Shown in pieces: positions 1 to 64,000 of a stretch of DNA of 64,000 nucleotides. This DNA comes from Bacteroidota bacterium (GTDB lineage: Bacteria > Bacteroidota > Ignavibacteria > Ignavibacteriales > Ignavibacteriaceae). The stretch is from contig JAKALM010000002.1 in the NCBI GenBank assembly GCA_021824145.1, forward strand, positions 62,001 through 126,000, written 5' to 3'. The stretch's first letter is position 1; each line of letters begins with the position of its first letter. The position numbers and the translations under genes are program-made. The notes under the pieces were generated by a model that saw only the letters and a list, made by a program, of their open reading frames with translations, made no database searches and was not told where the DNA came from.

Positions 1-990
1 CGATTTAACAATTCCATCACCAAAAGTTGATGAAAAATATGCTGGATCAACTAATTTGCCTTGAATAATATTTGATGGGAATCCAATTTTATAAATTAGC
101 AACCGCATGCCAAAACAATAGAGGGCTAAAATCAAAATTTTAATTAATCTGTATTTTAATTCAATAAATTCTTTTCTAAAACCAATAGCCAAAAATAATG
201 CTGCAATTATTATTAATATTGATTGAATTTGCCCCGTAAGTTGATAAAATGAATCTGCTGTTAAATTTAGTGTTGGTTTGAAAAAAGTAACATTCCCAAT
301 TTTATCATTTTGTTTATTTAATAAATCAAAAGAATATTTTCTGCCATCTCTAGTTTCCTCTGAAAAAGGTGAATAATTCAGATTTATTTGCGTTTTAAAT
401 TTATTTGAAAGTTCTTTTGAAAAATTGATTTGCTCAAAATATGGATTTTTAATTGTATAATGTTTTTCAATCGGCAAGCTTATTACAAAATAAAAGAGGT
501 CATTATCTGATAAAATTGTATCTGTAACTGTCAAATAAGTTGTTAAGTAACCATCATAAAAGTGTATATGGCCTGAAGGAAATGAAAGTGGAAGAATATC
601 ATTTTGTGGAATAGCAATTTTAGAATTCCATGCAATTAGTCTTCCATTAGGTGCTAGAATTTCAACCGAGTAATCGTCAAAATCTGAATTGTTCACAGCT
701 CTAATTAAAGCACCATAAGAATTGTTTCGCGGATTCAACACTTTCCGAAGTCTATTCTTTAAATCAATATTTTTTTCTAAAATTTTATTTTCTTTTTCAT
801 TAAGAATAGAATTTATTGAAGATTGAATTAATAGAATTTTATCGGAAAGAATTTTATTCCAATTATTCTCTAAATGTTGAACAAAATAAGGAGAGGCAAT
901 ACCAATTAAAATAATCAGAAGTAAAATAAAAAAGACGACAGCAAAATATTTTCTATCGCCTTTAATCTTATTAAAAAATCTCCCAAACAT
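1..990 (-). CDS. Membrane protein, N-terminal part (cut by window edge), probable sensor
   Basis: The reading frame is open from an ATG at 990 to the window edge, giving 330 residues with no stop. One membrane segment lies at about residues 15-32, followed by an extracytoplasmic-looking region of about 210 residues. A second hydrophobic stretch (about 250-265) and a third (about 277-290) precede the cut. This arrangement fits the input half of a large sensor protein, possibly a histidine kinase, but no kinase motif is inside the window, so the role is inference. The ATG overlaps the stop of the upstream DUF4783-like gene (TAATG), so the two are translationally coupled. Confidence 0.55.
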   Translation of the reverse strand, partial: MFGRFFNKIKGDRKYFAVVFFILLLIILIGIASPYFVQHLENNWNKILSDKILLIQSSINSILNEKENKILEKNIDLKNRLRKVLNPRNNSYGALIRAVNNSDFDDYSVEILAPNGRLIAWNSKIAIPQNDILPLSFPSGHIHFYDGYLTTYLTVTDTILSDNDLFYFVISLPIEKHYTIKNPYFEQINFSKELSNKFKTQINLNYSPFSEETRDGRKYSFDLLNKQNDKIGNVTFFKPTLNLTADSFYQLTGQIQSILIIIAALFLAIGFRKEFIELKYRLIKILILALYCFGMRLLIYKIGFPSNIIQGKLVDPAYFSSTFGDGIVKS

Positions 991-1445
991 TAATTAATAG
1001 TAATTTGAGTTATTTTCCATTTTTTGCCTGTATTCTTTAAAGAGACATAAACTTGTGCTTGGTCTCGTTTTCCTTTATAAATGTAATCATAGATGCCGGT
1101 AGAATACATTCCCGATTCATCTTCTTGTATATTGGATAAATTGAAAGAAACAGATTGATAATTTTTAAAATATTCATCTAGAACATAATATGCCTGGTTT
1201 GAACTGTAATAACCATTAACACCATTTGATAAACTTAAATAAATCTGTGAATCAAAATATTTTGAATAATTAGAAACATTTCTTTTTAAAACACCACTTT
1301 CTATTTTATGAAATACTAAAATAGCGTTTTCCTTAATACTATTTTTTTCTTGAATATTTTCCGTCCATCTTTCTTGTGCAAGATTTGAAAAGCATAACAG
1401 AACAAAAATAATTGAAACTGAAATAATTAAAATATTTCTATTCAT
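990..1445 (-). CDS. Exported DUF4783-like (NTF2-fold) protein
   Basis: 151 residues with an N-terminal signal peptide (hydrophobic core about 4-22, Ala-Gln near 23-24). The mature part matches the pattern of DUF4783 proteins of Bacteroidota and relatives, which adopt an SnoaL/NTF2-like fold. It has a helical start with K/N-rich text (SGVLKRNVSNYSKYFD), then GYYSSNQA, then a lysine-tryptophan end (GKKWKITQI). The biochemical function is unknown. It is probably secreted or periplasmic. Its stop codon shares a base with the start of the downstream membrane protein, which suggests a two-gene unit. Confidence 0.6.
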   Translation of the reverse strand: MNRNILIISVSIIFVLLCFSNLAQERWTENIQEKNSIKENAILVFHKIESGVLKRNVSNYSKYFDSQIYLSLSNGVNGYYSSNQAYYVLDEYFKNYQSVSFNLSNIQEDESGMYSTGIYDYIYKGKRDQAQVYVSLKNTGKKWKITQITIN

Positions 1446-1529
1446 TGCCGCAAAGTTAAATTGATTAATGAGTTAATTCGTTATTTTAAAAATCATCAAA
1501 TCAAAAATTATATGTTAATATATAACATC

Positions 1530-2342
1530 TTAATGTCTATTTAAAGAATTGCTATTTAAAGAATTTCGTACCAATGGAACAACTTTAGTTTTAAGTTCTA
1601 CATTACCTTTTACTGTTTGGAAAGCCCAATCAAAAACTATTCTAGTAGAAGTTATATTTTTAATCCTAATTTTAGCGTAATGATTATCCCAAGTCCAAAT
1701 AACATAAGTATGGCCAACACTTGCTACCTCATCTTTAGTTGGAGACCAGCCAGAAGTTGGGGCGTAAGGAATATCATAAATATCATTTGTTGGTCCCATA
1801 TCCTGAATATCGCTGTCATTCCAAACATCAACATAAAAACTGCCATTGTAATTTTCAAAAAAGAAATCGGAAGAAATATCGTTATACGGAACAACTGAAA
1901 AAGTTGTAAATGAAAACCCGGAAGTGCTTGGATATTTTCGATAATCAAAAATTGATACATTAAATCCTTCGGGTCTTGGCGTAGCGCTTACATTATCATA
2001 ACTCAAATCACTTTCATTTCCATTATAATCATACGCAGTTACAGCATAATAAAAGGTAGTTCCATTAGATGCGCCATAATCAGAATAATAATTATTTGTT
2101 GTTGACCCAAGTAAAGTATACTTGCCGTTGTAACTATAAGCATAATAAATATTATAACCGGCAACATCTCTTTCATGATTGTAATTCCAAGATATATTAA
2201 CTTGGTTATCGCCATTTACAACAGTTAAACCAGTAGGAGGTGAAGGTGGTGTGTTATCAATTTTCATAAAATCATTATTTTGACACGCAGCGAAGATAAA
2301 AATTGATAAAAATGATATAATATAAAGTGATTTCTTTTTCAT
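1530..2342 (-). CDS. Lipoprotein with fibronectin type III domain
   Basis: 270 residues. The first 20 form a lipoprotein signal peptide with lipobox FAAC (Cys20), so it is predicted to be lipid-anchored. Residues about 32-120 read as one fibronectin type III domain: PPSPPTGLTVVNGDNQVNISW, then a DVAGYNIYYA stretch, then YYAVTAYDYNGNES. The remaining 150 residues are rich in Asp, Tyr and Trp, look like beta structure, and I do not recognise them. FnIII lipoproteins are common at the surface of this bacterial group and usually serve in adhesion or binding of polymers, but nothing here shows the ligand. It is followed by about 140 bases of non-coding DNA before pyrC. Confidence 0.65.
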   Translation of the reverse strand: MKKKSLYIISFLSIFIFAACQNNDFMKIDNTPPSPPTGLTVVNGDNQVNISWNYNHERDVAGYNIYYAYSYNGKYTLLGSTTNNYYSDYGASNGTTFYYAVTAYDYNGNESDLSYDNVSATPRPEGFNVSIFDYRKYPSTSGFSFTTFSVVPYNDISSDFFFENYNGSFYVDVWNDSDIQDMGPTNDIYDIPYAPTSGWSPTKDEVASVGHTYVIWTWDNHYAKIRIKNITSTRIVFDWAFQTVKGNVELKTKVVPLVRNSLNSNSLNRH

Positions 2343-2484
2343 TTTATTGCCTCTTCAATTTAGATCAATTTTAAGAAGCCAAAATGAATGCCATTGTATT
2401 ATTAAGTTTTTTGAAGATTTAGTTGGAACTCGAGATTTAATTTGTATTTTTTAATATACAAGATGTATAGAATTTATTAATATC

Positions 2485-3777
2485 TTACAGCTTAATAAAC
2501 TTATCTTTATAAAACATTAATTTGTTGTTAACCGTTGCCACTGGTTTACCAGTTAACAATCTTTTATCAAATGGTGAGTTTTTTGATTTGCTTTTGGATC
2601 TGCTTAAATCAACCGTCCAAATTTCATCCAAATCTAAAATTGTAAAATTTGCTTTTTCTCCAACTTCAAATTTTGGAATTGGAATATTTAAAATCTTTCT
2701 TGGATTGATTGCCATTTTTTCAATCAATTTTTCTAAACTTAGTATTTTTTTATGAAATAGTTCGGTCAACGACAATCCAATTTGAGTCTCGAGCCCAATT
2801 ATTCCATTTGGTGCATATTCAAACTCTGCTTCTTTTTCTTCAAGTGAATGTGGTGCATGATCGCTTGCAATACAGTCAATTGTTCCATCTTGAAGGCCAA
2901 GAAGTATTTCATTAACGTCGTTTTGTGTTCTTAGAGGCGGATTCATTTTTGTATTTGTGTCATATGTTCTAACAGCATCATCAGTTAAAGTAAAATGATG
3001 AGGCGTAACTTCTGCTGTAATTCTTAATCCTTTTTTCTTTGCTTCTCGAACCATCTCAACAGATTTTTTTGTACTGATATGAGCAATATGAATTCTTCCA
3101 CCGGTATATTCGGATACAATAATATCTCTCATTACAATTAAATCTTCAGCAATTGATGGAATTGGAGGCAAGCCAAGCATTGTTGAATTTAATCCTTCAT
3201 TCATTGCACCGCCTGCAAGAGATTCATCTTCACAATGTTCAATTATTGGAAGGTCAAACATATTTGAATATTCCAATGCTCTTTTTAAAATACCAGCGGT
3301 TTTAACTGCAGATCCATCATCCGAAAAACCTTTAACTCCAGCTTCTTTTAATTCTGCCATAGGAGAAATTACTTCGCCTTTTCGCCCAAGAGTTGCTGCT
3401 CCTATTACTTCAACATCTACAAGATGATTTGCGGCTTGTTTTTTTATGAATTCAACAACCTCTGCTGTGTCAACTGCAGGTTCAGTATTAGGCATACAAG
3501 CTATACCAGTGAATCCTCCATTTGCTGCTGCATTGCAACCAGTTAAAACTGTTTCTTCGTCCTCCCTGCCAGGTTCTCTAAGATGCACATGCATATCAAA
3601 AAAGCCGGGAGTGATTACTTTTCCCGAAAAATCATATTCGTGAGAATCATTTTTATCTTCTTTAGTAAGATTTCCAATTTTTGAAATAATTCCATCGGTC
3701 AAAAGGATGTCAATTCCCTTTCGATTTAAATTTTGGTTTGGATTAATTAAAGTTACATTTTTTAATATCGTTTTCAT
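2485..3777 (-). CDS. pyrC: Dihydroorotase
   Basis: 430 residues, the usual length for class I dihydroorotase, which cyclises carbamoyl-aspartate to dihydroorotate in pyrimidine synthesis. The metal-binding HxH (His63, His65) lies in DMHVHLREPGREDEET. The later metal or substrate residues are in IIEHCED, AHIST, TPHHF and SDHAPH (about residue 305-312), so all expected active-site parts are present and the enzyme should be active. It is the third gene of pyrR-pyrB-pyrC, with 11 bases between pyrB and pyrC. Control is expected through the PyrR leader upstream of pyrR. Confidence 0.95.
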   Translation of the reverse strand: MKTILKNVTLINPNQNLNRKGIDILLTDGIISKIGNLTKEDKNDSHEYDFSGKVITPGFFDMHVHLREPGREDEETVLTGCNAAANGGFTGIACMPNTEPAVDTAEVVEFIKKQAANHLVDVEVIGAATLGRKGEVISPMAELKEAGVKGFSDDGSAVKTAGILKRALEYSNMFDLPIIEHCEDESLAGGAMNEGLNSTMLGLPPIPSIAEDLIVMRDIIVSEYTGGRIHIAHISTKKSVEMVREAKKKGLRITAEVTPHHFTLTDDAVRTYDTNTKMNPPLRTQNDVNEILLGLQDGTIDCIASDHAPHSLEEKEAEFEYAPNGIIGLETQIGLSLTELFHKKILSLEKLIEKMAINPRKILNIPIPKFEVGEKANFTILDLDEIWTVDLSRSKSKSKNSPFDKRLLTGKPVATVNNKLMFYKDKFIKL

Positions 3778-3788
3778 TAAAAACCTAT

Positions 3789-4709
3789 TTAGTTTAAAGT
3801 TCCCAAAAGATATAAGACCGCCATTCTTATTGCTACGCCATTTGTAACTTGTTGTAAGATTATTTGATTTAAACCATCGGCAACTGCGGAAGATAATTCA
3901 ACACCTCTGTTAATTGGACCAGGATGAAGTATCAAAATATCTTTTCCGTTTTTTTCTAACCTTTCCTCGGTAATACCAAAATACTTTGCATATTCTCTAA
4001 TTGATGGAAAGTATTCTCGAGCTTTCCTTTCAAGTTGAATACGTAAAACATTTAGTACATCGTTTTCTTGAATTGCTTCATCAATGTTGTGAATTACCTT
4101 AACACCAAGTTCTTCTATATAGCGAGGAATCATTGTTAGAGGACCGCATACCGAAACATCCGCACCCATGGTTTTCAAACCATAAATATTTGATAACGCA
4201 ACTCGGCTGTGTGCAATATCTCCCACAATGCAAACTTTCAATCCTTCAAGCCGTCTTAATTTTTCTCTAATTGAATACATATCCAATAAAGCTTGAGTTG
4301 GATGTTCATGAATTCCATCTCCAGCATTAATAATATTTGCATCACAAATTTTTGTTAAGAACAAAGGTGAACCTGCGGCAGAATGCCTGACAACAACCAT
4401 ATCAACTTTCATCGCTTCGATGTTTCTCATCGTATCTTTGAATGATTCACCTTTACTAACGCTGCTTGATGAAACAGCAAAATTTATTGAATCAGCTGAT
4501 AGTCTTTTTTCAGCAAGTTCAAATGAAATGCGAGTTCGGGTTGAATTTTCGTAAAATAAATTGACAACTGTTTTACCTTGAAGAGTTGGAACTCTTTTAA
4601 TTGGTCTTTCTAAAACTTCTCTAAATGTAGTAGCTGTATCCAAAATTAGCTGAATATCTTCTTTAGGAACACCTTGAAGCCCTAATAAATGTTTGCTAGA
4701 TAGCGGCAT
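3789..4709 (-). CDS. pyrB: Aspartate carbamoyltransferase catalytic subunit
   Basis: 306 residues, normal for the catalytic chain. The carbamoyl-phosphate loop STRTR is at residues 56-60. SSVSKGES carries the neighbouring-subunit Ser/Lys loop, HEHPTQALLD supplies the central His and Gln, and HPGPINRG near the end is the second carbamoyl-phosphate contact. It joins carbamoyl phosphate to aspartate. No pyrI regulatory chain is adjacent, so it belongs to the pyrB type found beside pyrC, where the two proteins often form a complex (family knowledge, not shown here). It lies 19 bases after pyrR. Confidence 0.95.
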   Translation of the reverse strand: MPLSSKHLLGLQGVPKEDIQLILDTATTFREVLERPIKRVPTLQGKTVVNLFYENSTRTRISFELAEKRLSADSINFAVSSSSVSKGESFKDTMRNIEAMKVDMVVVRHSAAGSPLFLTKICDANIINAGDGIHEHPTQALLDMYSIREKLRRLEGLKVCIVGDIAHSRVALSNIYGLKTMGADVSVCGPLTMIPRYIEELGVKVIHNIDEAIQENDVLNVLRIQLERKAREYFPSIREYAKYFGITEERLEKNGKDILILHPGPINRGVELSSAVADGLNQIILQQVTNGVAIRMAVLYLLGTLN

Positions 4710-4728
4710 AAATACTCTCTTATAAAAT

Positions 4729-5274
4729 TTATTCTTCTTTAGAATCTATAACATAAATTGAATCTTCACCATCAATTTCTACCATTTTTACTTTTATTTC
4801 TTCATCATTAGAAGTAGGAACATTTTTCCCAACATAATCAGCTCTAATTGGAAGTTCTCGATGCCCTCTATCAATTAAAACGCATAGTTGAATTGTGTTG
4901 GGACGGCCGAGATCCATAATAGCATTAAGCGCTGAACGCACTGTTCTTCCTGTAAATAAAACATCATCAATCAAAATTATATTCTTATCATTTATATCAA
5001 ATGTAATATTGGAAACAGAAACTTCCGGCTGCTTTAACCGAACTCGAAAATCATCACGATATAAAGTTACATCTAAAACCCCAAGCGGCAGTTCAATTTT
5101 TTCAATTTCTTTAATTTTTGAAAAAATTCTATTCGCTAAAAATTCTCCTCTGGTTCTCATACCCATCAATACCAAATTTTGCGAACCTTTATTTCTTTCC
5201 AAAATTTCGTGCGCAATTCTGGTAATAATTCTGTTTAAGCCGGCTTGATCTACTATTTTTGATTTTATTTTCAT
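4729..5274 (-). CDS. pyrR: Bifunctional pyr operon regulator / uracil phosphoribosyltransferase PyrR
   Basis: 181 residues with a type I phosphoribosyltransferase fold. The PRPP-binding motif IILIDDVLFTGRT lies at about 99-111 and the MGMRTRGEFLANRI segment at 38-50 is typical of PyrR. In well-studied bacteria PyrR senses UMP/UTP and binds a conserved RNA loop in pyr leaders, turning pyrimidine synthesis down, and some PyrR also make UMP from uracil. The gene is first in pyrR-pyrB-pyrC, and its own leader (5275-5400) holds a matching RNA motif, which supports an RNA-binding regulator role rather than salvage alone. Confidence 0.92.
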   Translation of the reverse strand: MKIKSKIVDQAGLNRIITRIAHEILERNKGSQNLVLMGMRTRGEFLANRIFSKIKEIEKIELPLGVLDVTLYRDDFRVRLKQPEVSVSNITFDINDKNIILIDDVLFTGRTVRSALNAIMDLGRPNTIQLCVLIDRGHRELPIRADYVGKNVPTSNDEEIKVKMVEIDGEDSIYVIDSKEE

Positions 5275-5278
5275 ATAT

Positions 5279-5310
5279 AAAAAATCCTCTTTGGCTAAAT
5301 GCCGCAGAGG
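5279..5310 (-). promoter_or_regulatory. Hairpin before pyrR: terminator-like and hides the Shine-Dalgarno
   Basis: On the minus strand CCTCT (5310-5306) pairs with AGAGG (5290-5286). An inner GGC/GCC pair (5303-5301 with 5295-5293) closes an ATTTA loop. The 3' arm is followed by A and six T, which resembles an intrinsic terminator. The same 3' arm, AGAGGA, is the only good Shine-Dalgarno for the pyrR ATG at 5274. Folding could therefore stop transcription, block ribosomes, or both. Which mechanism operates cannot be told from sequence. Confidence 0.6.
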
Positions 5311-5342
5311 TTCTCATTTTAATTTCTATTTTTTATTTTCAT

Positions 5343-5373
5343 CCTTTTCCATCTCTCTGGATAGAGTTAAAGG
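5343..5373 (-). promoter_or_regulatory. PyrR-binding RNA element in the pyr leader
   Basis: Read on the minus strand, a lower stem CCTTT (5373-5369) with AAAGG (5347-5343) carries an upper UCC...GGA stem around the loop AGAGAGAU. The core UCCAGAGAGA is close to the PyrR-recognition loop described for pyr operons of Bacillus and others (UCCAGAGAGG). It sits about 70 bases before pyrR and is transcribed with it, exactly where a PyrR target should be. Confidence 0.75.
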
Positions 5374-5441
5374 TCATTTAATTAACAATACAAAACTAAA
5401 ACTAATCACTTTAAAAGTAAATACTCGAATTAAAGAGAAAT

Positions 5442-5469
5442 AAAAAAAGGGATCCTTTTAAGATCCCTT
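5442..5469 (-). terminator. Intrinsic terminator after the OmpA gene
   Basis: AAGGGATC (5447-5454) and GATCCCTT (5462-5469) form a perfect 8-base-pair stem with a 7-base loop. On the minus strand the stem is followed by a run of T (complement of 5442-5448). It lies 19 bases past the stop of the minus-strand OmpA gene and separates it from the pyr leader. Confidence 0.85.
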
Positions 5470-5487
5470 AAGTTAAAATTATAAAAA

Positions 5488-6630
5488 CTATTTATTTAAA
5501 ATTTTAAATTCTATTCTTCTATTTAAAGCTCGTCCTTCAGCAGTTTTATTAGACATTACCGGATTTGAAGATCCTAAACCAACAGTAGTAAGTCTATCTG
5601 ATGAAACACCTTTAGAAACTAAAAATTTCTTAACGGTTTCGGCTCTTTCTAAGGATAATTTTTGGTTAGCTTTTTCTGAACCAAGATTATCAGTATATCC
5701 TTGGATCTCAACCTTAATATCCGGATGGGTCAATAAAATTTCGGCTGCGTTGTATAAAATTGGAAGTGATTCTGGGCGTAATGAAGTTTTACCAAAATCA
5801 AAATTAACTCCAATTAAAACCCAATTGCTTGGAGGAGTTGTACTGCCACCAACAACTGTAGGCGTATTACGCTTTACTATATCTTCAATTCTATTGTAAT
5901 CAACTTCAGTTGGCTGAGTTTGATATTTCTTAACTATATCTTCAATTTTCGCATAATCAACAGCGCTAATTCCTTCATATTCATCATTCAAATGTGATCT
6001 TTCACCTTTTGCAAAGTAATATAAAAGACCAACATTCATGGTCATATAAGTATCTGTGTTTCCCCCTAGAAGTCCACCTGAATTTGTACCATATGCGCCA
6101 TCAAATTTACTTGTTGTAACGGTACTATAACCTAATTCAGTATTAAGTTTCCAATTTTTCCCAAGATTCCATTCTGCACCAAAACTAAAATTAAGTTTAT
6201 AGTCAGTATCAGATTTATTTAAATTTGCTGTAGGCGAATTTTTTACAGTATAAGCAACACCGCCCACTCCAACTCCTAAAAATGGAGAAATTGGTTCAAC
6301 AGGAGCTAAGTAGTAAAGTAAATCAAAATTTCCTGCAATTGTATTGTTTGTAACTTTAACTGCACCAACTTTCCCTTCAAATTGAAGAAAATTTCCATTT
6401 AATCTTACACCTACGTGCTCAGAAAAGTTTCTTTGAATTGAAAGATAACCTCCAAAATTTCCAGCGCCTGTAACTGTTGTATTTGTGCTTACATATCTGT
6501 CAAAAATTCCACCAAATCCAAATGCCCAGCTATTTTGTGCCAGCCAATCATATCTTGCACTAGTTTGTGCGTATGATGTAGCGAGAAATGAAAACAATGT
6601 CATAATGCAGGCAAATACTATTTTTTTCAT
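5488..6630 (-). CDS. OmpA-family outer membrane protein
   Basis: 380 residues. The first 21 form a signal peptide ending at Tyr-Ala-Gln. Residues about 25-210 read as an eight-strand-type beta barrel (alternating aromatic and Gly-rich strands such as NFGGYLSIQRNFSEHVGVRLNG shortened here to its pattern). A linker with two near-identical copies of a KIEDIVK..TQPTEVDYN motif follows (about 220-260). The OmpA/MotB C-terminal domain occupies about 270-380, with GYTDNLGSEKANQKLSLERA and GLGSSNP. That domain binds diaminopimelate peptidoglycan and ties the outer membrane to the wall, consistent with the DAP-type MurE encoded nearby. It is a single-gene unit with its own terminator. Confidence 0.88.
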   Translation of the reverse strand: MKKIVFACIMTLFSFLATSYAQTSARYDWLAQNSWAFGFGGIFDRYVSTNTTVTGAGNFGGYLSIQRNFSEHVGVRLNGNFLQFEGKVGAVKVTNNTIAGNFDLLYYLAPVEPISPFLGVGVGGVAYTVKNSPTANLNKSDTDYKLNFSFGAEWNLGKNWKLNTELGYSTVTTSKFDGAYGTNSGGLLGGNTDTYMTMNVGLLYYFAKGERSHLNDEYEGISAVDYAKIEDIVKKYQTQPTEVDYNRIEDIVKRNTPTVVGGSTTPPSNWVLIGVNFDFGKTSLRPESLPILYNAAEILLTHPDIKVEIQGYTDNLGSEKANQKLSLERAETVKKFLVSKGVSSDRLTTVGLGSSNPVMSNKTAEGRALNRRIEFKILNK

Positions 6631-6849
6631 CTATTCTCCAAATATTTTATTTTAAATTGTTATTAAAAAGTTATATTAATTTTATAATAACAATCCTTTC
6701 TATCTTAAGTTATTTGAATATTTTGTTAAAAACAATATTTAATATAAATAATTTTATAATTGTGATTATGATTTTGGATTTTTTGAATCAAGAGATTAAT
6801 TTAGTTTTTTGTATTTTTAAATAATGATTAAATAAAAATTTATTACCTT

Positions 6850-6924
6850 CGGGGTGTAGCGCAGCCCGGTTAGCGCGCTTCGTTCGGGACGAAGAGGTCC
6901 CCGGTTCGAATCCGGGCACCCCGA
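6850..6924 (+). tRNA. tRNA-Pro (anticodon CGG)
   Basis: The acceptor stem CGGGGTG (6850-6856) pairs with CACCCCG (6917-6923). The anticodon stem CTTCG/CGAAG encloses the loop TTCGGGA, which gives anticodon CGG. The T arm is CCCGG-TTCGAAT-CCGGG, and A6924 is the discriminator. The CCA end is not encoded. yajQ begins 20 bases downstream and may share its transcript. Confidence 0.96.
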
Positions 6925-6944
6925 CAACAAAACGAGACAAACAA

Positions 6945-7442
6945 ATGGCACAAAATCATTCTTTCGATATTGTTTCAGAAATAGATTTTCAAGAAGCTGA
7001 TAATGCGGTTAACCAAGCTATTAAAGAAATTCATCAGCGGTATGATTTGAAAGACTCTCAAACCGAAATTGAATTGAATAAAAAAGACAAATTTATTTCT
7101 ATTAATACTAGAGATGATTATTCCTTAAAGGCCAGCATCGATATTCTTCAAACCAAATTTATAAGAAGAGGAATTTCTGTGAAAGCTTTAAAAATTGGAG
7201 AGCCTGAACCTGCAGCTAGCGGTAGATTAAAATTAAGAATTGATCTCCAAAGCGGAATTTCTACGGAGAACGCGAAAATTATCACTAAAATGATTAAAGA
7301 TTCTAAACTAAAAGTTAACGCACAAATTCAAGATGAACAAATACGCGTGCAAGCTCCCAAAATAGACGATCTTCAAGCGGTAATTAAAATGGTTAAAGAA
7401 GCTGAGTTAAGTTTTCCTACACAATTCGTTAACATGAAATAG
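6945..7442 (+). CDS. yajQ: YajQ family nucleotide-binding protein
   Basis: 165 residues, the standard YajQ length. It opens with the family signature SFDIVSEIDFQEADNAV and continues with QRYDLKDSQTEIEL and, near the end, a second ferredoxin-like half (KVNAQIQDEQIRVQ, then AELSFPTQFVNMK). YajQ proteins have two ferredoxin-like domains and bind nucleotides. In Xanthomonas and Pseudomonas relatives bind cyclic di-GMP and influence transcription, but whether this one does is unknown. No strong Shine-Dalgarno precedes the ATG, and the gene follows tRNA-Pro by 20 bases on the same strand. Confidence 0.93.
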   Translation: MAQNHSFDIVSEIDFQEADNAVNQAIKEIHQRYDLKDSQTEIELNKKDKFISINTRDDYSLKASIDILQTKFIRRGISVKALKIGEPEPAASGRLKLRIDLQSGISTENAKIITKMIKDSKLKVNAQIQDEQIRVQAPKIDDLQAVIKMVKEAELSFPTQFVNMK

Positions 7443-7449
7443 CTTTTAG

Positions 7450-9192
7450 CTAAGAGGCATATGCCCTCAACAACTTTTCCCTTCCCAATGAATTAACAAT
7501 CATAAATTCCTCTTCTGTTGCCTTTTCTTTGTCGCCATAATATTTATTTTCTACACTATCCTTTTGATTATCGGATTTTATTACGAGAGAAGAAAGAACT
7601 TCCAATTTCTTCACTACCAAATTATTACAGTCTTCGGCATCAATTTTTCCTTCAAGCAAATACGGACCCATCGAAAGAGTATGCTCAGCATATTTTGAAT
7701 ACACATTTGGAAATATTACTGCTTCAAAAGTTCCGGTTAAATCTTCAAGCGATAGAAACTTCATTATTTTTTCATTCTTAGTTCTTATTCGTTTTGATGT
7801 CATGTACCAACCTATCATCTTAACATTTTTGCCACGGTATTTGTTCATATCTTTAGCATGAATAATTGAAGGATCGTTGATAAACTTTTTATAAAAATAA
7901 AGCGGATGGCGTGTAACCATATAATCAAAACTTTCATATTCGTACATACATATTTCTTCAAGGCTGTAATTGATGTTTGTCTTCACTTGCTGTTCAAGCT
8001 GAAACGTTTCGTTCATAAAAAGATCATTATAATTCTGATCTAAAATTCTACGGCGGTTCATGTAAATATCCAAAAGGCGCAAAAGTTCCGGACGCGTTTG
8101 CTTAAAACATCCCAATGCACCGCATTTTATTAAAATCGAAGTCTCTTCGTAAGCCAAGCCAGTACGTATTAGAAAATCCGGAAGAGAAACAAATCGCCCA
8201 TTCTCTTTTCTTTCTGCCAGAATTTTATCAATAGAATTTTGTGAAAGATTTTTTACAGCCATTAACCCAATACGAATATTTTTGCCGCGGCCGGTATACT
8301 CATATTTACTTTGATTTATGCACGGCAGATGAATCTTTAATCCCATTCTTTTTGCTTCTTGAATGTAAACCGCAGCGGAATAAAAGCCGCCGCCGTTACT
8401 TAAAACACTTGCTATAAATTCTGCCGGATAATGTGCCTTAAGAAAAGCAACCTGAAAAGAAAGCAAAGCAAAAGATGCACTGTGTGCCTTGCAAAAAGAA
8501 TATCCTGCAAACGATTCAATTTGCCGCCATAATTCATTTGTTTGTTCATCAGTTAGGTTTTTACCTCTGCATGACGTATAAAATTTACGAACAATCTGTT
8601 CCATCGCTTTATGAGAGCGCATCTTTCCGCTCATTGCTCTGCGCATTAAATCAGCTTCTTCAAATGTAAGTCCCGCAATATAATGAGCAACTTTAATAAC
8701 ATCTTCTTGATAAATCATCACTCCGTAAGTTTCGCCAAGATATTTTTCCATTTCAGGAATTAAATATTTTCTTCTTTCAGGATTTTTGTGCCTTGCAATA
8801 AATTCCTGCATCATTCCGCTTTCGGCAACACCGGGGCGAATAATCGAGCTTGCTGCCGTCAACATTTCAAAAGTTTGTACATCAAGCCGGCGAAGCAATG
8901 AACGCATTCCCGGTGATTCAATATAAAAACAACCGATCGTGTTTCCGGTTCTTATCAAATTTTTTGTGGCTTCATCATTAAACAACATTTCAAAATCGAA
9001 AATATCAAAACCAACCGCAGCTGTGTTTCGAGGAATTATCGGATAAAGCATGTGAATGCTTAGGCTATTGCGCCATTGCGGTGGCATCTTATAAGCAGAA
9101 GCAATATCAATATTTAGATTTTGATCAAATTTCATAACATATATAGTGAACATTTGCACACTATATTTATGTTTTTCTGCAGCCAAAATCAA
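7450..9192 (-). CDS. N-terminally truncated DnaE-type DNA polymerase III alpha (probable remnant)
   Basis: 580 residues, about half the normal DnaE. Homology starts near residue 65 with GNTIGCFYIESPGMRSLLRRLD and runs through the fingers (MIYQEDVIKVAHYIAGLTFEE, FAGYSFCKAHSASFALLS), HhH-type and OB-fold parts (about 440-530). The PHP domain and the palm with its catalytic aspartates (PDxDxDF) are missing, and no coding remnant of them lies upstream, so it cannot polymerise DNA alone. The sequence style resembles the second, error-prone DnaE copies. The first 20 codons overlap a perfect palindrome, so a start at ATG 9135 is more likely than 9192. Its G+C looks higher than that of neighbours, which hints at a different origin. 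It may be a pseudogene or a retained accessory fragment. Confidence 0.75.
   Translation of the reverse strand: MILAAEKHKYSVQMFTIYVMKFDQNLNIDIASAYKMPPQWRNSLSIHMLYPIIPRNTAAVGFDIFDFEMLFNDEATKNLIRTGNTIGCFYIESPGMRSLLRRLDVQTFEMLTAASSIIRPGVAESGMMQEFIARHKNPERRKYLIPEMEKYLGETYGVMIYQEDVIKVAHYIAGLTFEEADLMRRAMSGKMRSHKAMEQIVRKFYTSCRGKNLTDEQTNELWRQIESFAGYSFCKAHSASFALLSFQVAFLKAHYPAEFIASVLSNGGGFYSAAVYIQEAKRMGLKIHLPCINQSKYEYTGRGKNIRIGLMAVKNLSQNSIDKILAERKENGRFVSLPDFLIRTGLAYEETSILIKCGALGCFKQTRPELLRLLDIYMNRRRILDQNYNDLFMNETFQLEQQVKTNINYSLEEICMYEYESFDYMVTRHPLYFYKKFINDPSIIHAKDMNKYRGKNVKMIGWYMTSKRIRTKNEKIMKFLSLEDLTGTFEAVIFPNVYSKYAEHTLSMGPYLLEGKIDAEDCNNLVVKKLEVLSSLVIKSDNQKDSVENKYYGDKEKATEEEFMIVNSLGREKLLRAYAS
9141..9166. 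promoter_or_regulatory. Operator-like palindrome at the start of the DnaE fragment
   Basis: ATATAGTG (9141-9148) and CACTATAT (9159-9166) are perfect 8-base arms around a 10-base centre. The site sits 6 bases upstream of the probable ATG at 9135 (minus strand). One inner half, GAAC on the plus strand, resembles a Gram-positive LexA half-site, but the partner half does not match. It looks like a binding site for a dimeric repressor. Identity as an SOS box is only a guess. Confidence 0.4.
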
Positions 9193-9343
9193 GGAAAGAA
9201 TTGAGAGAAGAAAATTTGATAGTAAAAATTTTATCGAGGATATTTAATAAAAATTATTCAAAATAGGAAGCTAAAAATAGAGGTATTCAAAGTAGTTGAT
9301 AAGATAGTTAAATTTTATTTGAACTAAAGAAAGGAAACTTAAA

Positions 9344-9550
9344 ATGGAAAAAAAACACACAACCGACGAAGACTTAGTTTGGATTTGCCAGTATTGCGGC
9401 GAACCAAATTCAATTTGGATTGATTTAACAATTGAAGGCAAACAGGACTTTATAGAAGAGTGCAGTATCTGCTGCCGACCTAATAGAATTATAATTTCAA
9501 TGGACGAGAATAACAATATCTTCATCGAATCAAGACATTATGATGAATGA
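9344..9550 (+). CDS. CPxCG-type cysteine-rich small protein
   Basis: 68 residues. The Cys pairs CQYCG (residues 15-19) and CSICC (41-45) are spaced like the two knuckles of the CPXCG cysteine-rich family (CxxCGE, then IEECxxCCRP), so the protein probably binds zinc. ID.T.EGKQDFIEECSICCRPN matches that family in order. Function is unknown. The ATG has a clear Shine-Dalgarno (AAAGGAAA) at a good distance. It is transcribed away from the truncated polymerase and towards ftsZ, on its own. Confidence 0.8.
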   Translation: MEKKHTTDEDLVWICQYCGEPNSIWIDLTIEGKQDFIEECSICCRPNRIIISMDENNNIFIESRHYDE

Positions 9551-9648
9551 CAGTTATTCCTTAATAAAATACTGCTGTTTTGTCGAGTATATCACTCCAT
9601 TCTTGCAAAATTATTTGCAATAAAAAAATTATTTCAACTAATATAACA

Positions 9649-10929
9649 TCAATCCATAATCATTCTAAGAAATGATGAACTGTCTTCATCATCTTTATTG
9701 TTCTCTGCATTAACATTATTTGTTTTCTCTTTTGCCCAATTATATCTTGAAGCATCAAAATTGAAACCGCTTTGAGGAGTTTCTTTATCGTCAGTCTTAT
9801 CTTCCAAAGTTGATTTGGGGCTTTTTACACGAAGGATAGTTGGGATATCTAAATTTTCCGAATCGATTTCTGTATCTTTATTCTCTAAGAAATTAAAACC
9901 TCCTCTAAAAGTATCTGCTGGCTGTGTTTTTGTATTTTTTGCCTTTGCTCCAAATCCTTGGTGAGAAGATTCAAAGCCAGTTGCAATTACTGTGTAAGAA
10001 ACATAATCATTCATCTCTTCTTTTCTTACGCAGCCAAAAATAACATTTGCTTCTTCGCCGGCAGCTTCAAATATTACATTATTTCCTTCATTTATTTCCT
10101 GCATCGTTAAATTGCTTGAGCCAGTAACATTCAACAATACACTTTTAGCGCCTTTAATATTTACGCCTTCTAACAACGGGCTTGATATTGCTTTTTGAGC
10201 CGCTTCAATTGCACGATTTTCTCCGCTGGCAATTCCGCATCCCATTAAAGCTTCACCGCTTTGATTCATTACTGCACGAACATCAGCAAAGTCAACATTT
10301 ATTAGTCCCTCAATTGTTATGATGTCGGCAATTCCTCTTGTTGCTTCATAAAGGACTTCATTTGGTTTATCAAATGCAGCAAAAGCATTTATGCTTTTAT
10401 CAAGAATGCTTAGAAGTCTTTCATTTGGAATTATGATTAAACTGTCAACATGCTGTTTTAACTCCTGAATTCCCTGCTCTGCATTGAGCATTCTTTTTTT
10501 ACCTTCCCATCTAAAAGGTTTGGTAACAATTCCTACAACTAATGAACCAATACTTTTTGCAATTGAGGCAACAACCGGTGCACCGCCTGTACCGGTTCCT
10601 CCGCCCATTCCGGCGGTAACAAAAACCATATCACTTCCTGAAAGAACTTCAGCAAGTTTTTCACGGTCTTCTTCCAAAGATTTTTTACCGACATTAGGAT
10701 CAGCTCCAGCACCGAGTCCGCGGGTAATGCTTGTGCCTACTTGAATTTTATGAGTTGCACTGCTGCTATTGAGAACTTGCGCATCGGTATTAACTGCTAC
10801 ATATTCAACTCCGGTAAGTCCTCTCTTAATCATGCTCTCGATGGCATTACAGCCGCCGCCGCCTACGCCAACTACTTTTAAAATTGCTGACATTGGCTTT
10901 CCTGTATCAAGTGTTGCAAAGCGCGCCAT
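9649..10929 (-). CDS. ftsZ: Cell division protein FtsZ
   Basis: 426 residues. It is the tubulin-like GTPase that forms the division ring. The N-terminal nucleotide loop GVGGGGCNAI is at 21-30, and the tubulin signature GMGGGTGTGGAP at about 107-118. The GTPase core ends near 330. A variable linker then leads to a short C-terminal peptide, SSSFLRMIMD, the docking site for FtsA and other partners. The start is well fixed by AAGGAGGT ahead of the ATG, one of the strongest ribosome-binding sites in the window, as expected for an abundant protein. It lies last in the dcw cluster, 24 bases after ftsA. Confidence 0.97.
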   Translation of the reverse strand: MARFATLDTGKPMSAILKVVGVGGGGCNAIESMIKRGLTGVEYVAVNTDAQVLNSSSATHKIQVGTSITRGLGAGADPNVGKKSLEEDREKLAEVLSGSDMVFVTAGMGGGTGTGGAPVVASIAKSIGSLVVGIVTKPFRWEGKKRMLNAEQGIQELKQHVDSLIIIPNERLLSILDKSINAFAAFDKPNEVLYEATRGIADIITIEGLINVDFADVRAVMNQSGEALMGCGIASGENRAIEAAQKAISSPLLEGVNIKGAKSVLLNVTGSSNLTMQEINEGNNVIFEAAGEEANVIFGCVRKEEMNDYVSYTVIATGFESSHQGFGAKAKNTKTQPADTFRGGFNFLENKDTEIDSENLDIPTILRVKSPKSTLEDKTDDKETPQSGFNFDASRYNWAKEKTNNVNAENNKDDEDSSSFLRMIMD

Positions 10930-10953
10930 TGTGTACCTCCTTGTTTTGAATTA

Positions 10954-12204
10954 TTATAGTTCATCAAAAAATTGTTGTACTCTTTTTACAAGTAATGAAA
11001 TTTTATTTTTACCCTGAGTTTTTTTGGGTTTAATTAATATCTGATATTCGCTTGATTTTCCTCCAGGAATTCCTCTTATAAGCCCTGCTACAGTTGCAAA
11101 TTCTGGACTTTCAATTTCATTTGATAAACCAGAACCTAGCTCCTGCGGAACTCCAATACGTGTTGGCAAACCAAAAACTTCTTCTGCTAATTCTATGCAT
11201 CCTTTTAACAATGAACCACCACCAGTTAATACAATTCCTGCTTTAATTTTATTTTTAAATCCAGCACTTCTTATTTCATTGTCAATAAGAGTGAAGAGTT
11301 CGCGCATTCTTAAACTAATAATTTGTGTTAGAAGACTGATTGGAATCTTTGCATTTCCTCTCGCTCCAACACCGCGAATAAGAATATCTTCATCTTTTAT
11401 AATTGCTGACTCAGATGCATATCCAAATTCTTTTTTAAGTTTTTCAGCTTCTTCAGTAACTACACCGAGAGATTCTCTAATATCATTTGTAACTTGATTA
11501 CCAGCCACTCCAATTACTTTAGAATGTTTAATAGCTTTATTATGGAATATTGCAATATCAGTTGTGCCGCCGCCAATATCAATTAAAGCAACGCCCAAAT
11601 CTTTTTCACTTTCTTCTAATACCGAAGAACTAGACGCAATTGGTTGAAGAATATAATCTTGAACTTGAAAGCCTGCGCGTTCAACAGATTTTTTTATATT
11701 TTGAATTGCTGGAATGGAAGCAAGAACAATATGATTTGTAGCTTCTAGTCTTGAACCTGACATTCCAATTGGATTTTCGATTCCTCCTTGATAATCAACA
11801 GAAAATTCTTCAGGAATTATATGAAGAATTTGTCTATCGGACGGAATTCTAATTGTTCTTACATCTGCTTCTAATCTTTCAAGATCTGCTTTTGTAATTT
11901 CTCTATCCTCGCCGCTGATCGTAATATAATTTCTATGTCGAATACTTGTAATATGTTCCCCGGCAACGCCAACGTTTACAAATGTTACTTCTAAACCAGC
12001 CCTATTTGAAGCGATTGAAACTGCTTCTTTTATTGCTTCTGCTGTTTTACCAATATTTGCAACAAGGCCTTTATGTAATCCTCCAGAAGGTGCAACTCCA
12101 AATCCCAAAATATTAATTTTATTACCTTCGTCAGTTCTTTCTGCAATAACTGCACAAACTTTTGTCGTTCCTAAATCAAGGCCTACAATTATATTCTTCT
12201 TCAT
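10954..12204 (-). CDS. ftsA: Cell division protein FtsA
   Basis: 416 residues with an actin-like ATPase fold. The phosphate 1 motif is GLDLGTTKVCAVIAE (8-22), phosphate 2 is ALIDIGGGTTDIAIF (about 205-219), and the adenosine motif is GIVLTGGGSLLKG (about 333-345). FtsA anchors FtsZ filaments to the membrane. The C-terminus (LLVKRVQQFFDEL) is an amphipathic helix of the membrane-targeting type. Its ATG overlaps the ftsQ stop by four bases (ATGA), which suggests translational coupling. Confidence 0.96.
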   Translation of the reverse strand: MKKNIIVGLDLGTTKVCAVIAERTDEGNKINILGFGVAPSGGLHKGLVANIGKTAEAIKEAVSIASNRAGLEVTFVNVGVAGEHITSIRHRNYITISGEDREITKADLERLEADVRTIRIPSDRQILHIIPEEFSVDYQGGIENPIGMSGSRLEATNHIVLASIPAIQNIKKSVERAGFQVQDYILQPIASSSSVLEESEKDLGVALIDIGGGTTDIAIFHNKAIKHSKVIGVAGNQVTNDIRESLGVVTEEAEKLKKEFGYASESAIIKDEDILIRGVGARGNAKIPISLLTQIISLRMRELFTLIDNEIRSAGFKNKIKAGIVLTGGGSLLKGCIELAEEVFGLPTRIGVPQELGSGLSNEIESPEFATVAGLIRGIPGGKSSEYQILIKPKKTQGKNKISLLVKRVQQFFDEL

Positions 12205-12971
12205 TCACTCAAACCTATTTTTTCGGCAGAGCCGAGATATATTTCGTTAGCAAATCTTAAATCAATGTATTCACTGCTATCAGCCAAACTGCTGCCATTA
12301 GTCATTCCATTTAGCATTAAATCAAGATAAACCATTTTTTTAGCAGCTTCTCCTTTACCAAAAAGTACTGGCGGCTTTAAGCCAGAAAATGTTAGCACAA
12401 TATCTCCGCCATTTCTAAGATTAATTTCTGAAAGTCTTTTATATAAACTTTCGTTGGTTAATTTCATGGCTTCGATAATTCTAAATGATTGTTTAATTTC
12501 ATCAGTTTTCAGATATGATAAAAGCTGAACTTTTTGATCATTAGCCAAATTACTGATTACCGGCAAATCTACATATTTTGTATTTGGAAGCATTGGAAGG
12601 ATTTGGAATTCATCTGAAATAAAATGCGGTTCACCAGATGAAATTAATACTGCTTCCAATTTCTTTTCAGTTAAATAAACTTTTACTATTTGATTTCCTA
12701 AATCTTCCAAATCAACTTTTTTTATATAAGGATGTTTTTCAAATTTTTCTTTAATCGAAAAAAGATTAAGAGTTCGATATTGTGTGCTGTCATCTAACTT
12801 TGTAAAAGAGAGATATTCGCTTACCGGCAGAAGCTTATTACCGGTTATTTCGATCATCTTAATTACTCCTTTGTTTGTTTTTTTGTTCGATGAAAATATC
12901 AAATAAGTAATACAAGAAATTAATATTACAAACAGAAACAGTTCTAATATCTTGCTTAATTTTTGATTCAT
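12201..12971 (-). CDS. ftsQ: Cell division protein FtsQ (POTRA domain)
   Basis: 256 residues: a short cytoplasmic tail, one membrane segment (about 9-27), then an extracytoplasmic POTRA domain beginning IKMIEITGNKLLPVSEYL (about 37-54) and a beta domain. FtsQ connects early and late division proteins. Sequence conservation of this family is low, so the name rests on the POTRA start, the size, the single membrane segment and the position between murC and ftsA, where ftsQ normally lies. It starts 6 bases after murC. Confidence 0.88.
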   Translation of the reverse strand: MNQKLSKILELFLFVILISCITYLIFSSNKKTNKGVIKMIEITGNKLLPVSEYLSFTKLDDSTQYRTLNLFSIKEKFEKHPYIKKVDLEDLGNQIVKVYLTEKKLEAVLISSGEPHFISDEFQILPMLPNTKYVDLPVISNLANDQKVQLLSYLKTDEIKQSFRIIEAMKLTNESLYKRLSEINLRNGGDIVLTFSGLKPPVLFGKGEAAKKMVYLDLMLNGMTNGSSLADSSEYIDLRFANEIYLGSAEKIGLSE

Positions 12972-12977
12972 TGATTA

Positions 12978-14348
12978 TCATGCTTTAATAAGTTCAACAA
13001 ATTTTTCACCAAATTTCCAAATATCACCGGCGCCCATTGTAACAATTATATCGCCGTCTCTTTTTATTTCTAACAACTTGTGAGGAATTTCATTTTTGTC
13101 TTTTACATAAATAACATTTTTGTGTCCGAACTTTCTTGCGGCTTCAGCAATCAATTCACCGGAGATTCCATTAATCGGTAATTCCCTTGCAGGATAAACA
13201 TCCGTACAAATAAAAATATCTGTATTAAGAAATGATCTTCCAAACTCTTGATAAAAATCTCTTGTCCGCGAATAAAGATGAGGTTGAAAAACTGCAACTA
13301 ATCTTCTATCCCAGCCGCTTCTAATTCCGGCAAGTGTAGCACTCGTTTCAGTTGGATGATGCGCATAATCATCAATAACTAAAATTTCTTTATTATATTT
13401 TATTTCAAATCTTCTGTAAACGCCAGTGAAAGATTCTAATGCTTTTTTAATTACATTGAAATCAATACCAAGCTCTTTGGCAATGCAAACGGCAACCAGT
13501 GAATTTTTTACGTTATGAACTCCTGGAATCTTCAAATTTAATTTTCCAAGTTCTTCACCTTTATACTTTACAATGAACGAACTTGAAAATTCATTATGAA
13601 TAATATCGGTTGCACGAATATCTGCCTGAGCAGTTAGTCCATAAGTAATGATTTTTTTATTTATTTGCGGAATAATATCCTGAAGTGCTGGTTCATCCAT
13701 ACACAAAACTACAAATCCATAAAACGGGACTTTGTTTGCAAACTCGATGAATGCCGATTTAATATCATCCAAATCTTTGTAAGTATCAAGATGCTCACTT
13801 TCCAAAGTTGTTATTGCCGCAATTGTTGGAGTCAATTTCAAAAAAGTCCGGTCAAATTCATCAGCTTCAACAACAATAAATTCACCTTGGCCTAATCGTG
13901 CATTTGTTCCGCCAAGTCCGCTAAGTTTTCCGCCGACAATAATTGTTGGATCAATTCCACCTTCAGTTAAAGTTAGTCCAACCATAGAGGTAGTTGTAGT
14001 TTTACCATGAGTTCCTGCGATGCCAATTCCGTATTTCATTCTCATGCATTCGGCTAACATTTCCGAACGTTTAATAATTGGAATCTTTTTTTCAATTGCT
14101 GCTGTAATTTCGGGATTGTCTAAAGTTACAGCAGATGAATAAACTAAAACATCTACATCTTTTAAATTATCAGCTGAATGTCCTTCGTAAATTTTCATTC
14201 CTAAGCTGCTCAACCTTGAAGTTATATCGCTTAAAGATTTATCAGAGCCTGAAATTTCAAAACCTTGGTTTAAAAGTATTTCAGCAATTCCGCTCATTCC
14301 AATTCCGCCAATGCCAACAAAGTGAACTTTTTTAATATTCTTAAACAT
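12978..14348 (-). CDS. murC: UDP-N-acetylmuramate--L-alanine ligase
   Basis: 456 residues. The N-terminal Rossmann part opens with HFVGIGGIGMSGIAEIL (9-25), the ATP loop AGTHGKTTTT is at 111-120, the central domain has EADEFDRTFLKL, and the C-terminal domain carries DDYAHHPTE and FQPHLYSRT. It adds L-alanine to UDP-MurNAc in the cytoplasm, the first amino-acid step of the stem peptide. It follows the PH-like membrane gene directly, with stop and start side by side, and precedes ftsQ. Confidence 0.97.
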   Translation of the reverse strand: MFKNIKKVHFVGIGGIGMSGIAEILLNQGFEISGSDKSLSDITSRLSSLGMKIYEGHSADNLKDVDVLVYSSAVTLDNPEITAAIEKKIPIIKRSEMLAECMRMKYGIGIAGTHGKTTTTSMVGLTLTEGGIDPTIIVGGKLSGLGGTNARLGQGEFIVVEADEFDRTFLKLTPTIAAITTLESEHLDTYKDLDDIKSAFIEFANKVPFYGFVVLCMDEPALQDIIPQINKKIITYGLTAQADIRATDIIHNEFSSSFIVKYKGEELGKLNLKIPGVHNVKNSLVAVCIAKELGIDFNVIKKALESFTGVYRRFEIKYNKEILVIDDYAHHPTETSATLAGIRSGWDRRLVAVFQPHLYSRTRDFYQEFGRSFLNTDIFICTDVYPARELPINGISGELIAEAARKFGHKNVIYVKDKNEIPHKLLEIKRDGDIIVTMGAGDIWKFGEKFVELIKA

Positions 14349-14819
14349 TTAATTCGTTTCCAATTTATCTTTTATATTCTGAAATCTTTCAATAAGATAA
14401 TCTTCATTTTCATAATCATATGGCCTAATAATTAATGGCCTCATTCTATGCTTCAACTTAATTCTAACTATTCTAAAAGCTCTGTTCTTTAATCTTCTTT
14501 TAGGATTAGAAATTTTTACTTCAGATACACTTTCCATCAAAAATGATTTTTTTGAAAATCGATTCACAAAAGAAATTTTTTCTTCAGTAATTTCCAAATA
14601 TTTATTAAGATATAAATTATATAGAAGACTGATTAATGAAACGAAAACTATTATAGCGAAGAAATAAATTATCGGATCTTTTGTAATTAAATGAAATGAA
14701 TCCTCAACAAATTCACCACGAATAATTGCATACAAAAGGAAAACTACAAAATATATTATAGTAGATTGATAATAGAACGACATATTATATTTAAAAATAT
14801 TTTTATTGTTTTCGTTCAT
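14349..14819 (-). CDS. Membrane protein with PH-like domain, inside the dcw cluster
   Basis: 156 residues. Two membrane segments (about 15-33 and 47-66) are followed by KYLEITEEKISFVNRFSKK, VSEVKISNP and RPLIIRPYDYEN. This beta-rich layout resembles small bacterial PH-domain (YcxB/DUF-type) membrane proteins. It has no standard dcw name. It overlaps murG by four bases (ATGA) and ends right beside murC, so it is clearly co-translated with them. A wall-synthesis or membrane-scaffold role is inferred from position only. The C-terminal half is very basic (RRLKNRAFRIVRIKLKHRMR), which could contact lipid head groups. Confidence 0.6.
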   Translation of the reverse strand: MNENNKNIFKYNMSFYYQSTIIYFVVFLLYAIIRGEFVEDSFHLITKDPIIYFFAIIVFVSLISLLYNLYLNKYLEITEEKISFVNRFSKKSFLMESVSEVKISNPKRRLKNRAFRIVRIKLKHRMRPLIIRPYDYENEDYLIERFQNIKDKLETN

Positions 14820-15919
14820 ATAGCCCGAGCATATTTAATAGCATTCTTAGCAATAACTTCTGCAGCATCAGGTTTAGCTAATGCAATTGCATTTTTTTTG
14901 AGTTCATCTAATTTTTTAGAATCAAAAATAATTGAGAAGATTTTTTCTGATAATTCATTATTAAGATTTTTATCTTCTATTAAAATTGTTGCATTTCTTT
15001 CGGATAAAGATTTTGCATTTATGTATTGATGATTCTCTGCTACATTCGGTGAAGGAACCAATATTGAAGGAATTCCTAAATTTAAAACTTCAGCAATTGT
15101 TGTTGCACCGGCTCTCGCTAAAAGAATATTGCAAGCAGAATAAGCAGAATTCATATCATCAATAAATGGAAAAACTTTTGTAAAATTTGAATTAAGGTTT
15201 TTATATTTTTCAATATAATTACTTCCTGTTTGCCAGATTACTTGTATTTTTTTTTCTTCAAATTTTTTAATCATCTTTGCAACTGCTTCATTAATTGAAT
15301 GTGCCCCAAGACTGCCGCCAAGCACAAGTAAAGTTTTAAATTCTTGCGACAAATTAAATTTACCCAGTGCTTCAATTTTATTAATCAAATTAATACTTGA
15401 TCTGACTGGGTTACCAGTTAACAGTAATTTTTCAGAATTACGAAAATATTTTTTCGAATCTTCAAAACTAATGTGGATTTCATCGGCATATTTTTCAAGT
15501 AATCTAGTTGTAACACCAGGATAACTATTTTGTTCAATTAAAATTATTTTTGCGCCAAAAACGGATGAACCAAAAATTGCCGGGCCGGAAACATATCCGC
15601 CAGAGCCAATAGCAACATTTGGTTTAAATTTCATATTTATAAAAATTGATTGAATTATCGAGACTAAAACTTTCAAGGGGAATAAAATATTTTCAAAATT
15701 AATTTTTCTGGAAAAGCCTTTTATCCATATCGATTTAAATTTATATCCGAGCTGCGGGACTACTCTTCCTTCAATTTTTGATTTTGTCCCTACAAATAAA
15801 ATTTCTGCTTCTGGGATTAAAGATTTTATCTTTTCAGCAACAGCAACTGCCGGAAACAAATGGCCGCCGGTTCCTCCGCCAGCAAATAAAAATCGATATG
15901 GAGTTCTACTTACGCTCAT
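14816..15919 (-). CDS. murG: UDP-GlcNAc--lipid I N-acetylglucosaminyltransferase MurG
   Basis: 367 residues with GT-B fold. The glycine-rich loop FAGGGTGGHLFPAVAVAE is at 12-29, GSGGYVSGPAIFGS about 100-113, ILIEQNSYPG about 122-131, LVLGGSLGAHSINEAV at the start of the C-terminal domain, and RAGATTIAEVLNLGIPSILVP holds the UDP-GlcNAc site. It makes lipid II on the inner face of the membrane. It overlaps ftsW by four bases and the PH-like gene by four bases. Confidence 0.97.
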   Translation of the reverse strand: MSVSRTPYRFLFAGGGTGGHLFPAVAVAEKIKSLIPEAEILFVGTKSKIEGRVVPQLGYKFKSIWIKGFSRKINFENILFPLKVLVSIIQSIFINMKFKPNVAIGSGGYVSGPAIFGSSVFGAKIILIEQNSYPGVTTRLLEKYADEIHISFEDSKKYFRNSEKLLLTGNPVRSSINLINKIEALGKFNLSQEFKTLLVLGGSLGAHSINEAVAKMIKKFEEKKIQVIWQTGSNYIEKYKNLNSNFTKVFPFIDDMNSAYSACNILLARAGATTIAEVLNLGIPSILVPSPNVAENHQYINAKSLSERNATILIEDKNLNNELSEKIFSIIFDSKKLDELKKNAIALAKPDAAEVIAKNAIKYARAI

Positions 15920-17043
15920 GCTTTACTTACTTCATTTATAATTTGATTTTCCACCAGTTTGACCATTGAATTTGATAATGCAATATTCACTAAAATTCCA
16001 ATTGAAATACACAAAAATATTAATGATGTTCCACCGTAGCTAATAAACGGCAACGGCAAACCAGTGGTTGGAACCAAGCCAGTGGCTACAGCAATATTTA
16101 CAAATGCATAAACCACGGTTGAAAAAGTTATTCCAAAAGCTAATAGCTGGCCGAATCTATCTTTAGCTTTTTTAGCAACTAAAATTCCAGCAAAGAACAG
16201 AACCAAATAACTCATCATTACAATTGCAGCCCCAATGAATCCAAGTTCTTCACCTAAAATTGCGAAAATAAAATCGCCATAAGCTTCCGGTAAAAATAAA
16301 TTACTTTGTAAACTTTGTCCCATTCCCATTCCAAAAATATGGCCGCTTCCCAAGCCTAGCAGAGCTTGTTTAACTTGAATATTCGGTTCACCGCCGTGTT
16401 GTGTACTGCTAATAAAAGTTAAAATTCTACTTCTTGAGTGAGCAAAAAGCATTGCTACAATTGCACCTGCAACAAGACATCCAAACGCAGAAATAAAAAT
16501 ATGTTTAAACTTTGCACCGCCTACATACAATAAAATCAAGGAAACAAAAATAAGAAGCACACCATTACTAACATTCGGTTGAATTAAAATTAATCCAGAA
16601 ATTAAAATTGTCCAGAAGAATAAGTAAAGAAAACCTTCTTTAAATTTTCCGAGTATTTCTTTTTTACTTTCTAAAAGAGCTGCTAGATGAATAATCAAAA
16701 TCAATTTTGCAACATCTGCAGGCTGAAAAGAAAAAAAGCCCAAGTGAATCCAGCGCCCAGCACCTTTAATATCGGGAGCCACAAAAAGTGTAACTAAAAG
16801 AATTAAAGAAATTCCTAAAATTGCCGGCTTGCTAAATTCTTTATAAATATCATAGGGAATAAAACTGAACAAAATCATGAAAACAATTCCAAGTACAACT
16901 TTAAAAAAGTGTGAATTGAATAAATGGAAAAGACTGTCAAATTTGAATTCACTATAAGTGCTGCTAGCGCTCATAACTATTATTAAGCCCAATAGCATTA
17001 AAACGAAAGCATCAAAAAATATTATTAGTGCCAATTTTTTCAT
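15916..17043 (-). CDS. ftsW: Lipid II polymerase FtsW (SEDS family)
   Basis: 375 residues and about ten membrane segments. SEDS motifs include GAGRWIHLGFFSFQPADVAKL (shown by key residues R, W, Q and D around 114-130), the NV.NG loop, GLGSGHIFGMGMGQS, LPEAYGDFIFAILGEELGF and the closing TGLPLPFISYGGTS. FtsW polymerises glycan strands at the septum with a class B penicillin-binding protein, encoded six genes upstream here. RodA is a close paralogue. The dcw position favours FtsW. Start and stop abut murD. Confidence 0.94.
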   Translation of the reverse strand: MKKLALIIFFDAFVLMLLGLIIVMSASSTYSEFKFDSLFHLFNSHFFKVVLGIVFMILFSFIPYDIYKEFSKPAILGISLILLVTLFVAPDIKGAGRWIHLGFFSFQPADVAKLILIIHLAALLESKKEILGKFKEGFLYLFFWTILISGLILIQPNVSNGVLLIFVSLILLYVGGAKFKHIFISAFGCLVAGAIVAMLFAHSRSRILTFISSTQHGGEPNIQVKQALLGLGSGHIFGMGMGQSLQSNLFLPEAYGDFIFAILGEELGFIGAAIVMMSYLVLFFAGILVAKKAKDRFGQLLAFGITFSTVVYAFVNIAVATGLVPTTGLPLPFISYGGTSLIFLCISIGILVNIALSNSMVKLVENQIINEVSKA

Positions 17044-18390
17044 TTAAAGCCTATTTACTGCTTCTTTAAAAACTTTCCCGCGGTGTTCGTAATTATCGAA
17101 CATATCAAAGCTTGCACAAGCAGGTGAAAGAAGAACAACTTCATTTTGCCTTGCTTCATTGTTTGCTGCATGAATTACTTCTTCCAAACTTTGTTTAATT
17201 TCTACTTTAACAAAAGAATGAAAGAAATTAAAAACTTTATCTGCCGAAGAACCAATTGCATAAATCTTAACAACTTTATTTTTTACAAGGTCTTTGATTT
17301 TATTGTAATCGTTTCCTTTATCTTGTCCGCCTAAAATTAGAAATATTGGTTCATTAAAACTTCTTAAAGCGTACCAAACAGAATCAACATTTGTTGCTTT
17401 AGAATCATTAATATATTTTACTCCTTCAATTACTCTTACTAGCTCAAGACGATGCTCAACACCTTTGAACGAGCTTAGCGCTTCTTTAATTTTATTATTA
17501 TCAGCATTAAACAACTTTGCAACATTGATTACAGCCATCGCGTTAGCAATGTTGTGCTCGCCTTTCAAATTTATATCGTTGATGGAACATTCAAATAATT
17601 TTTTATCTTCTTTTTTGAAAATTACTTTTTCATCCCTTACGCTGCAGCCGTTAGCCTGATCGGATGAAAGAGAGAAATAGAAATTTTGGCTACCAAATTT
17701 TTTAATTGAATCACTCAAAGTAGAATCATCAAAATTCAGAATAAGAAAATCATTCTTATCTTGATTTTTGAAAATTTTTAGCTTTGAGTTAATATAATTT
17801 TCAAATTTATTTTCATATCTATTTAAATGGTCTGGAGTAATATTTAGAATAACTGCAACTTTTGGTTTGAATTTATCAATTAAATCAAGTTGAAAGCTAG
17901 AGACTTCAAGCGAGACAAATTCATTTTCTTTAACATCGAGTGCAATTTCAGAAAAAGCTGTGCCGATATTTCCAGCTTCATATGTTTTAAAACCACAATT
18001 ATTCATTACATGAGTGCACAAGCTTGTTGTAGTAGTTTTACCATTTGTACCAGTTATTGCAATTATATTTCCTTTACAAAAAGAAGCAGCTAGTTCTATT
18101 TCACTAATCATAGGAATATTTTTTTTACTGGCTTTCTTTAAAATTTCAGCATTAGATGGAACTCCAGGACTTACAATCATCAAATCACAATTAAAAATTT
18201 TTTCAGAATGATTTCCTATTTCAAAATCAATTTTCAGCTCTTTTAATTTTTTTATTGAGTCTTTTAATTTTGTTTCGGAACCAGAATCGCTTACAAATGG
18301 AAATCCTCCGAGCTTTTGAATTAATTTTGCAGCACCAATTCCGCTTCTAACTGCGCCAATTATAGATATTTTCTTATCTTTAATTTCCAT
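17044..18390 (-). CDS. murD: UDP-N-acetylmuramoylalanine--D-glutamate ligase
   Basis: 448 residues. The N-terminal substrate domain begins KISIIGAVRSGIGAA, the ATP loop GTNGKTTTT is at 114-122, the central motif LEVSSFQLD lies near 148-156, NITPDHLNRY near 183, and the C-terminal HRLELV, NDSKATN and LSPACASFDMFDN segments complete the Mur ligase set. It adds D-glutamate to UDP-MurNAc-L-Ala. It shares a single base with the end of mraY and abuts ftsW. Confidence 0.96.
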   Translation of the reverse strand: MEIKDKKISIIGAVRSGIGAAKLIQKLGGFPFVSDSGSETKLKDSIKKLKELKIDFEIGNHSEKIFNCDLMIVSPGVPSNAEILKKASKKNIPMISEIELAASFCKGNIIAITGTNGKTTTTSLCTHVMNNCGFKTYEAGNIGTAFSEIALDVKENEFVSLEVSSFQLDLIDKFKPKVAVILNITPDHLNRYENKFENYINSKLKIFKNQDKNDFLILNFDDSTLSDSIKKFGSQNFYFSLSSDQANGCSVRDEKVIFKKEDKKLFECSINDINLKGEHNIANAMAVINVAKLFNADNNKIKEALSSFKGVEHRLELVRVIEGVKYINDSKATNVDSVWYALRSFNEPIFLILGGQDKGNDYNKIKDLVKNKVVKIYAIGSSADKVFNFFHSFVKVEIKQSLEEVIHAANNEARQNEVVLLSPACASFDMFDNYEHRGKVFKEAVNRL

Positions 18391-19499
18391 TACCTAACCT
18401 TAAATGATGCTAAGCTAATTATTGCAAGAATAATTGCAATGATATAAAACCTCATTACAATTTTTGGTTCCGGCCAACCGAGCATTTCAAAATGATGATG
18501 AATAGGAGCCATCTTAAAAATTCTTTTTCCTTCACCATATTTTTTCTTTGTGTACTTAAAATAAACTCTCTGAATAATTACTGAAACAGTTTCCATAAAA
18601 AATATTCCGCCAAGAATTGGAATTAATAATTCTTTCTTAATAAGGACAGAAAGAATTCCAAATGCACCACCGATTGCAAGTGAGCCAGTGTCTCCCATAA
18701 AAACCTGCGCTGGGTAAGAGTTAAACCAAAGGAATCCTAACGATGCACCGACTAAGGCAGAAACAAAAACTGTTAATTCTCCTGAACCAGGTAAGTACAT
18801 AATGTTAAGATAATATGCATAAATTGCATTTCCGCTAACATAACTAATTAACGCAAGTGCAAGCATTACTATTGTAGTTACGCCAATCGCTAAACCATCT
18901 AGTCCGTCAGTTAAATTAACAGCATTAGAAGTTGCAGTGATTATAAAAATAACTACAGGTATATACAAATATGAAAAATCAAAATTTACATTTTTTAAAA
19001 AAGGAACTGTTGTTAAAGTATTAACTCCTGCAAATTGAGGAGAAAAATAAATTACAGCGCCGACAATTAAACCAATAATCACTTGTCCTAAAAGTTTATA
19101 GCGAGCAATTAAACCGTTAGGATATTTTTTAATAACTTTTAAATAATCATCTAAAAAGCCTACAGCACTAAGCCAAACAGTGCCAACTAAAATTAAAATT
19201 ATATAAATGCTTTTAATATCTGCCCAAAGTAAAACCGGAATAACAACTGAAAGAATTAATATTATTCCGCCCATAGTCGGAGTTCCTGCTTTTGACCAAT
19301 GAGATTTTGGCCCATCAACTTTCTTTGCTTCACCAATTTGTTTTTTCTGTAAAATAGAAATTAATTTTGGGCCAAGATAAAGTGAAAGAAATAATCCAGT
19401 GATTGCAGCGATTGCAGATCTAAAAGTTAAGAACCGGAATAATCTAAATCCCGGTGGGCTAAAAATCTTATTTATATAATCAAATAAATAGTAAAGCAT
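18390..19499 (-). CDS. mraY: Phospho-N-acetylmuramoyl-pentapeptide transferase
   Basis: 369 residues with about ten membrane segments. Family motifs are GTPTMGG (about 72-78), the acidic VGFLDDYLK (about 112-120), NAVNLTDGLDGLA, FMGDTGSLAIGG and the histidine triad APIHHHFE near the end. The enzyme moves phospho-MurNAc-pentapeptide onto undecaprenyl phosphate to give lipid I. It overlaps murF and murD by one base each. Confidence 0.97.
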   Translation of the reverse strand: MLYYLFDYINKIFSPPGFRLFRFLTFRSAIAAITGLFLSLYLGPKLISILQKKQIGEAKKVDGPKSHWSKAGTPTMGGIILILSVVIPVLLWADIKSIYIILILVGTVWLSAVGFLDDYLKVIKKYPNGLIARYKLLGQVIIGLIVGAVIYFSPQFAGVNTLTTVPFLKNVNFDFSYLYIPVVIFIITATSNAVNLTDGLDGLAIGVTTIVMLALALISYVSGNAIYAYYLNIMYLPGSGELTVFVSALVGASLGFLWFNSYPAQVFMGDTGSLAIGGAFGILSVLIKKELLIPILGGIFFMETVSVIIQRVYFKYTKKKYGEGKRIFKMAPIHHHFEMLGWPEPKIVMRFYIIAIILAIISLASFKVR

Positions 19500-20890
19500 T
19501 AATCATGCGCCTTATCTTCAATAATTTTTACAAATTCTTCCATCTTCATTCCCCTAGAACCCTTCACCAAAACAATTGAACTTTTGTAACTTAATTCCGT
19601 TAAAGTTTTTTCCAAAAGTTTTCTATCCATAAAATGTGTTGAATCAACTTCTAATTTTTTCAATTCAATATGTAGGTTTATCATTTGACTGCCAATTAAA
19701 AAAGCTTTAGTAATTTTGTTCCGCTTTATAACTTTAGCAAGTTCAATATGTAATTTTACACTATTTTCACCAAGCTCGAGCATGTCACCAAGTATTACAA
19801 TTCTGTTTTCATGATTTTTTATTTTGCTCATTAAATCAATTGCATATTTCATCGATTCTGGATTTGCATTGTATGTATCATCAATCAAAATACATTTTTT
19901 AATCTTTTTAACATTCAACCTTTTATCAACTGGTTTAAATTTTGCAAGACCATTTGCTATTTCTATTTTGTTTAATCCCAACTTTAAAGCAACCGCAGCT
20001 GAGGCAAGAAAATTTTGCGCATTTTGTTCGCCACATAAATTAAGCTGTTGTTCAAATTTTTTGTCTTTATATAAGATTTCAATTTCAGGTTTGCCTTCAT
20101 CATTATATTTTTTTATTGCGCCTTTTACATCAGCTGCACTGCTAAAGCCGAAGGTAATTCTTTTAGAATAATTGAGCATTGTTTTATTCAACATTACATC
20201 ATCGTTATTGATGAAAACATAACCATTCTTTGTGGCAACGGCGTCAAACAAAGCAGATTTTTCTTCTAAAACTCCTTTTCTATTTTTTAAAAATTCTAAA
20301 TGAGAATTTCCGATATTTGTTATTAAAGCATAATCTGGTTGAGCGATCTTAGCTGTGTATGCAATCTCTCCAAAATGATTTGTGCCAAATTCTAATATCA
20401 GAAATTCATGTTCATCAGTTGTACTTAACAAAGTTAGTGGAACTCCAATATGATTATTGTTGTTTCCAACTGTTTTATTAATTTTATATTTGACACTCAG
20501 AATTGCAGCAAGCATTTCTTTAGTTGTAGTTTTCCCAGCACTTCCCGTGATGCCAATAATTTTTGTATTTAATTTATTTCGCCAAGTTTTTGCTATTTCA
20601 CCAAGAGCAAGAACAGTGTCACGAACTGTCATTACTGGAATTGAAAGGTTATTAAATTCAGATAATTTTTTTTCATTTATAATTACTATTGAAGCACCTT
20701 TCTTTACAGCTTCATTAACAAAATCATGCCCGTCAAATTTATCACCTTTAATGGCAATGAATATTGAACCTTTCTGTACTAGTCTTGAATCAATAAAAAC
20801 TGAAGTTGCAGGAATATAGCTTTCAGGCTTATAAACAGCAGCAGTTGGAATTTCAAATAAGTCGTCTATAGTTAAAATATTTTTTTTCAT
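19499..20890 (-). CDS. murF: UDP-MurNAc-tripeptide--D-alanyl-D-alanine ligase
   Basis: 463 residues. The N-terminal domain carries DSRLVQKGSIFIAIKGDKFDGHDF, the ATP loop GSAGKTTTKE is at 116-125, EFGTNHFGEI follows, and the C-terminal part has DDTYNANPESMK, GDMLELG and VKGSRGMKME. It completes the UDP-MurNAc-pentapeptide with D-Ala-D-Ala. No ddl is present in this cluster, so the dipeptide must come from a ligase encoded elsewhere. It overlaps murE by four bases. Confidence 0.96.
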   Translation of the reverse strand: MKKNILTIDDLFEIPTAAVYKPESYIPATSVFIDSRLVQKGSIFIAIKGDKFDGHDFVNEAVKKGASIVIINEKKLSEFNNLSIPVMTVRDTVLALGEIAKTWRNKLNTKIIGITGSAGKTTTKEMLAAILSVKYKINKTVGNNNNHIGVPLTLLSTTDEHEFLILEFGTNHFGEIAYTAKIAQPDYALITNIGNSHLEFLKNRKGVLEEKSALFDAVATKNGYVFINNDDVMLNKTMLNYSKRITFGFSSAADVKGAIKKYNDEGKPEIEILYKDKKFEQQLNLCGEQNAQNFLASAAVALKLGLNKIEIANGLAKFKPVDKRLNVKKIKKCILIDDTYNANPESMKYAIDLMSKIKNHENRIVILGDMLELGENSVKLHIELAKVIKRNKITKAFLIGSQMINLHIELKKLEVDSTHFMDRKLLEKTLTELSYKSSIVLVKGSRGMKMEEFVKIIEDKAHD

Positions 20891-22356
20891 TTCATTAAAT
20901 ATTTTTCAGCAATTTCTTTATCGGAAAAATGATTTCTAATCCCTTTAATTTCTTGATAATTTTCATGTCCTTTGCCAGCAATTAAAATAACAGCATCATC
21001 TTCAGAATTCTGAATAGCAAATTTGATTGCCTCTTCTCTATTCTCAATAACTTTAAAATTATTTTTTTCAATTCCAGCTTTGATTTCTTCAATAATCTGA
21101 AATGGATCTTCAAATCTTGGATTATCAGAAGTAACAATTGCCATTTTACTTTTATCGGAAGCAATTTTACCCATTAAAGGTCTTTTTGATTTATCTCGAT
21201 TTCCTCCGCATCCGAAGACAGTATAAATGCGCTTCTCATCTTTTACAATTTTCTCAATTGCAATTAATGTTTTCTCAAGACTATCAGGAGTATGAGAATA
21301 ATCAACAATAACTTTTTTTGCACCGTTTCCAACAACTTCAAATCTGCCAGGGACTTGTTTTGTATTTCTAATTCCTTCAATTGCTTTTTTTTCATCAACA
21401 CCAAGTAAAACTGTTGCTGCAAAAGCGGCAATTGCATTGTAAGCGTTAAACTCGCCTACTAAGGAAGTTGATACATTATAATTTTTTTGATTGTATTCAA
21501 TTACAAAAGAAGTTCCACTTAAATCATATTGAATATTTTTCAAATGAAAATCAGATTTAGGAGAAGTTCCGTATGAAAAATGTTTTGCTTTTGAGCTGCT
21601 AATCATTACTTGGCTATTTTCATCATCAAGATTATAAATGCCAAAAGAAGATTCGTCGAGAGAATCAAACAAAATCTTTTTTGCGTTTAAATAATTTTCA
21701 AAACTTTGGTGAAAGTCTAAATGGTCTAAAGTTAAATTTGTAAAAATGGCGGCACTAAAATTAAGCCCATAAACTCTGCTCAAAGCTAGTGAGTGCGATG
21801 AAACCTCCATTACAGCATGGGAACATTTTTCAGTAATCATCTCTAAAAACAGTTCATTCAAATCGCTTGATTCGGGAGTTGTCATTGAAGACTTAATTTC
21901 TTTTTCTCCAATAAAATTCGCAATGGTTCCGACTAAGCCAACTTTGTGTCCTGCTGCTTCTAAAATGCTTTTAACAAAATATGAAGTTGTGGTTTTACCA
22001 TTTGTACCGGTTATTCCAATTAGCTTTATTTTTTTTGAAGGTTCTTTAAAAAATGAATTTGAAATTTCAGCCAATGCAATCCGACTGTTTTTGACTAGAA
22101 TTTTTGCAATTTTATCATGTGTAAATATTTCATCCGGAACACTCAGATTGTCTTCAAGAATAATGGCAATGGCGCCCTTATTTATTGCATCAAGGATATA
22201 GTTATGTCCATCCGTTTTATATCCTTTTATTGCGACGAAAACTGAATTTTTTATAACTCTGCGCGAATCGTAATAGATACCAGAAACGTCTTTACGCTGC
22301 GCTTCTCCAATAACTTGGATTGTTTTTACGCTATTTATTAATTGAGTTAATTCCAT
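20887..22356 (-). CDS. murE: UDP-MurNAc-L-Ala-D-Glu--meso-diaminopimelate ligase
   Basis: 489 residues. DSRRVIKNSVFVAIKG opens the N-terminal domain, the ATP loop GTNGKTTTS is at 117-125, EVSSHSLAL is central, and VTSDNPRFEDP in the C-terminal domain carries the DNPR motif that selects meso-diaminopimelate rather than lysine. This shows DAP-type peptidoglycan, in keeping with the OmpA peptidoglycan-binding domain encoded nearby. The start shares one base with the end of the penicillin-binding protein gene. Confidence 0.96.
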   Translation of the reverse strand: MELTQLINSVKTIQVIGEAQRKDVSGIYYDSRRVIKNSVFVAIKGYKTDGHNYILDAINKGAIAIILEDNLSVPDEIFTHDKIAKILVKNSRIALAEISNSFFKEPSKKIKLIGITGTNGKTTTSYFVKSILEAAGHKVGLVGTIANFIGEKEIKSSMTTPESSDLNELFLEMITEKCSHAVMEVSSHSLALSRVYGLNFSAAIFTNLTLDHLDFHQSFENYLNAKKILFDSLDESSFGIYNLDDENSQVMISSSKAKHFSYGTSPKSDFHLKNIQYDLSGTSFVIEYNQKNYNVSTSLVGEFNAYNAIAAFAATVLLGVDEKKAIEGIRNTKQVPGRFEVVGNGAKKVIVDYSHTPDSLEKTLIAIEKIVKDEKRIYTVFGCGGNRDKSKRPLMGKIASDKSKMAIVTSDNPRFEDPFQIIEEIKAGIEKNNFKVIENREEAIKFAIQNSEDDAVILIAGKGHENYQEIKGIRNHFSDKEIAEKYLMK

Positions 22357-24350
22357 TAATAAACCACTGCTCCTGCAACCATTTGTTCTTTACAATTTAA
22401 CTCGCAGAAAATGCCTGGTTGAATTTGATCGCCCGGCTGAATACTTTGCGAAACGACTCTTCCAGAACCATAAATTTTATATTTAATTCCAAGCTTCGAT
22501 AAAATCAGTATGGCATCTTTTAATGAATAATTTTTTAAATCTGGCATATTATTAATTTTTTGAAGCGACAAAAAATATTTTGTTGAATCGGTAGAATTTG
22601 AAGTAGTTAAATTTTGAGGTTTTGATTCACTTGCATTTTTTGTAATCAAAATATCTTTTTGAATAGGAATATTTTGAAAATCTTTAAATTGACTTGGATT
22701 TAAATCAATAATTTTTTCAGCAACGTTTTTGAAAATAGGAGCGGCAACAGAACCGCCATATCTTCCAACAGTAGGAGAATTTACTAATATTAAACAAACT
22801 ATTTGAGGATTATCTGCCGGGAAAAATCCAACAAACGAAGAGTTATATTGTTCTTTAGAATATTTACCATCAATTAATTTCTGCGATGTTCCAGTCTTTC
22901 CGCCAACAGTAACAGATTTTAATTGAGCATTAGTACCTGTTCCTTCTTTTACAACTCCAACCAATAAATTTCTCATTCTCAAAGAAGTATTTTCTGAAAT
23001 TACTCTTCTAATTTCTTTTGGCGAACTTTGATAAATCAATTGTCCATTGTGCCCAACTTCTTTTTCAATTATTTGTGGCTGAAATAAAACTCCACCATTA
23101 ACTATCGCCGCATATGCACTAATCAATTGAATTGGAGTTACCATTACCCCATATCCAAAGGACATAAATTCTTTTGTAACCTGTCCCCATTCATTGGGCT
23201 TTCTCAGTAAACCTCTTACTTCGCCAGGCAGTTCAACCGATGTATAATTCCCAAATCCGAATGCACGCAAATATTTGTAAAAAGTATCATCATCCAAACG
23301 TTGGACTAATTTAGACATCCCAATATTGCTTGATTCTTCAATTACTCCGCGAACAGTTAGCCACTGACTTTTATGCGCATCGGTTATGTAAACATTTTTA
23401 AATTTAAATCTTCCGTTCTCTACATAAATATTTTCATCCAGATTACAAAGGTTTTTATCAAGAAGAGCTGCCATTGTAAAAGATTTAAATGTTGAGCCTG
23501 GTTCATAAGAATCTGTAACTGCTCTATCTCGCCTAACCGTATCGCTAAACTTCCAATATTCATTCGGATCATAATCTGCTGAATTAGCCAGAGCTAAAAT
23601 TTGACCATTGTTTGGATTCATAATAATACCGACAGCAGAAGTACCGCCAAATTTTTCCAATCCATCATTTAATTCTTGTTCTAAAATTGATTGGTAAGTT
23701 TTATCAATAGTTAGATAAATACTTGCACCAGGAACCGCTGCTTTTGTTTGCGATTCTTCAACTGTAATCATATCACCAATTGCATCGCGAAGAACTACCA
23801 TACTTCCATCTTGTCCGGATAATAAATCATCACATGATCTCTCAATTCCATCAACACCTTTATAATCACTTCCAACATAACCAAGAACATGTGATGCCAA
23901 ATCTTTATAATAATAAACTGTTGTCGGATCCTCTCTATAGAATAATCCGTTTATTTTAAAATCTTTTACCAATAATGCTTTTTCACTTGGAGCTTTTTTC
24001 AAAATACAAATAGTTTTACCAGAATCATTCATAGCTGAAAGATAAGATTGTTTACTTCCTCCAAATACAGTAGAAAATTTATTTGCAATTTTTATTTTAT
24101 CTTTTTTTGTTATCATTCTTAGGTCAACATAAAAAGAAACATCATTTCGGTTATAAACAAGAAGCAGATTATTCCTATCATAAATTAATCCTCGCTCGGC
24201 AAGAACTTTCTCTACAACAATCTGCTGACGCTTTGCAAAAAACTTAAGGTTATCACTTTTTATAATTTGTATATCAAAAAGTCTAATTAGTAAAGCAGCG
24301 AAAAAAACTACAATAAATACAATTACTATTAAAGCTCTTGAGTTACTCAT
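22356..24350 (-). CDS. ftsI: Division-type penicillin-binding protein (class B transpeptidase) with PASTA domain
   Basis: 664 residues. One N-terminal membrane segment (about 7-25) precedes a dimerisation domain (LAERGLIYDRN at 50-60). The transpeptidase domain has active-site STFK at 286-289, SSN at 340-342 and KTGT at 485-488, so it should be active. A linker with Ser/Thr/Asn text leads to one PASTA domain at about 600-655 (MPDLKNYSLKDAILILSKLG). It cross-links septal peptidoglycan as the partner of FtsW. PASTA-bearing division PBPs are also called PbpB or Spo-VD-like. It overlaps the ftsL-like gene by eight bases. Confidence 0.93.
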   Translation of the reverse strand: MSNSRALIVIVFIVVFFAALLIRLFDIQIIKSDNLKFFAKRQQIVVEKVLAERGLIYDRNNLLLVYNRNDVSFYVDLRMITKKDKIKIANKFSTVFGGSKQSYLSAMNDSGKTICILKKAPSEKALLVKDFKINGLFYREDPTTVYYYKDLASHVLGYVGSDYKGVDGIERSCDDLLSGQDGSMVVLRDAIGDMITVEESQTKAAVPGASIYLTIDKTYQSILEQELNDGLEKFGGTSAVGIIMNPNNGQILALANSADYDPNEYWKFSDTVRRDRAVTDSYEPGSTFKSFTMAALLDKNLCNLDENIYVENGRFKFKNVYITDAHKSQWLTVRGVIEESSNIGMSKLVQRLDDDTFYKYLRAFGFGNYTSVELPGEVRGLLRKPNEWGQVTKEFMSFGYGVMVTPIQLISAYAAIVNGGVLFQPQIIEKEVGHNGQLIYQSSPKEIRRVISENTSLRMRNLLVGVVKEGTGTNAQLKSVTVGGKTGTSQKLIDGKYSKEQYNSSFVGFFPADNPQIVCLILVNSPTVGRYGGSVAAPIFKNVAEKIIDLNPSQFKDFQNIPIQKDILITKNASESKPQNLTTSNSTDSTKYFLSLQKINNMPDLKNYSLKDAILILSKLGIKYKIYGSGRVVSQSIQPGDQIQPGIFCELNCKEQMVAGAVVY

Positions 24351-24672
24351 ATTTTTTATCTAATTGCTTGGATATTTTTTCAATCTTATCTTTATCAACT
24401 TTTAGCACAATGGTTGGGTCAGTTCTTTTAATCATTCCTAAATCATTTTCTGCAATGTTCACAATCCTTTCTTCCGATAACAATGCTTGATCTTGAGCTA
24501 TCAAATTTATTTTCCAATTTTTCAAATCACTTAATTTTTCTTCGGTAAGTACTTTTTCTTTTGTTGATTTTTCACATTCAAGCCGCACACCAACATAAAT
24601 TAATGTCATTAACGTAGAGCTTACAAAAGCAAAGAGTATAAAAAAAATAATTGGCTTAGCGCTTTTTTTCAT
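24343..24672 (-). CDS. ftsL: FtsL-like septum formation protein
   Basis: 109 residues: a short basic tail, one membrane segment (about 8-27) and a long coiled-coil-like helix (about 32-80), which is the FtsL/DivIC plan. The ending ENDLGMIKRTDP matches the usual A-x-x-LGM motif that closes these proteins. FtsL sequences diverge widely, so the name rests on architecture, size and position between rsmH and ftsI, where ftsL is expected. It overlaps rsmH by four bases and ftsI by eight. Confidence 0.82.
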   Translation of the reverse strand: MKKSAKPIIFFILFAFVSSTLMTLIYVGVRLECEKSTKEKVLTEEKLSDLKNWKINLIAQDQALLSEERIVNIAENDLGMIKRTDPTIVLKVDKDKIEKISKQLDKKYE

Positions 24673-25595
24673 ATTCTTTCTGCTGCTCTTAATTTAGCAC
24701 TTCTGGCTCGATAATTAATCCGAATTTCATCATCGCTTGGAACAACCGGTTTTTTTGTAAGAATGTTAAGTCTTCTTTCTTTATTGCATTTACAGACTGG
24801 ATAATCTTTTGGGCAAATACAATCTAGAGTTTCATATTTAAATATTTCTTTTACAATTCTGTCTTCAAGTGAATGATAGGAAAGAATTACTATTCTTCCT
24901 CCTCTAGTCAACAATTCAATTGATTTATGTAAAAATTTTTCTAATTGCCCTAATTCGTCATTCACATAAATTCTAAAAGCTTGGAATACTCTTGACAAAG
25001 TTTTAATTCTAAATTTTGGAGAAGTAATATCTTCTATAATTTTAGCTAATGAAGTTGTAGTATTTATTTTACTTATTTTTCTAAATTCACAAATTTTTCT
25101 AGCAATTTTTCTAGAATTTTTTTCTTCACCATATTTATAAATTATATTTGCTAATTCTTCTTCTGAGTAAGAGTTTATAATTTCTGAAGCATCTACACCT
25201 TTAGATTTATCCATTCTTAAATCCAATTTCGCTTCACTTCTAAACGAAAAACCGGCTTCAATATTGTCTAATTGGAAAGAAGAAACTCCAAGGTCAGCAA
25301 AAATTCCATTATAACCATCTAATGATTCAATTTTTGTTATCACATCAATCTGCGAGAAATTATAATTATAAATTTTTATTCTATGTTCTTGATTGAATTT
25401 TTTTTTCGAAAACTTGAACGCGTCAAGATCAACATCTGTCGAAATTAGCAAAGCATCTGGATTTAAATTTTTCAATATTCCTTGAGAGTGTCCGCCAAAT
25501 CCAAGTGTTGCATCAAAATAAATTCCTGATTTTTCGGTAATCAGATATTGTAAGGACTCATTTAATAATACAGGCGTATGATGGTAATTCATCAT
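24669..25595 (-). CDS. rsmH: 16S rRNA (cytosine-1402-N4)-methyltransferase RsmH
   Basis: 308 residues, normal for RsmH (MraW). HTPVLLNESLQYL opens the protein, FDATLGFGGHSQGIL (28-42) is the S-adenosylmethionine loop, GIFADLGVSSFQLD and GFSFRSEAKLDLRMD (about 100-135) follow, and the tail has ILSYHSLEDRIVKEIF. It methylates a cytosine in the ribosomal P site. A cysteine group near the end (CICPKDYPVCKC) is common in this family. It sits second in the dcw cluster, overlapping mraZ by four bases. Confidence 0.96.
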   Translation of the reverse strand: MMNYHHTPVLLNESLQYLITEKSGIYFDATLGFGGHSQGILKNLNPDALLISTDVDLDAFKFSKKKFNQEHRIKIYNYNFSQIDVITKIESLDGYNGIFADLGVSSFQLDNIEAGFSFRSEAKLDLRMDKSKGVDASEIINSYSEEELANIIYKYGEEKNSRKIARKICEFRKISKINTTTSLAKIIEDITSPKFRIKTLSRVFQAFRIYVNDELGQLEKFLHKSIELLTRGGRIVILSYHSLEDRIVKEIFKYETLDCICPKDYPVCKCNKERRLNILTKKPVVPSDDEIRINYRARSAKLRAAERI

Positions 25596-26041
25596 TGTGC
25601 CATTACTTCTGCTGCTATTTGTTCGTAAGTTTCTGGAGTTTGCTTTAAATATTCTTCGAAGACTTTTGGATTCCAGAGTTCGATTTTCTTTAAAGCTCCT
25701 AAAATCAAAACTTCCTTTTCAATTTTTGCATGTTGCAAAAGGCTTTGAGGAATTAATATTCTAGACTGAGAATCTAAAGTATCATCAGAAGCATTTTGCA
25801 AAATCATTCTAATAAATTTTCCATCTTTTGGCTGATAGGCATTTAGTTCCAACAATTTTGCTTCAATTTGCTGCCATTGATCCAGTGGATAGACATCAAT
25901 GCAATTTACAGTTCCAATTGTCATAACAAACGTATCATTTGCTTCAGCAGAGACATGCTTTCTTAGTTTTGCAGGAATACTAACTCTGCCTTTCGAATCA
26001 ACTGAATATGTAAATTGTCCTCTAAACAAATTCAATTCCAA
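25592..26041 (-). CDS. mraZ: Transcriptional regulator MraZ
   Basis: 149 residues made of two AbrB-like halves: FRGQFTYSVDSKGRVSIPA (about 5-23) and DTLDSQSRILIPQSLLQHA (about 87-105). MraZ oligomers bind tandem TGGGN repeats upstream of mraZ and usually repress the dcw operon. The start is read as TTG at 26041, because no ATG lies upstream in frame before a stop and the family N-terminus fits exactly. The third TGGTG repeat lies where the Shine-Dalgarno would be (GGTGA). It is the first gene of the cluster. Confidence 0.93.
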   Translation of the reverse strand: MELNLFRGQFTYSVDSKGRVSIPAKLRKHVSAEANDTFVMTIGTVNCIDVYPLDQWQQIEAKLLELNAYQPKDGKFIRMILQNASDDTLDSQSRILIPQSLLQHAKIEKEVLILGALKKIELWNPKVFEEYLKQTPETYEQIAAEVMAQ

Positions 26042-26054
26042 TTTTTGGTTTTTT

Positions 26055-26079
26055 CACCACAATTCCCCACTACTCCCCA
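26055..26079 (-). promoter_or_regulatory. MraZ operator: three TGGGG-type repeats with 10-base period
   Basis: On the minus strand TGGGG (26079-26075), TGGGG (26069-26065) and TGGTG (26059-26055) are spaced exactly 10 bases apart with 5-base gaps. That matches the known MraZ box arrangement. The repeats overlap the likely start of transcription and the mraZ ribosome-binding site, so binding should repress the operon. Confidence 0.85.
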
Positions 26080-26108
26080 AAATAAGGGAAAAAATATCAT
26101 AATGTCAA
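26079..26108 (-). promoter_or_regulatory. Promoter of the dcw cluster
   Basis: On the minus strand TTGACA (26108-26103) is followed after 18 bases by TATTTT (26084-26079). The -10 element touches the first MraZ repeat, which gives a simple autorepression layout. The exact start site is not visible from sequence. Confidence 0.65.
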
Positions 26109-26263
26109 GAAAAATCTTTTGATTTTTGGGTAAAAAACATACTTTAAGTGACATTTTGGATATTTTTGGCCAGCGTAAGTAATTTAATATTATAACTTAA
26201 AAGAAATAATTAAAGTAAAATATTAAATACAAGAATTTCCCCACATTTTTTATTTTTTTCAAG

Positions 26264-26336
26264 AGCCATCTGCCGGGATCGAACCGGCGACCTGCGCATT
26301 ACGAATGCGCTGCTCTACCAGCTGAGCTAAGATGGC
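26264..26336 (-). tRNA. tRNA-Thr (anticodon CGT)
   Basis: The acceptor stem GCCATCT/AGATGGC spans 26336-26330 with 26271-26265. The anticodon stem GCGCA/TGCGC holds the loop TTCGTAA, giving anticodon CGT, which reads ACG. The T arm is GCCGG-TTCGATC-CCGGC. CCA is not encoded. The gene lies between the small basic protein gene and the dcw promoter, all on the minus strand. Confidence 0.96.
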
Positions 26337-26402
26337 TTAATAAAAAGAAAATGGTAAATGCAATATTTCATTTACCATCTTTTACAGAAAAAATAAATCA
26401 AT

Positions 26403-26498
26403 TTATCTTAATTTTTTCTTATGACGATTTTTTCTTAATCTTTTTTTCCTTTTATGAGTAGACATTTTATGTCTTTTTCTTTTTCTGCCGCAAGGCAT
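26403..26498 (-). CDS. Tiny AURKAIP1/COX24-type (bS22-like) basic ribosomal protein
   Basis: 31 residues, nearly half Lys and Arg: MPCGRKRKRHKMSTHKRKK, then RLRKNRHKKKLR. The KRHKMSTHKRKKRLRKNRHK core has the pattern of the AURKAIP1/COX24 domain, found in mitochondrial mS38 and in the mycobacterial small-subunit protein bS22, so a small ribosomal subunit protein is likely. A strong Shine-Dalgarno (GGAGGTAACTAATG) precedes it. Its ATG overlaps the stop of the zinc-ribbon/TPR gene (TAATG). Such genes are often missed because of length. Binding to ribosomes is inference. Confidence 0.8.
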   Translation of the reverse strand: MPCGRKRKRHKMSTHKRKKRLRKNRHKKKLR

Positions 26499-27433
26499 TA
26501 GTTACCTCCAATTGATTGATTATTATGTGATTTTAAAAGTTCTTCCGCTTTTTTTCCATATTCTGAATTAGGGTCTAGCTTAACAGCTTTTTCTAACCAT
26601 TCTTTTGATTTATTTAAATTTCCAGCTGCTAAATTAACTATACCCAAATCTAAAAATCCAATTTGATGCTTAGGATCATATTTTAGAGCTTGTTCCATTT
26701 GATTTATTGCTTCGTCATAGTTTTGTAAATTATAATAACAAATCCCCATATCAATTCTAGCATCAGGATCAGAAGGGACTAATGAAAGATACTGTTTATA
26801 ATTTACTATTGCCTGCTCGTACATTCCAGAATCATTTTTTAGGTGTGCTAATTCCAAAATTGATTTTGAATCTTTGGGATTATTTTTAACAACTTCTTCC
26901 AATGAATTAATTTTTTGAATATTTGCTAAATCTACACCGGAGTTTTGATCCATATTTTTAACCGAAGTACTACTAGGCGAAATTATCGAATCAAAAACAC
27001 CAGAAAACATTAAAATTATTAATGCAACTCCAAGTCCAATTGCTATAATAGTTATTGATTTGATTTTATTTAAATTTTTCTTTTGTGGATTAATAATATT
27101 TTGTTTAATACTATTATTAGGTTTCCCTTTTTTATTTGTATTTTGTTTCTTAGTATAAGCTTTAGGTACGTTTAAATTATCTGATGCAGGCAATTTTCTG
27201 TTTGATAACTTTACTCCGCAGCTTACACAATTTGAATTATTAATATCATTTTCTTCCCCGCAATTATCGCATATAATTTTATTTAAATTATCAACTGAAG
27301 CTTCCGCACTAGCAGACTGCTGAAAACTTTCAGTTGAATCACTTTCATGTTTACTTAAATTAAAACCACAATCAGGGCAAAATTTATATTTTCTGTCAAA
27401 TTTAGAACCACACTCAGGACAAAACTTAACCAT
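26498..27433 (-). CDS. Zinc-ribbon and TPR membrane protein
   Basis: 311 residues. Two zinc-ribbon pairs lie at the N-terminus: CPECG (5-9) with CPDCG (19-23), and CDNCG (55-59) with CVSCG (69-73). A basic Asn/Lys-rich linker, one membrane segment (about 128-147), and three or so tetratricopeptide repeats (about 190-300, for example ARIDMGICYYNLQNYDEAINQ and LGIVNLAAGNLNKSKEWLEK) follow. It is probably a membrane-attached scaffold with cytoplasmic zinc ribbons. No enzymatic motif is visible. The ATG lies inside the end of the HU gene (eight-base overlap). Confidence 0.72.
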   Translation of the reverse strand: MVKFCPECGSKFDRKYKFCPDCGFNLSKHESDSTESFQQSASAEASVDNLNKIICDNCGEENDINNSNCVSCGVKLSNRKLPASDNLNVPKAYTKKQNTNKKGKPNNSIKQNIINPQKKNLNKIKSITIIAIGLGVALIILMFSGVFDSIISPSSTSVKNMDQNSGVDLANIQKINSLEEVVKNNPKDSKSILELAHLKNDSGMYEQAIVNYKQYLSLVPSDPDARIDMGICYYNLQNYDEAINQMEQALKYDPKHQIGFLDLGIVNLAAGNLNKSKEWLEKAVKLDPNSEYGKKAEELLKSHNNQSIGGN

Positions 27434-27728
27434 TCGATTTCGACTCTTTCATACCTTGATCTACAAGTTCTTTAAAATCTTTTGAAAATTTAAATGTTGG
27501 GACGTAATGCTCTGGAACATAAACAGATTCACCAGTTTTGGGATTTCTAGCTTGTCTAGAATTTTTCTTTTTTACTTTATAACTTCCAAAACCACGGATT
27601 TCAATTCCTTTTCCTTCTTTTAAGGTTTCTATAACAGTTTTAAAAAAACCTTCAATAATAGCTTCTGTTTCTAATTTTGTTAGCCCTGTTCCCGATGCAA
27701 CTTTATCAACAATATCTGCCTTCGTCAT
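27426..27728 (-). CDS. HU/IHF-family DNA-binding protein
   Basis: 100 residues. MTKADIVDKVASGTGLTKLETEAIIEGF is the helical N-terminus of HU. The beta-arm region has IRGFGSYKVKKKNSRQARNPKTGE, with the invariant GFG, RxARNPKTGE and the Pro at the arm tip. The protein should bend DNA as a dimer. The C-terminal extension of about ten residues is modestly longer than Bacillus HU. It is first in a three-gene overlapping set with the zinc-ribbon/TPR and bS22-like genes. Confidence 0.93.
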   Translation of the reverse strand: MTKADIVDKVASGTGLTKLETEAIIEGFFKTVIETLKEGKGIEIRGFGSYKVKKKNSRQARNPKTGESVYVPEHYVPTFKFSKDFKELVDQGMKESKSNG

Positions 27729-27973
27729 GATTATACCCTATATTTTTATAATTACTATATAAATCATTATAATTTCAAGATTTAAATTATCAAACAATAT
27801 AAATAAAATCAAATCAAAAGCTAATATCTTAAAGTATCCAAATCTAACAAATAAGTCTCAAATTGATAATGTTTTCTCAGTAATTCAATTGTTTAAACTC
27901 AATAATATAGAAAAATAAAAAAAATTACTATGGTACAATACTTGTAAAATAATTCAAAAATTATGGAAGAAAA

Positions 27974-28369
27974 ATGGAACTGTTACAAATAATAATTTTC
28001 ACTCTCAAGTTATTTGCTTTAACATCAACTATTATTGTTCTCATTTCCTATTTTATTTTTAAGCTTAAAGATAGGAATAGAATAAAGCCTTACATGAAGC
28101 AAACAGTTCCAGATTTATCTAAAAATTTTGAGGTTGAACAATTAGCTATAAAAGAAGAAAAAATTAACACCAGACCAAATCGTTTCAAAATTCTGAATGA
28201 AGAACCATCGATCATTACTAATCAAAAGCAAAATATAAATAAGGGAAATTCTATAATCTATCGAAAGAACAATTTAATTCCTTCAACAAATAATTTAAGT
28301 AATAATTTTAATATTTATGATTATTATGCAAATAGTAATTTCGAACCAATGCATAAGATTAAATTATAA
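27974..28369 (+). CDS. Hypothetical single-pass membrane protein
   Basis: 131 residues. One membrane segment (about 6-28) is followed by a hydrophilic tail rich in Asn, Lys and Ile, with no family I recognise. A Shine-Dalgarno-like GGAAGAAAA sits just ahead of the ATG. The gene stands alone on the plus strand between minus-strand neighbours (HU upstream, S9 peptidase convergent downstream). Its base composition is like the rest of the window. The tail contains a NNLIPSTNNLSNNFNIYDYY stretch of low complexity. It is probably real because of its start signal and length, but the function is unknown. Confidence 0.5.
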   Translation: MELLQIIIFTLKLFALTSTIIVLISYFIFKLKDRNRIKPYMKQTVPDLSKNFEVEQLAIKEEKINTRPNRFKILNEEPSIITNQKQNINKGNSIIYRKNNLIPSTNNLSNNFNIYDYYANSNFEPMHKIKL

Positions 28370-28410
28370 AAAACTTAAATATTGATTCTAAATGTTTTAG
28401 AATATTTAAT

Positions 28411-30477
28411 TCATCTTTCCAAATTTTCTATCATTTTTTTCACATCGTACGGAGCAGCTTTTCCACCTAAATATTTATGAAACCAATCAAGATGTGCATC
28501 GTAATATAATGGCATTGATTTAATATAATTAGGCCAGTGTCCGTCATTTTTAAAAATAATTAATCTGGAATCTATACCAAGAGTTTGTAATGTTGTAAAA
28601 TATTCTATGCTTTGGGTATATGGTACTCTATAATCTTTTTCACCAGTAATAATTAGCGCGGGTGTTGAAAAATTTTTAACATAATTTGAAGGAGACCATT
28701 TTTCGTAATCATTTGAATTCCATGGCTGCCCTTTCAACTCCCAATTTGGAAACCAAAGTTCTTCAGTTGATCCCCAAAAAGATTTTAGATCATAAAGTCC
28801 CATCATTGACGCTAAACATTTGAATCTTTTTGTCTTTGCTTGAAACCAATTCATCATGTATCCGCCATAGGACCATCCCATTGCACCCACTCTATTTTTA
28901 TCTACATAAGGTAAGTTTTGAAGTGAGTCGGTAACATCCATTAAATCCTCAAAAACTTTTCCTCCCCAATCACCAGAAATTTCCGCAGTAAACTTTTGGC
29001 CATAACCAGTAGAGCCATGCGGATTTGGAAAAGCAACAACATATCCAGCACCAGGATATACTTGCCAATCACCGCGAAATGAATCCATCCACTGCATTTG
29101 CGGACCTCCGTGAACATTAAGAATTAGTGGATATTTTTTATTTGGATCAAAATCATGCGGCTTAACAATAAAAACTTCTATTTTATCTCCACCAGAACCT
29201 TTAATCCACAACTTTTCAGCAGGCCTAACATCAACTTCATCTAAAATTTGTTTATTGAAGTTTGTCATTTCAATATTTAAATCATTTGTAAGATTTAATA
29301 AATAAATTTCTCCAGGTTTATCTACTGATCTTGCAAGATAATATATGTATTTCCCATTTGGTGAAATGTCAAAACCAAAAATTGATTTTTCCCCGCTAAC
29401 TTCATTAATTTTTTCAGAATTAATATCGATATTATAAATTGGAGAATACCCCTCATATTCACCAGTGAAATAAATCGATTTTGAATCTGGTGCCCATTTA
29501 AAATCATCGACCCAATTATCAAATTTTTCAGTAATTACTTTTGAAGTTTTCGACATCCTATCGTAAAGAGCAATTCTAAATCTATCTGATTCATAGTTTG
29601 GAATTTCTTGAGTTCTGTAAGCGATATATTTTCCATCGGGTGAATAAATTGGCCAGCCATCCCAAGCTTTATTATTTTTTGTTATGTCAATCGCTGAACC
29701 TCCGGTTACAGGAACAATCCAAAGATCTGCATTTGTTGAAGCTTCAGGATGAGGATCATGGTTTGAAACAAAACATAGTTCTTTACTATCCGGTGAGAAG
29801 TTATAACCAACGCCGCCTCCAAGCATAAACGTTGGTGAAACAAATTTACCTGGAGTAACATCAACATATTTATGTTTTATTAAATCATAAATAAAAATAT
29901 GAGTATACTTACCGCTGGAGTAATCAGTCCAATGCCTAAATAAAAGATGGTCAGCTAGATATGCTTGAATCGGGCCATTCGATGTTGCAGAATCAATTTC
30001 CTTATTACAATTTTCGTTATCACCACAACTTGGATAAACATCGGTAGAGAAAGCAACAAATTCACCATTTGGCGAAATTATCGGCGCATCAACTCCAGAT
30101 TGAATAAAAGTAATTTGACTTGTTTTATCATCCTCAAAAGAATAATAAAATAATTCAGGTACGCCATTTCTAGTTGATATAAAATAAACTCCATTATCAT
30201 CACTAGACCAGATTGGATCATAATCTTGTTGTTCACTTAGAGAAATGTTACGAATATCAGTTCCGTCAGATTTCATAACATAAATTTCCGAATTTGAACT
30301 TCCTTTCGATAAGTTATAATCAGTTACGGTAAAAGCAATCATCTCTCCTTTATTTGAAACCACTGGCGCACCAACATTCTTAATCTTATAAAGGTCGTCA
30401 ATTGTAAATGCTTTTTTCTGAGGATAAATTGTTGAACAAAAAATTAATGCTAAGGCAAAGGAAATATAACTTTTCAT
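28411..30477 (-). CDS. S9 family (prolyl oligopeptidase-type) peptidase
   Basis: 688 residues with a signal peptide (about 1-19). The N-terminal two thirds form a beta-propeller of WD40-like repeats (for example DYDPIWSSDDNGVYFIST and SPDGKYIAYRTQ). The C-terminal alpha/beta hydrolase has NVHGGPQMQW, the catalytic Ser in GWSYGGYM (about residue 545), the Asp in GEKDYRVP and the His in NDGHWPN. These are all the parts of a dipeptidyl- or acylaminoacyl-peptidase. It is predicted to act in the periplasm or outside on short peptides. The gene is transcribed alone and converges on the hypothetical gene upstream. Confidence 0.93.
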   Translation of the reverse strand: MKSYISFALALIFCSTIYPQKKAFTIDDLYKIKNVGAPVVSNKGEMIAFTVTDYNLSKGSSNSEIYVMKSDGTDIRNISLSEQQDYDPIWSSDDNGVYFISTRNGVPELFYYSFEDDKTSQITFIQSGVDAPIISPNGEFVAFSTDVYPSCGDNENCNKEIDSATSNGPIQAYLADHLLFRHWTDYSSGKYTHIFIYDLIKHKYVDVTPGKFVSPTFMLGGGVGYNFSPDSKELCFVSNHDPHPEASTNADLWIVPVTGGSAIDITKNNKAWDGWPIYSPDGKYIAYRTQEIPNYESDRFRIALYDRMSKTSKVITEKFDNWVDDFKWAPDSKSIYFTGEYEGYSPIYNIDINSEKINEVSGEKSIFGFDISPNGKYIYYLARSVDKPGEIYLLNLTNDLNIEMTNFNKQILDEVDVRPAEKLWIKGSGGDKIEVFIVKPHDFDPNKKYPLILNVHGGPQMQWMDSFRGDWQVYPGAGYVVAFPNPHGSTGYGQKFTAEISGDWGGKVFEDLMDVTDSLQNLPYVDKNRVGAMGWSYGGYMMNWFQAKTKRFKCLASMMGLYDLKSFWGSTEELWFPNWELKGQPWNSNDYEKWSPSNYVKNFSTPALIITGEKDYRVPYTQSIEYFTTLQTLGIDSRLIIFKNDGHWPNYIKSMPLYYDAHLDWFHKYLGGKAAPYDVKKMIENLER

Positions 30478-30511
30478 AAATTTTAACGTCTTATTTTTTT
30501 ACTAAATAAAA

Positions 30512-31528
30512 TTAAACTTTGGGTAATCTTTCTATATAAGAACTGTTTGAAAGTACTGCAAAGGTTTCTATTTTTTTCAATTCTTCTAAATTGAAACAAT
30601 TCATATAACTCATAGAACTTCTTAGTCCATCAGAAATACTATCAATAACATTTTTTACTACACCTTTATAACCAACCATAGTTTCTTCGCCTTCAATAAA
30701 TTCATTTCTCATTTTTACTCCAAAAGAAGCAGAACCACGATATTTTTTCCAAAGCTGCCCATTATATTTAATCACTTCACCAGGGGTTTCTTTTGTTCCA
30801 GAAAGCATTCGTCCAAGCATAACTGCATCGGCACCTAATGCCATCGCCTTAGCAACGTCTCCAGGACTTTTTATTCCGCCATCTGCTATAATTTGGATTT
30901 TTAAATTCATTTCTTGTCTTGCAAATAAAACACTTAATAAAGACGAAACTTGACCAATTCCAATCCCGGTTTGTATTGAAGTTGTACAAACACTGCCACT
31001 GCCAATGCCAACTCTAACAGCATCTGCACCGGCGCTTTCCATTTGTCTTAAGCTTGCGCCATGAGCAATATTTCCGATAATAATTTTAACATCAAATCTC
31101 TTCTTTAATTCTTCAGTTCTTTTTAGTACAGCATGATTGTTTGCATTGGCTGTGTCAATGCAAATTATACTATGATGTTCAGCTAATTTTTCAATAACAT
31201 CCAAAGAGGTATTTAGCGCAATTGAAACAGACTTAATCCCATTTTGTTCCGTATGATTATTTAGCACTTCTTCAAGCGATGAATCAAATCGATTTAAAAT
31301 TCCTAAACAGCCTAATCGATTTAATTCTTCTGCCATTTCAATTCCCGTAACAGATTCCATCGGACTGGAAATTACTGGCAATGCAAGATTCAAATCCAAA
31401 AATTTACATGATGTAGCGGCTTCTGTCCTAGAACGAATTCTGGATATTTCCACTGGTATTAAGCTAATATCATCATAAGTAAGTGATTGATGATAATCAT
31501 TCAAATCTTTTTTAGAATATATTTTCAT
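30512..31528 (-). CDS. IMP dehydrogenase / GMP reductase family enzyme without CBS domains
   Basis: 338 residues. The TIM-barrel core has [10 protein letters not shown] at the start, [26 protein letters not shown] (about 215-240), the catalytic Cys loop [17 protein letters not shown] (about 175-191), and the flap [15 protein letters not shown] followed by [20 protein letters not shown] dehydrogenases normally carry a pair of CBS domains in the barrel and are about 490 residues. This one lacks them and has the length of GMP reductase. GMP reductase (GMP to IMP with NADPH) is the better call, but a short IMP dehydrogenase cannot be excluded from sequence alone. Confidence 0.72.
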
Positions 31529-31602
31529 ACAGATTTATCCCTAGTTATAATTTATAAAAATTTCACGGTTAATTATTTGAAAAGTAATTTGGAAATAAAT
31601 TC

Positions 31603-33450
31603 TTACTCAATAAGAGTTTCGATTTCATTTAATAAGTAATCCATTTTTTTTGTTACAGCTAAAACTGGTTCTGGAGAATTCATATCAACACCAGCAGATT
31701 TCAAAATATTGATTGGATAATCAGAACTACCAGACATTAAAAAGTTTAAATATTTTTTCACTGCGGGTTCGCCTTCTTCTTTTACTTTTTTTACAAGTGC
31801 TTCAGATGCTGCAAACCCTGTAGCATATTGATATACATAAAAGTTATAATAAAAATGCGGAACTCTTGTCCAAGTATAATCTTCTTCTTCATCAATAATC
31901 ATTTCTGGCCCCCAATATTTTTGATAAAGCTCTCTGTAAAGTTTACAAAGCAAATCTGGCGTTAGAGCAATTCCACTTTCAACTTTTTCATAAACCGAAG
32001 ATTCAAATTCTGCAAACATAACTTGTCGATAAAAAGTTGATGTTATGTTGCTTAAATATTTTTCCATCAAATCCAGCTTTTCAATTTTCGATTCAGAATT
32101 ATCAATTAAATAATCAAGTAATAATGATTCATTAAAAGTTGAAGCTACTTCCGCAAGAAAAATTGAATAGTTCGCATATGGATAGGGCTGAGAGTTTCCC
32201 GTGTAAAATGAATGCATATTATGCCCCATTTCATGTGCAAGGGTAAAAACATCATTAAGCAAACCATTCCAATTTAAAAGCACATAAGGATGAATGCCAA
32301 ATGTAGTTCCCGATGAATAGGCACCACTTCTTTTTGCTTGAGTTTCATGAACATCAATCCAGCGGTTATTAAAAGCTTTTTTCAGCGAAGATAAATATTC
32401 TTCACCTAATAATTTTAATGCTTTCAAAACAATTTCTTTTGCTTCTTCAAAAGAATATTTTTTTTCTGGTCCATTTTGAAATAAATTAACATATACATCA
32501 TACGGATGAAGTTCATCGAGTTTTAATATTTTTTTCTTTAATGATGCCCATCTATGAAGCGGCTTAAAATTAATATTTGCTGAGCGGATTAATTCATCAT
32601 ATACAGATACTGGAATATTATTTCTATCTAATGCAGCTTCTCTGGTTGAATTATATTTCCTGGCTTTTGCTGTAAAAATATTTGTTTTTAAATTCCCATT
32701 AAAAAGAACAGAGAAAGTGTTAGCATAGTTCTTATATTCAGATAAATAATTTTTAAATGCTCTTTCTCTAAAATTTCTGTTTAAAGAATACATTGCTGTA
32801 TAATATCTGCCATGAGATATTTCAAAATCATTTCCCTCGTCGTCTTTTATTATTGGAAATTTCATATCTGCATTTGTAAACATTGAAAAAGCATTGTAAG
32901 GTACTTGCGTTATTTCACTAGACTGCGCTAATAGTTCTTCAAGTTCTTTTTTAAGAGTGTGATTTTTTGTCCTTAACAAATCATCAAAAAAATGCTTATA
33001 AACTTTTAATTCATTTTTAGAATCAATTAAAAGTTTTAATTTTTCTACCGGAATTTCTAATAACTCTGGACGAATAAATGAAGCAGCGGATGAAACCTTT
33101 GTTGCTAGATTCAAAATCCTTTCATCCATCGCTTGATATTTAAATACTTTCATATTGCTGTCTTTAGCAAGTGAAGCATATAAATGGAGTCTGTCTATTT
33201 TCATTCCAATTGAATCATCAAACTGTAAGCACTCTAATAAAACATTGGAATCTTCCGAGAGTTTACCTTCAAATTTTTTATAATTAGAAATATTTTTTTC
33301 AACCCAAATAAAATCTTCTTCCCATTTATTATCTGTTTCATAAATGTGAGATAAATCCCATTTATATTTTTCTTCAATTTCATCTCTCGTTGGAAGAGAT
33401 ACAGAATCAGAAATAGAAAATTTTTTTATTTCAAATACATTAAAAGGCAT
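31603..33450 (-). CDS. pepF: Oligoendopeptidase F (M3B metallopeptidase)
   Basis: About 615 residues from the preferred ATG at 33450. The frame is open to 33531, but family homology (PTRDEIEEKYKWDLSHIY) begins just after the inner Met. The zinc motif is LAHEMGHNMHSFY (HExxH, near residue 410), and the third ligand is expected in the following FLAEVASTFNESLLLDY stretch (Glu). M3B enzymes cut short oligopeptides in the cytoplasm. The N-terminal helical domain and late VPHFYYNFYVYQYATGFAAS segment are typical. No signal peptide. It is transcribed alone. Confidence 0.92.
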   Translation of the reverse strand: MPFNVFEIKKFSISDSVSLPTRDEIEEKYKWDLSHIYETDNKWEEDFIWVEKNISNYKKFEGKLSEDSNVLLECLQFDDSIGMKIDRLHLYASLAKDSNMKVFKYQAMDERILNLATKVSSAASFIRPELLEIPVEKLKLLIDSKNELKVYKHFFDDLLRTKNHTLKKELEELLAQSSEITQVPYNAFSMFTNADMKFPIIKDDEGNDFEISHGRYYTAMYSLNRNFRERAFKNYLSEYKNYANTFSVLFNGNLKTNIFTAKARKYNSTREAALDRNNIPVSVYDELIRSANINFKPLHRWASLKKKILKLDELHPYDVYVNLFQNGPEKKYSFEEAKEIVLKALKLLGEEYLSSLKKAFNNRWIDVHETQAKRSGAYSSGTTFGIHPYVLLNWNGLLNDVFTLAHEMGHNMHSFYTGNSQPYPYANYSIFLAEVASTFNESLLLDYLIDNSESKIEKLDLMEKYLSNITSTFYRQVMFAEFESSVYEKVESGIALTPDLLCKLYRELYQKYWGPEMIIDEEEDYTWTRVPHFYYNFYVYQYATGFAASEALVKKVKEEGEPAVKKYLNFLMSGSSDYPINILKSAGVDMNSPEPVLAVTKKMDYLLNEIETLIE

Positions 33451-33590
33451 AGCAGTATTTCCCAAATAAAAATAAGCACAAATAAATTCGAATTTGAATT
33501 TTAAAATATATGGTTTAATAAGAACATTCAAGAATTATTAATTCTTAGAATATTGAAAGAAATAATTGATGTGAAAATGAGGATGAACAA

Positions 33591-34022
33591 TTAGAATGAA
33601 CTACTTAATACAATTTTTAGGTTTCCTGTAAAATTATGGAAATTTATCGCCAGCCTTTCAGGGGAATATCCCTTTAAAGTTGAGGTTAAATTTTCTGTAT
33701 TTCTCGTCAACTTTTGGCTGTATAATGAAACAAGATTTTTATTGGTAACAAAAATTTCAACATAACCAGCTTTGTAATTTTCTATTCCAATATTTATTTC
33801 CGATAAAGGTTCTTCAAGATTTGTATTTTCAACATCGTAATAAGTGATGTTGTTAGCGTTAATCATAAATGTAAAAGAATTATAGTAATTCAAAATTATC
33901 GGTTCATTAATATTTGAATCTCTGTTATTGGGATCGTAAACTTCATTTCGGCAATCGATAATAAAAAGCAGAGCTGTACAAATAAAAAATCTGGATATTA
34001 TTTTTATTTTACTAACATCCAT
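33591..34022 (-). CDS. Hypothetical exported protein, possible lipoprotein
   Basis: 143 residues with a hydrophobic N-terminal segment (about 9-23) ending at Cys24 (LLFIIDC). The Asp before the Cys is unusual for a lipobox, so lipid attachment is uncertain. The remaining 120 residues are beta-like and rich in Asn, Tyr and Ile, and I do not recognise the family. It lies 11 bases after the TlpA-like gene on the same strand, so the two probably form one transcript and may work together in the periplasm. Confidence 0.5.
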   Translation of the reverse strand: MDVSKIKIISRFFICTALLFIIDCRNEVYDPNNRDSNINEPIILNYYNSFTFMINANNITYYDVENTNLEEPLSEINIGIENYKAGYVEIFVTNKNLVSLYSQKLTRNTENLTSTLKGYSPERLAINFHNFTGNLKIVLSSSF

Positions 34023-34033
34023 AAAATTAAAAA

Positions 34034-34573
34034 TTATTTTAATACATTTACGCTATCAATTCCTTTACTAAAATTTTCAAAAGTTTGCCGCCCGAGAATA
34101 AAAATTTCTCTTCTTCCATATTTATCAAATATAAATGATGCCGGAATACCGCCATTCCACTTTGGACTTAACATTTTCATTATTTCCATTCCACTTTTCT
34201 CATCAACAATGAAAACAGGCAAATCAAATTTTTCTTTTTTAAGAAATGGCAAAATAACTGAATCTTTTTTTGATGATAAATCAACAGTTAAATTTAGGAA
34301 ATCTACATCATCTTTGTATGTTTTATATAATTTTTGAATATCGCGTAGTTCTTTAACACTTGGTTCTGACCAAGTTGCCCAAACATTAATAAATAAAGTT
34401 CTTCCGTATCTATTTTCTATTTTATTTCTTAACTGAGCAGCATCAATTATGTTTACTTCTGGATAGGAAATTGTATTCGATGATATTTGTTTATTATCAT
34501 TTTTTTCTGAACAAGAAACAATGTATAGAGCAACTAAAAATAATATCACTAACTTTATTAAATGTTTTCCCAC
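34034..34573 (-). CDS. TlpA-like thioredoxin-fold lipoprotein lacking the CxxC
   Basis: About 179 residues from a GTG at 34573 that has a good Shine-Dalgarno (AAAGGAAA). An ATG at 34624 is in frame but has none. The N-terminus is a lipoprotein signal with lipobox YIVSC. The thioredoxin fold is plain (FINVWATWSEPSVKELRDIQKLY, then DLSSKKDSVILPFLKKEKFDLPVFIVDE, then GIPASFIFDKYGR with the cis-Pro). Both active-site cysteines of the usual WCxxC are serine (WSEPS), so ordinary disulfide exchange is not possible. A non-redox role is inferred. It is likely periplasmic. Confidence 0.75.
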   Translation of the reverse strand: MGKHLIKLVILFLVALYIVSCSEKNDNKQISSNTISYPEVNIIDAAQLRNKIENRYGRTLFINVWATWSEPSVKELRDIQKLYKTYKDDVDFLNLTVDLSSKKDSVILPFLKKEKFDLPVFIVDEKSGMEIMKMLSPKWNGGIPASFIFDKYGRREIFILGRQTFENFSKGIDSVNVLK

Positions 34574-34731
34574 AATTTTCCTTTGATAAATTTTTGCACA
34601 TCTATTTAATAAAATGAAGTCCATTCAAAAAGTAAGAATAATTATTTGAACGGGCAATATATTAACATAGCTCTATTTATTTTAAAATTGATATAAGGGC
34701 GTGAAATTTTTTTGAAGTAATTTTGTTTCAA

Positions 34732-35037
34732 TTAAACCATTTCCATTACGGTCCTGGCAGCTGTAACTTTTCCTACAAACTTTGATGTATATTCTGCCTG
34801 AAGTCTTGGCGCTTCTTTTTCAGCATAAGTTAAGTAATCGTCTATTGATTGACATTCATACTGAATTATATATGTCACTTCACCTTCTAAGCTAGTTGGA
34901 ATTCTAACTTTAAACATTCTATGGTTATTAAAATATCCAGTATGCAAAATATCTGGAATATGCTTGTCCTTCATCCACTGAAACCACTCTTGTTCAACTT
35001 CCTTTTTTACTATTGTGGTTATGCTATAAGTAATCAT
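34732..35037 (-). CDS. DUF4286 family protein
   Basis: 101 residues. It starts MITYSITTIVKKEVEQEWFQWMKDKHIPDIL and has YIIQYECQSIDDYLTYAEKEAPRLQ, the pattern of DUF4286 proteins, common in Bacteroidota. The fold resembles small ferredoxin-like ABM/dimeric barrel proteins. No catalytic residues are known. There is no signal peptide, so it is cytoplasmic. The gene is isolated, with about 100 bases to the TlpA-like gene downstream. Confidence 0.75.
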   Translation of the reverse strand: MITYSITTIVKKEVEQEWFQWMKDKHIPDILHTGYFNNHRMFKVRIPTSLEGEVTYIIQYECQSIDDYLTYAEKEAPRLQAEYTSKFVGKVTAARTVMEMV

Positions 35038-35260
35038 AACTTATTATAAATATTTTTATTTATACATTTAAAATTAAAAAAGATGTGTCGAACTTAGATT
35101 TTTTTTTATAAAGATGCTATTCAATTTTAAACTAAATAATTTTTCATTGAAAGTATTTTTTTAGTCTTGCGTAAAAATCTTTTTTCTGAATTAAAATTCT
35201 AATGAAAATAAGTTTAGTGATTCGCAACACACAAGAAAATTAAATATGGAAAATTAAATT

Positions 35261-35360
35261 ATGAACCACTATTTTTTAAGTGGCTCTTTCAAAAGGTTCT
35301 CCCCTGCCTTTTGATGCAAGGAGCTAAAGCCCAGTAATCGCCCGGTTACAGGGCTTTTTT
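35261..35360 (+). ncRNA. Candidate structured RNA / small repeat-like element with terminator
   Basis: Three helices in 100 bases. First, GAACCACT/AGTGGCTC (35263-35270 with 35279-35286). Second, a perfect TCAAAAGG/CCTTTTGA (35289-35296 with 35307-35314), whose loop contains CTCC (35299-35302) able to pair with GGAG (35320-35323), a possible pseudoknot. Third, a strong terminator: AAAGCCC-A-GTAATC, loop GCCC, GGTTAC-A-GGGCTTT, with a T run to 35360. An ATG at 35261 opens a 17-codon frame ending at TGA 35312. No plus-strand gene follows (35395-36456 is minus), so this is a stand-alone transcript or element. It matches no RNA family I can name. The first helix pairs slightly better on the minus strand (G-U instead of A-C), so strand is not certain. 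Confidence 0.45.
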
Positions 35361-35394
35361 AATTTATAAAATCATTCATTCAAAATCTTAATTT

Positions 35395-36456
35395 TTATTT
35401 TTTCTTTGATGGAATATAATCTAGCGGAAGCATGTGCGAGATTCTTTCTTGTGTCCAATATCCATATTCATCAAATGGAAATTGATTATAAATATTTCCA
35501 AGTGTGTCGATTAAAACATAACCTGAATTGAATTTTAAAATACTCGGAGGATTATTAATGGAATTCAAATATTCAACTCCTAAAAAACCGTTGTAATAAA
35601 AACGAACATGAGATGTTAGTTCATCAGGTTCAATCTTTAATTTTTTCGGATCCAAATAATTGCCAGAACCTGTTAGTAATTTTTCTAAATTGCCTGATAA
35701 TAATTTAAAGCCTTCATCTTCAATTTTATTTCTTGCAACAGATGACAAAAAATGTCTAAGCGATCCTCTATAACAATATAATCTATTACTTTCCCAAATT
35801 TGTTTTTCCTTTTCATCTCTAGGTTTTAATAGTAAAAATTTTGGCAATACTAAAAATTGAATTTTAACATTTGGTTTATATTCAAATTTCACAAGAAGTA
35901 ATTCTATTCTATATCCTAATGCACCATTTACTACAATAATTGTACTGTCTGAAGAAGCAGTTAAAATATTGTTGTTTTCATCTTCATTAAAATTTAAGAC
36001 TTCCGGATTTAAAATCTTACAATAGTCTGAATATTCATCTGTCCCTAAAAATTCTTCTGTAAAAGTTTTAAGTTCATCTTTCCATTGTGTAGGTTTATTC
36101 GCAGTAATTAATATTTCGCTCGAATATATTTCCTTTGGTGTTAAATTGAAATTATGTTCAATAGATTTTTGACTTATTATTTTAATCGGAATGCTTTGCC
36201 ATTGATAACCGACATGAGAAACAACTAAAAAATAAGACCCTTCAGGTACATTATCTATTTCAAATTTTCCATTCTTGTCGGTTGCTGCTCCAATTGTAGT
36301 TGAGCTTAAAAAAACATTTACATCAGAAATTGGAAGTGAAGTAGTGGAATCGATAACTTTGCCCCAAATTTTTGCTTTTATTCCTATTTGTGCATTTAAC
36401 TGTTCAAAACCAAATAACAGTATAAAAACAAATAATATAAAATTTATTCTACGAAT
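35395..36456 (-). CDS. Exported protein with carboxypeptidase-regulatory-like domain (ATT start)
   Basis: 353 residues. The frame is open from a stop at 36480 down to 35395. It has no ATG, and a GTG at 35892 would remove the first half, which is plainly coding. The best start is ATT at 36456, preceded by AAAAGGG at a suitable distance and followed by a clear signal peptide ending LNAQ. Residues about 25-110 form a carboxypeptidase-regulatory-like beta domain (GKVIDSTTSLPISDVNVFL, GAATDKNGKFEIDNVPEGSY, VVSHVGYQ). The C-terminal half (WKDELKTFTEEFLGTDEYS and on) is the conserved but uncharacterised part usually found with it in this bacterial group. It is predicted to be periplasmic or surface-exposed. 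Confidence 0.78.
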   Translation of the reverse strand: MRRINFILFVFILLFGFEQLNAQIGIKAKIWGKVIDSTTSLPISDVNVFLSSTTIGAATDKNGKFEIDNVPEGSYFLVVSHVGYQWQSIPIKIISQKSIEHNFNLTPKEIYSSEILITANKPTQWKDELKTFTEEFLGTDEYSDYCKILNPEVLNFNEDENNNILTASSDSTIIVVNGALGYRIELLLVKFEYKPNVKIQFLVLPKFLLLKPRDEKEKQIWESNRLYCYRGSLRHFLSSVARNKIEDEGFKLLSGNLEKLLTGSGNYLDPKKLKIEPDELTSHVRFYYNGFLGVEYLNSINNPPSILKFNSGYVLIDTLGNIYNQFPFDEYGYWTQERISHMLPLDYIPSKKK

Positions 36457-36557
36457 TTTATTAACCCTTTTATATGTTTATTCTTTTCATAAACTTCAAA
36501 AATAAAAATTTTGAAACTTGATTTTACAAATCATCAGCTAGTAGTTTATTAATTTTT

Positions 36558-37607
36558 TTACTGTTCTATTTTCTTTTCCTTATTCTTTTCTACTCGTGAC
36601 TTATCTTTCTCATTACGATTTGAAGAAGATTTTTTAATTTCATTTTTATTTTTCCCCGGCTCATTTCTTTTTGTTGAGTTTCTTAAATTTTGTTTGTTAA
36701 CATTATTCCGATTTTCTTTTTTAGGCTGATTTATATTTGTTCTATTCTCTTCCCGGATTTTTTCCTTTTGTACCGATCTTTCATTATTTATAGGTCGAGG
36801 TGGATTATTTTGATAGACCGGTTCTTTTCTTGGCGGATTTTCAATTTGCCTTAGATCATTTCTTGCCGGTGGATTAACAACTGGTACATTTGGAGATTGT
36901 GGTTCGTTGTGTATTGTTGCTGGACTTACTTGACGAGTTTCTGGTATTCTTACTTTTATTATTCTTCTATTTCCAGCAGATAATTCTTCTCTTATAGGAT
37001 TTATAGGTTCAATTTTTCTATTTGTCATTTGTTCAATCGTTCTTATATCCGGAGCTCTTCCTCCGCTTTGATTTCTAATATTTTGTATACCTGGAGTTTC
37101 AGTTCTTGTTCTATATTTAATAACATCATGATTGACAAAACGATTTTCCGGAACTACTATCCAAATATTTGTAGCATGTGTATTATAAATTAATGTTTGG
37201 TTAACTGTTGGAGGAAAAAGTGGTGCCCATCCAATGTAACCGCCATTATGATACCACTTAACTCTTGCTGGTTGCCAATCGTAACTTGGAAACCAAACCC
37301 ATCCAACAGATTCATCATAATTCCAATAACCATAATGATAAACAATCCATCCGTAAGGTTCGTTCGAAACCCACATCCAGCCATCATTTGTCCATGCCCA
37401 ATATCCATCGGAATATGGTTGCCAGCCTGCTTGATAATCAGGTCGCCAAACTGTTCCCATTCCAGGAATACTCATCCATTGACCGTAATTATTTAATTCA
37501 GCAAAAGTTGGATTAGGATTCTGAACAACTATACTTTGATTGGTTGTTGCACATCCAAAAAATATTACGACTGAAAATGAAACTATAATAAAAAATAACT
37601 TTTTCAT
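36558..37607 (-). CDS. Tryptophan-rich DUF6600-like lipoprotein with disordered basic tail
   Basis: 349 residues from the ATG at 37607 (a GTG nine bases earlier is weaker). The lipobox is FFGC (about residue 19). Residues about 30-135 hold Trp/Gly/Tyr-rich repeats: MGTVWRPDYQAGWQPYSDG, then YWAWTNDGWMWVSNEPYGW, then GYWNYDESVGWVWFP. This is the DUF6600 pattern. From about residue 160 the chain is disordered and rich in Arg, Asn, Pro, Glu and Lys. The architecture fits a surface or periplasmic lipoprotein with a sticky tail. The function is unknown. Confidence 0.72.
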   Translation of the reverse strand: MKKLFFIIVSFSVVIFFGCATTNQSIVVQNPNPTFAELNNYGQWMSIPGMGTVWRPDYQAGWQPYSDGYWAWTNDGWMWVSNEPYGWIVYHYGYWNYDESVGWVWFPSYDWQPARVKWYHNGGYIGWAPLFPPTVNQTLIYNTHATNIWIVVPENRFVNHDVIKYRTRTETPGIQNIRNQSGGRAPDIRTIEQMTNRKIEPINPIREELSAGNRRIIKVRIPETRQVSPATIHNEPQSPNVPVVNPPARNDLRQIENPPRKEPVYQNNPPRPINNERSVQKEKIREENRTNINQPKKENRNNVNKQNLRNSTKRNEPGKNKNEIKKSSSNRNEKDKSRVEKNKEKKIEQ

Positions 37608-37836
37608 CTTACACACTCTTAGAATTTTATAATTTTAATTCTAACAAAAAATAACTTATATCATCAAATGAGTTAAACCAACTTTCATACCACTATCAGT
37701 TTTCACTTATTCAATAATTTGCACGTAAATACTGTATAATAAATTATTAAATGTGTCTTATTTACTTAACGATTAAATAAAAATTTTATTTCAGACATAA
37801 AGTTTAATTCCGGAATCAATTTAAATTAAATTCATT

Positions 37837-38499
37837 TCAATCATTACTATTATGATTCATATTTTTAAGAATTTCTATTCCTTCTTCTACCTCTTGCCGC
37901 GGAAGATTTCCTTTAATAAGATCATTATCGGATTTTTCTAAAAGTCTTTTGTAAAAAGAAATACCATCAAGTTTATATTGAGAATTAAAATCAATCAAAT
38001 CAAAAATTATATCTTCAGCTTTATCAAATTTTCCGGTGAATTCATAATAAAAGAATAAACTTTCTTCGGTTCTAATATTAATTTCTTGATCTTCTATCTT
38101 CTCAACAACATTATCAATTTTACTTAATTGACTCGGTTCAATTAAAATGGGTGAATTTTTCAATCCTTCAACAAAAAGATTTAATGACCGTTCATACTTT
38201 TCTAAACTTTTTTTAGAAAAGCTTTGAAGTTCATAAATATCGGCTTCCTCTTTAAATAGAACGCCTAATAAATAACAGTTCGGCGCTAAAAGTGATTCAT
38301 TATTCCCAATCATTTTGATTAATTGTGAATCAGAAATACTATTTATAAGCAATCTGTCAAATCCAAATAATTCTTTTGTAACTTGATCAATTTCTTTAAA
38401 CGCTTCCTCAAAATCTTTTCCTTGTTTTAAAAATACTAATCGTGCAAGAACTTTAGTTAAGACATCAATCATTCTCTTTATGTAATCTTTTGTCAGCAT
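37837..38499 (-). CDS. DUF6483-like protein
   Basis: 220 residues, all-helical by appearance. The N-terminus MLTKDYIKRMIDVLTKVLARLVFLKQGKDFEEA resembles DUF6483 proteins, which are TPR-like helical proteins of unknown role. No signal peptide or membrane segment. The second half (ESLFFYYEFTGKFDKAEDIIFDLIDFN) could be a TPR-type pair of helices. It lies just upstream of the oxidoreductase gene on the same strand, 26 bases apart, so it may share that transcript. Confidence 0.6.
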   Translation of the reverse strand: MLTKDYIKRMIDVLTKVLARLVFLKQGKDFEEAFKEIDQVTKELFGFDRLLINSISDSQLIKMIGNNESLLAPNCYLLGVLFKEEADIYELQSFSKKSLEKYERSLNLFVEGLKNSPILIEPSQLSKIDNVVEKIEDQEINIRTEESLFFYYEFTGKFDKAEDIIFDLIDFNSQYKLDGISFYKRLLEKSDNDLIKGNLPRQEVEEGIEILKNMNHNSND

Positions 38500-38525
38500 A
38501 AAATTATTCTTTCAAGTTATTACTT

Positions 38526-39521
38526 TTAATGAATTACAACTATCCTTCCGGTAATTTTTCCATTAAGAATTAAATCAACTTTACTTTTCAATTCTTCTAG
38601 CGAACATTCTTGATAGATTAAATTAAGATTATCGGGTTTCCATTCTGCTGAAAGTTTGTTCCAAATTTTAAATCTTAAATCCATTTCGCAATGTGCAGAA
38701 TCGATTCCCAACAAATTTACTCCTCGAAGTATAAAAGGATAGACAGTTGAATTTAGAATTGGAGACTGAGTAAGTCCGCAAGTAGCAACGCTCCCATTAT
38801 ATTTTGTTGATTTTATAGAAGTTGCCAAAATATTTCCACCAACAGTATCAATAACAGCATCCCACTTGGTTTTCAATAATGCTTTACTTGATGAATTATC
38901 TGCATCTTCCCTCTTCAAAATTTTTTTTGCGCCAATCGATTTTAAAAAATTTTCTTTATCAATTTTACCCGTTGCTGCAGCAACATTGTAACCAGCTTTT
39001 GATAGTATGGTAACGGCCAAAGAGCCAACACCTCCGGTAGCACCAGTTACAAGAACTTCACCTTCTGACTTTTTTAATCCGTTTCCTTCTAACTTTTCGA
39101 GCGCAAGTGCAGCAGTAAAACCAGCCGTACCAAATATCATACTTTCTTTTAAAGATAATCCCTTAGGAAGTTTTACAATCCATTCTTTAGGTACTCGAAT
39201 ATATTCTCCAAATCCTCCAGAAGTATTCATCCCGAGATCGAATCCAGTTACAATAACTTCATCCCCAATTATAAAATCATTTACAGATGATTCTTCAACA
39301 ACACCTGCAGCATCAATTCCAGGAGTGTGGGGGTATTTTCTTGTAACACCTTTGTTGCCAGTTGCTGAAAGTGCATCTTTATAATTTAGAGAAGAATATT
39401 TAACACGAATTAAAACATCGCCAGAAGGTAAATCATTAATAGTTTTTTCGTCAATCTTGATGTTAAAGTTTCCGTCATCTTCTTCCACTAACATTGCTTT
39501 AAATTTTTTATAATTGTCCAT
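38526..39521 (-). CDS. YhdH/YhfP-type quinone oxidoreductase (acrylyl-CoA reductase-like)
   Basis: 331 residues from ATG 39521. A TTG nine bases earlier is possible but has no better signal. It is a zinc-free medium-chain dehydrogenase: the N-terminal GroES-like part has VRIKYSSLNYKDALSATG-type text and PGIDAAGVVEES, and the NADPH fold has VLVTGATGGVGSLAVTILSKAGY (about 150-172). YhdH/AcuI members reduce acrylyl-CoA or related enoyl compounds. No substrate is shown by context here. It is followed by the DUF6483-like gene on the same strand. Confidence 0.85.
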   Translation of the reverse strand: MDNYKKFKAMLVEEDDGNFNIKIDEKTINDLPSGDVLIRVKYSSLNYKDALSATGNKGVTRKYPHTPGIDAAGVVEESSVNDFIIGDEVIVTGFDLGMNTSGGFGEYIRVPKEWIVKLPKGLSLKESMIFGTAGFTAALALEKLEGNGLKKSEGEVLVTGATGGVGSLAVTILSKAGYNVAAATGKIDKENFLKSIGAKKILKREDADNSSSKALLKTKWDAVIDTVGGNILATSIKSTKYNGSVATCGLTQSPILNSTVYPFILRGVNLLGIDSAHCEMDLRFKIWNKLSAEWKPDNLNLIYQECSLEELKSKVDLILNGKITGRIVVIH

Positions 39522-39739
39522 TTTATCCAAAAATAATTTTTAATAATAATTAAATTTTAAATATGATTTTATGAATGTCAAAGCTATTTTAAAGTCAAGA
39601 ATATAAAATCAAGCTTTGAACTCACTTTTGAGTTTTTATTTGGCTAAGTTTATGATCCTTATCTATTTCCCCTAAATTGTCTTTCTATATGTACTAATTC
39701 TTTTTTATATTTGACACTTGAAAATCAATATTCATCTAA

Positions 39740-41185
39740 ATGAACGAAAAGTACGAAGCAGTTATCGGATTAGAAGTCCACGCACAATTACTCACTGAAT
39801 CAAAAGCATTTTGCGGATGCTCAACTAAATTTGGAAATTCTCCAAACAGTAATGTTTGTCCTATTTGTTTAGGTCATCCTGGAGTTTTGCCAGTACTCAA
39901 TAAAAAAGTTGTTGAGTTCACTGTGCTTATGGGATTGGCAACCAATTGCACAATAAATGAAAAATCAATCTTTGCTCGAAAAAATTATTTTTATCCTGAT
40001 CTTCCAAAAGGATTTCAAACTTCGCAATATGAAGAACCGATTTGCGAACATGGTCATATAAATATTGAATTTCAAGACGGGACTACAAAAAAGATTGGCA
40101 TCACAAGAATTCATATGGAAGAAGATGCCGGAAAACTAATTCATGATCAATCTTATAATTCTTTAATCGATGTAAATCGCTGCGGTGTCCCTTTGATGGA
40201 AATTGTTAGTGAGCCTGACATACGAAGTTCAACTGAAGCATATCTTTACCTAACTAAAATAAAACAGATTGTTCAATATCTTGGAATTTGCGACGGCAAC
40301 ATGGAAGAAGGTTCTCTTCGATGCGATGCAAATGTTTCTGTAAGATTAAAAGGTGAAAAAAAATTCGGTACGAAAACTGAAATTAAAAATATGAATTCAT
40401 TCCGGAATGTTGAACGTGCGATTAATTTTGAAATTGATAGACAAATTGAAATATTGGAAGACGACGGAAAAATAACTCAAGAAACTTTATTGTGGGACGC
40501 AGATTTAAACCAAGCTTTCTCTATGCGAAGCAAAGAAGAAGCCCATGATTATAGATACTTTCCCGAGCCTGATCTAATGCCGGTAATTGTAAATGAAGAT
40601 TGGAAAAATGAAATCTCAAGAAAAATGCCTGAATTGCCGGATGAAAGAAAAGACAAATTAATTTTAAAATACAATCTTCCTAAATATGATGCTGAAGTCT
40701 TAACTCAAACAAAATCAATAGCTGATTATTTTGAGAAAGTAATTGAGACAACCGACGATTATAAATCTGCAAGCAATTGGATAATGACTGATGTTTTAAA
40801 AGTTGTAAACGATGAGAAAATTGATATACAAGATTTTTCAGTTCAGCCAGAAAATCTTGGCGAGCTTCTCAATCTAATTAAAAATGGAACGATCAGCGGA
40901 AAAATTGCTAAAGAAGTTTTTCAAGAAATGTTGAAAGAGAACAGAACTCCATCTGAAATTGTCAAAGAAAAAAACCTTGTTCAAATTTCCGATTCTGTTG
41001 AGATAGAAAGAATTGTGGAAACGGTTTTAACTAATAACAAAAGCCAAGTTAAACAATATATAAATGGTGAAGAAAAAGTTTTTGGATTTTTCGTTGGCCA
41101 AGTTATGAAGGAAACCAAAGGGAAAGCAAATCCTAAAACTGTTAATGAGTTATTAAGAAAAAAATTAGAATTATTAAAAAGTTAA
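39740..41185 (+). CDS. gatB: Aspartyl/glutamyl-tRNA(Asn/Gln) amidotransferase subunit B
   Basis: 481 residues, normal for GatB. It starts YEAVIGLEVHAQLLTESKAFCGC, with CxC and CPICLGHPG (a zinc-binding pair plus the family loop), then FARKNYFYPDLPKGFQTSQYE, HMEEDAGKL and EPDIRSS. The C-terminal YqeY-like tail spans about 410-480. With GatA and GatC (not in the window) it converts Glu-tRNA(Gln) or Asp-tRNA(Asn) to the amide form. It is 37 bases upstream of lepB and probably co-transcribed. Confidence 0.96.
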   Translation: MNEKYEAVIGLEVHAQLLTESKAFCGCSTKFGNSPNSNVCPICLGHPGVLPVLNKKVVEFTVLMGLATNCTINEKSIFARKNYFYPDLPKGFQTSQYEEPICEHGHINIEFQDGTTKKIGITRIHMEEDAGKLIHDQSYNSLIDVNRCGVPLMEIVSEPDIRSSTEAYLYLTKIKQIVQYLGICDGNMEEGSLRCDANVSVRLKGEKKFGTKTEIKNMNSFRNVERAINFEIDRQIEILEDDGKITQETLLWDADLNQAFSMRSKEEAHDYRYFPEPDLMPVIVNEDWKNEISRKMPELPDERKDKLILKYNLPKYDAEVLTQTKSIADYFEKVIETTDDYKSASNWIMTDVLKVVNDEKIDIQDFSVQPENLGELLNLIKNGTISGKIAKEVFQEMLKENRTPSEIVKEKNLVQISDSVEIERIVETVLTNNKSQVKQYINGEEKVFGFFVGQVMKETKGKANPKTVNELLRKKLELLKS

Positions 41186-41222
41186 TTCAATAAAAATTTG
41201 AAATAAAATCTGGAGAAATAAA

Positions 41223-42158
41223 TTGTCCTTCAAAAACGGATTAAAAAGATTTTTCGGTATAAAATCGGAAGAAGAACTAAAAAAAATAAAAACGCCAAAA
41301 GAAAAAGCAAAAGAATTTTTTGAATCTCTATTGTTTGCAGGCATTGCTGCTTTCTTTATAATTACATTTGTAATTCAAAATACAAGAATTCCAACCGGCT
41401 CGATGGAAGATACAATTCTTGTGGGTGATTTTGTTTTGGTAAATAAATTTATCTACGGTTCCGAATCTCCAAAATATATACCTTTTACACAAATTGAAAT
41501 TCCTCATTTCAGATTGCCAGCATTTCGAAATCCAAGAAGAAAAGATATTGTTGTATTTGAATTTCCAGGGATGAAGGATCAACTTCATGCAACTGAACGT
41601 GGTGTAAATTATGTTAAACGCTGTATCGGGCTTCCAGGCGATACAATTCAAGTTATTAACAAAGTTGTTTACGTAAATCATAAACAATTCTGGATTCCAC
41701 CGCACATTTTATATATTGCCGGTTATACAAAACCTGCTGGTGAGGTTAACGATCAAATATTCCCAAACGGAATGCCATGGAATGAAGATAATTACGGACC
41801 GCTTATTGTTCCTAAGAAAGGCTATACAATTCAGTTGAACGCAAACAATGTTGCACAATGGGCAATTACAATAGATCGAGAATATGACAAAAGAGTTGTT
41901 GATGTAAATAATGGAGTAGTTACAATTGAAGGTAAACCAGTTACTTCTTATACTTTTAAAAAAGATTATTACTTTATGATGGGCGATAACCGAGATGACA
42001 GCCTTGACAGCCGCTTTTGGGGTTTTGTTTCTAGAGATATGATTGAAGGCGAAGCTTTCATTACTTTATTCTCGTGGAATCGTGATATTCCTTTTACAGA
42101 TTTCTTTAGGTTGATTGGTTCTATTAGACCGGATAGAATTCTCCTACTTTTGCATTGA
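41223..42158 (+). CDS. lepB: Signal peptidase I
   Basis: 311 residues from a TTG start (GGAGAAA lies 8-14 bases upstream). One membrane segment (about 36-51), the catalytic Ser60 in PTGSMEDTI, Lys132 in YVKRCIGLPGD, and box D/E text GDNRDDSLDSRFWGF (about 258-272). It cleaves signal peptides from exported proteins, of which this window encodes many. An insertion of about 60 residues between boxes C and D makes it longer than E. coli-type minimal forms. It ends with a clear terminator. Confidence 0.94.
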   Translation: MSFKNGLKRFFGIKSEEELKKIKTPKEKAKEFFESLLFAGIAAFFIITFVIQNTRIPTGSMEDTILVGDFVLVNKFIYGSESPKYIPFTQIEIPHFRLPAFRNPRRKDIVVFEFPGMKDQLHATERGVNYVKRCIGLPGDTIQVINKVVYVNHKQFWIPPHILYIAGYTKPAGEVNDQIFPNGMPWNEDNYGPLIVPKKGYTIQLNANNVAQWAITIDREYDKRVVDVNNGVVTIEGKPVTSYTFKKDYYFMMGDNRDDSLDSRFWGFVSRDMIEGEAFITLFSWNRDIPFTDFFRLIGSIRPDRILLLLH

Positions 42159-42192
42159 AATTAAATTAATAATCTTATAATATAATTTTGCA

Positions 42193-42218
42193 GGGCGGGA
42201 ATATTTCCTGCCCTTTTT
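42193..42218 (+). terminator. Intrinsic terminator after lepB
   Basis: GGGCGGGAA (42193-42201) and TTCCTGCCC (42205-42213) form a nine-base-pair stem with one G-T pair and a three-base loop, followed by TTTTT. It lies 35 bases after the lepB stop and 24 bases before the next gene. Confidence 0.88.
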
Positions 42219-42241
42219 AATTAAAAAAGAAATAAAAAATT

Positions 42242-43534
42242 ATGGATCTTCTAAATATTGATTACGAAAAATATAATTTGAAAAATGGACTGGAAGTAAT
42301 TTTATTCCAAGATTCAAATTTGCCTCTGGTTGCCTCAAACATTTGGTATAAAGTCGGTTCTGCAAATGAAAGAAAAGGTAAAACCGGCCTTGCACATCTT
42401 TTTGAACACATGATGTTTCAAGGCTCAGAAAATGTTCCTAAAGAAATGCACTTCAAATATATCCAAGAAGCTGGCGGAAGCTTAAATGGATCAACTAGTT
42501 TCGATAGAACAAATTATTATGAAAAAGTTCCGTCTAACTATCTTGAATTAATTCTTTGGCTTGAGTCTGATAGAATGGGTTATTTTATACCAGCATTAAC
42601 TCAAGAAAAATTAGATAATCAAAGAAGTGTTGTAAAAAATGAAAGACTTGAAAGATACGATAATCAGCCTTACGGACTTGCATGGGAATTAATAATTTCA
42701 AATTTATATTCTTCCGAGCATCCGTACAGCTGGCCAACAATTGGATTCATCCAGGATATTTTAAATTACAATTTGGAAGATGTAACCGAATTCTTTAAAA
42801 CTTACTATTCGCCTTCCAATGCTTCACTTGTTATTGCTGGAGATTTCGATAATTCAAAAACTAAAGACTTAATTGAAAAATATTTTGGAAATATCTCAAC
42901 AGACAAAAAAGTAAGTCAACCTACAAAAAATAATTCCGAATTAAAAAATAATATTTTTCTTTCGCACAAAGACAACGTTCAACTTGAACGAATTTATCTA
43001 ACTTGGCATTCGGATAAAGCTTATAGCGAATATGATGCTTCATTGGATGTACTTTCTGATATTCTTTCCGGATCAAAAAGTTCACGTCTTTATAAAAATT
43101 TAGTTTTCGAAAAAGAGATTGCGCAAGATGTAACTGCATATCAGTTTTCCGGAAAACTAACCGGATTCTTCACAATTATTGCAACTGCTAAACCCGGAGT
43201 AAAATTAGAAATATTAAAAGAAGAAATCTTAAAAGAGTTAAATAATATTAGATCAAATGGAGTTACCGAAAAAGAATTGATCAAATCGAAGAATGGTATA
43301 AAATCCGGTTTTATATATTCAATGCAAAATTTGGATTCGCTTGCCGATCAAATTAATTCTTATAATTTCTTTTTGGGAGAACCAAATTCATTTAATTTTG
43401 ATCTTAAAAGGTTTGAAGAAGTTACGAATGAAAAATTGAAATCAGCAATTGAAAAATATTTTTCCAAGCCTTTTGTTGAATTACAAATTATTCCCAAATC
43501 TGACAGCATTATTAAGGAAGGAAATAATTTATGA
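42242..43534 (+). CDS. M16 zinc peptidase, catalytic partner
   Basis: 430 residues. The inverted zinc motif HLFEH is at 52-56 (TGLAHLFEHMMF), and the downstream glutamate is expected in the ESDRMGYF...NERLERYDN region. The second M16 half has SKSSRLYKNLV. It is followed, with a four-base overlap, by a related protein without the zinc motif. In this family such active/inactive pairs form heterodimers that degrade peptides. No signal peptide, so the pair is probably cytoplasmic. Substrates are not evident. Confidence 0.9.
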   Translation: MDLLNIDYEKYNLKNGLEVILFQDSNLPLVASNIWYKVGSANERKGKTGLAHLFEHMMFQGSENVPKEMHFKYIQEAGGSLNGSTSFDRTNYYEKVPSNYLELILWLESDRMGYFIPALTQEKLDNQRSVVKNERLERYDNQPYGLAWELIISNLYSSEHPYSWPTIGFIQDILNYNLEDVTEFFKTYYSPSNASLVIAGDFDNSKTKDLIEKYFGNISTDKKVSQPTKNNSELKNNIFLSHKDNVQLERIYLTWHSDKAYSEYDASLDVLSDILSGSKSSRLYKNLVFEKEIAQDVTAYQFSGKLTGFFTIIATAKPGVKLEILKEEILKELNNIRSNGVTEKELIKSKNGIKSGFIYSMQNLDSLADQINSYNFFLGEPNSFNFDLKRFEEVTNEKLKSAIEKYFSKPFVELQIIPKSDSIIKEGNNL

Positions 43535-44895
43535 TAAATAGAACAATAAAACCTTTTCCTTCCGATGAAATTAATTTTTCATTGCCAGAAATTGAAAAAT
43601 TTAAATTAGAAAATGAATTGGAAGTCTTTTTTATAAAAAAATCAAAACTTCCGATCATTCAGATGAACTTAATTATCAATGCCGGCAGTGTGTTTGATGA
43701 AGAGAAAAAAGGGTTATCAAATTTATTTTCTATGACTGTTGATGAAGGAGCCGGTAAATACAACTCACTTGAACTTAGCGACGAATTTGAAACTCTTGGT
43801 TCTCACTTTAGTGTTTCCAGCAGTGAAGATCATGTCTATTTTTCACTTCAAACATTAACTGAAAATTTTGAAAGATCTTTAGAACTTTTATCGCTCGTAA
43901 TTACATCGCCCCATCTTTATGAAAAAGATTTTTTACGCGAGCAAAGAAAAATAATAACTCGATTACTTCAGCAGCAGGATGAGCCTGACGAAATAGCTGA
44001 TTTAGTTTTTGAATATTGTTTGTTTGGGAAAACAAATCCATATGCTTTCCCAGTTACAGGTTACGAAAGCAGTGTGAAAAATATTTCAGTAAACGACATC
44101 AAAAATTTTTACTCAAAATATATTTTACCAAATAATTCTTCTTTAATTGTTGTTGGCGATATTGAGAAATATGAGTTAATAAATAGTTTAAATAAGTATT
44201 TCAAAGATTGGAAAGCAAAAAATATTTTTAAAGAACTTGAATTTCCGCTTATGCCAAGCAAAAAAAATATTTTTCTTGTAGATAAAAAAAATTCAGTGCA
44301 GAGCGAAATTCGTGTTGGCCATCTTTCAACAAAACGAAATGATAATAAATATTTTCCCAAATTGATTTTGAATACTATTCTTGGCGGACAATTTACCAGC
44401 AGAATCAATCTAAATCTTCGTGAAAAAAAAGGTTATACATACGGCGCACATTCGCGGTTTAATTATTTAAAAGAATGCGGCAATTTTTATATTACAACTT
44501 CAGTTGCTTCCGAGAATACTGCGAATGCCATAAAAGAAATTTTTAATGAACTTATCGGGATACAAAAAGGAGTAACTCCAGAGGAATTAGAATTTGCTAA
44601 ATCTTCATTGATTAGAAAATTTCCATCAAATTTTGAAACTTACAAACAAATAGCTTCTAACTTAATTGGAACTGTAATTCATTCACTGCCAGAGGATTAT
44701 TTTAATTCTTATATAACTAATGTTAAAGAAGTAACAATTGAAGATGTAAATTCTGCAGCAGAAAAATATATTTTGCCAAATGAATCTATTATAGTAATTG
44801 TTGGCAGCAAAAATATTTTAGAAGATCAGCTTTCAGAAATTGATGATGTTACAATTACCGAAGTTGATTTTTATGGTAAGAAACTTAGTAAATGA
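43531..44895 (+). CDS. M16-like protein, non-catalytic partner
   Basis: 454 residues with the same two-domain M16 plan. The zinc motif is missing: the aligned segment reads LSNLFSMTVDEGAGKYNS in place of HxxEH, so it cannot cleave on its own. The R/Y substrate pair is kept in GGQFTSRINLNLREKKGYTYGAHS near residue 300, as in known non-catalytic partners that help hold the substrate. The ATG overlaps the stop of the active partner, so the two are made together in equal amounts. Confidence 0.88.
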   Translation: MINRTIKPFPSDEINFSLPEIEKFKLENELEVFFIKKSKLPIIQMNLIINAGSVFDEEKKGLSNLFSMTVDEGAGKYNSLELSDEFETLGSHFSVSSSEDHVYFSLQTLTENFERSLELLSLVITSPHLYEKDFLREQRKIITRLLQQQDEPDEIADLVFEYCLFGKTNPYAFPVTGYESSVKNISVNDIKNFYSKYILPNNSSLIVVGDIEKYELINSLNKYFKDWKAKNIFKELEFPLMPSKKNIFLVDKKNSVQSEIRVGHLSTKRNDNKYFPKLILNTILGGQFTSRINLNLREKKGYTYGAHSRFNYLKECGNFYITTSVASENTANAIKEIFNELIGIQKGVTPEELEFAKSSLIRKFPSNFETYKQIASNLIGTVIHSLPEDYFNSYITNVKEVTIEDVNSAAEKYILPNESIIVIVGSKNILEDQLSEIDDVTITEVDFYGKKLSK

Positions 44896-44917
44896 ATTGT
44901 CTTAAAGTAATTATTTT

Positions 44918-45952
44918 TTAATTAGATGAAATTTTATTTTTATTTAAATTCATCACAATAGAAGGTGTGATAAATTTATAACCAATTTTAATTAAGCTTA
45001 AAATTTCTGGTTTTAACAATTCGAAATCATCAGCATAAACTGAAATTAATTTATTATCTCCGATATGCGTTTTTAAAACTAAATTTCTAAAATTTATTTT
45101 AATATCAGCGCTGCTTTCGTTGGGAATTACATCCAAACTGCTTGACCTAATTAATTTTATATTTCTTTTTGCAAATTCTCTTTGAATAAAATTAAAAGAA
45201 GATGAATGATAAATTTTAGAATTGTCATCAATTACAAAAAATATTGCACTTGAAAAATCAGATATGATTGATCTAATTGCGATGCCTAGCCTATATTCCG
45301 AATAATCCGGACTAAGTTTGTAATCAGCATCTTTAATATCATCATTTAAATAAACTGCCAGTTCTTTTCTATTTGCATTTAAGTCTGAAGCTAATTTTAA
45401 GCTTTCTTTTGAAGGGATAACCGCTGCCACTAATGTTTGTGGAAAATCTGTAATAGATTTTATTTGTTTTGCGTTAAGTTTTTCCAAATCAAAAACAATT
45501 AAACCAATATTACCAGTATTCCTTCTAATATTTTCATTATAATTAAATTCAGCTGTAAGTTCTTTATGATTATTAGAAAAAATTTGAATTATAGTTTTAC
45601 CTCCAATTTTTTTTTCAATAGATTGGATGTAAACATTGGAAAGATAAAACGAGCTATAAATTTCAGAAAGTACAACAGGAATTGGTAAATCTTTTGGAAG
45701 ATCAACTTTATATGAATAGACATTTGTATTTGATTCATCTTTGTTCAAATCTTTTATCCAAGTATCCTCAATTCCAAAATCGTGAATGTCAACTAAAAAT
45801 TGACTATTAATAAAATTTGAATTGAAATCTTTTCCCTTTTTTTTAAGTACACCTTCAAAATATTTTGCAACTATTAAATTTGCCACTAATGTAAAAACAG
45901 CTAGTCCTAATAATATCTGAATAATTTTTTTTTTAGCAGAAGAAATATACAT
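44918..45952 (-). CDS. Membrane-anchored protein, divergent polysaccharide deacetylase-like
   Basis: 344 residues. One N-terminal membrane segment (about 10-29) precedes a domain from about 145. There IGLIVFDLEKLNAKQIKSIT, then FPQTLVAAVIPSKESLKLASDLNANRKELAVYLND, then YSEYRLGIAIRSIISDFSSAIFFVIDDNSKIYHSSSF follow the order of strands seen in the divergent polysaccharide deacetylase family (PF04748, YibQ-like). The assignment is tentative, because the metal-binding residues are not clearly conserved. It is expected on the outer face of the membrane. It sits alone, convergent with the M16 pair. Confidence 0.5.
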   Translation of the reverse strand: MYISSAKKKIIQILLGLAVFTLVANLIVAKYFEGVLKKKGKDFNSNFINSQFLVDIHDFGIEDTWIKDLNKDESNTNVYSYKVDLPKDLPIPVVLSEIYSSFYLSNVYIQSIEKKIGGKTIIQIFSNNHKELTAEFNYNENIRRNTGNIGLIVFDLEKLNAKQIKSITDFPQTLVAAVIPSKESLKLASDLNANRKELAVYLNDDIKDADYKLSPDYSEYRLGIAIRSIISDFSSAIFFVIDDNSKIYHSSSFNFIQREFAKRNIKLIRSSSLDVIPNESSADIKINFRNLVLKTHIGDNKLISVYADDFELLKPEILSLIKIGYKFITPSIVMNLNKNKISSN

Positions 45953-45977
45953 TTATAAAATTCTGATTTAATTATTT

Positions 45978-46760
45978 TTATGAGTTTTTAAATTTCGGTT
46001 TCCTTTTTTCTATAAAAGCAGTTGTTCCCTCTTTAAAATCTTCAGTTCCGCAGCACAAAGTAAAAATACTTGCTTCTCTTGCTAATCCTTCTTTTAAAGA
46101 TAATACTTTTGAAGCATTAACAGCTTCAATAGCATGACGAATTGTTACTCTTGATTTAGCTGCAATTTTATTTGCGAGTTCTAATGCTTTTGTCATTAAT
46201 TCTTTTTGAGAATAGACATGGTTTACTAATCCAATTCTGAAAGCTTCATTTGCATCAATCATACTTCCAGTTAAAATATATTCTATTGCTCGTCCAGAAT
46301 TAATTAGATGTGAAAGTCTTTGAGTACCGCCGTAACCGGGTATTATTCCCAAATTAACTTCTGGTTGCCCAAACTGTGCATTTTCTGATGCAATTCTAAA
46401 ATGACATGCAAGCGCTAGTTCACATCCGCCGCCTAATGCAAACCCGTTTACAGCAGCAATAACAGGTTTGTGAGAGTTTTCTATTAAGTTAAAAATCTCT
46501 TGCCCATGCTCAGAAAATTTTTTTGCCGCGAGCATATCAAGTTTATTTAATTCGGAAATATCGGCTCCAGCAACAAAAGCTTTTTCTCCGCTTCCTGTTA
46601 GAATAATTACTGAAACATCATCATTATTGTTTAGCTCAGTTATTATGGATTTAAGTTCATTCATAGTTTGAATATTTAAAGCGTTAAGCTTGTCGGGACG
46701 ATTTATTGTTACAACAGCAACGCTTTCATTTATAGCTAATATTAAATTGTTATAATCCAT
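45978..46760 (-). CDS. Enoyl-CoA hydratase/isomerase (crotonase) family enzyme
   Basis: 260 residues. Motifs are NRPDKLNALN (20-29), FVAGADISELNKL (62-74), VNGFALGGGCELALACHFRIA (104-124) with catalytic Glu114, and FGQPEVNLGIIPGYGGTQRL (130-149) with catalytic Glu134. Both acidic residues needed for syn-addition of water are present, so it should hydrate short enoyl-CoA, likely crotonyl-CoA. No other fatty-acid gene lies beside it. The next gene downstream is separated by 25 bases on the same strand. Confidence 0.9.
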   Translation of the reverse strand: MDYNNLILAINESVAVVTINRPDKLNALNIQTMNELKSIITELNNNDDVSVIILTGSGEKAFVAGADISELNKLDMLAAKKFSEHGQEIFNLIENSHKPVIAAVNGFALGGGCELALACHFRIASENAQFGQPEVNLGIIPGYGGTQRLSHLINSGRAIEYILTGSMIDANEAFRIGLVNHVYSQKELMTKALELANKIAAKSRVTIRHAIEAVNASKVLSLKEGLAREASIFTLCCGTEDFKEGTTAFIEKRKPKFKNS

Positions 46761-46773
46761 GATATTCCCTTTC

Positions 46774-47382
46774 TTAGAAACTTATGTATAATGGAAGCCG
46801 TACCTTTAAATCTACAGATAAATATTGATTAGTTTGGAAATATGTATAGGAAGCTAAAACTTCCATCATAAACATTGATAAACCAGTACCAACACTAAAA
46901 CCGACTTTTGAATTATCTTCGAGATAATTGCTTTTACCGCTGGCAGCTTTGAATTGATGTAATTTTTGAAAGTATGTATAATCAAATGAAACTTCTACAA
47001 TCGGCATAAAGAGCACGATATTTTCAACAAGTGGAGGGAAATAATATCTTGCTCCAAAGCTAACAGGCAACGCATTAGTTGAATAGTTCGATAAATCTGA
47101 AACTTCATAAAGCTCTTGAGAACCAGGAAACTGATCAAAGCCAATTTTGCCAAACAAAAATATTGGAAGATATTCGTCATCAGTATAAGACAATTCTACA
47201 TTAAAGCCGTAGCCTAAATCTGATGAATTTGCAAAATAATTTATTGGCAATCTTGGGCCAACACCAAAAGCAACGAAAAGTCCTCTAGCTTTATCAATCG
47301 GACCTTTTTGTGCGTAAGCAAAACCGAATCCTAAAAGTATAATAAAAAAAGTAGTACGCATAATCAAACGAAATGAATTCAT
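46774..47382 (-). CDS. Outer membrane beta-barrel protein
   Basis: About 202 residues from ATG 47382. A TTG 15 bases earlier is less likely. A signal peptide ends near FAYAQ. The remaining chain alternates hydrophobic and polar residues with Gly turns (VGPRLPINYFANSSDLGYGFNVELSYT, KIGFDQFPGSQ, FGARYYFPP, SVGTGLSMFMMEVLASYTYFQ), typical of a small eight-to-ten-strand outer membrane barrel. No enzyme motif. It follows the crotonase gene by 13 bases on the minus strand, but the two functions look unrelated. Confidence 0.72.
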   Translation of the reverse strand: MNSFRLIMRTTFFIILLGFGFAYAQKGPIDKARGLFVAFGVGPRLPINYFANSSDLGYGFNVELSYTDDEYLPIFLFGKIGFDQFPGSQELYEVSDLSNYSTNALPVSFGARYYFPPLVENIVLFMPIVEVSFDYTYFQKLHQFKAASGKSNYLEDNSKVGFSVGTGLSMFMMEVLASYTYFQTNQYLSVDLKVRLPLYISF

Positions 47383-47421
47383 GCTTCTAAAATACAAAAT
47401 TAAAATTTATAGATAAAAATT

Positions 47422-48231
47422 TTACTTGTTTGATTTCTTTATTAAGATAGTTATTGAGATGAAGATCAAAGTGAAAGCTAACTGAGTTGGCAACAAATAT
47501 GACCCCCAATTTTTTGCAACTTCAAAGAATCCATCCCATGACTGATATTGAGCAGCAAAAAGTAAATGAATCATTATTTTAGAATTACTTCCGAAAGCAA
47601 GTAATCCACCCCAAAGTACCGTAAAAGTGAATATGGAAATCCAGTAAATGTTTTGAAAATATTTTATAAGAAAGCTAAGAGAAGCAGACATCAACAATAA
47701 AGAAAGCAAACCTATTATATCAAATTTTGATTTATCTAACGGAACAAATTCGTAAGCAAATAAAAATAGAATTATAAAGAATGTGTATCTAAATTGTGAA
47801 TTGAAAGTTGACTGAATAAAAAACAAAAATGTAAAAAACATTAGTAACTGGGGTAAATTCCATATCAAGTAAATAGGAAAATCAAAAATGGAAGACAATC
47901 CAAATTCATAAAAATAGTCGGGATCACCAATTTCTATTTTTTTAGTAAAATAAAGGACTAACAAAACTAAAATTAAAGGAAGGAAAATCCATCCAAGTGG
48001 CTGGAATGTTTCATTATATTTTGGCCGTATTAAAATTTCTTTCAATTTAGGGAAAAGTGTGGATCGAAATATTATTATTAAAGGAAGAAATAAACTTAAA
48101 TAAAATCTAAAGCCGAAAAATATAAAGTAGCAATCAAGATTTAGATACCTTAACAGAACGCCAATAGCATTAACTAAAATTATAGTAAATAAAATTAACG
48201 ATGATTTTATTTTTATTTCAGCAATTTCCAA
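47422..48231 (-). CDS. Hypothetical polytopic membrane protein
   Basis: 269 residues and about eight hydrophobic segments separated by short loops. No motif I recognise. The stop of the preceding DUF2231-like gene at 48232 is directly beside its start at 48231, so the two genes are almost certainly one unit. Its partner has a domain seen in small membrane proteins near cytochrome or heme-type electron transport genes, but nothing in this gene shows a cofactor. Function unknown. Confidence 0.6.
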   Translation of the reverse strand: MEIAEIKIKSSLILFTIILVNAIGVLLRYLNLDCYFIFFGFRFYLSLFLPLIIIFRSTLFPKLKEILIRPKYNETFQPLGWIFLPLILVLLVLYFTKKIEIGDPDYFYEFGLSSIFDFPIYLIWNLPQLLMFFTFLFFIQSTFNSQFRYTFFIILFLFAYEFVPLDKSKFDIIGLLSLLLMSASLSFLIKYFQNIYWISIFTFTVLWGGLLAFGSNSKIMIHLLFAAQYQSWDGFFEVAKNWGSYLLPTQLAFTLIFISITILIKKSNK

Positions 48232-48723
48232 TTAATGAATTCTTTCAGGTGAATTTTTAATTTCTGTTTTTTTCAATTCCGTTCCAATCCCATATTTATA
48301 AACCAATTTACCGCCAAGTTCGCCAGTTTGATAAACAAGGAATACTCCTATTATTGAAAGAATTACAAAAAAATATTTAATACTTCCTTCAAATTTTTTT
48401 CTTATCACAACAAAAGTGCGTAATACCAAAATGCCAGCAAAATACCAAAGTGTAAAATTCGCAAAGTCAGAATGATTTTCAATTGACTGCATTGAAATTG
48501 ATGCACCGGCTTTACTTAAAATACGCGCTGCATCTTCTGCCGAGTTGCCAGTAAGCACTGCAGCAACTGCACCAATTACTCCAAGAAATAAAATTAAATG
48601 CGCAGTTTTTGAAAAAAAATCTTTTTTTACAAAAGAGCCGATAATTTCCAGGAGAGCATACACTATAAAAAGTGCGATTGGAAAGTGAACTATTTTTGGG
48701 TGAAGATTTGCCAGAAAATCCAT
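48232..48723 (-). CDS. DUF2231-like membrane protein
   Basis: 163 residues, four hydrophobic segments (about 12-30, 40-60, 88-105, 115-135). The opening LHPKIVHFPIALFIVYALLEIIG is the hallmark of DUF2231: a His-Pro-x-x-Val-His-Phe-Pro motif at the membrane edge. Another His (ENHSDFANFTLW) lies between segments 2 and 3. Conserved His pairs of this type could bind heme or metal, which is inference. The gene is immediately followed by the polytopic membrane protein gene. Confidence 0.7.
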   Translation of the reverse strand: MDFLANLHPKIVHFPIALFIVYALLEIIGSFVKKDFFSKTAHLILFLGVIGAVAAVLTGNSAEDAARILSKAGASISMQSIENHSDFANFTLWYFAGILVLRTFVVIRKKFEGSIKYFFVILSIIGVFLVYQTGELGGKLVYKYGIGTELKKTEIKNSPERIH

Positions 48724-48766
48724 ATTGTTTCCTTGGTAAAAATAATTTAAAAATATAATTTATTTT

Positions 48767-49522
48767 TCATCCACATAAAACTAAGCCGCCGTTAACATTT
48801 AATATTTCACCGTTAATATTGTTCGCTAACTCCGAAGCTAAAAATAAAACTGGTCCGGCAATATCTTCAGGACTAGCAATTTTTTTAATTGGAAAGTTAT
48901 TCCTTATTTCTTCTTTATATTTTTCATCAGCAAAAACATTTTTGGTCATATCTGTAATTACCCAGCCTGGAGCGACGCAATTTACATTTATATTAAATTC
49001 ACCAAGCTCTGCCGCCAGCGATTTTGTAAAAGAAATTATTCCACCTTTTGAAGCAGCATAATGTGAATAAAAAGGTTCTCCTCTTTGTCCGGCAGTTGAA
49101 GAAATATTTATTATTCTGCCAAAATTATTTTTTTTCATTATTGGAATTAAAGCTTTAGTAAAAACAAAAGTCCCAGTTAAATTTATTCTAATTGTTTCTT
49201 CCCATTCTTCAATGCTCATTTCATCAGATTTCCCAAATTTCCAAATGCCAGCATTATTTACAAGAATATCAACCTTGCCAAATTCTGATATAATTTTGTT
49301 TACCTTTTTTTCAATTCCGAATAAATCATTTAAATCAATTTTGTAAGCTTTAATTTTTATAATTGAATTAAGTTCATCCACAATTTTAGAAGCGCAGCTT
49401 TCAGATGAATTATAAGTAAAAGCAATTTGTGAATTAGCTTTTGCGAATAACCGTACACAAGCTTCGCCAATGCCTTTTGAACCGCCAGTTATAAGAACAG
49501 TTTTTCCTGTTAAGTCAATCAT
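48767..49522 (-). CDS. Short-chain dehydrogenase/reductase (FabG-like)
   Basis: 251 residues. The NAD(P) loop TGGSKGIGEA is at 12-21, LVNNAGIW near 86-93, and the catalytic Ser and Tyr-x-x-x-Lys lie in ISSTAGQRG (about 140-148) and YAASKGG (about 155-161). The tail NVNGGLVLCG is typical. The closest described family is 3-oxoacyl-ACP reductase, but SDR enzymes vary in substrate and no other lipid gene is adjacent. It abuts truA (2 bases apart). Confidence 0.85.
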   Translation of the reverse strand: MIDLTGKTVLITGGSKGIGEACVRLFAKANSQIAFTYNSSESCASKIVDELNSIIKIKAYKIDLNDLFGIEKKVNKIISEFGKVDILVNNAGIWKFGKSDEMSIEEWEETIRINLTGTFVFTKALIPIMKKNNFGRIINISSTAGQRGEPFYSHYAASKGGIISFTKSLAAELGEFNINVNCVAPGWVITDMTKNVFADEKYKEEIRNNFPIKKIASPEDIAGPVLFLASELANNINGEILNVNGGLVLCG

Positions 49523-49524
49523 AA

Positions 49525-50262
49525 TTAATATTTAACTTTAAATAAAAATAATCCATTTGGTGGAACAGCTTCTCCCGCCTGCTCACGATTTTTTTGAAAA
49601 AAAATATTCTCAATATAATATTCATCTTTATCAACAGCATTTAAAAGAGTGCCTATAATTGTTCTAACCATACCATGTAAAAATCTATCTCCTTCAATTT
49701 TAAAAATTATCAATCCTTTAGTTTCTTTCCAATGTGCCTCGTAAATATTACAAATTTTATTTTCTGTTTCTGAATTTTTTCTCGAAAAAGATGTAAAATC
49801 TTTTTTGCCATAAAATTTTTTACTAAGCTCGTTTAGTTTAGTGCAATTTATTTCGCGATGAATAAAATAAGAGTAATTGTGAAAAAATGGAGATTTATAT
49901 TTTGAAAATAGATAAAGGTAAGTCCTTTTTTTAGCATCAAATCTTGCGTGAAAATTTGGATCCACTTTTTGAATATTAATTATCGAAATATCAACAGGCA
50001 AAATTGAATTAAGCGAATATTTAAATTTATATAAATCAATTTCTGCTTCAGTTCTAAAATTTGCTGCTTGACCAATTGCATGTACTCCGGCATCGGTTCT
50101 TCCGGAACCAATTAAATTAATTTTTTCATTTAATAGAATTTCAATAGAATCAGAAATTATTTGTTGAATAGTTTTCGCATTTTTTTGAATTTGCCAGCCG
50201 GCATAATTCGTTCCATCATATTGAATTATTAATTTATAATTATTCAAGCTTTTTATTCCCAC
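49525..50262 (-). CDS. truA: tRNA pseudouridine(38-40) synthase TruA
   Basis: 245 residues from GTG at 50262. The opening YKLIIQYDGTNYAGWQIQKNAKTIQ, the catalytic Asp57 in GSGRTDAGVHA, and GDRFLHGMVRTIIGTLL (about 195-211) identify TruA, which modifies uridines 38-40 of tRNA anticodon arms. No better start than GTG exists in the frame. It leads the minus-strand pair with the SDR gene. A 230-base AT-rich gap separates it from the divergent histidine kinase gene. Confidence 0.93.
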   Translation of the reverse strand: MGIKSLNNYKLIIQYDGTNYAGWQIQKNAKTIQQIISDSIEILLNEKINLIGSGRTDAGVHAIGQAANFRTEAEIDLYKFKYSLNSILPVDISIINIQKVDPNFHARFDAKKRTYLYLFSKYKSPFFHNYSYFIHREINCTKLNELSKKFYGKKDFTSFSRKNSETENKICNIYEAHWKETKGLIIFKIEGDRFLHGMVRTIIGTLLNAVDKDEYYIENIFFQKNREQAGEAVPPNGLFLFKVKY

Positions 50263-50493
50263 GAAAATTCATCAAACAATATTTTATTTTAATGAAGGAA
50301 ATTTTAGTCACTTTATTTTTCCTTTGGTTAAAATTCATAATTTGGATTATTTTAATTCTAAGCTTTTTTCAATTATTTATATTTTAATTTCATCATTCTT
50401 AAATTAAATAAATTTTATAAATATTCGATAATAAATTGGTGTAGTGCGTTAATTTAAAAAAATTAGTTTTGATTAAAATCTATAAATTATAAA

Positions 50494-53400
50494 ATGTCAA
50501 AAATTAGTTACGGAAAACAAACTAAAAGCAAACAGAAAACAAAGATTAAAAGCAGCTTTGATTTTGCCGAATCTCATTTATATAAAATTGTAAATTCGAT
50601 TCAAGATGTAATTATAATTTTTGATAAATCTGGCCGATTTATAAAAATTTTTGAAACTACTGCAAAAAAAAATTTATTTAAACCCGCCAATGAATTTACC
50701 AGTAAAACTTTGCATGATATTTATCCAAAATATCAAGCAGACTATTTTTTAGATAAAATTAAAAAGACTTTCCGATCTAAAAATCCAATTGAGTTTGAGT
50801 TTTCATTATTATTAAAAAGAAAAACTTTTTGGTTCTTAGGAATTTTACGAAAGCTGGACACAAATCATGTAATATTGTTGGCTAGAGATATTACCAAAAT
50901 GAAAACAGCTCAAGTTTCCAAAAAGGAATCTCAAGAATTATTTCAACTGGTTTGGGAAAACTCAGCCGACGGGATGCGCCTAACAAATGGCGATGGAATT
51001 ATTTTGACCGTTAATAATGCATTCTGCCGAATGGTTGACAAAAATAAATCAGAATTGGAAGGGAAACCATTATCAATAATTTATCCTAAAGACAAAAGTG
51101 CAGTTACTTTAAAAGAATATTCAGAGCGATTTAAGAGTAAAACAGTCAATGCTTACTTTGAAGCCGAATCAATTTTATGGAATTCTAAAAAAATTTGGTT
51201 TGGAGTCTCAAACTCTTTCTTTGAATTTGAAAATCAAGAACCTTATTTGTTAAGTATTTTTAGAGATATTACAAAAAGAAAAGAATCTGAGAAACAAATA
51301 GTAATGTTAGCTCAAGCATTGAAGAATATTGGTGAATGCGTAAGTATAACAAATCTTCAAGGTGAAATACTTTTTGTAAATTCTGCATTCTTAAAAACTT
51401 TTGGTTATAAAGAAGATGAACTACTTGGCAAAAATATTGAGATCATTCAATCAAATAAGAAGTCAAAAGTAAGCTATGAAAAAATATTCTTTGAAACACT
51501 CAAAGGTGGATGGCAAGGCGAACAAATCAATCGCCAAAAAAATGGCACCGAATTTCCAGTATTTTTAAGTTCATCTACAATTTTGGATGAAAACGGAAGC
51601 CCTGTAGCATTAATAGGAATTACACAGGATATTACTGATAGAAAACTTGCCGAAGAAAAAATTAATCAAACGCTATCTCTTCTAAATGCAACGCTAGAAT
51701 CAACTGCTGATGGTATTTTAGTTGTTGATATCAATGGCAAAGTAACTGGAATAAACCAAAAATTTATACAAATGTGGAAAATTCCAGCAGAGTTATTAAA
51801 TACAAAAGAAGATATAAATATATTGTCTTTTGTAAAGGATCAATTAATAAATTATGAAGAATTTATTTCAAAGGTCAATTGGATTTACAAACATCCTGAA
51901 GTTGAAAGTTTCGATAAAATAGAACTAAAAGATCAAAGAGTATATGAACGATATTCAATCCCGCAAAGATTGGGCAATCAAATTGTTGGAAGAGTTTGGA
52001 GTTTTCATGATATAACTGAAAAAAGTAAATCAGAAAAAGCTTTAGTAGAAAGCGAAAAAAGATTTCGTTCATTATTCGAAACTTCGGCTGAAGGAATTTG
52101 TTTAATGTCCGATAAATTTGAGGAATGCAACGAACAATTTTTAATTTTATTTAATTGCTCTAAGGAAGAAATCATCGGTCATTTTCCTTGGGAATATTCA
52201 CCAGAATTTCAACCAGATGGAAGGAACTCAAAAGAATCAGCCTTAGAAAAAATAAATAATGCACTTAAAGGAATTCCTCAATACTTTTACTGGCAGCATA
52301 AGAGAAAAGATAATTCTCTAATAGATACTGAAATTTCATTAAAAAGTTTTCCGCTTGAAGGTAAAAATCTAATTCAGGCCGTACTTCATGACATTACTGA
52401 GCGCAAAAAGTTTGAAAGAATTCAAAAAGCATTGTACTCAATATCAGAAGCAGTTAATACTACTGAAGATATGCAAACATTGTACACTCAAATTCATAAA
52501 GTTATTAAAACATTAATGCCTGCTGAAAATTTTTATATCGCTTTATATGATGAAAAATATGATTTACTTACATTTCCATATTTTGTTGATGAATTTGATG
52601 TGCAGCCAGGGCCGCGAAAACCTGGCAGAGGTTTAACCGAATATGTTTTAAGAGCTGGAGTAGATTTGATAATTACTAGCGAAGATGATATTAAATTACG
52701 AAAGTTAGGCGAAGTTGATTTAGTTGGTGAACCATCGGCTGTTTGGGTTGGTGTTGTACTGAAGCATGAAGGTAAAGTAATAGGCGTAATGGCTGTTCAA
52801 GATTATCATAATGAAAAAGCTTATGGAGAAACAGAGAAACAAATTTTAGTTTTCGTTTCTGAACAAATTGCATTAGCAATTGAAAGAAAGAGAACTTCGG
52901 AAGAATTAATTAACTATACTAAACAACTACAAGCAAATAAAAATTTATTAGAAGAAAGAGCAAGAGAACTTGCTCACTTAAATGCTCAGCTTGCAGATTC
53001 AGAAAAAATGCTGAAGGAGCTAAACTCAAGTAAAGATAAATTATTTTCAATTATTGCACATGATCTAAAAAGCCCTTTCCAACCATTAATTGGACTCTCG
53101 GAAATTTTAATTGAAGAATATGATTCGCTTACTCAAGAAGAAAGAGATCGGTTTATACGAGAATTAAACAACACAATAAAAAACCAATATAAATTAGTTG
53201 AAAATTTATTAGATTGGTCAAGAATTCAAACGGGGCGCATGGAATTTTTACCAGAAAAAATAAATTTAGCCGATAGCGTTGATTCAAATATTAGTTTACT
53301 CAGTCAAAATGCTTTAATAAAAAATATTGAACTAATAAATCAGGTTCCAAATGATATTTTCGTAATTGCAGATTTGAACATGCTTCAATCAGTAATTCAG

Positions 53401-53706
53401 AATCTTGTTTCCAATGCAATAAAGTTTACAAAACCAAATGGGAAAGTTACAATTTCATCACAAACCAGAAAAAATGATATTGAAATTTCAATTGCTGATA
53501 ATGGTGTTGGAATGTTGCAAGAAGTAAAAGAAAATTTATTTAAAATAGATAAACATCAATCAACATTGGGAACTGCTCAGGAAAAAGGAACAGGCTTGGG
53601 TTTAATTATATGCAAAGAACTTGTTGAAAAAAATGGAGGAAAAATTTGGGTTGAAAGCGAAATTAACAAAGGAAGTAAATTCACTTTTACATTGCGGAAA
53701 GCATAA
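50494..53706 (+). CDS. Multi-PAS/GAF sensor histidine kinase
   Basis: 1070 residues and no membrane segment, so it is a cytoplasmic sensor. About five PAS domains in order (25-140, 145-260, 265-385, 390-510, 515-635; RDITKRK/QDITDRK/HDITERKK-type ends mark several), a GAF domain (about 645-800), a coiled coil, then HisKA with FSIIAHDLKSPFQPLIG (phospho-accepting His near 856) and the ATPase domain with NLVSNAIKFTKPNGKV, IADNGVGM and GTGLGLIICKELV. No receiver domain and no response regulator gene is adjacent, so the partner is elsewhere. Ligands or cofactors are not evident. Confidence 0.93.
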   Translation: MSKISYGKQTKSKQKTKIKSSFDFAESHLYKIVNSIQDVIIIFDKSGRFIKIFETTAKKNLFKPANEFTSKTLHDIYPKYQADYFLDKIKKTFRSKNPIEFEFSLLLKRKTFWFLGILRKLDTNHVILLARDITKMKTAQVSKKESQELFQLVWENSADGMRLTNGDGIILTVNNAFCRMVDKNKSELEGKPLSIIYPKDKSAVTLKEYSERFKSKTVNAYFEAESILWNSKKIWFGVSNSFFEFENQEPYLLSIFRDITKRKESEKQIVMLAQALKNIGECVSITNLQGEILFVNSAFLKTFGYKEDELLGKNIEIIQSNKKSKVSYEKIFFETLKGGWQGEQINRQKNGTEFPVFLSSSTILDENGSPVALIGITQDITDRKLAEEKINQTLSLLNATLESTADGILVVDINGKVTGINQKFIQMWKIPAELLNTKEDINILSFVKDQLINYEEFISKVNWIYKHPEVESFDKIELKDQRVYERYSIPQRLGNQIVGRVWSFHDITEKSKSEKALVESEKRFRSLFETSAEGICLMSDKFEECNEQFLILFNCSKEEIIGHFPWEYSPEFQPDGRNSKESALEKINNALKGIPQYFYWQHKRKDNSLIDTEISLKSFPLEGKNLIQAVLHDITERKKFERIQKALYSISEAVNTTEDMQTLYTQIHKVIKTLMPAENFYIALYDEKYDLLTFPYFVDEFDVQPGPRKPGRGLTEYVLRAGVDLIITSEDDIKLRKLGEVDLVGEPSAVWVGVVLKHEGKVIGVMAVQDYHNEKAYGETEKQILVFVSEQIALAIERKRTSEELINYTKQLQANKNLLEERARELAHLNAQLADSEKMLKELNSSKDKLFSIIAHDLKSPFQPLIGLSEILIEEYDSLTQEERDRFIRELNNTIKNQYKLVENLLDWSRIQTGRMEFLPEKINLADSVDSNISLLSQNALIKNIELINQVPNDIFVIADLNMLQSVIQNLVSNAIKFTKPNGKVTISSQTRKNDIEISIADNGVGMLQEVKENLFKIDKHQSTLGTAQEKGTGLGLIICKELVEKNGGKIWVESEINKGSKFTFTLRKA

Positions 53707-53727
53707 CTGTTTTTAACATTTATAAAA

Positions 53728-55092
53728 TTATTTTATGTAGACAGTTTTTGCATTCATAAACTCTTTAATGCCTAACAACGATAGTTCTCTGCCATAACCT
53801 GATTCCTTTATACCTCCAAATGGTAACCTTGGGTCAGATTTTACCAATTCATTAACAAAACAACAACCGGCATTTAATTCGTCTTTGGCAATTCTTTCAC
53901 CTCTTTCTTTATCCGAAGTAAAAACTGCTGCACCCAAACCAAAAGTTGTATCGTTCGCAATTTTTATTCCCTCTGTTTCGTCCTTAACTTTAATTAATGA
54001 TGCAACTGGACCAAATAATTCTTCATTGTAAGCGGGCATACCAGCGTGAACATTTGTTAAAACTGTCGGTGGATAGTAAGCCCCAGTTGAATTTGGAACT
54101 TCACCACCAAGTAAAATATTTGCCCCCAAGCCAGTACTTTTTAGAACTTGCGTATGAAGTTCATTCCTTAGGTCAGTTCTTGCCTGAGGACCAAGATCAT
54201 TTTTCTTATCAAATGGATCGCCCATCATTTTAGATTTCATTTTCTGAACAAACAATTTTTCAAATTCATTGTAAATTGAATCTACTATAATAAATCTTTT
54301 TGCAGCTATACAGCTTTGTCCGCCGTTTATCAATCTTGAATTAACACAAATTGTAGAAGATGTTTCAAGATCTGCATCTTCGAGTATTAAGTAGGGATCG
54401 CTGCCGCCAAGTTCTAAAACTGTTTTCTTTAAAACTGAACCCGCCATTGCTGCAACAGATTTACCTGCTTCAACGCTTCCCGTTAATGTTACTGCCGCAA
54501 TGTTTTTATTTTCAATTATAGATTTAATATTTTTTGATGAGACGATTAAAGATCTAAATAAATTTTCTGGAAATCCTGCTTCATGAAAAATTTCTTCAAT
54601 CGCTAAAGCACAACCCATAACATTTGAAGAATGCTTAAGTACTCCAGCATTTCCAGCCATTAAATTTGGAGCAGCAAACCTAAACACTTGCCAAAATGGA
54701 AAATTCCATGGCATGATTGCCAAAACAACCCCAAGAGGTTTGTAAGTAACAAAACTTTTTGACGCATCGGTTTCAATCAGTTCGTCTGAAAGAAATTTTT
54801 CTGCATTATCAGCAAAATAATCGCAAACCCACGCACACTTTTCAACTTCGGAAATTGATTGAGAAATTGGTTTACCCATTTCCAAAGTCATAATCTCAGC
54901 CCATTTATCTTTTTTTAATCTTAACACTTCTGCAGCTTTTTTCATCTTTGCAGATCTATAACTAAAATCAGTTTTTCGCCATGATAAAAATTCTTGATTC
55001 GAAGAAGTAAGTATTTTTTCTACATTAGCTTCAGCCATTTCTTGATAAATTTTAATTTCTTCGTTTGTAGTGGGATTAATTGATTTTATCAT
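53728..55092 (-). CDS. NAD(P)-dependent succinate-semialdehyde dehydrogenase type
   Basis: 454 residues, shorter than the classic 480-residue form, as in the YneI/Sad group. PWNFPFWQVFRFAAPNLMAGNAG (about 125-147) binds the cofactor, LTGSVEAGKSVAA (about 198-210) follows, the catalytic Glu is in VLELGGSDPYLIL (about 226-238) and the nucleophile Cys in NGGQSCIAAKRFI (about 257-269). It probably oxidises succinic semialdehyde or a similar short aldehyde, but substrate is not set by sequence. Transcribed alone, convergent with the histidine kinase. Confidence 0.88.
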   Translation of the reverse strand: MIKSINPTTNEEIKIYQEMAEANVEKILTSSNQEFLSWRKTDFSYRSAKMKKAAEVLRLKKDKWAEIMTLEMGKPISQSISEVEKCAWVCDYFADNAEKFLSDELIETDASKSFVTYKPLGVVLAIMPWNFPFWQVFRFAAPNLMAGNAGVLKHSSNVMGCALAIEEIFHEAGFPENLFRSLIVSSKNIKSIIENKNIAAVTLTGSVEAGKSVAAMAGSVLKKTVLELGGSDPYLILEDADLETSSTICVNSRLINGGQSCIAAKRFIIVDSIYNEFEKLFVQKMKSKMMGDPFDKKNDLGPQARTDLRNELHTQVLKSTGLGANILLGGEVPNSTGAYYPPTVLTNVHAGMPAYNEELFGPVASLIKVKDETEGIKIANDTTFGLGAAVFTSDKERGERIAKDELNAGCCFVNELVKSDPRLPFGGIKESGYGRELSLLGIKEFMNAKTVYIK

Positions 55093-55139
55093 TTTAACTC
55101 CCTTATCTTCTGTTTAATTATTTTAAGATTAAAATTTTT

Positions 55140-56372
55140 TTACTTTACTCTTTTAATTACAACTAAAGTTTTATCGTCCGAATATTCACCATGTTTAGAG
55201 AATTTTATAACATCATCAAGAATTTTATAAGTAATTTCTTTTGGCGAAAGATTTTTATTTTTTACTAAAACATTGCCTAAACGTGTTTCGCCATAATTTT
55301 CAAAATTTGTATTTGCCGCATCTGTAACTCCATCAGAATAAATTAAAAGTACATCTCCTTCAGAAAAATTTATGCTGTCAATAGTAAATTTTGCACTTGG
55401 AGATGGGCCTAAAACAGGACCAGTTGGCAGAAGCGTGTTTATTTTATTAGATCCAGCTTTTACAAACATTGGAGGATTATGCCCTGCATTTGCATAGAGA
55501 AATAGTCCACTTTTATCAGTTGAGAATTCACCGTAAAATAAAGACGCAAATTTTTCATCTTTAAATATTTTATTAACTAGTGAATTCATCCTCTGCATTA
55601 ATGGAGCTATTTTTATTTCGAAGCTGCATGCCATTCTAAGAGCACCCGAAATATACATTGCTTCTGCAGCTGCACTTACACCTTTGCTTGCAGCGTCGCC
55701 AACAGCAACGCCTAATCTATCGCCATCATTTCCAATATCAATATAATCGAACAAATCGCCGCCAACTATTTCTGCCGGATCGGAGACACCAAATAAAATA
55801 TAGTTATGAAATTTATATTCATGTTCAGGCAAAATTCCTTTTTGAATTTCGCGTGCTTTGTTCAAATCATTTTTTAGAGATGTTGCTCTCTGTGAATATC
55901 TCATCTGCTTAATTTGAGAAGTGAGAGCAGTTGCAATAATGCTAAGCCTTAAACGTAAATCTTCATCAATATTTTCGCTGTTAAGTGCAAGAAGATATTC
56001 ATAATAAATTTTTCCGTTAAATTTTATCCTAGATCCAACTCCGGAAGCAGAGTATTTCATAATTCCTTTTTTTCGAAGAATTTCATTCGTTTCACTTCCC
56101 AAAATTGTTCGTTCTTTGGCAATTAAATCGAAGAAAGGATAATCTTTAATACTTACGCGAAATTTTTGTTTAATCTTTTCAAGTTTGCCGGTTTGATAAA
56201 CAAGCTCATAGTCACCCTTTTCGGAATCAAGTTTCCATATTCTTCCACCGTTTACATGAATATTTTCCATTTCAACAATTTGATTCAACACAGCAATTAG
56301 CATCTCCTTTTCGCTTTCATATTTTTGAGATGCTAAATTTTCTATGGTTTTATATAATTTTCTTTGATCCAT
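55140..56372 (-). CDS. GAF-containing PP2C (SpoIIE/RsbU-type) serine phosphatase
   Basis: 410 residues. A GAF-like N-terminal part (about 10-170) is followed by a PP2C domain: GVSDPAEIVGGDLFDY (about 205-220, first metal Asp), VAVGDAASKGVSAAAEAM (second metal Asp), FLYANAGHNPPMF and LLIYSDGVTDAANTNFENYG. Such proteins dephosphorylate anti-anti-sigma factors or related partners in stress or division signalling. No antagonist kinase gene is adjacent. It starts near the end of pyrE upstream on the same strand. Confidence 0.88.
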   Translation of the reverse strand: MDQRKLYKTIENLASQKYESEKEMLIAVLNQIVEMENIHVNGGRIWKLDSEKGDYELVYQTGKLEKIKQKFRVSIKDYPFFDLIAKERTILGSETNEILRKKGIMKYSASGVGSRIKFNGKIYYEYLLALNSENIDEDLRLRLSIIATALTSQIKQMRYSQRATSLKNDLNKAREIQKGILPEHEYKFHNYILFGVSDPAEIVGGDLFDYIDIGNDGDRLGVAVGDAASKGVSAAAEAMYISGALRMACSFEIKIAPLMQRMNSLVNKIFKDEKFASLFYGEFSTDKSGLFLYANAGHNPPMFVKAGSNKINTLLPTGPVLGPSPSAKFTIDSINFSEGDVLLIYSDGVTDAANTNFENYGETRLGNVLVKNKNLSPKEITYKILDDVIKFSKHGEYSDDKTLVVIKRVK

Positions 56373-56434
56373 TATTTTTTATGCTCGATATATATTTACT
56401 TTGATAATATTAATTGTTTCCCCAATTGTTTTTC

Positions 56435-57016
56435 TCACATTATTTTTCTAGAACCTGGTTTTACCAATGGAATATTATTTTTGCAAAGCTCACAATCATC
56501 GCTCAAAAAAGATACAACGTCCATTTTAACAGCGCTTATTTGCGGATAGCCAAAATTTACTTTTCCATTACTTCTATCTACAATTGAACCTACACCAACA
56601 ACTTCAGCTCCAAAACTTTTTACAATTTCAATCACTTCAAAAACAGAGCCGCCGGTAGTTATTACATCTTCACATACTAAAACTTTTTCTCCTTTTTCAA
56701 GCGAAAAACCTCTACGCAATGATAATGTTTTTTCTTCGCGCTCGGCAAAAATTGATTTTTTATTTAACTGCCGCGCAACTTCTTGTCCCACAATAATACC
56801 GCCAATAGCTGGCGAAATAACTGTGTCTATTATAATATTATTAAAGTAATCGACAATGTTGCTGCAAATTTTTTCTGTGTATTCAGGATACTGAAGAACT
56901 TTTGCACATTGAAAATACAAATTACTATGTCTTCCTGAAGTTAAAAGAAAATGTCCTTCGAGCAAAGCTCCCGTACTTTTAAATATTTGTAATATTTCAT
57001 TTTCATTCAAGCTCAT
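56435..57016 (-). CDS. pyrE: Orotate phosphoribosyltransferase
   Basis: 193 residues. [23 protein letters not shown] at the start, [21 protein letters not shown], and the PRPP motif [18 protein letters not shown] (about 112-129) identify OPRT, which makes OMP from orotate. It belongs to the same pathway as pyrB and pyrC at 2.5-4.7 kb but is separate from them. No PyrR-type leader is seen before it. Upstream the start overlaps the TPR gene by 14 bases. Confidence 0.9.
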
Positions 57017-57314
57017 TTAAAAATTCCTCCATTTCAAAAGCAGATTTTTTATCACCAACCGCTTTTGCTTTTTCGATTCCTTTATGATAAAGAAGTTTTG
57101 CTTCATTTATTTGATTTAATTTTTCTTTTAACTGTGCATATTGAATATAAACTGGAACATAATTTGGGTCTTTTTCCAACAAAAACTGAAAATATTTTTC
57201 AGCGTTAGAAAAATCTTTTTGAGATAAATATTCTAATCCAATTCCATAGATTGTAAAAGAATCATTAGGATCTTTTTCAAAAAGTTTTAGAAGTGCTTCA
57301 AGCCGATTTTTCAT
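57003..57314 (-). CDS. Small TPR protein
   Basis: 103 residues, all helical. Three tandem tetratricopeptide-like pairs are visible: [62 protein letters not shown] is the core, here summarised by its [18 protein letters not shown] and [18 protein letters not shown] repeats. It probably binds a partner protein. It overlaps pyrE at its 3' end by 14 bases and the pterin dehydratase gene by four bases, so the three are likely one transcript. Confidence 0.72.
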
Positions 57315-57595
57315 TTCGCAATCTCATCAATCTTTTTTGCGAGATTAAAATCGTTTTGAGTAACACCACCAGCACTGTGAGTAGAAATTGTAATCTTTAC
57401 CTTGTTCCAAGAATGTAAAAATATATCTGGATGATGATCCATCTTTTCAGCTTCATTGCCAACTTTATTCACAAATAAAAGAGCGCTTTTAAAATCCTTT
57501 AGCAGAAATTCCTTAGTAATGCTATTATTTTTAAATATCCAGTTGGTAATTTCTTTTAATTTCTCATCTATTTCATTTGACGACAAGATTTTCAT
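57311..57595 (-). CDS. 4a-hydroxytetrahydrobiopterin dehydratase (PCD/DCoH)
   Basis: 94 residues, the normal size. The family core FVNKVGNEAEKMDHHPDIFL (about 45-64) holds the two catalytic histidines His-His-Pro-Asp, and KVKITISTHSAGGVTQNDFNLAKKID completes it. PCD recycles pterin cofactor after aromatic hydroxylation, although in many bacteria lacking such hydroxylases it may serve other pterin chemistry. No aromatic hydroxylase is in the window. It is first of the pterin dehydratase-TPR-pyrE set. Confidence 0.9.
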   Translation of the reverse strand: MKILSSNEIDEKLKEITNWIFKNNSITKEFLLKDFKSALLFVNKVGNEAEKMDHHPDIFLHSWNKVKITISTHSAGGVTQNDFNLAKKIDEIAK

Positions 57596-57640
57596 ATAAC
57601 CTAATCAACATCTATAAATAAACGATTCAAAATTAAACAT

Positions 57641-57672
57641 AAAAAAAGCGTATTAAAAGTAATACGCTTTTT
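57641..57672 (-). terminator. Intrinsic terminator after clpC
   Basis: GCGTATTA (57648-57655) and TAATACGC (57660-57667) form a perfect eight-base stem, extended by A/T pairs, around a four-base loop. On the minus strand it is followed by seven T. It is 44 bases past the clpC stop. A T run on the other side makes it symmetrical. Confidence 0.88.
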
Positions 57673-57715
57673 AATTAATTATTAAGTTGTTAAAAACACA
57701 TAAATACAATTTTGA

Positions 57716-60220
57716 TTAAACTTCGCTCGAATCAGTTTTTTCTTTTTCTTCATGTGTGTCATCAACGTTCGAATCATCCTCAAGGAAAATTAACTCTTCA
57801 GCATTTTCAAAATGCTTTGCAATTATTTTTGCACCGTCTTTAAAAGTGCCTCGAAGAATTTCCTCAGCAAGCTGATCTTCAACATATTTTTGAATTGCGC
57901 GTCTTAACGGACGTGCACCAAATTTTGGATCAAAGCCTTTTTCAACAAGGAAATTTTTTGCCGATAAATCAAGAGTAAGGACCATTTTATTTTCGTGAAT
58001 GTTTTTATAAATCTCCTTCAACTCAATATCAATAATCTTTAATATATCTTCTTTCTCCAAATTTCTGAATACAATTGTTTCGTCAACACGATTCAAAAAT
58101 TCCGGATTAAAAAGTTTTCTCATTGCGTCTTCAACAGTATTCTTCAAAGTTGAATATTTATCTTCAGCAGATTCACTACCAAATCCAAAAGAGCCGATAT
58201 TTTTTATGTCACGCGCACCAACATTGGTGGTCATTATTATAATCGTATTTTTGAAATCAACTTTTCTGCCCAGGCTGTCCGTCAATACTCCATCATCCAA
58301 AACTTGGAGAAGTATGCTAAAAATATCGGGATGTGCTTTTTCAATTTCATCAAATAAAACTACAGAATATGGTCTTCTTCTAACTTTTTCTGTAAGCTGA
58401 CCGCCTTCTTCGTAACCAACATATCCTGGAGGTGCGCCAACTAATCTTGATAACGAAAACTTTTCCATGTACTCGCTCATATCAATTCTGATTAAAGCAT
58501 TATCTGAATCGAATAAATATTTTGCAAGTACCTTGCAAAGTTCTGTTTTTCCAACACCAGTAGGACCCAAGAATATAAAACTGCCAATTGGTCGGTTTGG
58601 ATTTTTTAATCCTGCTCGGGTTCTTCTGATTGCTTTTGTCAATTTAGAAACAGCTTCATCTTGACCCACAATATAATCCTTTAATGCTGTTTCCATATTT
58701 AATAATTTTTCCGATTCAGTTTGAGCAACACGATTAACTGGAATTCCAGTCATCATTGCAACAACAGTAGCAATATCTTCTTCATTAACGTCATGAACAA
58801 TATCCTTTGTTTTAGCTTCCCATTCACGCTTAGCAATTTCAAGATCTGATTGTAAATTCCTTTCTTTATCCCTTAGTCTAGCAGCTTCTTCATAATCTTG
58901 TTTCTTAACAACAGCAGCTTTTTCCTGTCTAACTTTTTCTATTTCTTCTTCCAAAGTAAGAACTTCTTGGGGAACTTCGAAATTACCCATATGAACTCTG
59001 GAACCAGCCTCATCAATAACATCAATAGCTTTATCCGGCAAATGGCGATCAGTTATATAACGATTACTAAGCTTAACTGCAGAGTCAATTGCATCTTTTG
59101 TATATCTTACATGATGATGTTCTTCGTATTTGAATTTTATGTTATTTAAAATTTGGATTGTTTCTTCGTAACTTGGCGGCTCAACCATTACTTTTTGGAA
59201 CCGCCTGTCTAAAGCTCCATCTGTTTCAATATACTTGCGATATTCATCCAAAGTTGTTGCGCCAATACATTGAATATCTCCTCTTGCAAGTGCAGGCTTA
59301 AACATATTTGAAGCATCGAGTGACCCAGAAGCTCCGCCAGCACCAACAATTGTATGAAGCTCATCAATAAATAGAATTACATCTTTAGCTTTTTCAAGCT
59401 CATTCATTAATGCTTTCATTCTTTCTTCAAATTGGCCGCGGTATTTTGTACCGGCAACTAATCCAGCTAAATCTAATGTAACAACTCTTTTCTCTTGTAA
59501 AATCCTTGGTACTTTTTTCTGAACTATTTTTAATGCTAGTCCTTCTGCAATTGCAGTTTTACCAACACCAGGTTCACCAATTAAAACTGGATTGTTCTTT
59601 TTCCTTCTGCTTAGAACTTGTGCAACTCGTTCAATTTCCTTTTCTCTTCCTACAACTGGATCGAGTTTATCTTCAACAGCAAGTTTTGTAAGGTCTCGCC
59701 CAAAGTTATCAAGTACTGGAGTTTTTGTTCTTTCTATTTTTTTATCCGGAGGTGGAACTGCAGATCCTGATTCTTTAGGGTTTTTACTACTTAGCATTGC
59801 GTTTAATTCAGCGCGAGCAGCATCATAAGTTACATTAAACTGATGAAGTATTTGAGTTGCAATATTATCTTCATCTCGTAAGAGTGAAAGCAAAAGATGT
59901 TCTGTACCAATTACATCGGCTTTATAAATTTTAGATTCAATTTGGGTGATTTTTAAAACTTTTTCAGCTTGTTTTGTTAATGGAATATTACCAATAGTTA
60001 AAGTACCGCCAGAAGTTCTAACTGTATCTTCAATTGCTTTTTTAAGTTTCATCAAATCGCAATCTAAATTTCTTAGAATTCTTACAGCGACACCTTGTCC
60101 TTCACGAATAATTCCTAATAAAAGATGCTCTGTTCCAATATAATCATGACCAAGCCTTAAAGCTTCTTCCCTGCTTAATCTAATTACATCTTGTAGTCTA
60201 TCTGAAAAATTTCCGTCCAT
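57716..60220 (-). CDS. clpC: ATP-dependent Clp protease ATPase ClpC
   Basis: 834 residues. The Clp N-domain repeats are at about 1-145 ([22 protein letters not shown] and [22 protein letters not shown]). AAA domain 1 has GEPGVGKT (about 215) and [12 protein letters not shown]. The middle UVR-like part ([19 protein letters not shown]) marks ClpC rather than ClpA or ClpB. AAA domain 2 has GPTGVGKT (about 555) and [12 protein letters not shown]. It unfolds proteins for ClpP in the cytoplasm. No clpP or mcsA/ctsR is adjacent. The terminator follows. Confidence 0.95.
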
Positions 60221-60805
60221 AATATTTTCCTTATTTCCTTTTAAATTTTACATTGCCCAAAAGCAACATAAAAGCTCATTACAATATAAAAATACTAATC
60301 TCATCAATCAACACAGCTTAATTTCGCTTAAAAATTTGCAAAACGTATTTATTTACAACACATAAATAGATTTTATTCAAAATATTTAAAATAAATGTGA
60401 CGTTTAATAAATTTTTCAATTTTCCTAACTGGAATTAGTTTAATTTTGCAAAAATCAATACAATAATTTTCATTTTTCTAAAAATTTTACCCTTTACCAT
60501 TTTATTCATCATTTGATCAAAGAGATGTTTTTAATTTATAATCGAGAAGAGTTTAAAAATAATTAAATTCTGATATCCGATTTCAGATTATTATCGATCT
60601 AAAATAGAAAAAAATTTTTATTAAGCAAAATTTTTATCTTTTATAATTTTTAGACAAAATTTCCATTAGCAAAAGTTTAATAACTAAATTGTATAGACAA
60701 ATTCTATTTCATAATTCCATTTTAACTTTAAGATGAAATTTTTACTTTCTATATTTTAAATAATTCATTTTTATCTTTAGAAAAGAAAAAGTATTTATAA
60801 AATAA
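60221..60805. other. Long AT-rich intergenic region between divergent clpC and the helicase gene
   Basis: 585 bases with no credible reading frame or RNA. It must hold the two outward promoters. A few short A/T palindromes and one imperfect TCTGA/TCAGA repeat (60569-60573 with 60583-60587) are seen, but nothing that resembles a known heat-shock (CIRCE, CtsR) site. No confident promoter or regulator site could be set. Confidence 0.6.
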
Positions 60806-62809
60806 ATGTACGAAAAGAAATACGTTTTAAAGAGATTTAAAGAAACTACAATTGCAAAGCCTGTAATTGATGAATCAAAATTTGTAATAAAGTATAATCA
60901 AGAACTTAATCCCGCGCAGTTTGAAGCGGCATCTGCTGTAGATGGGGCCTATCTTATAATTGCTGGAGCTGGAACTGGTAAAACTCGAACTTTAGTTTAT
61001 CGTGTTGCAAGACTAGTAGAACTTGGTTACGATCCAAAATCGATATTACTTTTAACCTTTACAAGAAAAGCAGCAAATGAAATGATGAACCGAGCTGCAA
61101 TTCTTTTAGATAACCGCTGTTCAAAAGTAAATGGCGGAACTTTTCATTCTTTTGCTAATTTGACTTTAAGAAAATATGCTAAAGCTGCTGGAATTGATTC
61201 TTCATTTACAATTCTTGACCAAAGCGATAGTGAAGATGTTATTAATTTGATTCGATCTCAAGCAGGCATTATTACTAAAGAAAAAAGATTCCCCAATAAA
61301 CAAACTCTCCATAAAGTTTTTAGTTTAAGTGTAAACACCGGCAAGCCAGTTGAAGCAATTATTGAAGAAGATTATCCGCACTTTGAAGAACTTCTGGATA
61401 AAATTTTAGATATTCAAAAAGTATATCTGCATTATAAACAAAAAAATAATTTGCTTGATTACGATGATCTTCTTGTATATCTAAAAAATTTCCTGCTTGA
61501 TTTTGGCGCTGGTGCAAAATCACTTTTGTCATCAATTAAATTTGTAATGGTGGATGAATATCAAGATACAAATAAATTGCAAGCTGATATTGTAAAAGGC
61601 TTAACTCAACTTAATAACAATATTATGGTTGTTGGCGATGATTCTCAATCAATTTACTCTTTTCGCGGCGCCAATTTCAAAAATATAATTGAATTTCCAA
61701 AGCTCTTTAAAGATGTAAAAATTATAAAACTTGAAGAGAATTTTCGAAGTGTACAGCCAGTTTTAAATTTTACTAATCATATAATTGAAAATGCTATTGA
61801 AAAGTATGAAAAACATCTTTACACAAGAAAATCCGGAGGAGAGCTTCCTTTAATAATTGCAGCAACTACAGAAAATTTACAATCAAAATTTATAGTAGAA
61901 AAAATTCTCGACTTAAGAGAAGAAGGAGTTCCTCTGCGGGATATTGCAGTTCTTTTTAGGTCTTCTTTCTTTTCATTCGATTTGGAAATTGAATTAGCTA
62001 AAGCGAACATTCCATTTCAGAAATTTGGCGGGATGAAATTTATAGAAACAGCCCACGTTAAAGATGTGCTTGCTTTTTTAAGAATCGCAGCAAATCCAAA
62101 AGATGTTGTTAGCTGGTACCGCGTTCTTTTGCTTCATGAAGGAGTTGGGCCAAAAACTGCGCAGCGTATTCTGGATGAATTAGCAACTGCAAAATTAACT
62201 ATAAAAGCTAATCCAGATTCTATTACTTCATTTAAGTACAATGAAAAAATTGCAAACTTATTTCAACTTTTATATAAACTTCATACTGAAAAAACTCTGC
62301 CGTCTGAAAAAGCTCAGCTTACTATGGATTATTATTATCCATTGTTTAAAGATAAATATGACGATTTCAACAAACGTAAAAAAGATTTAGACATATTTTT
62401 AAATATTACAGAAAATTATAAATCGCTTGATTCCCTTCTTGCCGACATGGCAATCGAACCAATTATCGACAGCGTAGTTGATATTGGAAATGAAGATAAA
62501 GAAAATGAATTTGTAACTCTTTCAACAATTCATTCTGCAAAAGGATTAGAATGGCATTCAGTTTTTATTATTCATTTGGTTGAAGGATTTTTTCCATCAA
62601 GCCGATCCGCCGATAAGATTGAAACACTTGAAGAAGAACGCCGCTTGATGTACGTTGCTGCAACAAGAGCTAAGCAAAATCTTTTTATGACTTATCCAAT
62701 GAACATGTTTGATCGTGAAGCAGGAATGACTTTATCAAAACCATCAAGATTTATTACTGAAACAAATTCCGATTTAGCAGACGGCAGATTGTTGGAAGAA
62801 GAATATTAA
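60806..62809 (+). CDS. UvrD/Rep-family ATP-dependent DNA helicase
   Basis: 667 residues. Helicase motifs: LNPAQFEAA (Q-motif region), IIAGAGTGKTRTLVYR (Walker A about 53-66), LTFTRKAANEM, the Walker B VDEYQDTN (about 250-257), GDDSQSIYSFRGA (about 276-288), LEENFRS, and C-terminal STIHSAKGLEWHSVFI with LMYVAATRAKQNLFM. It moves 3' to 5' on single DNA strands and serves in repair and replication restart. It is shorter than E. coli UvrD (720) and more like a compact Rep/PcrA form. Long AT-rich leader, no strong Shine-Dalgarno. Confidence 0.9.
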   Translation: MYEKKYVLKRFKETTIAKPVIDESKFVIKYNQELNPAQFEAASAVDGAYLIIAGAGTGKTRTLVYRVARLVELGYDPKSILLLTFTRKAANEMMNRAAILLDNRCSKVNGGTFHSFANLTLRKYAKAAGIDSSFTILDQSDSEDVINLIRSQAGIITKEKRFPNKQTLHKVFSLSVNTGKPVEAIIEEDYPHFEELLDKILDIQKVYLHYKQKNNLLDYDDLLVYLKNFLLDFGAGAKSLLSSIKFVMVDEYQDTNKLQADIVKGLTQLNNNIMVVGDDSQSIYSFRGANFKNIIEFPKLFKDVKIIKLEENFRSVQPVLNFTNHIIENAIEKYEKHLYTRKSGGELPLIIAATTENLQSKFIVEKILDLREEGVPLRDIAVLFRSSFFSFDLEIELAKANIPFQKFGGMKFIETAHVKDVLAFLRIAANPKDVVSWYRVLLLHEGVGPKTAQRILDELATAKLTIKANPDSITSFKYNEKIANLFQLLYKLHTEKTLPSEKAQLTMDYYYPLFKDKYDDFNKRKKDLDIFLNITENYKSLDSLLADMAIEPIIDSVVDIGNEDKENEFVTLSTIHSAKGLEWHSVFIIHLVEGFFPSSRSADKIETLEEERRLMYVAATRAKQNLFMTYPMNMFDREAGMTLSKPSRFITETNSDLADGRLLEEEY

Positions 62810-62819
62810 AATTACTCTG

Positions 62820-63905
62820 ATGATTCAAATTTTTATAGCTATAATATTATTCGTAATTTTTTTTGTAATAAATCTACTTATAATCCTATTTACTAAAACC
62901 AGAAACATAAATTACTCTGATAAAAAAGCAGAAAATAAAATCTCAGTTGTTGTAGCTGCTAAAAACGAAGAGAAAAACATTTCGAATTTAATCCAATCAT
63001 TAAAAGACTCGGATTTTTCTTCAGAAAATTTTGAAGTTATCATTGTAGATGATGAATCAAAAGACAATACATTTTTAAAAGCACAAAATGCTGCAAATGG
63101 ATTAAACAATTTTCAAATTCATAAATGCAAAAACAAAATTTTCCCAGCCAAAAAAGGAGCACTTAATTTTGGAATCAACTTAGCATCTAATGAATTTATA
63201 TTAATTACTGATGCTGATTGCCTTCCTTCAAAAGGATGGTTAAAATCTTATTCAAATAAGTTTAATGAAGGATTTGATTTTATTTCCGGTGCTGCTCCAT
63301 TTATTCAAAGTAATTCATTGGTAAATAAGATTTCTTGTTTTGAAAATTTGCGGAGTTCTTTACTTAACTTTACAACTGCAAATTTGAAGATTCCATATTC
63401 TGCTGCTGCAAGAAATTTTGGATTCAGAAAATCTTCATTTGAAAAAATAAAAGGATATTCCAACACAACAGAAACATTAAGCGGTGATGATGATTTGCTT
63501 TTAAGAGAAGCGATAAAAAATCATTTAAAGATTGGAACGATTTCTGGAGATAGATCAAAAGTTTATTCTAACACAAAAAAAACTTTTAAAGAATATTTGA
63601 AGCAAAAATCCCGTCATACAAAAACATCTTTTTATTATCTTCCGATTCATAAATTGTTATTAGGATTTTGGCATTTACTAAATTTATTATTTTTATTTTC
63701 CTCAATTTTTATTTTTTTCAATCCTATTTTCATTTTCCCTATTGGAATTAAATTATTTTTAGATATTATCGTTGTTTTATTTACTCAAAAGAATTTTGGG
63801 TATAAATTTAATGTGGCTGAAATAATTTACCTCCAAATTATTTATGAATGTTTTTTAATTATAAATTTTATAAATGCTATTTTTAAAAAAGATAATTGGA
63901 ATTAA
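62820..63905 (+). CDS. Family 2 glycosyltransferase, membrane-bound
   Basis: 361 residues. An N-terminal membrane segment (about 2-24) and two or three near the C-terminus (about 280-345) flank a GT-A domain: ISVVVAAKNEEKNISNLIQSL (about 41-61), the metal-binding LITDADCLPSKGW (about 122-134) and TLSGDDDLLLREAI (about 219-232). The layout resembles processive or dolichol-type family 2 enzymes acting on the cytoplasmic face, probably in polysaccharide or glycolipid synthesis. It starts 10 bases after the helicase gene, likely in the same transcript. Sugar and acceptor are unknown. Confidence 0.85.
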   Translation: MIQIFIAIILFVIFFVINLLIILFTKTRNINYSDKKAENKISVVVAAKNEEKNISNLIQSLKDSDFSSENFEVIIVDDESKDNTFLKAQNAANGLNNFQIHKCKNKIFPAKKGALNFGINLASNEFILITDADCLPSKGWLKSYSNKFNEGFDFISGAAPFIQSNSLVNKISCFENLRSSLLNFTTANLKIPYSAAARNFGFRKSSFEKIKGYSNTTETLSGDDDLLLREAIKNHLKIGTISGDRSKVYSNTKKTFKEYLKQKSRHTKTSFYYLPIHKLLLGFWHLLNLLFLFSSIFIFFNPIFIFPIGIKLFLDIIVVLFTQKNFGYKFNVAEIIYLQIIYECFLIINFINAIFKKDNWN

Positions 63906-63934
63906 GTTCCGCAAAACCATTTAAGATGAAATAT

Positions 63935-64000
63935 TTATTTTGTTTTTCTTTTGATTTCAAATTCCAAAAAATTATTTTTGAACTCAAAGTTAGGGAAAGG
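63935..64000 (-). CDS. Possible C-terminal end of a gene beyond the window
   Basis: Reading the minus strand inward from the edge, 21 codons are open and end at TAA (63937-63935), giving the hydrophilic tail PFPNFEFKNNFLEFEIKRK. The plus strand also has an open frame from an ATG at 63926, so which is real cannot be told. A gene converging on the glycosyltransferase gene would leave a short, normal gap. Confidence 0.25.
   Translation of the reverse strand, partial: PFPNFEFKNNFLEFEIKRKTK

Follow-up and report, generated by a model that had tools for sequence, protein, structure and literature searches.

The window analysed here is a 64,000-nucleotide stretch of contig JAKALM010000002.1 (assembly GCA_021824145.1, positions 62,001 to 126,000) from a Bacteroidota bacterium of the family Ignavibacteriaceae. 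It contains, between two minus-strand genes, a short plus-strand element that is predicted to be a small RNA gene of about 79 bases and one of four copies in this genome. The gene on one side codes for a DUF4286 protein (34732-35037), that on the other side ends at 35395, and as both lie on the minus strand the RNA stands alone, in agreement with what a preliminary description of this DNA had said of its position. The next long plus-strand gene (481 aa) begins at 39740, more than 4 kb off, and the plus-strand open reading frames of 76-125 aa that precede it overlap minus-strand genes. The features of the element and of the region immediately upstream, in window coordinates, are as follows:

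35216..35231, no strand assigned: CRP/FNR-like palindrome AGTGATTCGCAACACA, centred at -58.5, agreeing with 10 of the 12 positions of TGTGAY-N4-RTCACA
35247..35252, plus strand: weak -35-like box TGGAAA, 4/6 to TTGACA, situated at -35
35270..35275, plus strand: -10-like box TATTTT, at -12 from the start of P1, 5/6 to TATATT
35282..35360, plus strand: predicted small RNA gene P1-P2-terminator, 79 nt; 78.8 bits and E 2e-16 with covariance model R2, whose alignment also holds this very sequence; fold z -5.5
35282..35286, plus strand: 5' strand of P1, GGCTC; all 5 P1 pairs covary (92 distinct homologs); also placed by the -10/-35 spacing
35289..35297, plus strand: 5' strand of P2; all 9 pairs covary and 99.4% of the cells are paired
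35297..35306, plus strand: loop 1, UUCUCCCCUG, the outer U-G of which may pair; proposed pairing seed
35306..35314, plus strand: 3' strand of P2, from the covariation of P2
35321..35325, plus strand: 3' strand of P1, GAGCT, from covariation; overlaps the GGAG once named as a pseudoknot partner
35326..35357, plus strand: terminator hairpin P3, an inverted repeat; 8 of the 9 modelled P3 pairs covary
35340-35343, plus strand: loop of P3, GCCC; the T tract runs to 35360

Secondary structure and covariation

In the predicted structure P1 encloses P2, and the terminator hairpin, whose loop is mostly C-rich across the family, lies downstream of both. The trimmed element (35282-35360) folds at -35.0 kcal/mol (z -5.5) and the 100-nucleotide element as originally delimited at -36.6 kcal/mol (z -4.7), with none of 200 shuffles being equally good in either case. 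Three adjacent helices had been described in this region, of which the central hairpin and the terminator are real: the perfect 8-base-pair hairpin is present as TCAAAAGG/CCTTTTGA (35289-35296 / 35307-35314), and the two arms of the strong terminator (35326-35340 / 35343-35357) are 87% complementary. The first hairpin, CCACT...AGTGG (35266-35283), lies outside the conserved element; it overlaps the -10 box at 35270-35275 and is missing from L007, which is the best match outside the source genome and occupies the syntenic place of the window copy. The actual outer helix is P1, formed by GGCTC (35282-35286) with GAGCT (35321-35325). The suggested pseudoknot between CTCC of the loop and a downstream GGAG fared no better: none of its 4 pairs covaries, shuffles are not exceeded, and one pair fails in 81 of 90 sequences. 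GGAG is found at the proposed partner place in only 5 of the 92 distinct homologs, being rarely kept because its bases mostly belong to P1 and change with their P1 partner. The 17-codon ATG frame noted earlier does exist (35261-35314), but its reading as a short peptide, decayed or recoded, is unsupported and was rejected; as its ATG precedes the inferred +1 by 21 nt and L007 lacks it, we take the frame to be a coincidence.

Across 92 distinct rows of alignment A3, whose fit to the model biases it toward the structure, double-sided changes are seen at 22 of the 23 pairs and 97.8% of the cells pair, against at most 52.7% in controls with slid partners; none of 500 shuffles scored as high on any measure. 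Double changes are already present in 11/23 pairs of alignment A1, which was made without the model. Loop 1 is nearly constant, with UUCUCCCCUG identical in 83 of the 92 distinct homologs and the 14 nucleotides comprising the loop and its closing pairs invariant across all 30 sequences of A1. The run UCCCC (also given as YCCCC) occurs in loop 1 of 90/92 distinct rows, and both exceptions belong to family f2. In the 13 loci read out of the 15 f2 matches listed, loop 1 is without the C-run and the loop of the terminator contains five or more C in every case, though the model prefers C-rich terminator loops and the set may be biased accordingly. In the genus of the window most of the extra copies combine an intact loop 1 with a GCCC or GCCA terminator loop. 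It seems that the constant feature is an exposed C-run rather than one given hairpin. Two features of the trans-acting C-loop kind of small RNA are thus found here, namely a conserved C-rich motif exposed in loops and, on sequence evidence, a predicted own promoter combined with an intrinsic terminator.

Copies and phyletic distribution

A DNA search of the source genome recovered three further copies besides that of the window, and two partial matches (L005 and L006 among the six blastn matches) that resemble coding sequence and were discarded; a covariance model, R1, built from the 30 sequences of A1, finds four copies in the same genome. Matches by blastn were obtained in 23 of 59 genomes, the source genome included. 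R1 matches 72 of the 80 genomes of the family, those of the genus having between 1 and 9 matches each, and in the phylum 32 of 395 genomes, 29 of them in the class and 3 outside it, a tally that still includes the outside-class hits rejected below. The broader model R2, built from 100 rows, matches 73/80 family genomes and 105/164 order genomes; outside the family it matches 32 of the 84 order genomes and gives no match in the other 52. Among 391 sampled genomes of the class R2 has matches in 147, spread over 85 of 190 genera; searches of more than 40 genomes used stricter filters, so that some weak matches were lost, and a small number of low-scoring hits could be spurious. On these counts the family, as delimited by the models, spans much of the class to which the source genome belongs, one of environmental bacteria.

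Four weak hits, three outside the class (G366, G423 and G448) and one within it (G203), scored 29-34 bits with R1 and are not counted as members. The three whose sequence was read (L085, L086 and L088, all but that of G366) look like ordinary terminators with no C-loop hairpin, and upon rescoring with R2 those of G366 and G203 were lost and that of G448 was weak at 37.7 bits. When named genomes were scanned for a 20-base pattern, 78 stretches were returned, which overlap with the genome sets searched by R1 and R2. R1 confirms 77 of them, from records named Ignavibacteriota, Ignavibacteria, Ignavibacteriales, Ignavibacteriaceae, Ignavibacterium, Bacteroidetes or BMS3Abin03; the single Clostridia stretch (L142) has no model hit, looks coding and is regarded as a chance match. 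In three family genomes, with G018, G064 and G071 listed as such, repeated copies are closely spaced, as in multicopy small RNA arrays (L079 1501-1581 and 1706-1786; G071:C120:6397-7108; G064:C357:8954-9352).

The earlier failure to match the element to a known RNA family is borne out by Rfam 15, in which only two tRNAs of the window, and only rRNA and tRNA in 20 member loci, reach the gathering threshold, none of them over the element. The best Rfam match of the element, RsaE/RoxS (RF01820), has 25.5 bits against a gathering score of 79 (E 0.025), and a relation to RsaE was rejected on account of this sub-threshold score. Of the further checks named in the preliminary description, those run did not refute a new RNA: second copies and covarying pairs were both found, and there was no phage or plasmid match at E 0.01. 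Its option of a small regulatory RNA is upheld by the several copies, the covariation and the promoter-like and terminator sequences. Its option of a dispersed short repeat holds insofar as there are several paralogous copies in the genus, but these are grouped by shared gene neighbourhoods and covary, unlike mobile debris. To our knowledge no base-pairing small RNA family has been described from Ignavibacteria; a literature search on small or noncoding RNA in Ignavibacteria returned none, which does not prove absence in print, and the only related paper found is concerned with known riboswitches in Caldithrix. That these loci form a real gene family, of a known kind and apparently undescribed, is strongly supported by the comparisons above.

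Gene neighborhoods

Comparison of the neighbouring proteins with Pfam and NCBIfam showed that the commonest locus has the order 82-aa gene, RNA, DUF3098-like gene, EutN gene (73 bits) and a gene which we take to be DprA-like; the main-locus group is defined by the presence of the 82-aa gene. The DUF3098-like assignment has 19.3 bits and so lies below the 25-bit cut-off. The 82-aa protein encoded upstream in the main locus (L021 1624-1872, minus strand) is well conserved in the family, has the C-terminus YPYLQFDTIRKIVYQISK and gave no Pfam or NCBIfam match at E 0.01. There are 43 loci at which an SPF-motif gene begins no more than 150 nt beyond the terminator; the gap between the T tract and this gene is 19-36 nt in 42 of them, and in the remaining one it is 71 nt, apparently to a downstream ATG. 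A gap of 19-36 nt leaves no room for a promoter of the DUF3098-like gene's own. In f2 a gene with the motif SPF..YW or YF lies downstream in all 13 loci read, and in other families of the class a similar-looking small protein, as judged by eye, follows the RNA in 10 of the 11 loci read.

Other copies have different surroundings. Those of the genus that lie beside DUF4286, SecF, carbamate kinase or other genes have no DUF3098-like gene downstream and keep the loop and the helices, and in a deep subfamily (f7, f9, f17, f20, f64 and f65), whose members have the outer pattern GAG.UGAG...GCUC in common, none of the 8 loci read has a DUF3098-like gene within 140 nt. The preliminary description had also considered a leader that had lost its gene. 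This is right of the family to the extent that the commonest locus does lie just upstream of the DUF3098-like gene; the window copy itself is a free-standing paralog. A gene directly downstream on the same strand, as a cis-acting attenuator or riboswitch would have, is found at the DUF3098-like loci and not at the window copy. A possible competing helix, between the 3' strand of P1 and the 3' side of the terminator, has 92% of its cells paired and is the best of the non-consensus helices, with a summed covariation of 1.64 vs 2.82-4.19 for the three main helices.

Promoters and upstream palindromes

The -10-like box lies at the canonical distance from the element, so that the predicted transcript begins with the first base of P1, which is 35282 in the window. 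Promoters were tabulated for 103 placements, with the chance motif matches L132 and L142 and a second row of L098 set apart; the table covers copies that lie far enough from contig ends and have at most one mismatch to the 12-base loop motif. Of the 45 copies adjoining the 82-aa gene, 41 have TTGACA without mismatch (6/6) as their -35 box, and the -10 box is mostly at -12. None of the 25 genus copies located elsewhere, the group on which the -35 figures for the genus are based, has a perfect -35 box, their agreement being 4 or 5 of 6. Four further genus copies (L133, L136, L153 and L165), one of which (L133) has a perfect TTGACA, were regrouped from 'other', bringing the genus group to 29 and changing its count of palindromes from 19/25 to 19/29.

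A CRP/FNR-like palindrome with at least 10/12 matching positions precedes these 19 of the 29 genus copies outside the main locus, with its centre at -68.5/-69.5 in 14 and at -57.5/-58.5, about one helical turn away, in 5 including that of the window; the other ten, L133 among them, have no score-10 palindrome. No palindrome of this quality precedes any of the 45 copies at the main locus, and two of the 26 remaining copies have one, at -82.5 and -87.5. The score of the window palindrome, taken for this copy alone, is reached by 0.02 of shuffles, and score-10 palindromes at -57.5/-58.5 also precede L007-L010, which occupy its syntenic place. A strict pattern, TGTKRYNNNNRTCACA, to which the window's own palindrome does not conform, has two occurrences in the source genome of 3.48 Mb, both ahead of RNA copies (reversed control: eight). 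Across 13 genus genomes there are 19 sites of this pattern (reversed control: 55), of which 12 are ahead of RNA copies, and of the other seven sites three are inside open reading frames and one lies 104 nt ahead of a peroxiredoxin-like gene. The motif was shaped on these promoters, so that its presence there is not independent and its rarity elsewhere is the informative part; these counts are suggestive of a specificity of the palindrome for the RNA promoters.

Two genes for CRP-family regulators (L272 and L273) score over the cut-off in the source genome, and this regulator family was also found in 14 of 14 control genomes. In a genus relative (L298, around position 1500) a strict palindrome lies, as judged by eye, between a ferritin-like and a peroxiredoxin-like gene, which hints at a possible role of the regulator in the response to redox stress. 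The CRP-family regulator gene L273 (G000:C14:50089-50310) adjoins a gene that looks like one for a DUF2249/DUF1858-type protein, a neighborhood seen at nitric-oxide or anaerobic regulators. Outside the genus, L065 and L091 display different dyads, TATGATTTAGATCATA and TATGATTTAAATCAAA, about 82-88 nt upstream of P1, which are closer to an FNR box.

Family f17 has a different arrangement at its 5' end, in that the RNA match starts on the very base after a tRNA-Met(CAU) gene in 3 of 3 loci (L248, L252 and L258, with tRNA genes at 1426-1500, 1581-1655 and 1582-1656, respectively). In L255 the tRNA-Met ends 43 nt upstream of the element, and in L249, L251, L253 and L254 no tRNA was found in the stretch. 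The f17 RNA may hence be cut out of a tRNA transcript by tRNA processing, and its 5' end agrees with that given by the promoters of other families.

Search for targets and for Hfq

The pattern AGGGGAGAA-N1-9-ATG occurs 310 times in 80 family genomes vs 197 times in the reversed control, and is not enriched in the 13 genus genomes (28 vs 24 in the control); 19 of the 30 start-adjacent sites inspected open frames of fewer than 50 codons. In a sample of 330 translation-start regions drawn from 464 kb of the source genome, window included, the complementarity of loop 1 was no better than that of 60 permuted loops (z 0.34). AGGGG is absent from these 330 sampled ribosome-binding regions, and the use of Shine-Dalgarno sequences in this genome is partial, with GGAG in 13% of the sampled regions. 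The two target tests, by pattern and by duplex, thus gave no support and yielded no target; genuine targets could be few in number or rest on imperfect pairing, or there may be none. A search for Hfq that was positive in 5 of 14 control genomes detected none in the source genome; as this genome is 95% complete the gene could have been missed, and the result fits an RNA that is independent of Hfq.

Possible function and origin

We propose that the family probably consists of short, terminator-ended, free-standing small RNAs that pair in trans via their C-rich loops and have CRP/FNR-induced extra copies; their status as trans-acting regulators is moderately supported by the features described above. 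According to this proposal the exposed C-run would pair in trans with G-rich stretches of mRNAs, perhaps at ribosome-binding sites, and would do so without Hfq. The commonest copy would be transcribed from its consensus-like promoter, and transcription could get to the DUF3098-like gene behind it only through read-through or by starting further upstream. Most of the extra copies of the genus, that of the window included, have weaker -35 boxes together with the CRP/FNR-like operator and are thus probably induced by a CRP/FNR-family activator; they would supply the same loop under a particular condition. If the RNA acts in this manner, it would be an apparent core small RNA of much of a class, with Hfq undetected in the one genome examined, and the strong-promoter copy and its CRP/FNR-linked paralogs would offer a clear case for how small RNA paralogs may divide labour. 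The covariance model makes the family findable and testable.

As regards origin, we put forward more tentatively, as a conceivable scenario rather than a probable one, that the class-wide RNA began as an early-terminated leader of the DUF3098-like operon that was repeatedly copied away, giving rise in this genus to multicopy, CRP/FNR-induced and Hfq-independent C-loop regulators. Were this the case, there would be a visible evolutionary path from a leader RNA to a trans-acting regulon.

The invariance of loop 1 and its closing pairs in the 30 sequences of A1 is stricter than pairing by itself needs, the target tests gave no support, and several copies per genome would fit titration. This raises the alternative that the RNA binds a protein, either as a sponge or as a regulator of an RNA-binding protein, with the C-rich loop as the protein site. 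We hold this to be unlikely, because the C-run can move to the terminator loop, which points to a short sequence and not a precise three-dimensional site, and no Rfam family reaches its cut-off. In a second alternative the RNA would serve the DUF3098-like operon in cis, mainly as its leader or attenuator, with the free-standing copies as by-products or decoys. It could account for the placement of the SPF-motif gene, too close behind the T tract for its own promoter and retained in all 13 f2 loci in which loop 1 has decayed, and it might employ the competing helix, weaker as this is than the main helices. It seems quite unlikely nevertheless, since the loop and helices persist in genus copies with no DUF3098-like gene downstream, including the window copy with its distance of over 4 kb to a long same-strand gene, and since the deep subfamily also shows no such gene within 140 nt at the 8 loci read. 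That the copies are a dispersed repeat or mere intrinsic terminators devoid of RNA function, as their number per genome, terminator shape and close spacing in G018, G064 and G071 might suggest, is largely contradicted and very improbable, given the covariation in P1 and P2 beyond the terminator, the loop invariance, the promoter-like boxes, the shared gene neighborhoods and the lack of phage or plasmid matches.

Comparison with known small RNAs

The proposed trans-acting regulators with C-rich loops have counterparts in other bacteria. LhrC of Listeria is described as a small RNA of 111-114 nt, present in five copies and bearing UCCC motifs in its loops; all five copies require a single regulator, a two-component system, for their expression, and Hfq is dispensable for the action on lapB (PMC4132741). 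The same source relates that UCCC motifs of small RNAs bind Shine-Dalgarno regions in low-GC Gram-positives (PMC4132741). The Ignavibacteria RNA is alike in being a short multicopy small RNA with C-rich loop motifs, with no homology seen or implied. LhrC is unlike it in being from Firmicutes, in having a known target and, within a single-stranded linker, a third UCCC site, and in its regulator, a two-component system in place of the CRP/FNR-like site found at the Ignavibacteria copies.

For RsaE/RoxS it is reported that C-rich regions can pair with G-rich mRNA sequences and that RoxS is induced by nitric oxide stress (PMC5419742). It has four C-rich regions, vs two C-rich loops in the Ignavibacteria RNA, and it belongs to a different clade. 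The Rhizobiales RNAs SmelA075 and SmelA099 are reported to combine variable stems with conserved anti-Shine-Dalgarno CCUCCUCCC loops (PMC3927594). They are alike in being hairpins with variable stems and conserved loop motifs, and differ in having three or four CCUCCUCCC hairpins, whereas the Ignavibacteria RNA has CUCCCC in one hairpin and usually a C-rich terminator loop. Rather than grouping the Ignavibacteria RNA with any of LhrC, RsaE/RoxS or SmelA075/SmelA099, we see its likeness to them in a possible mode of action.
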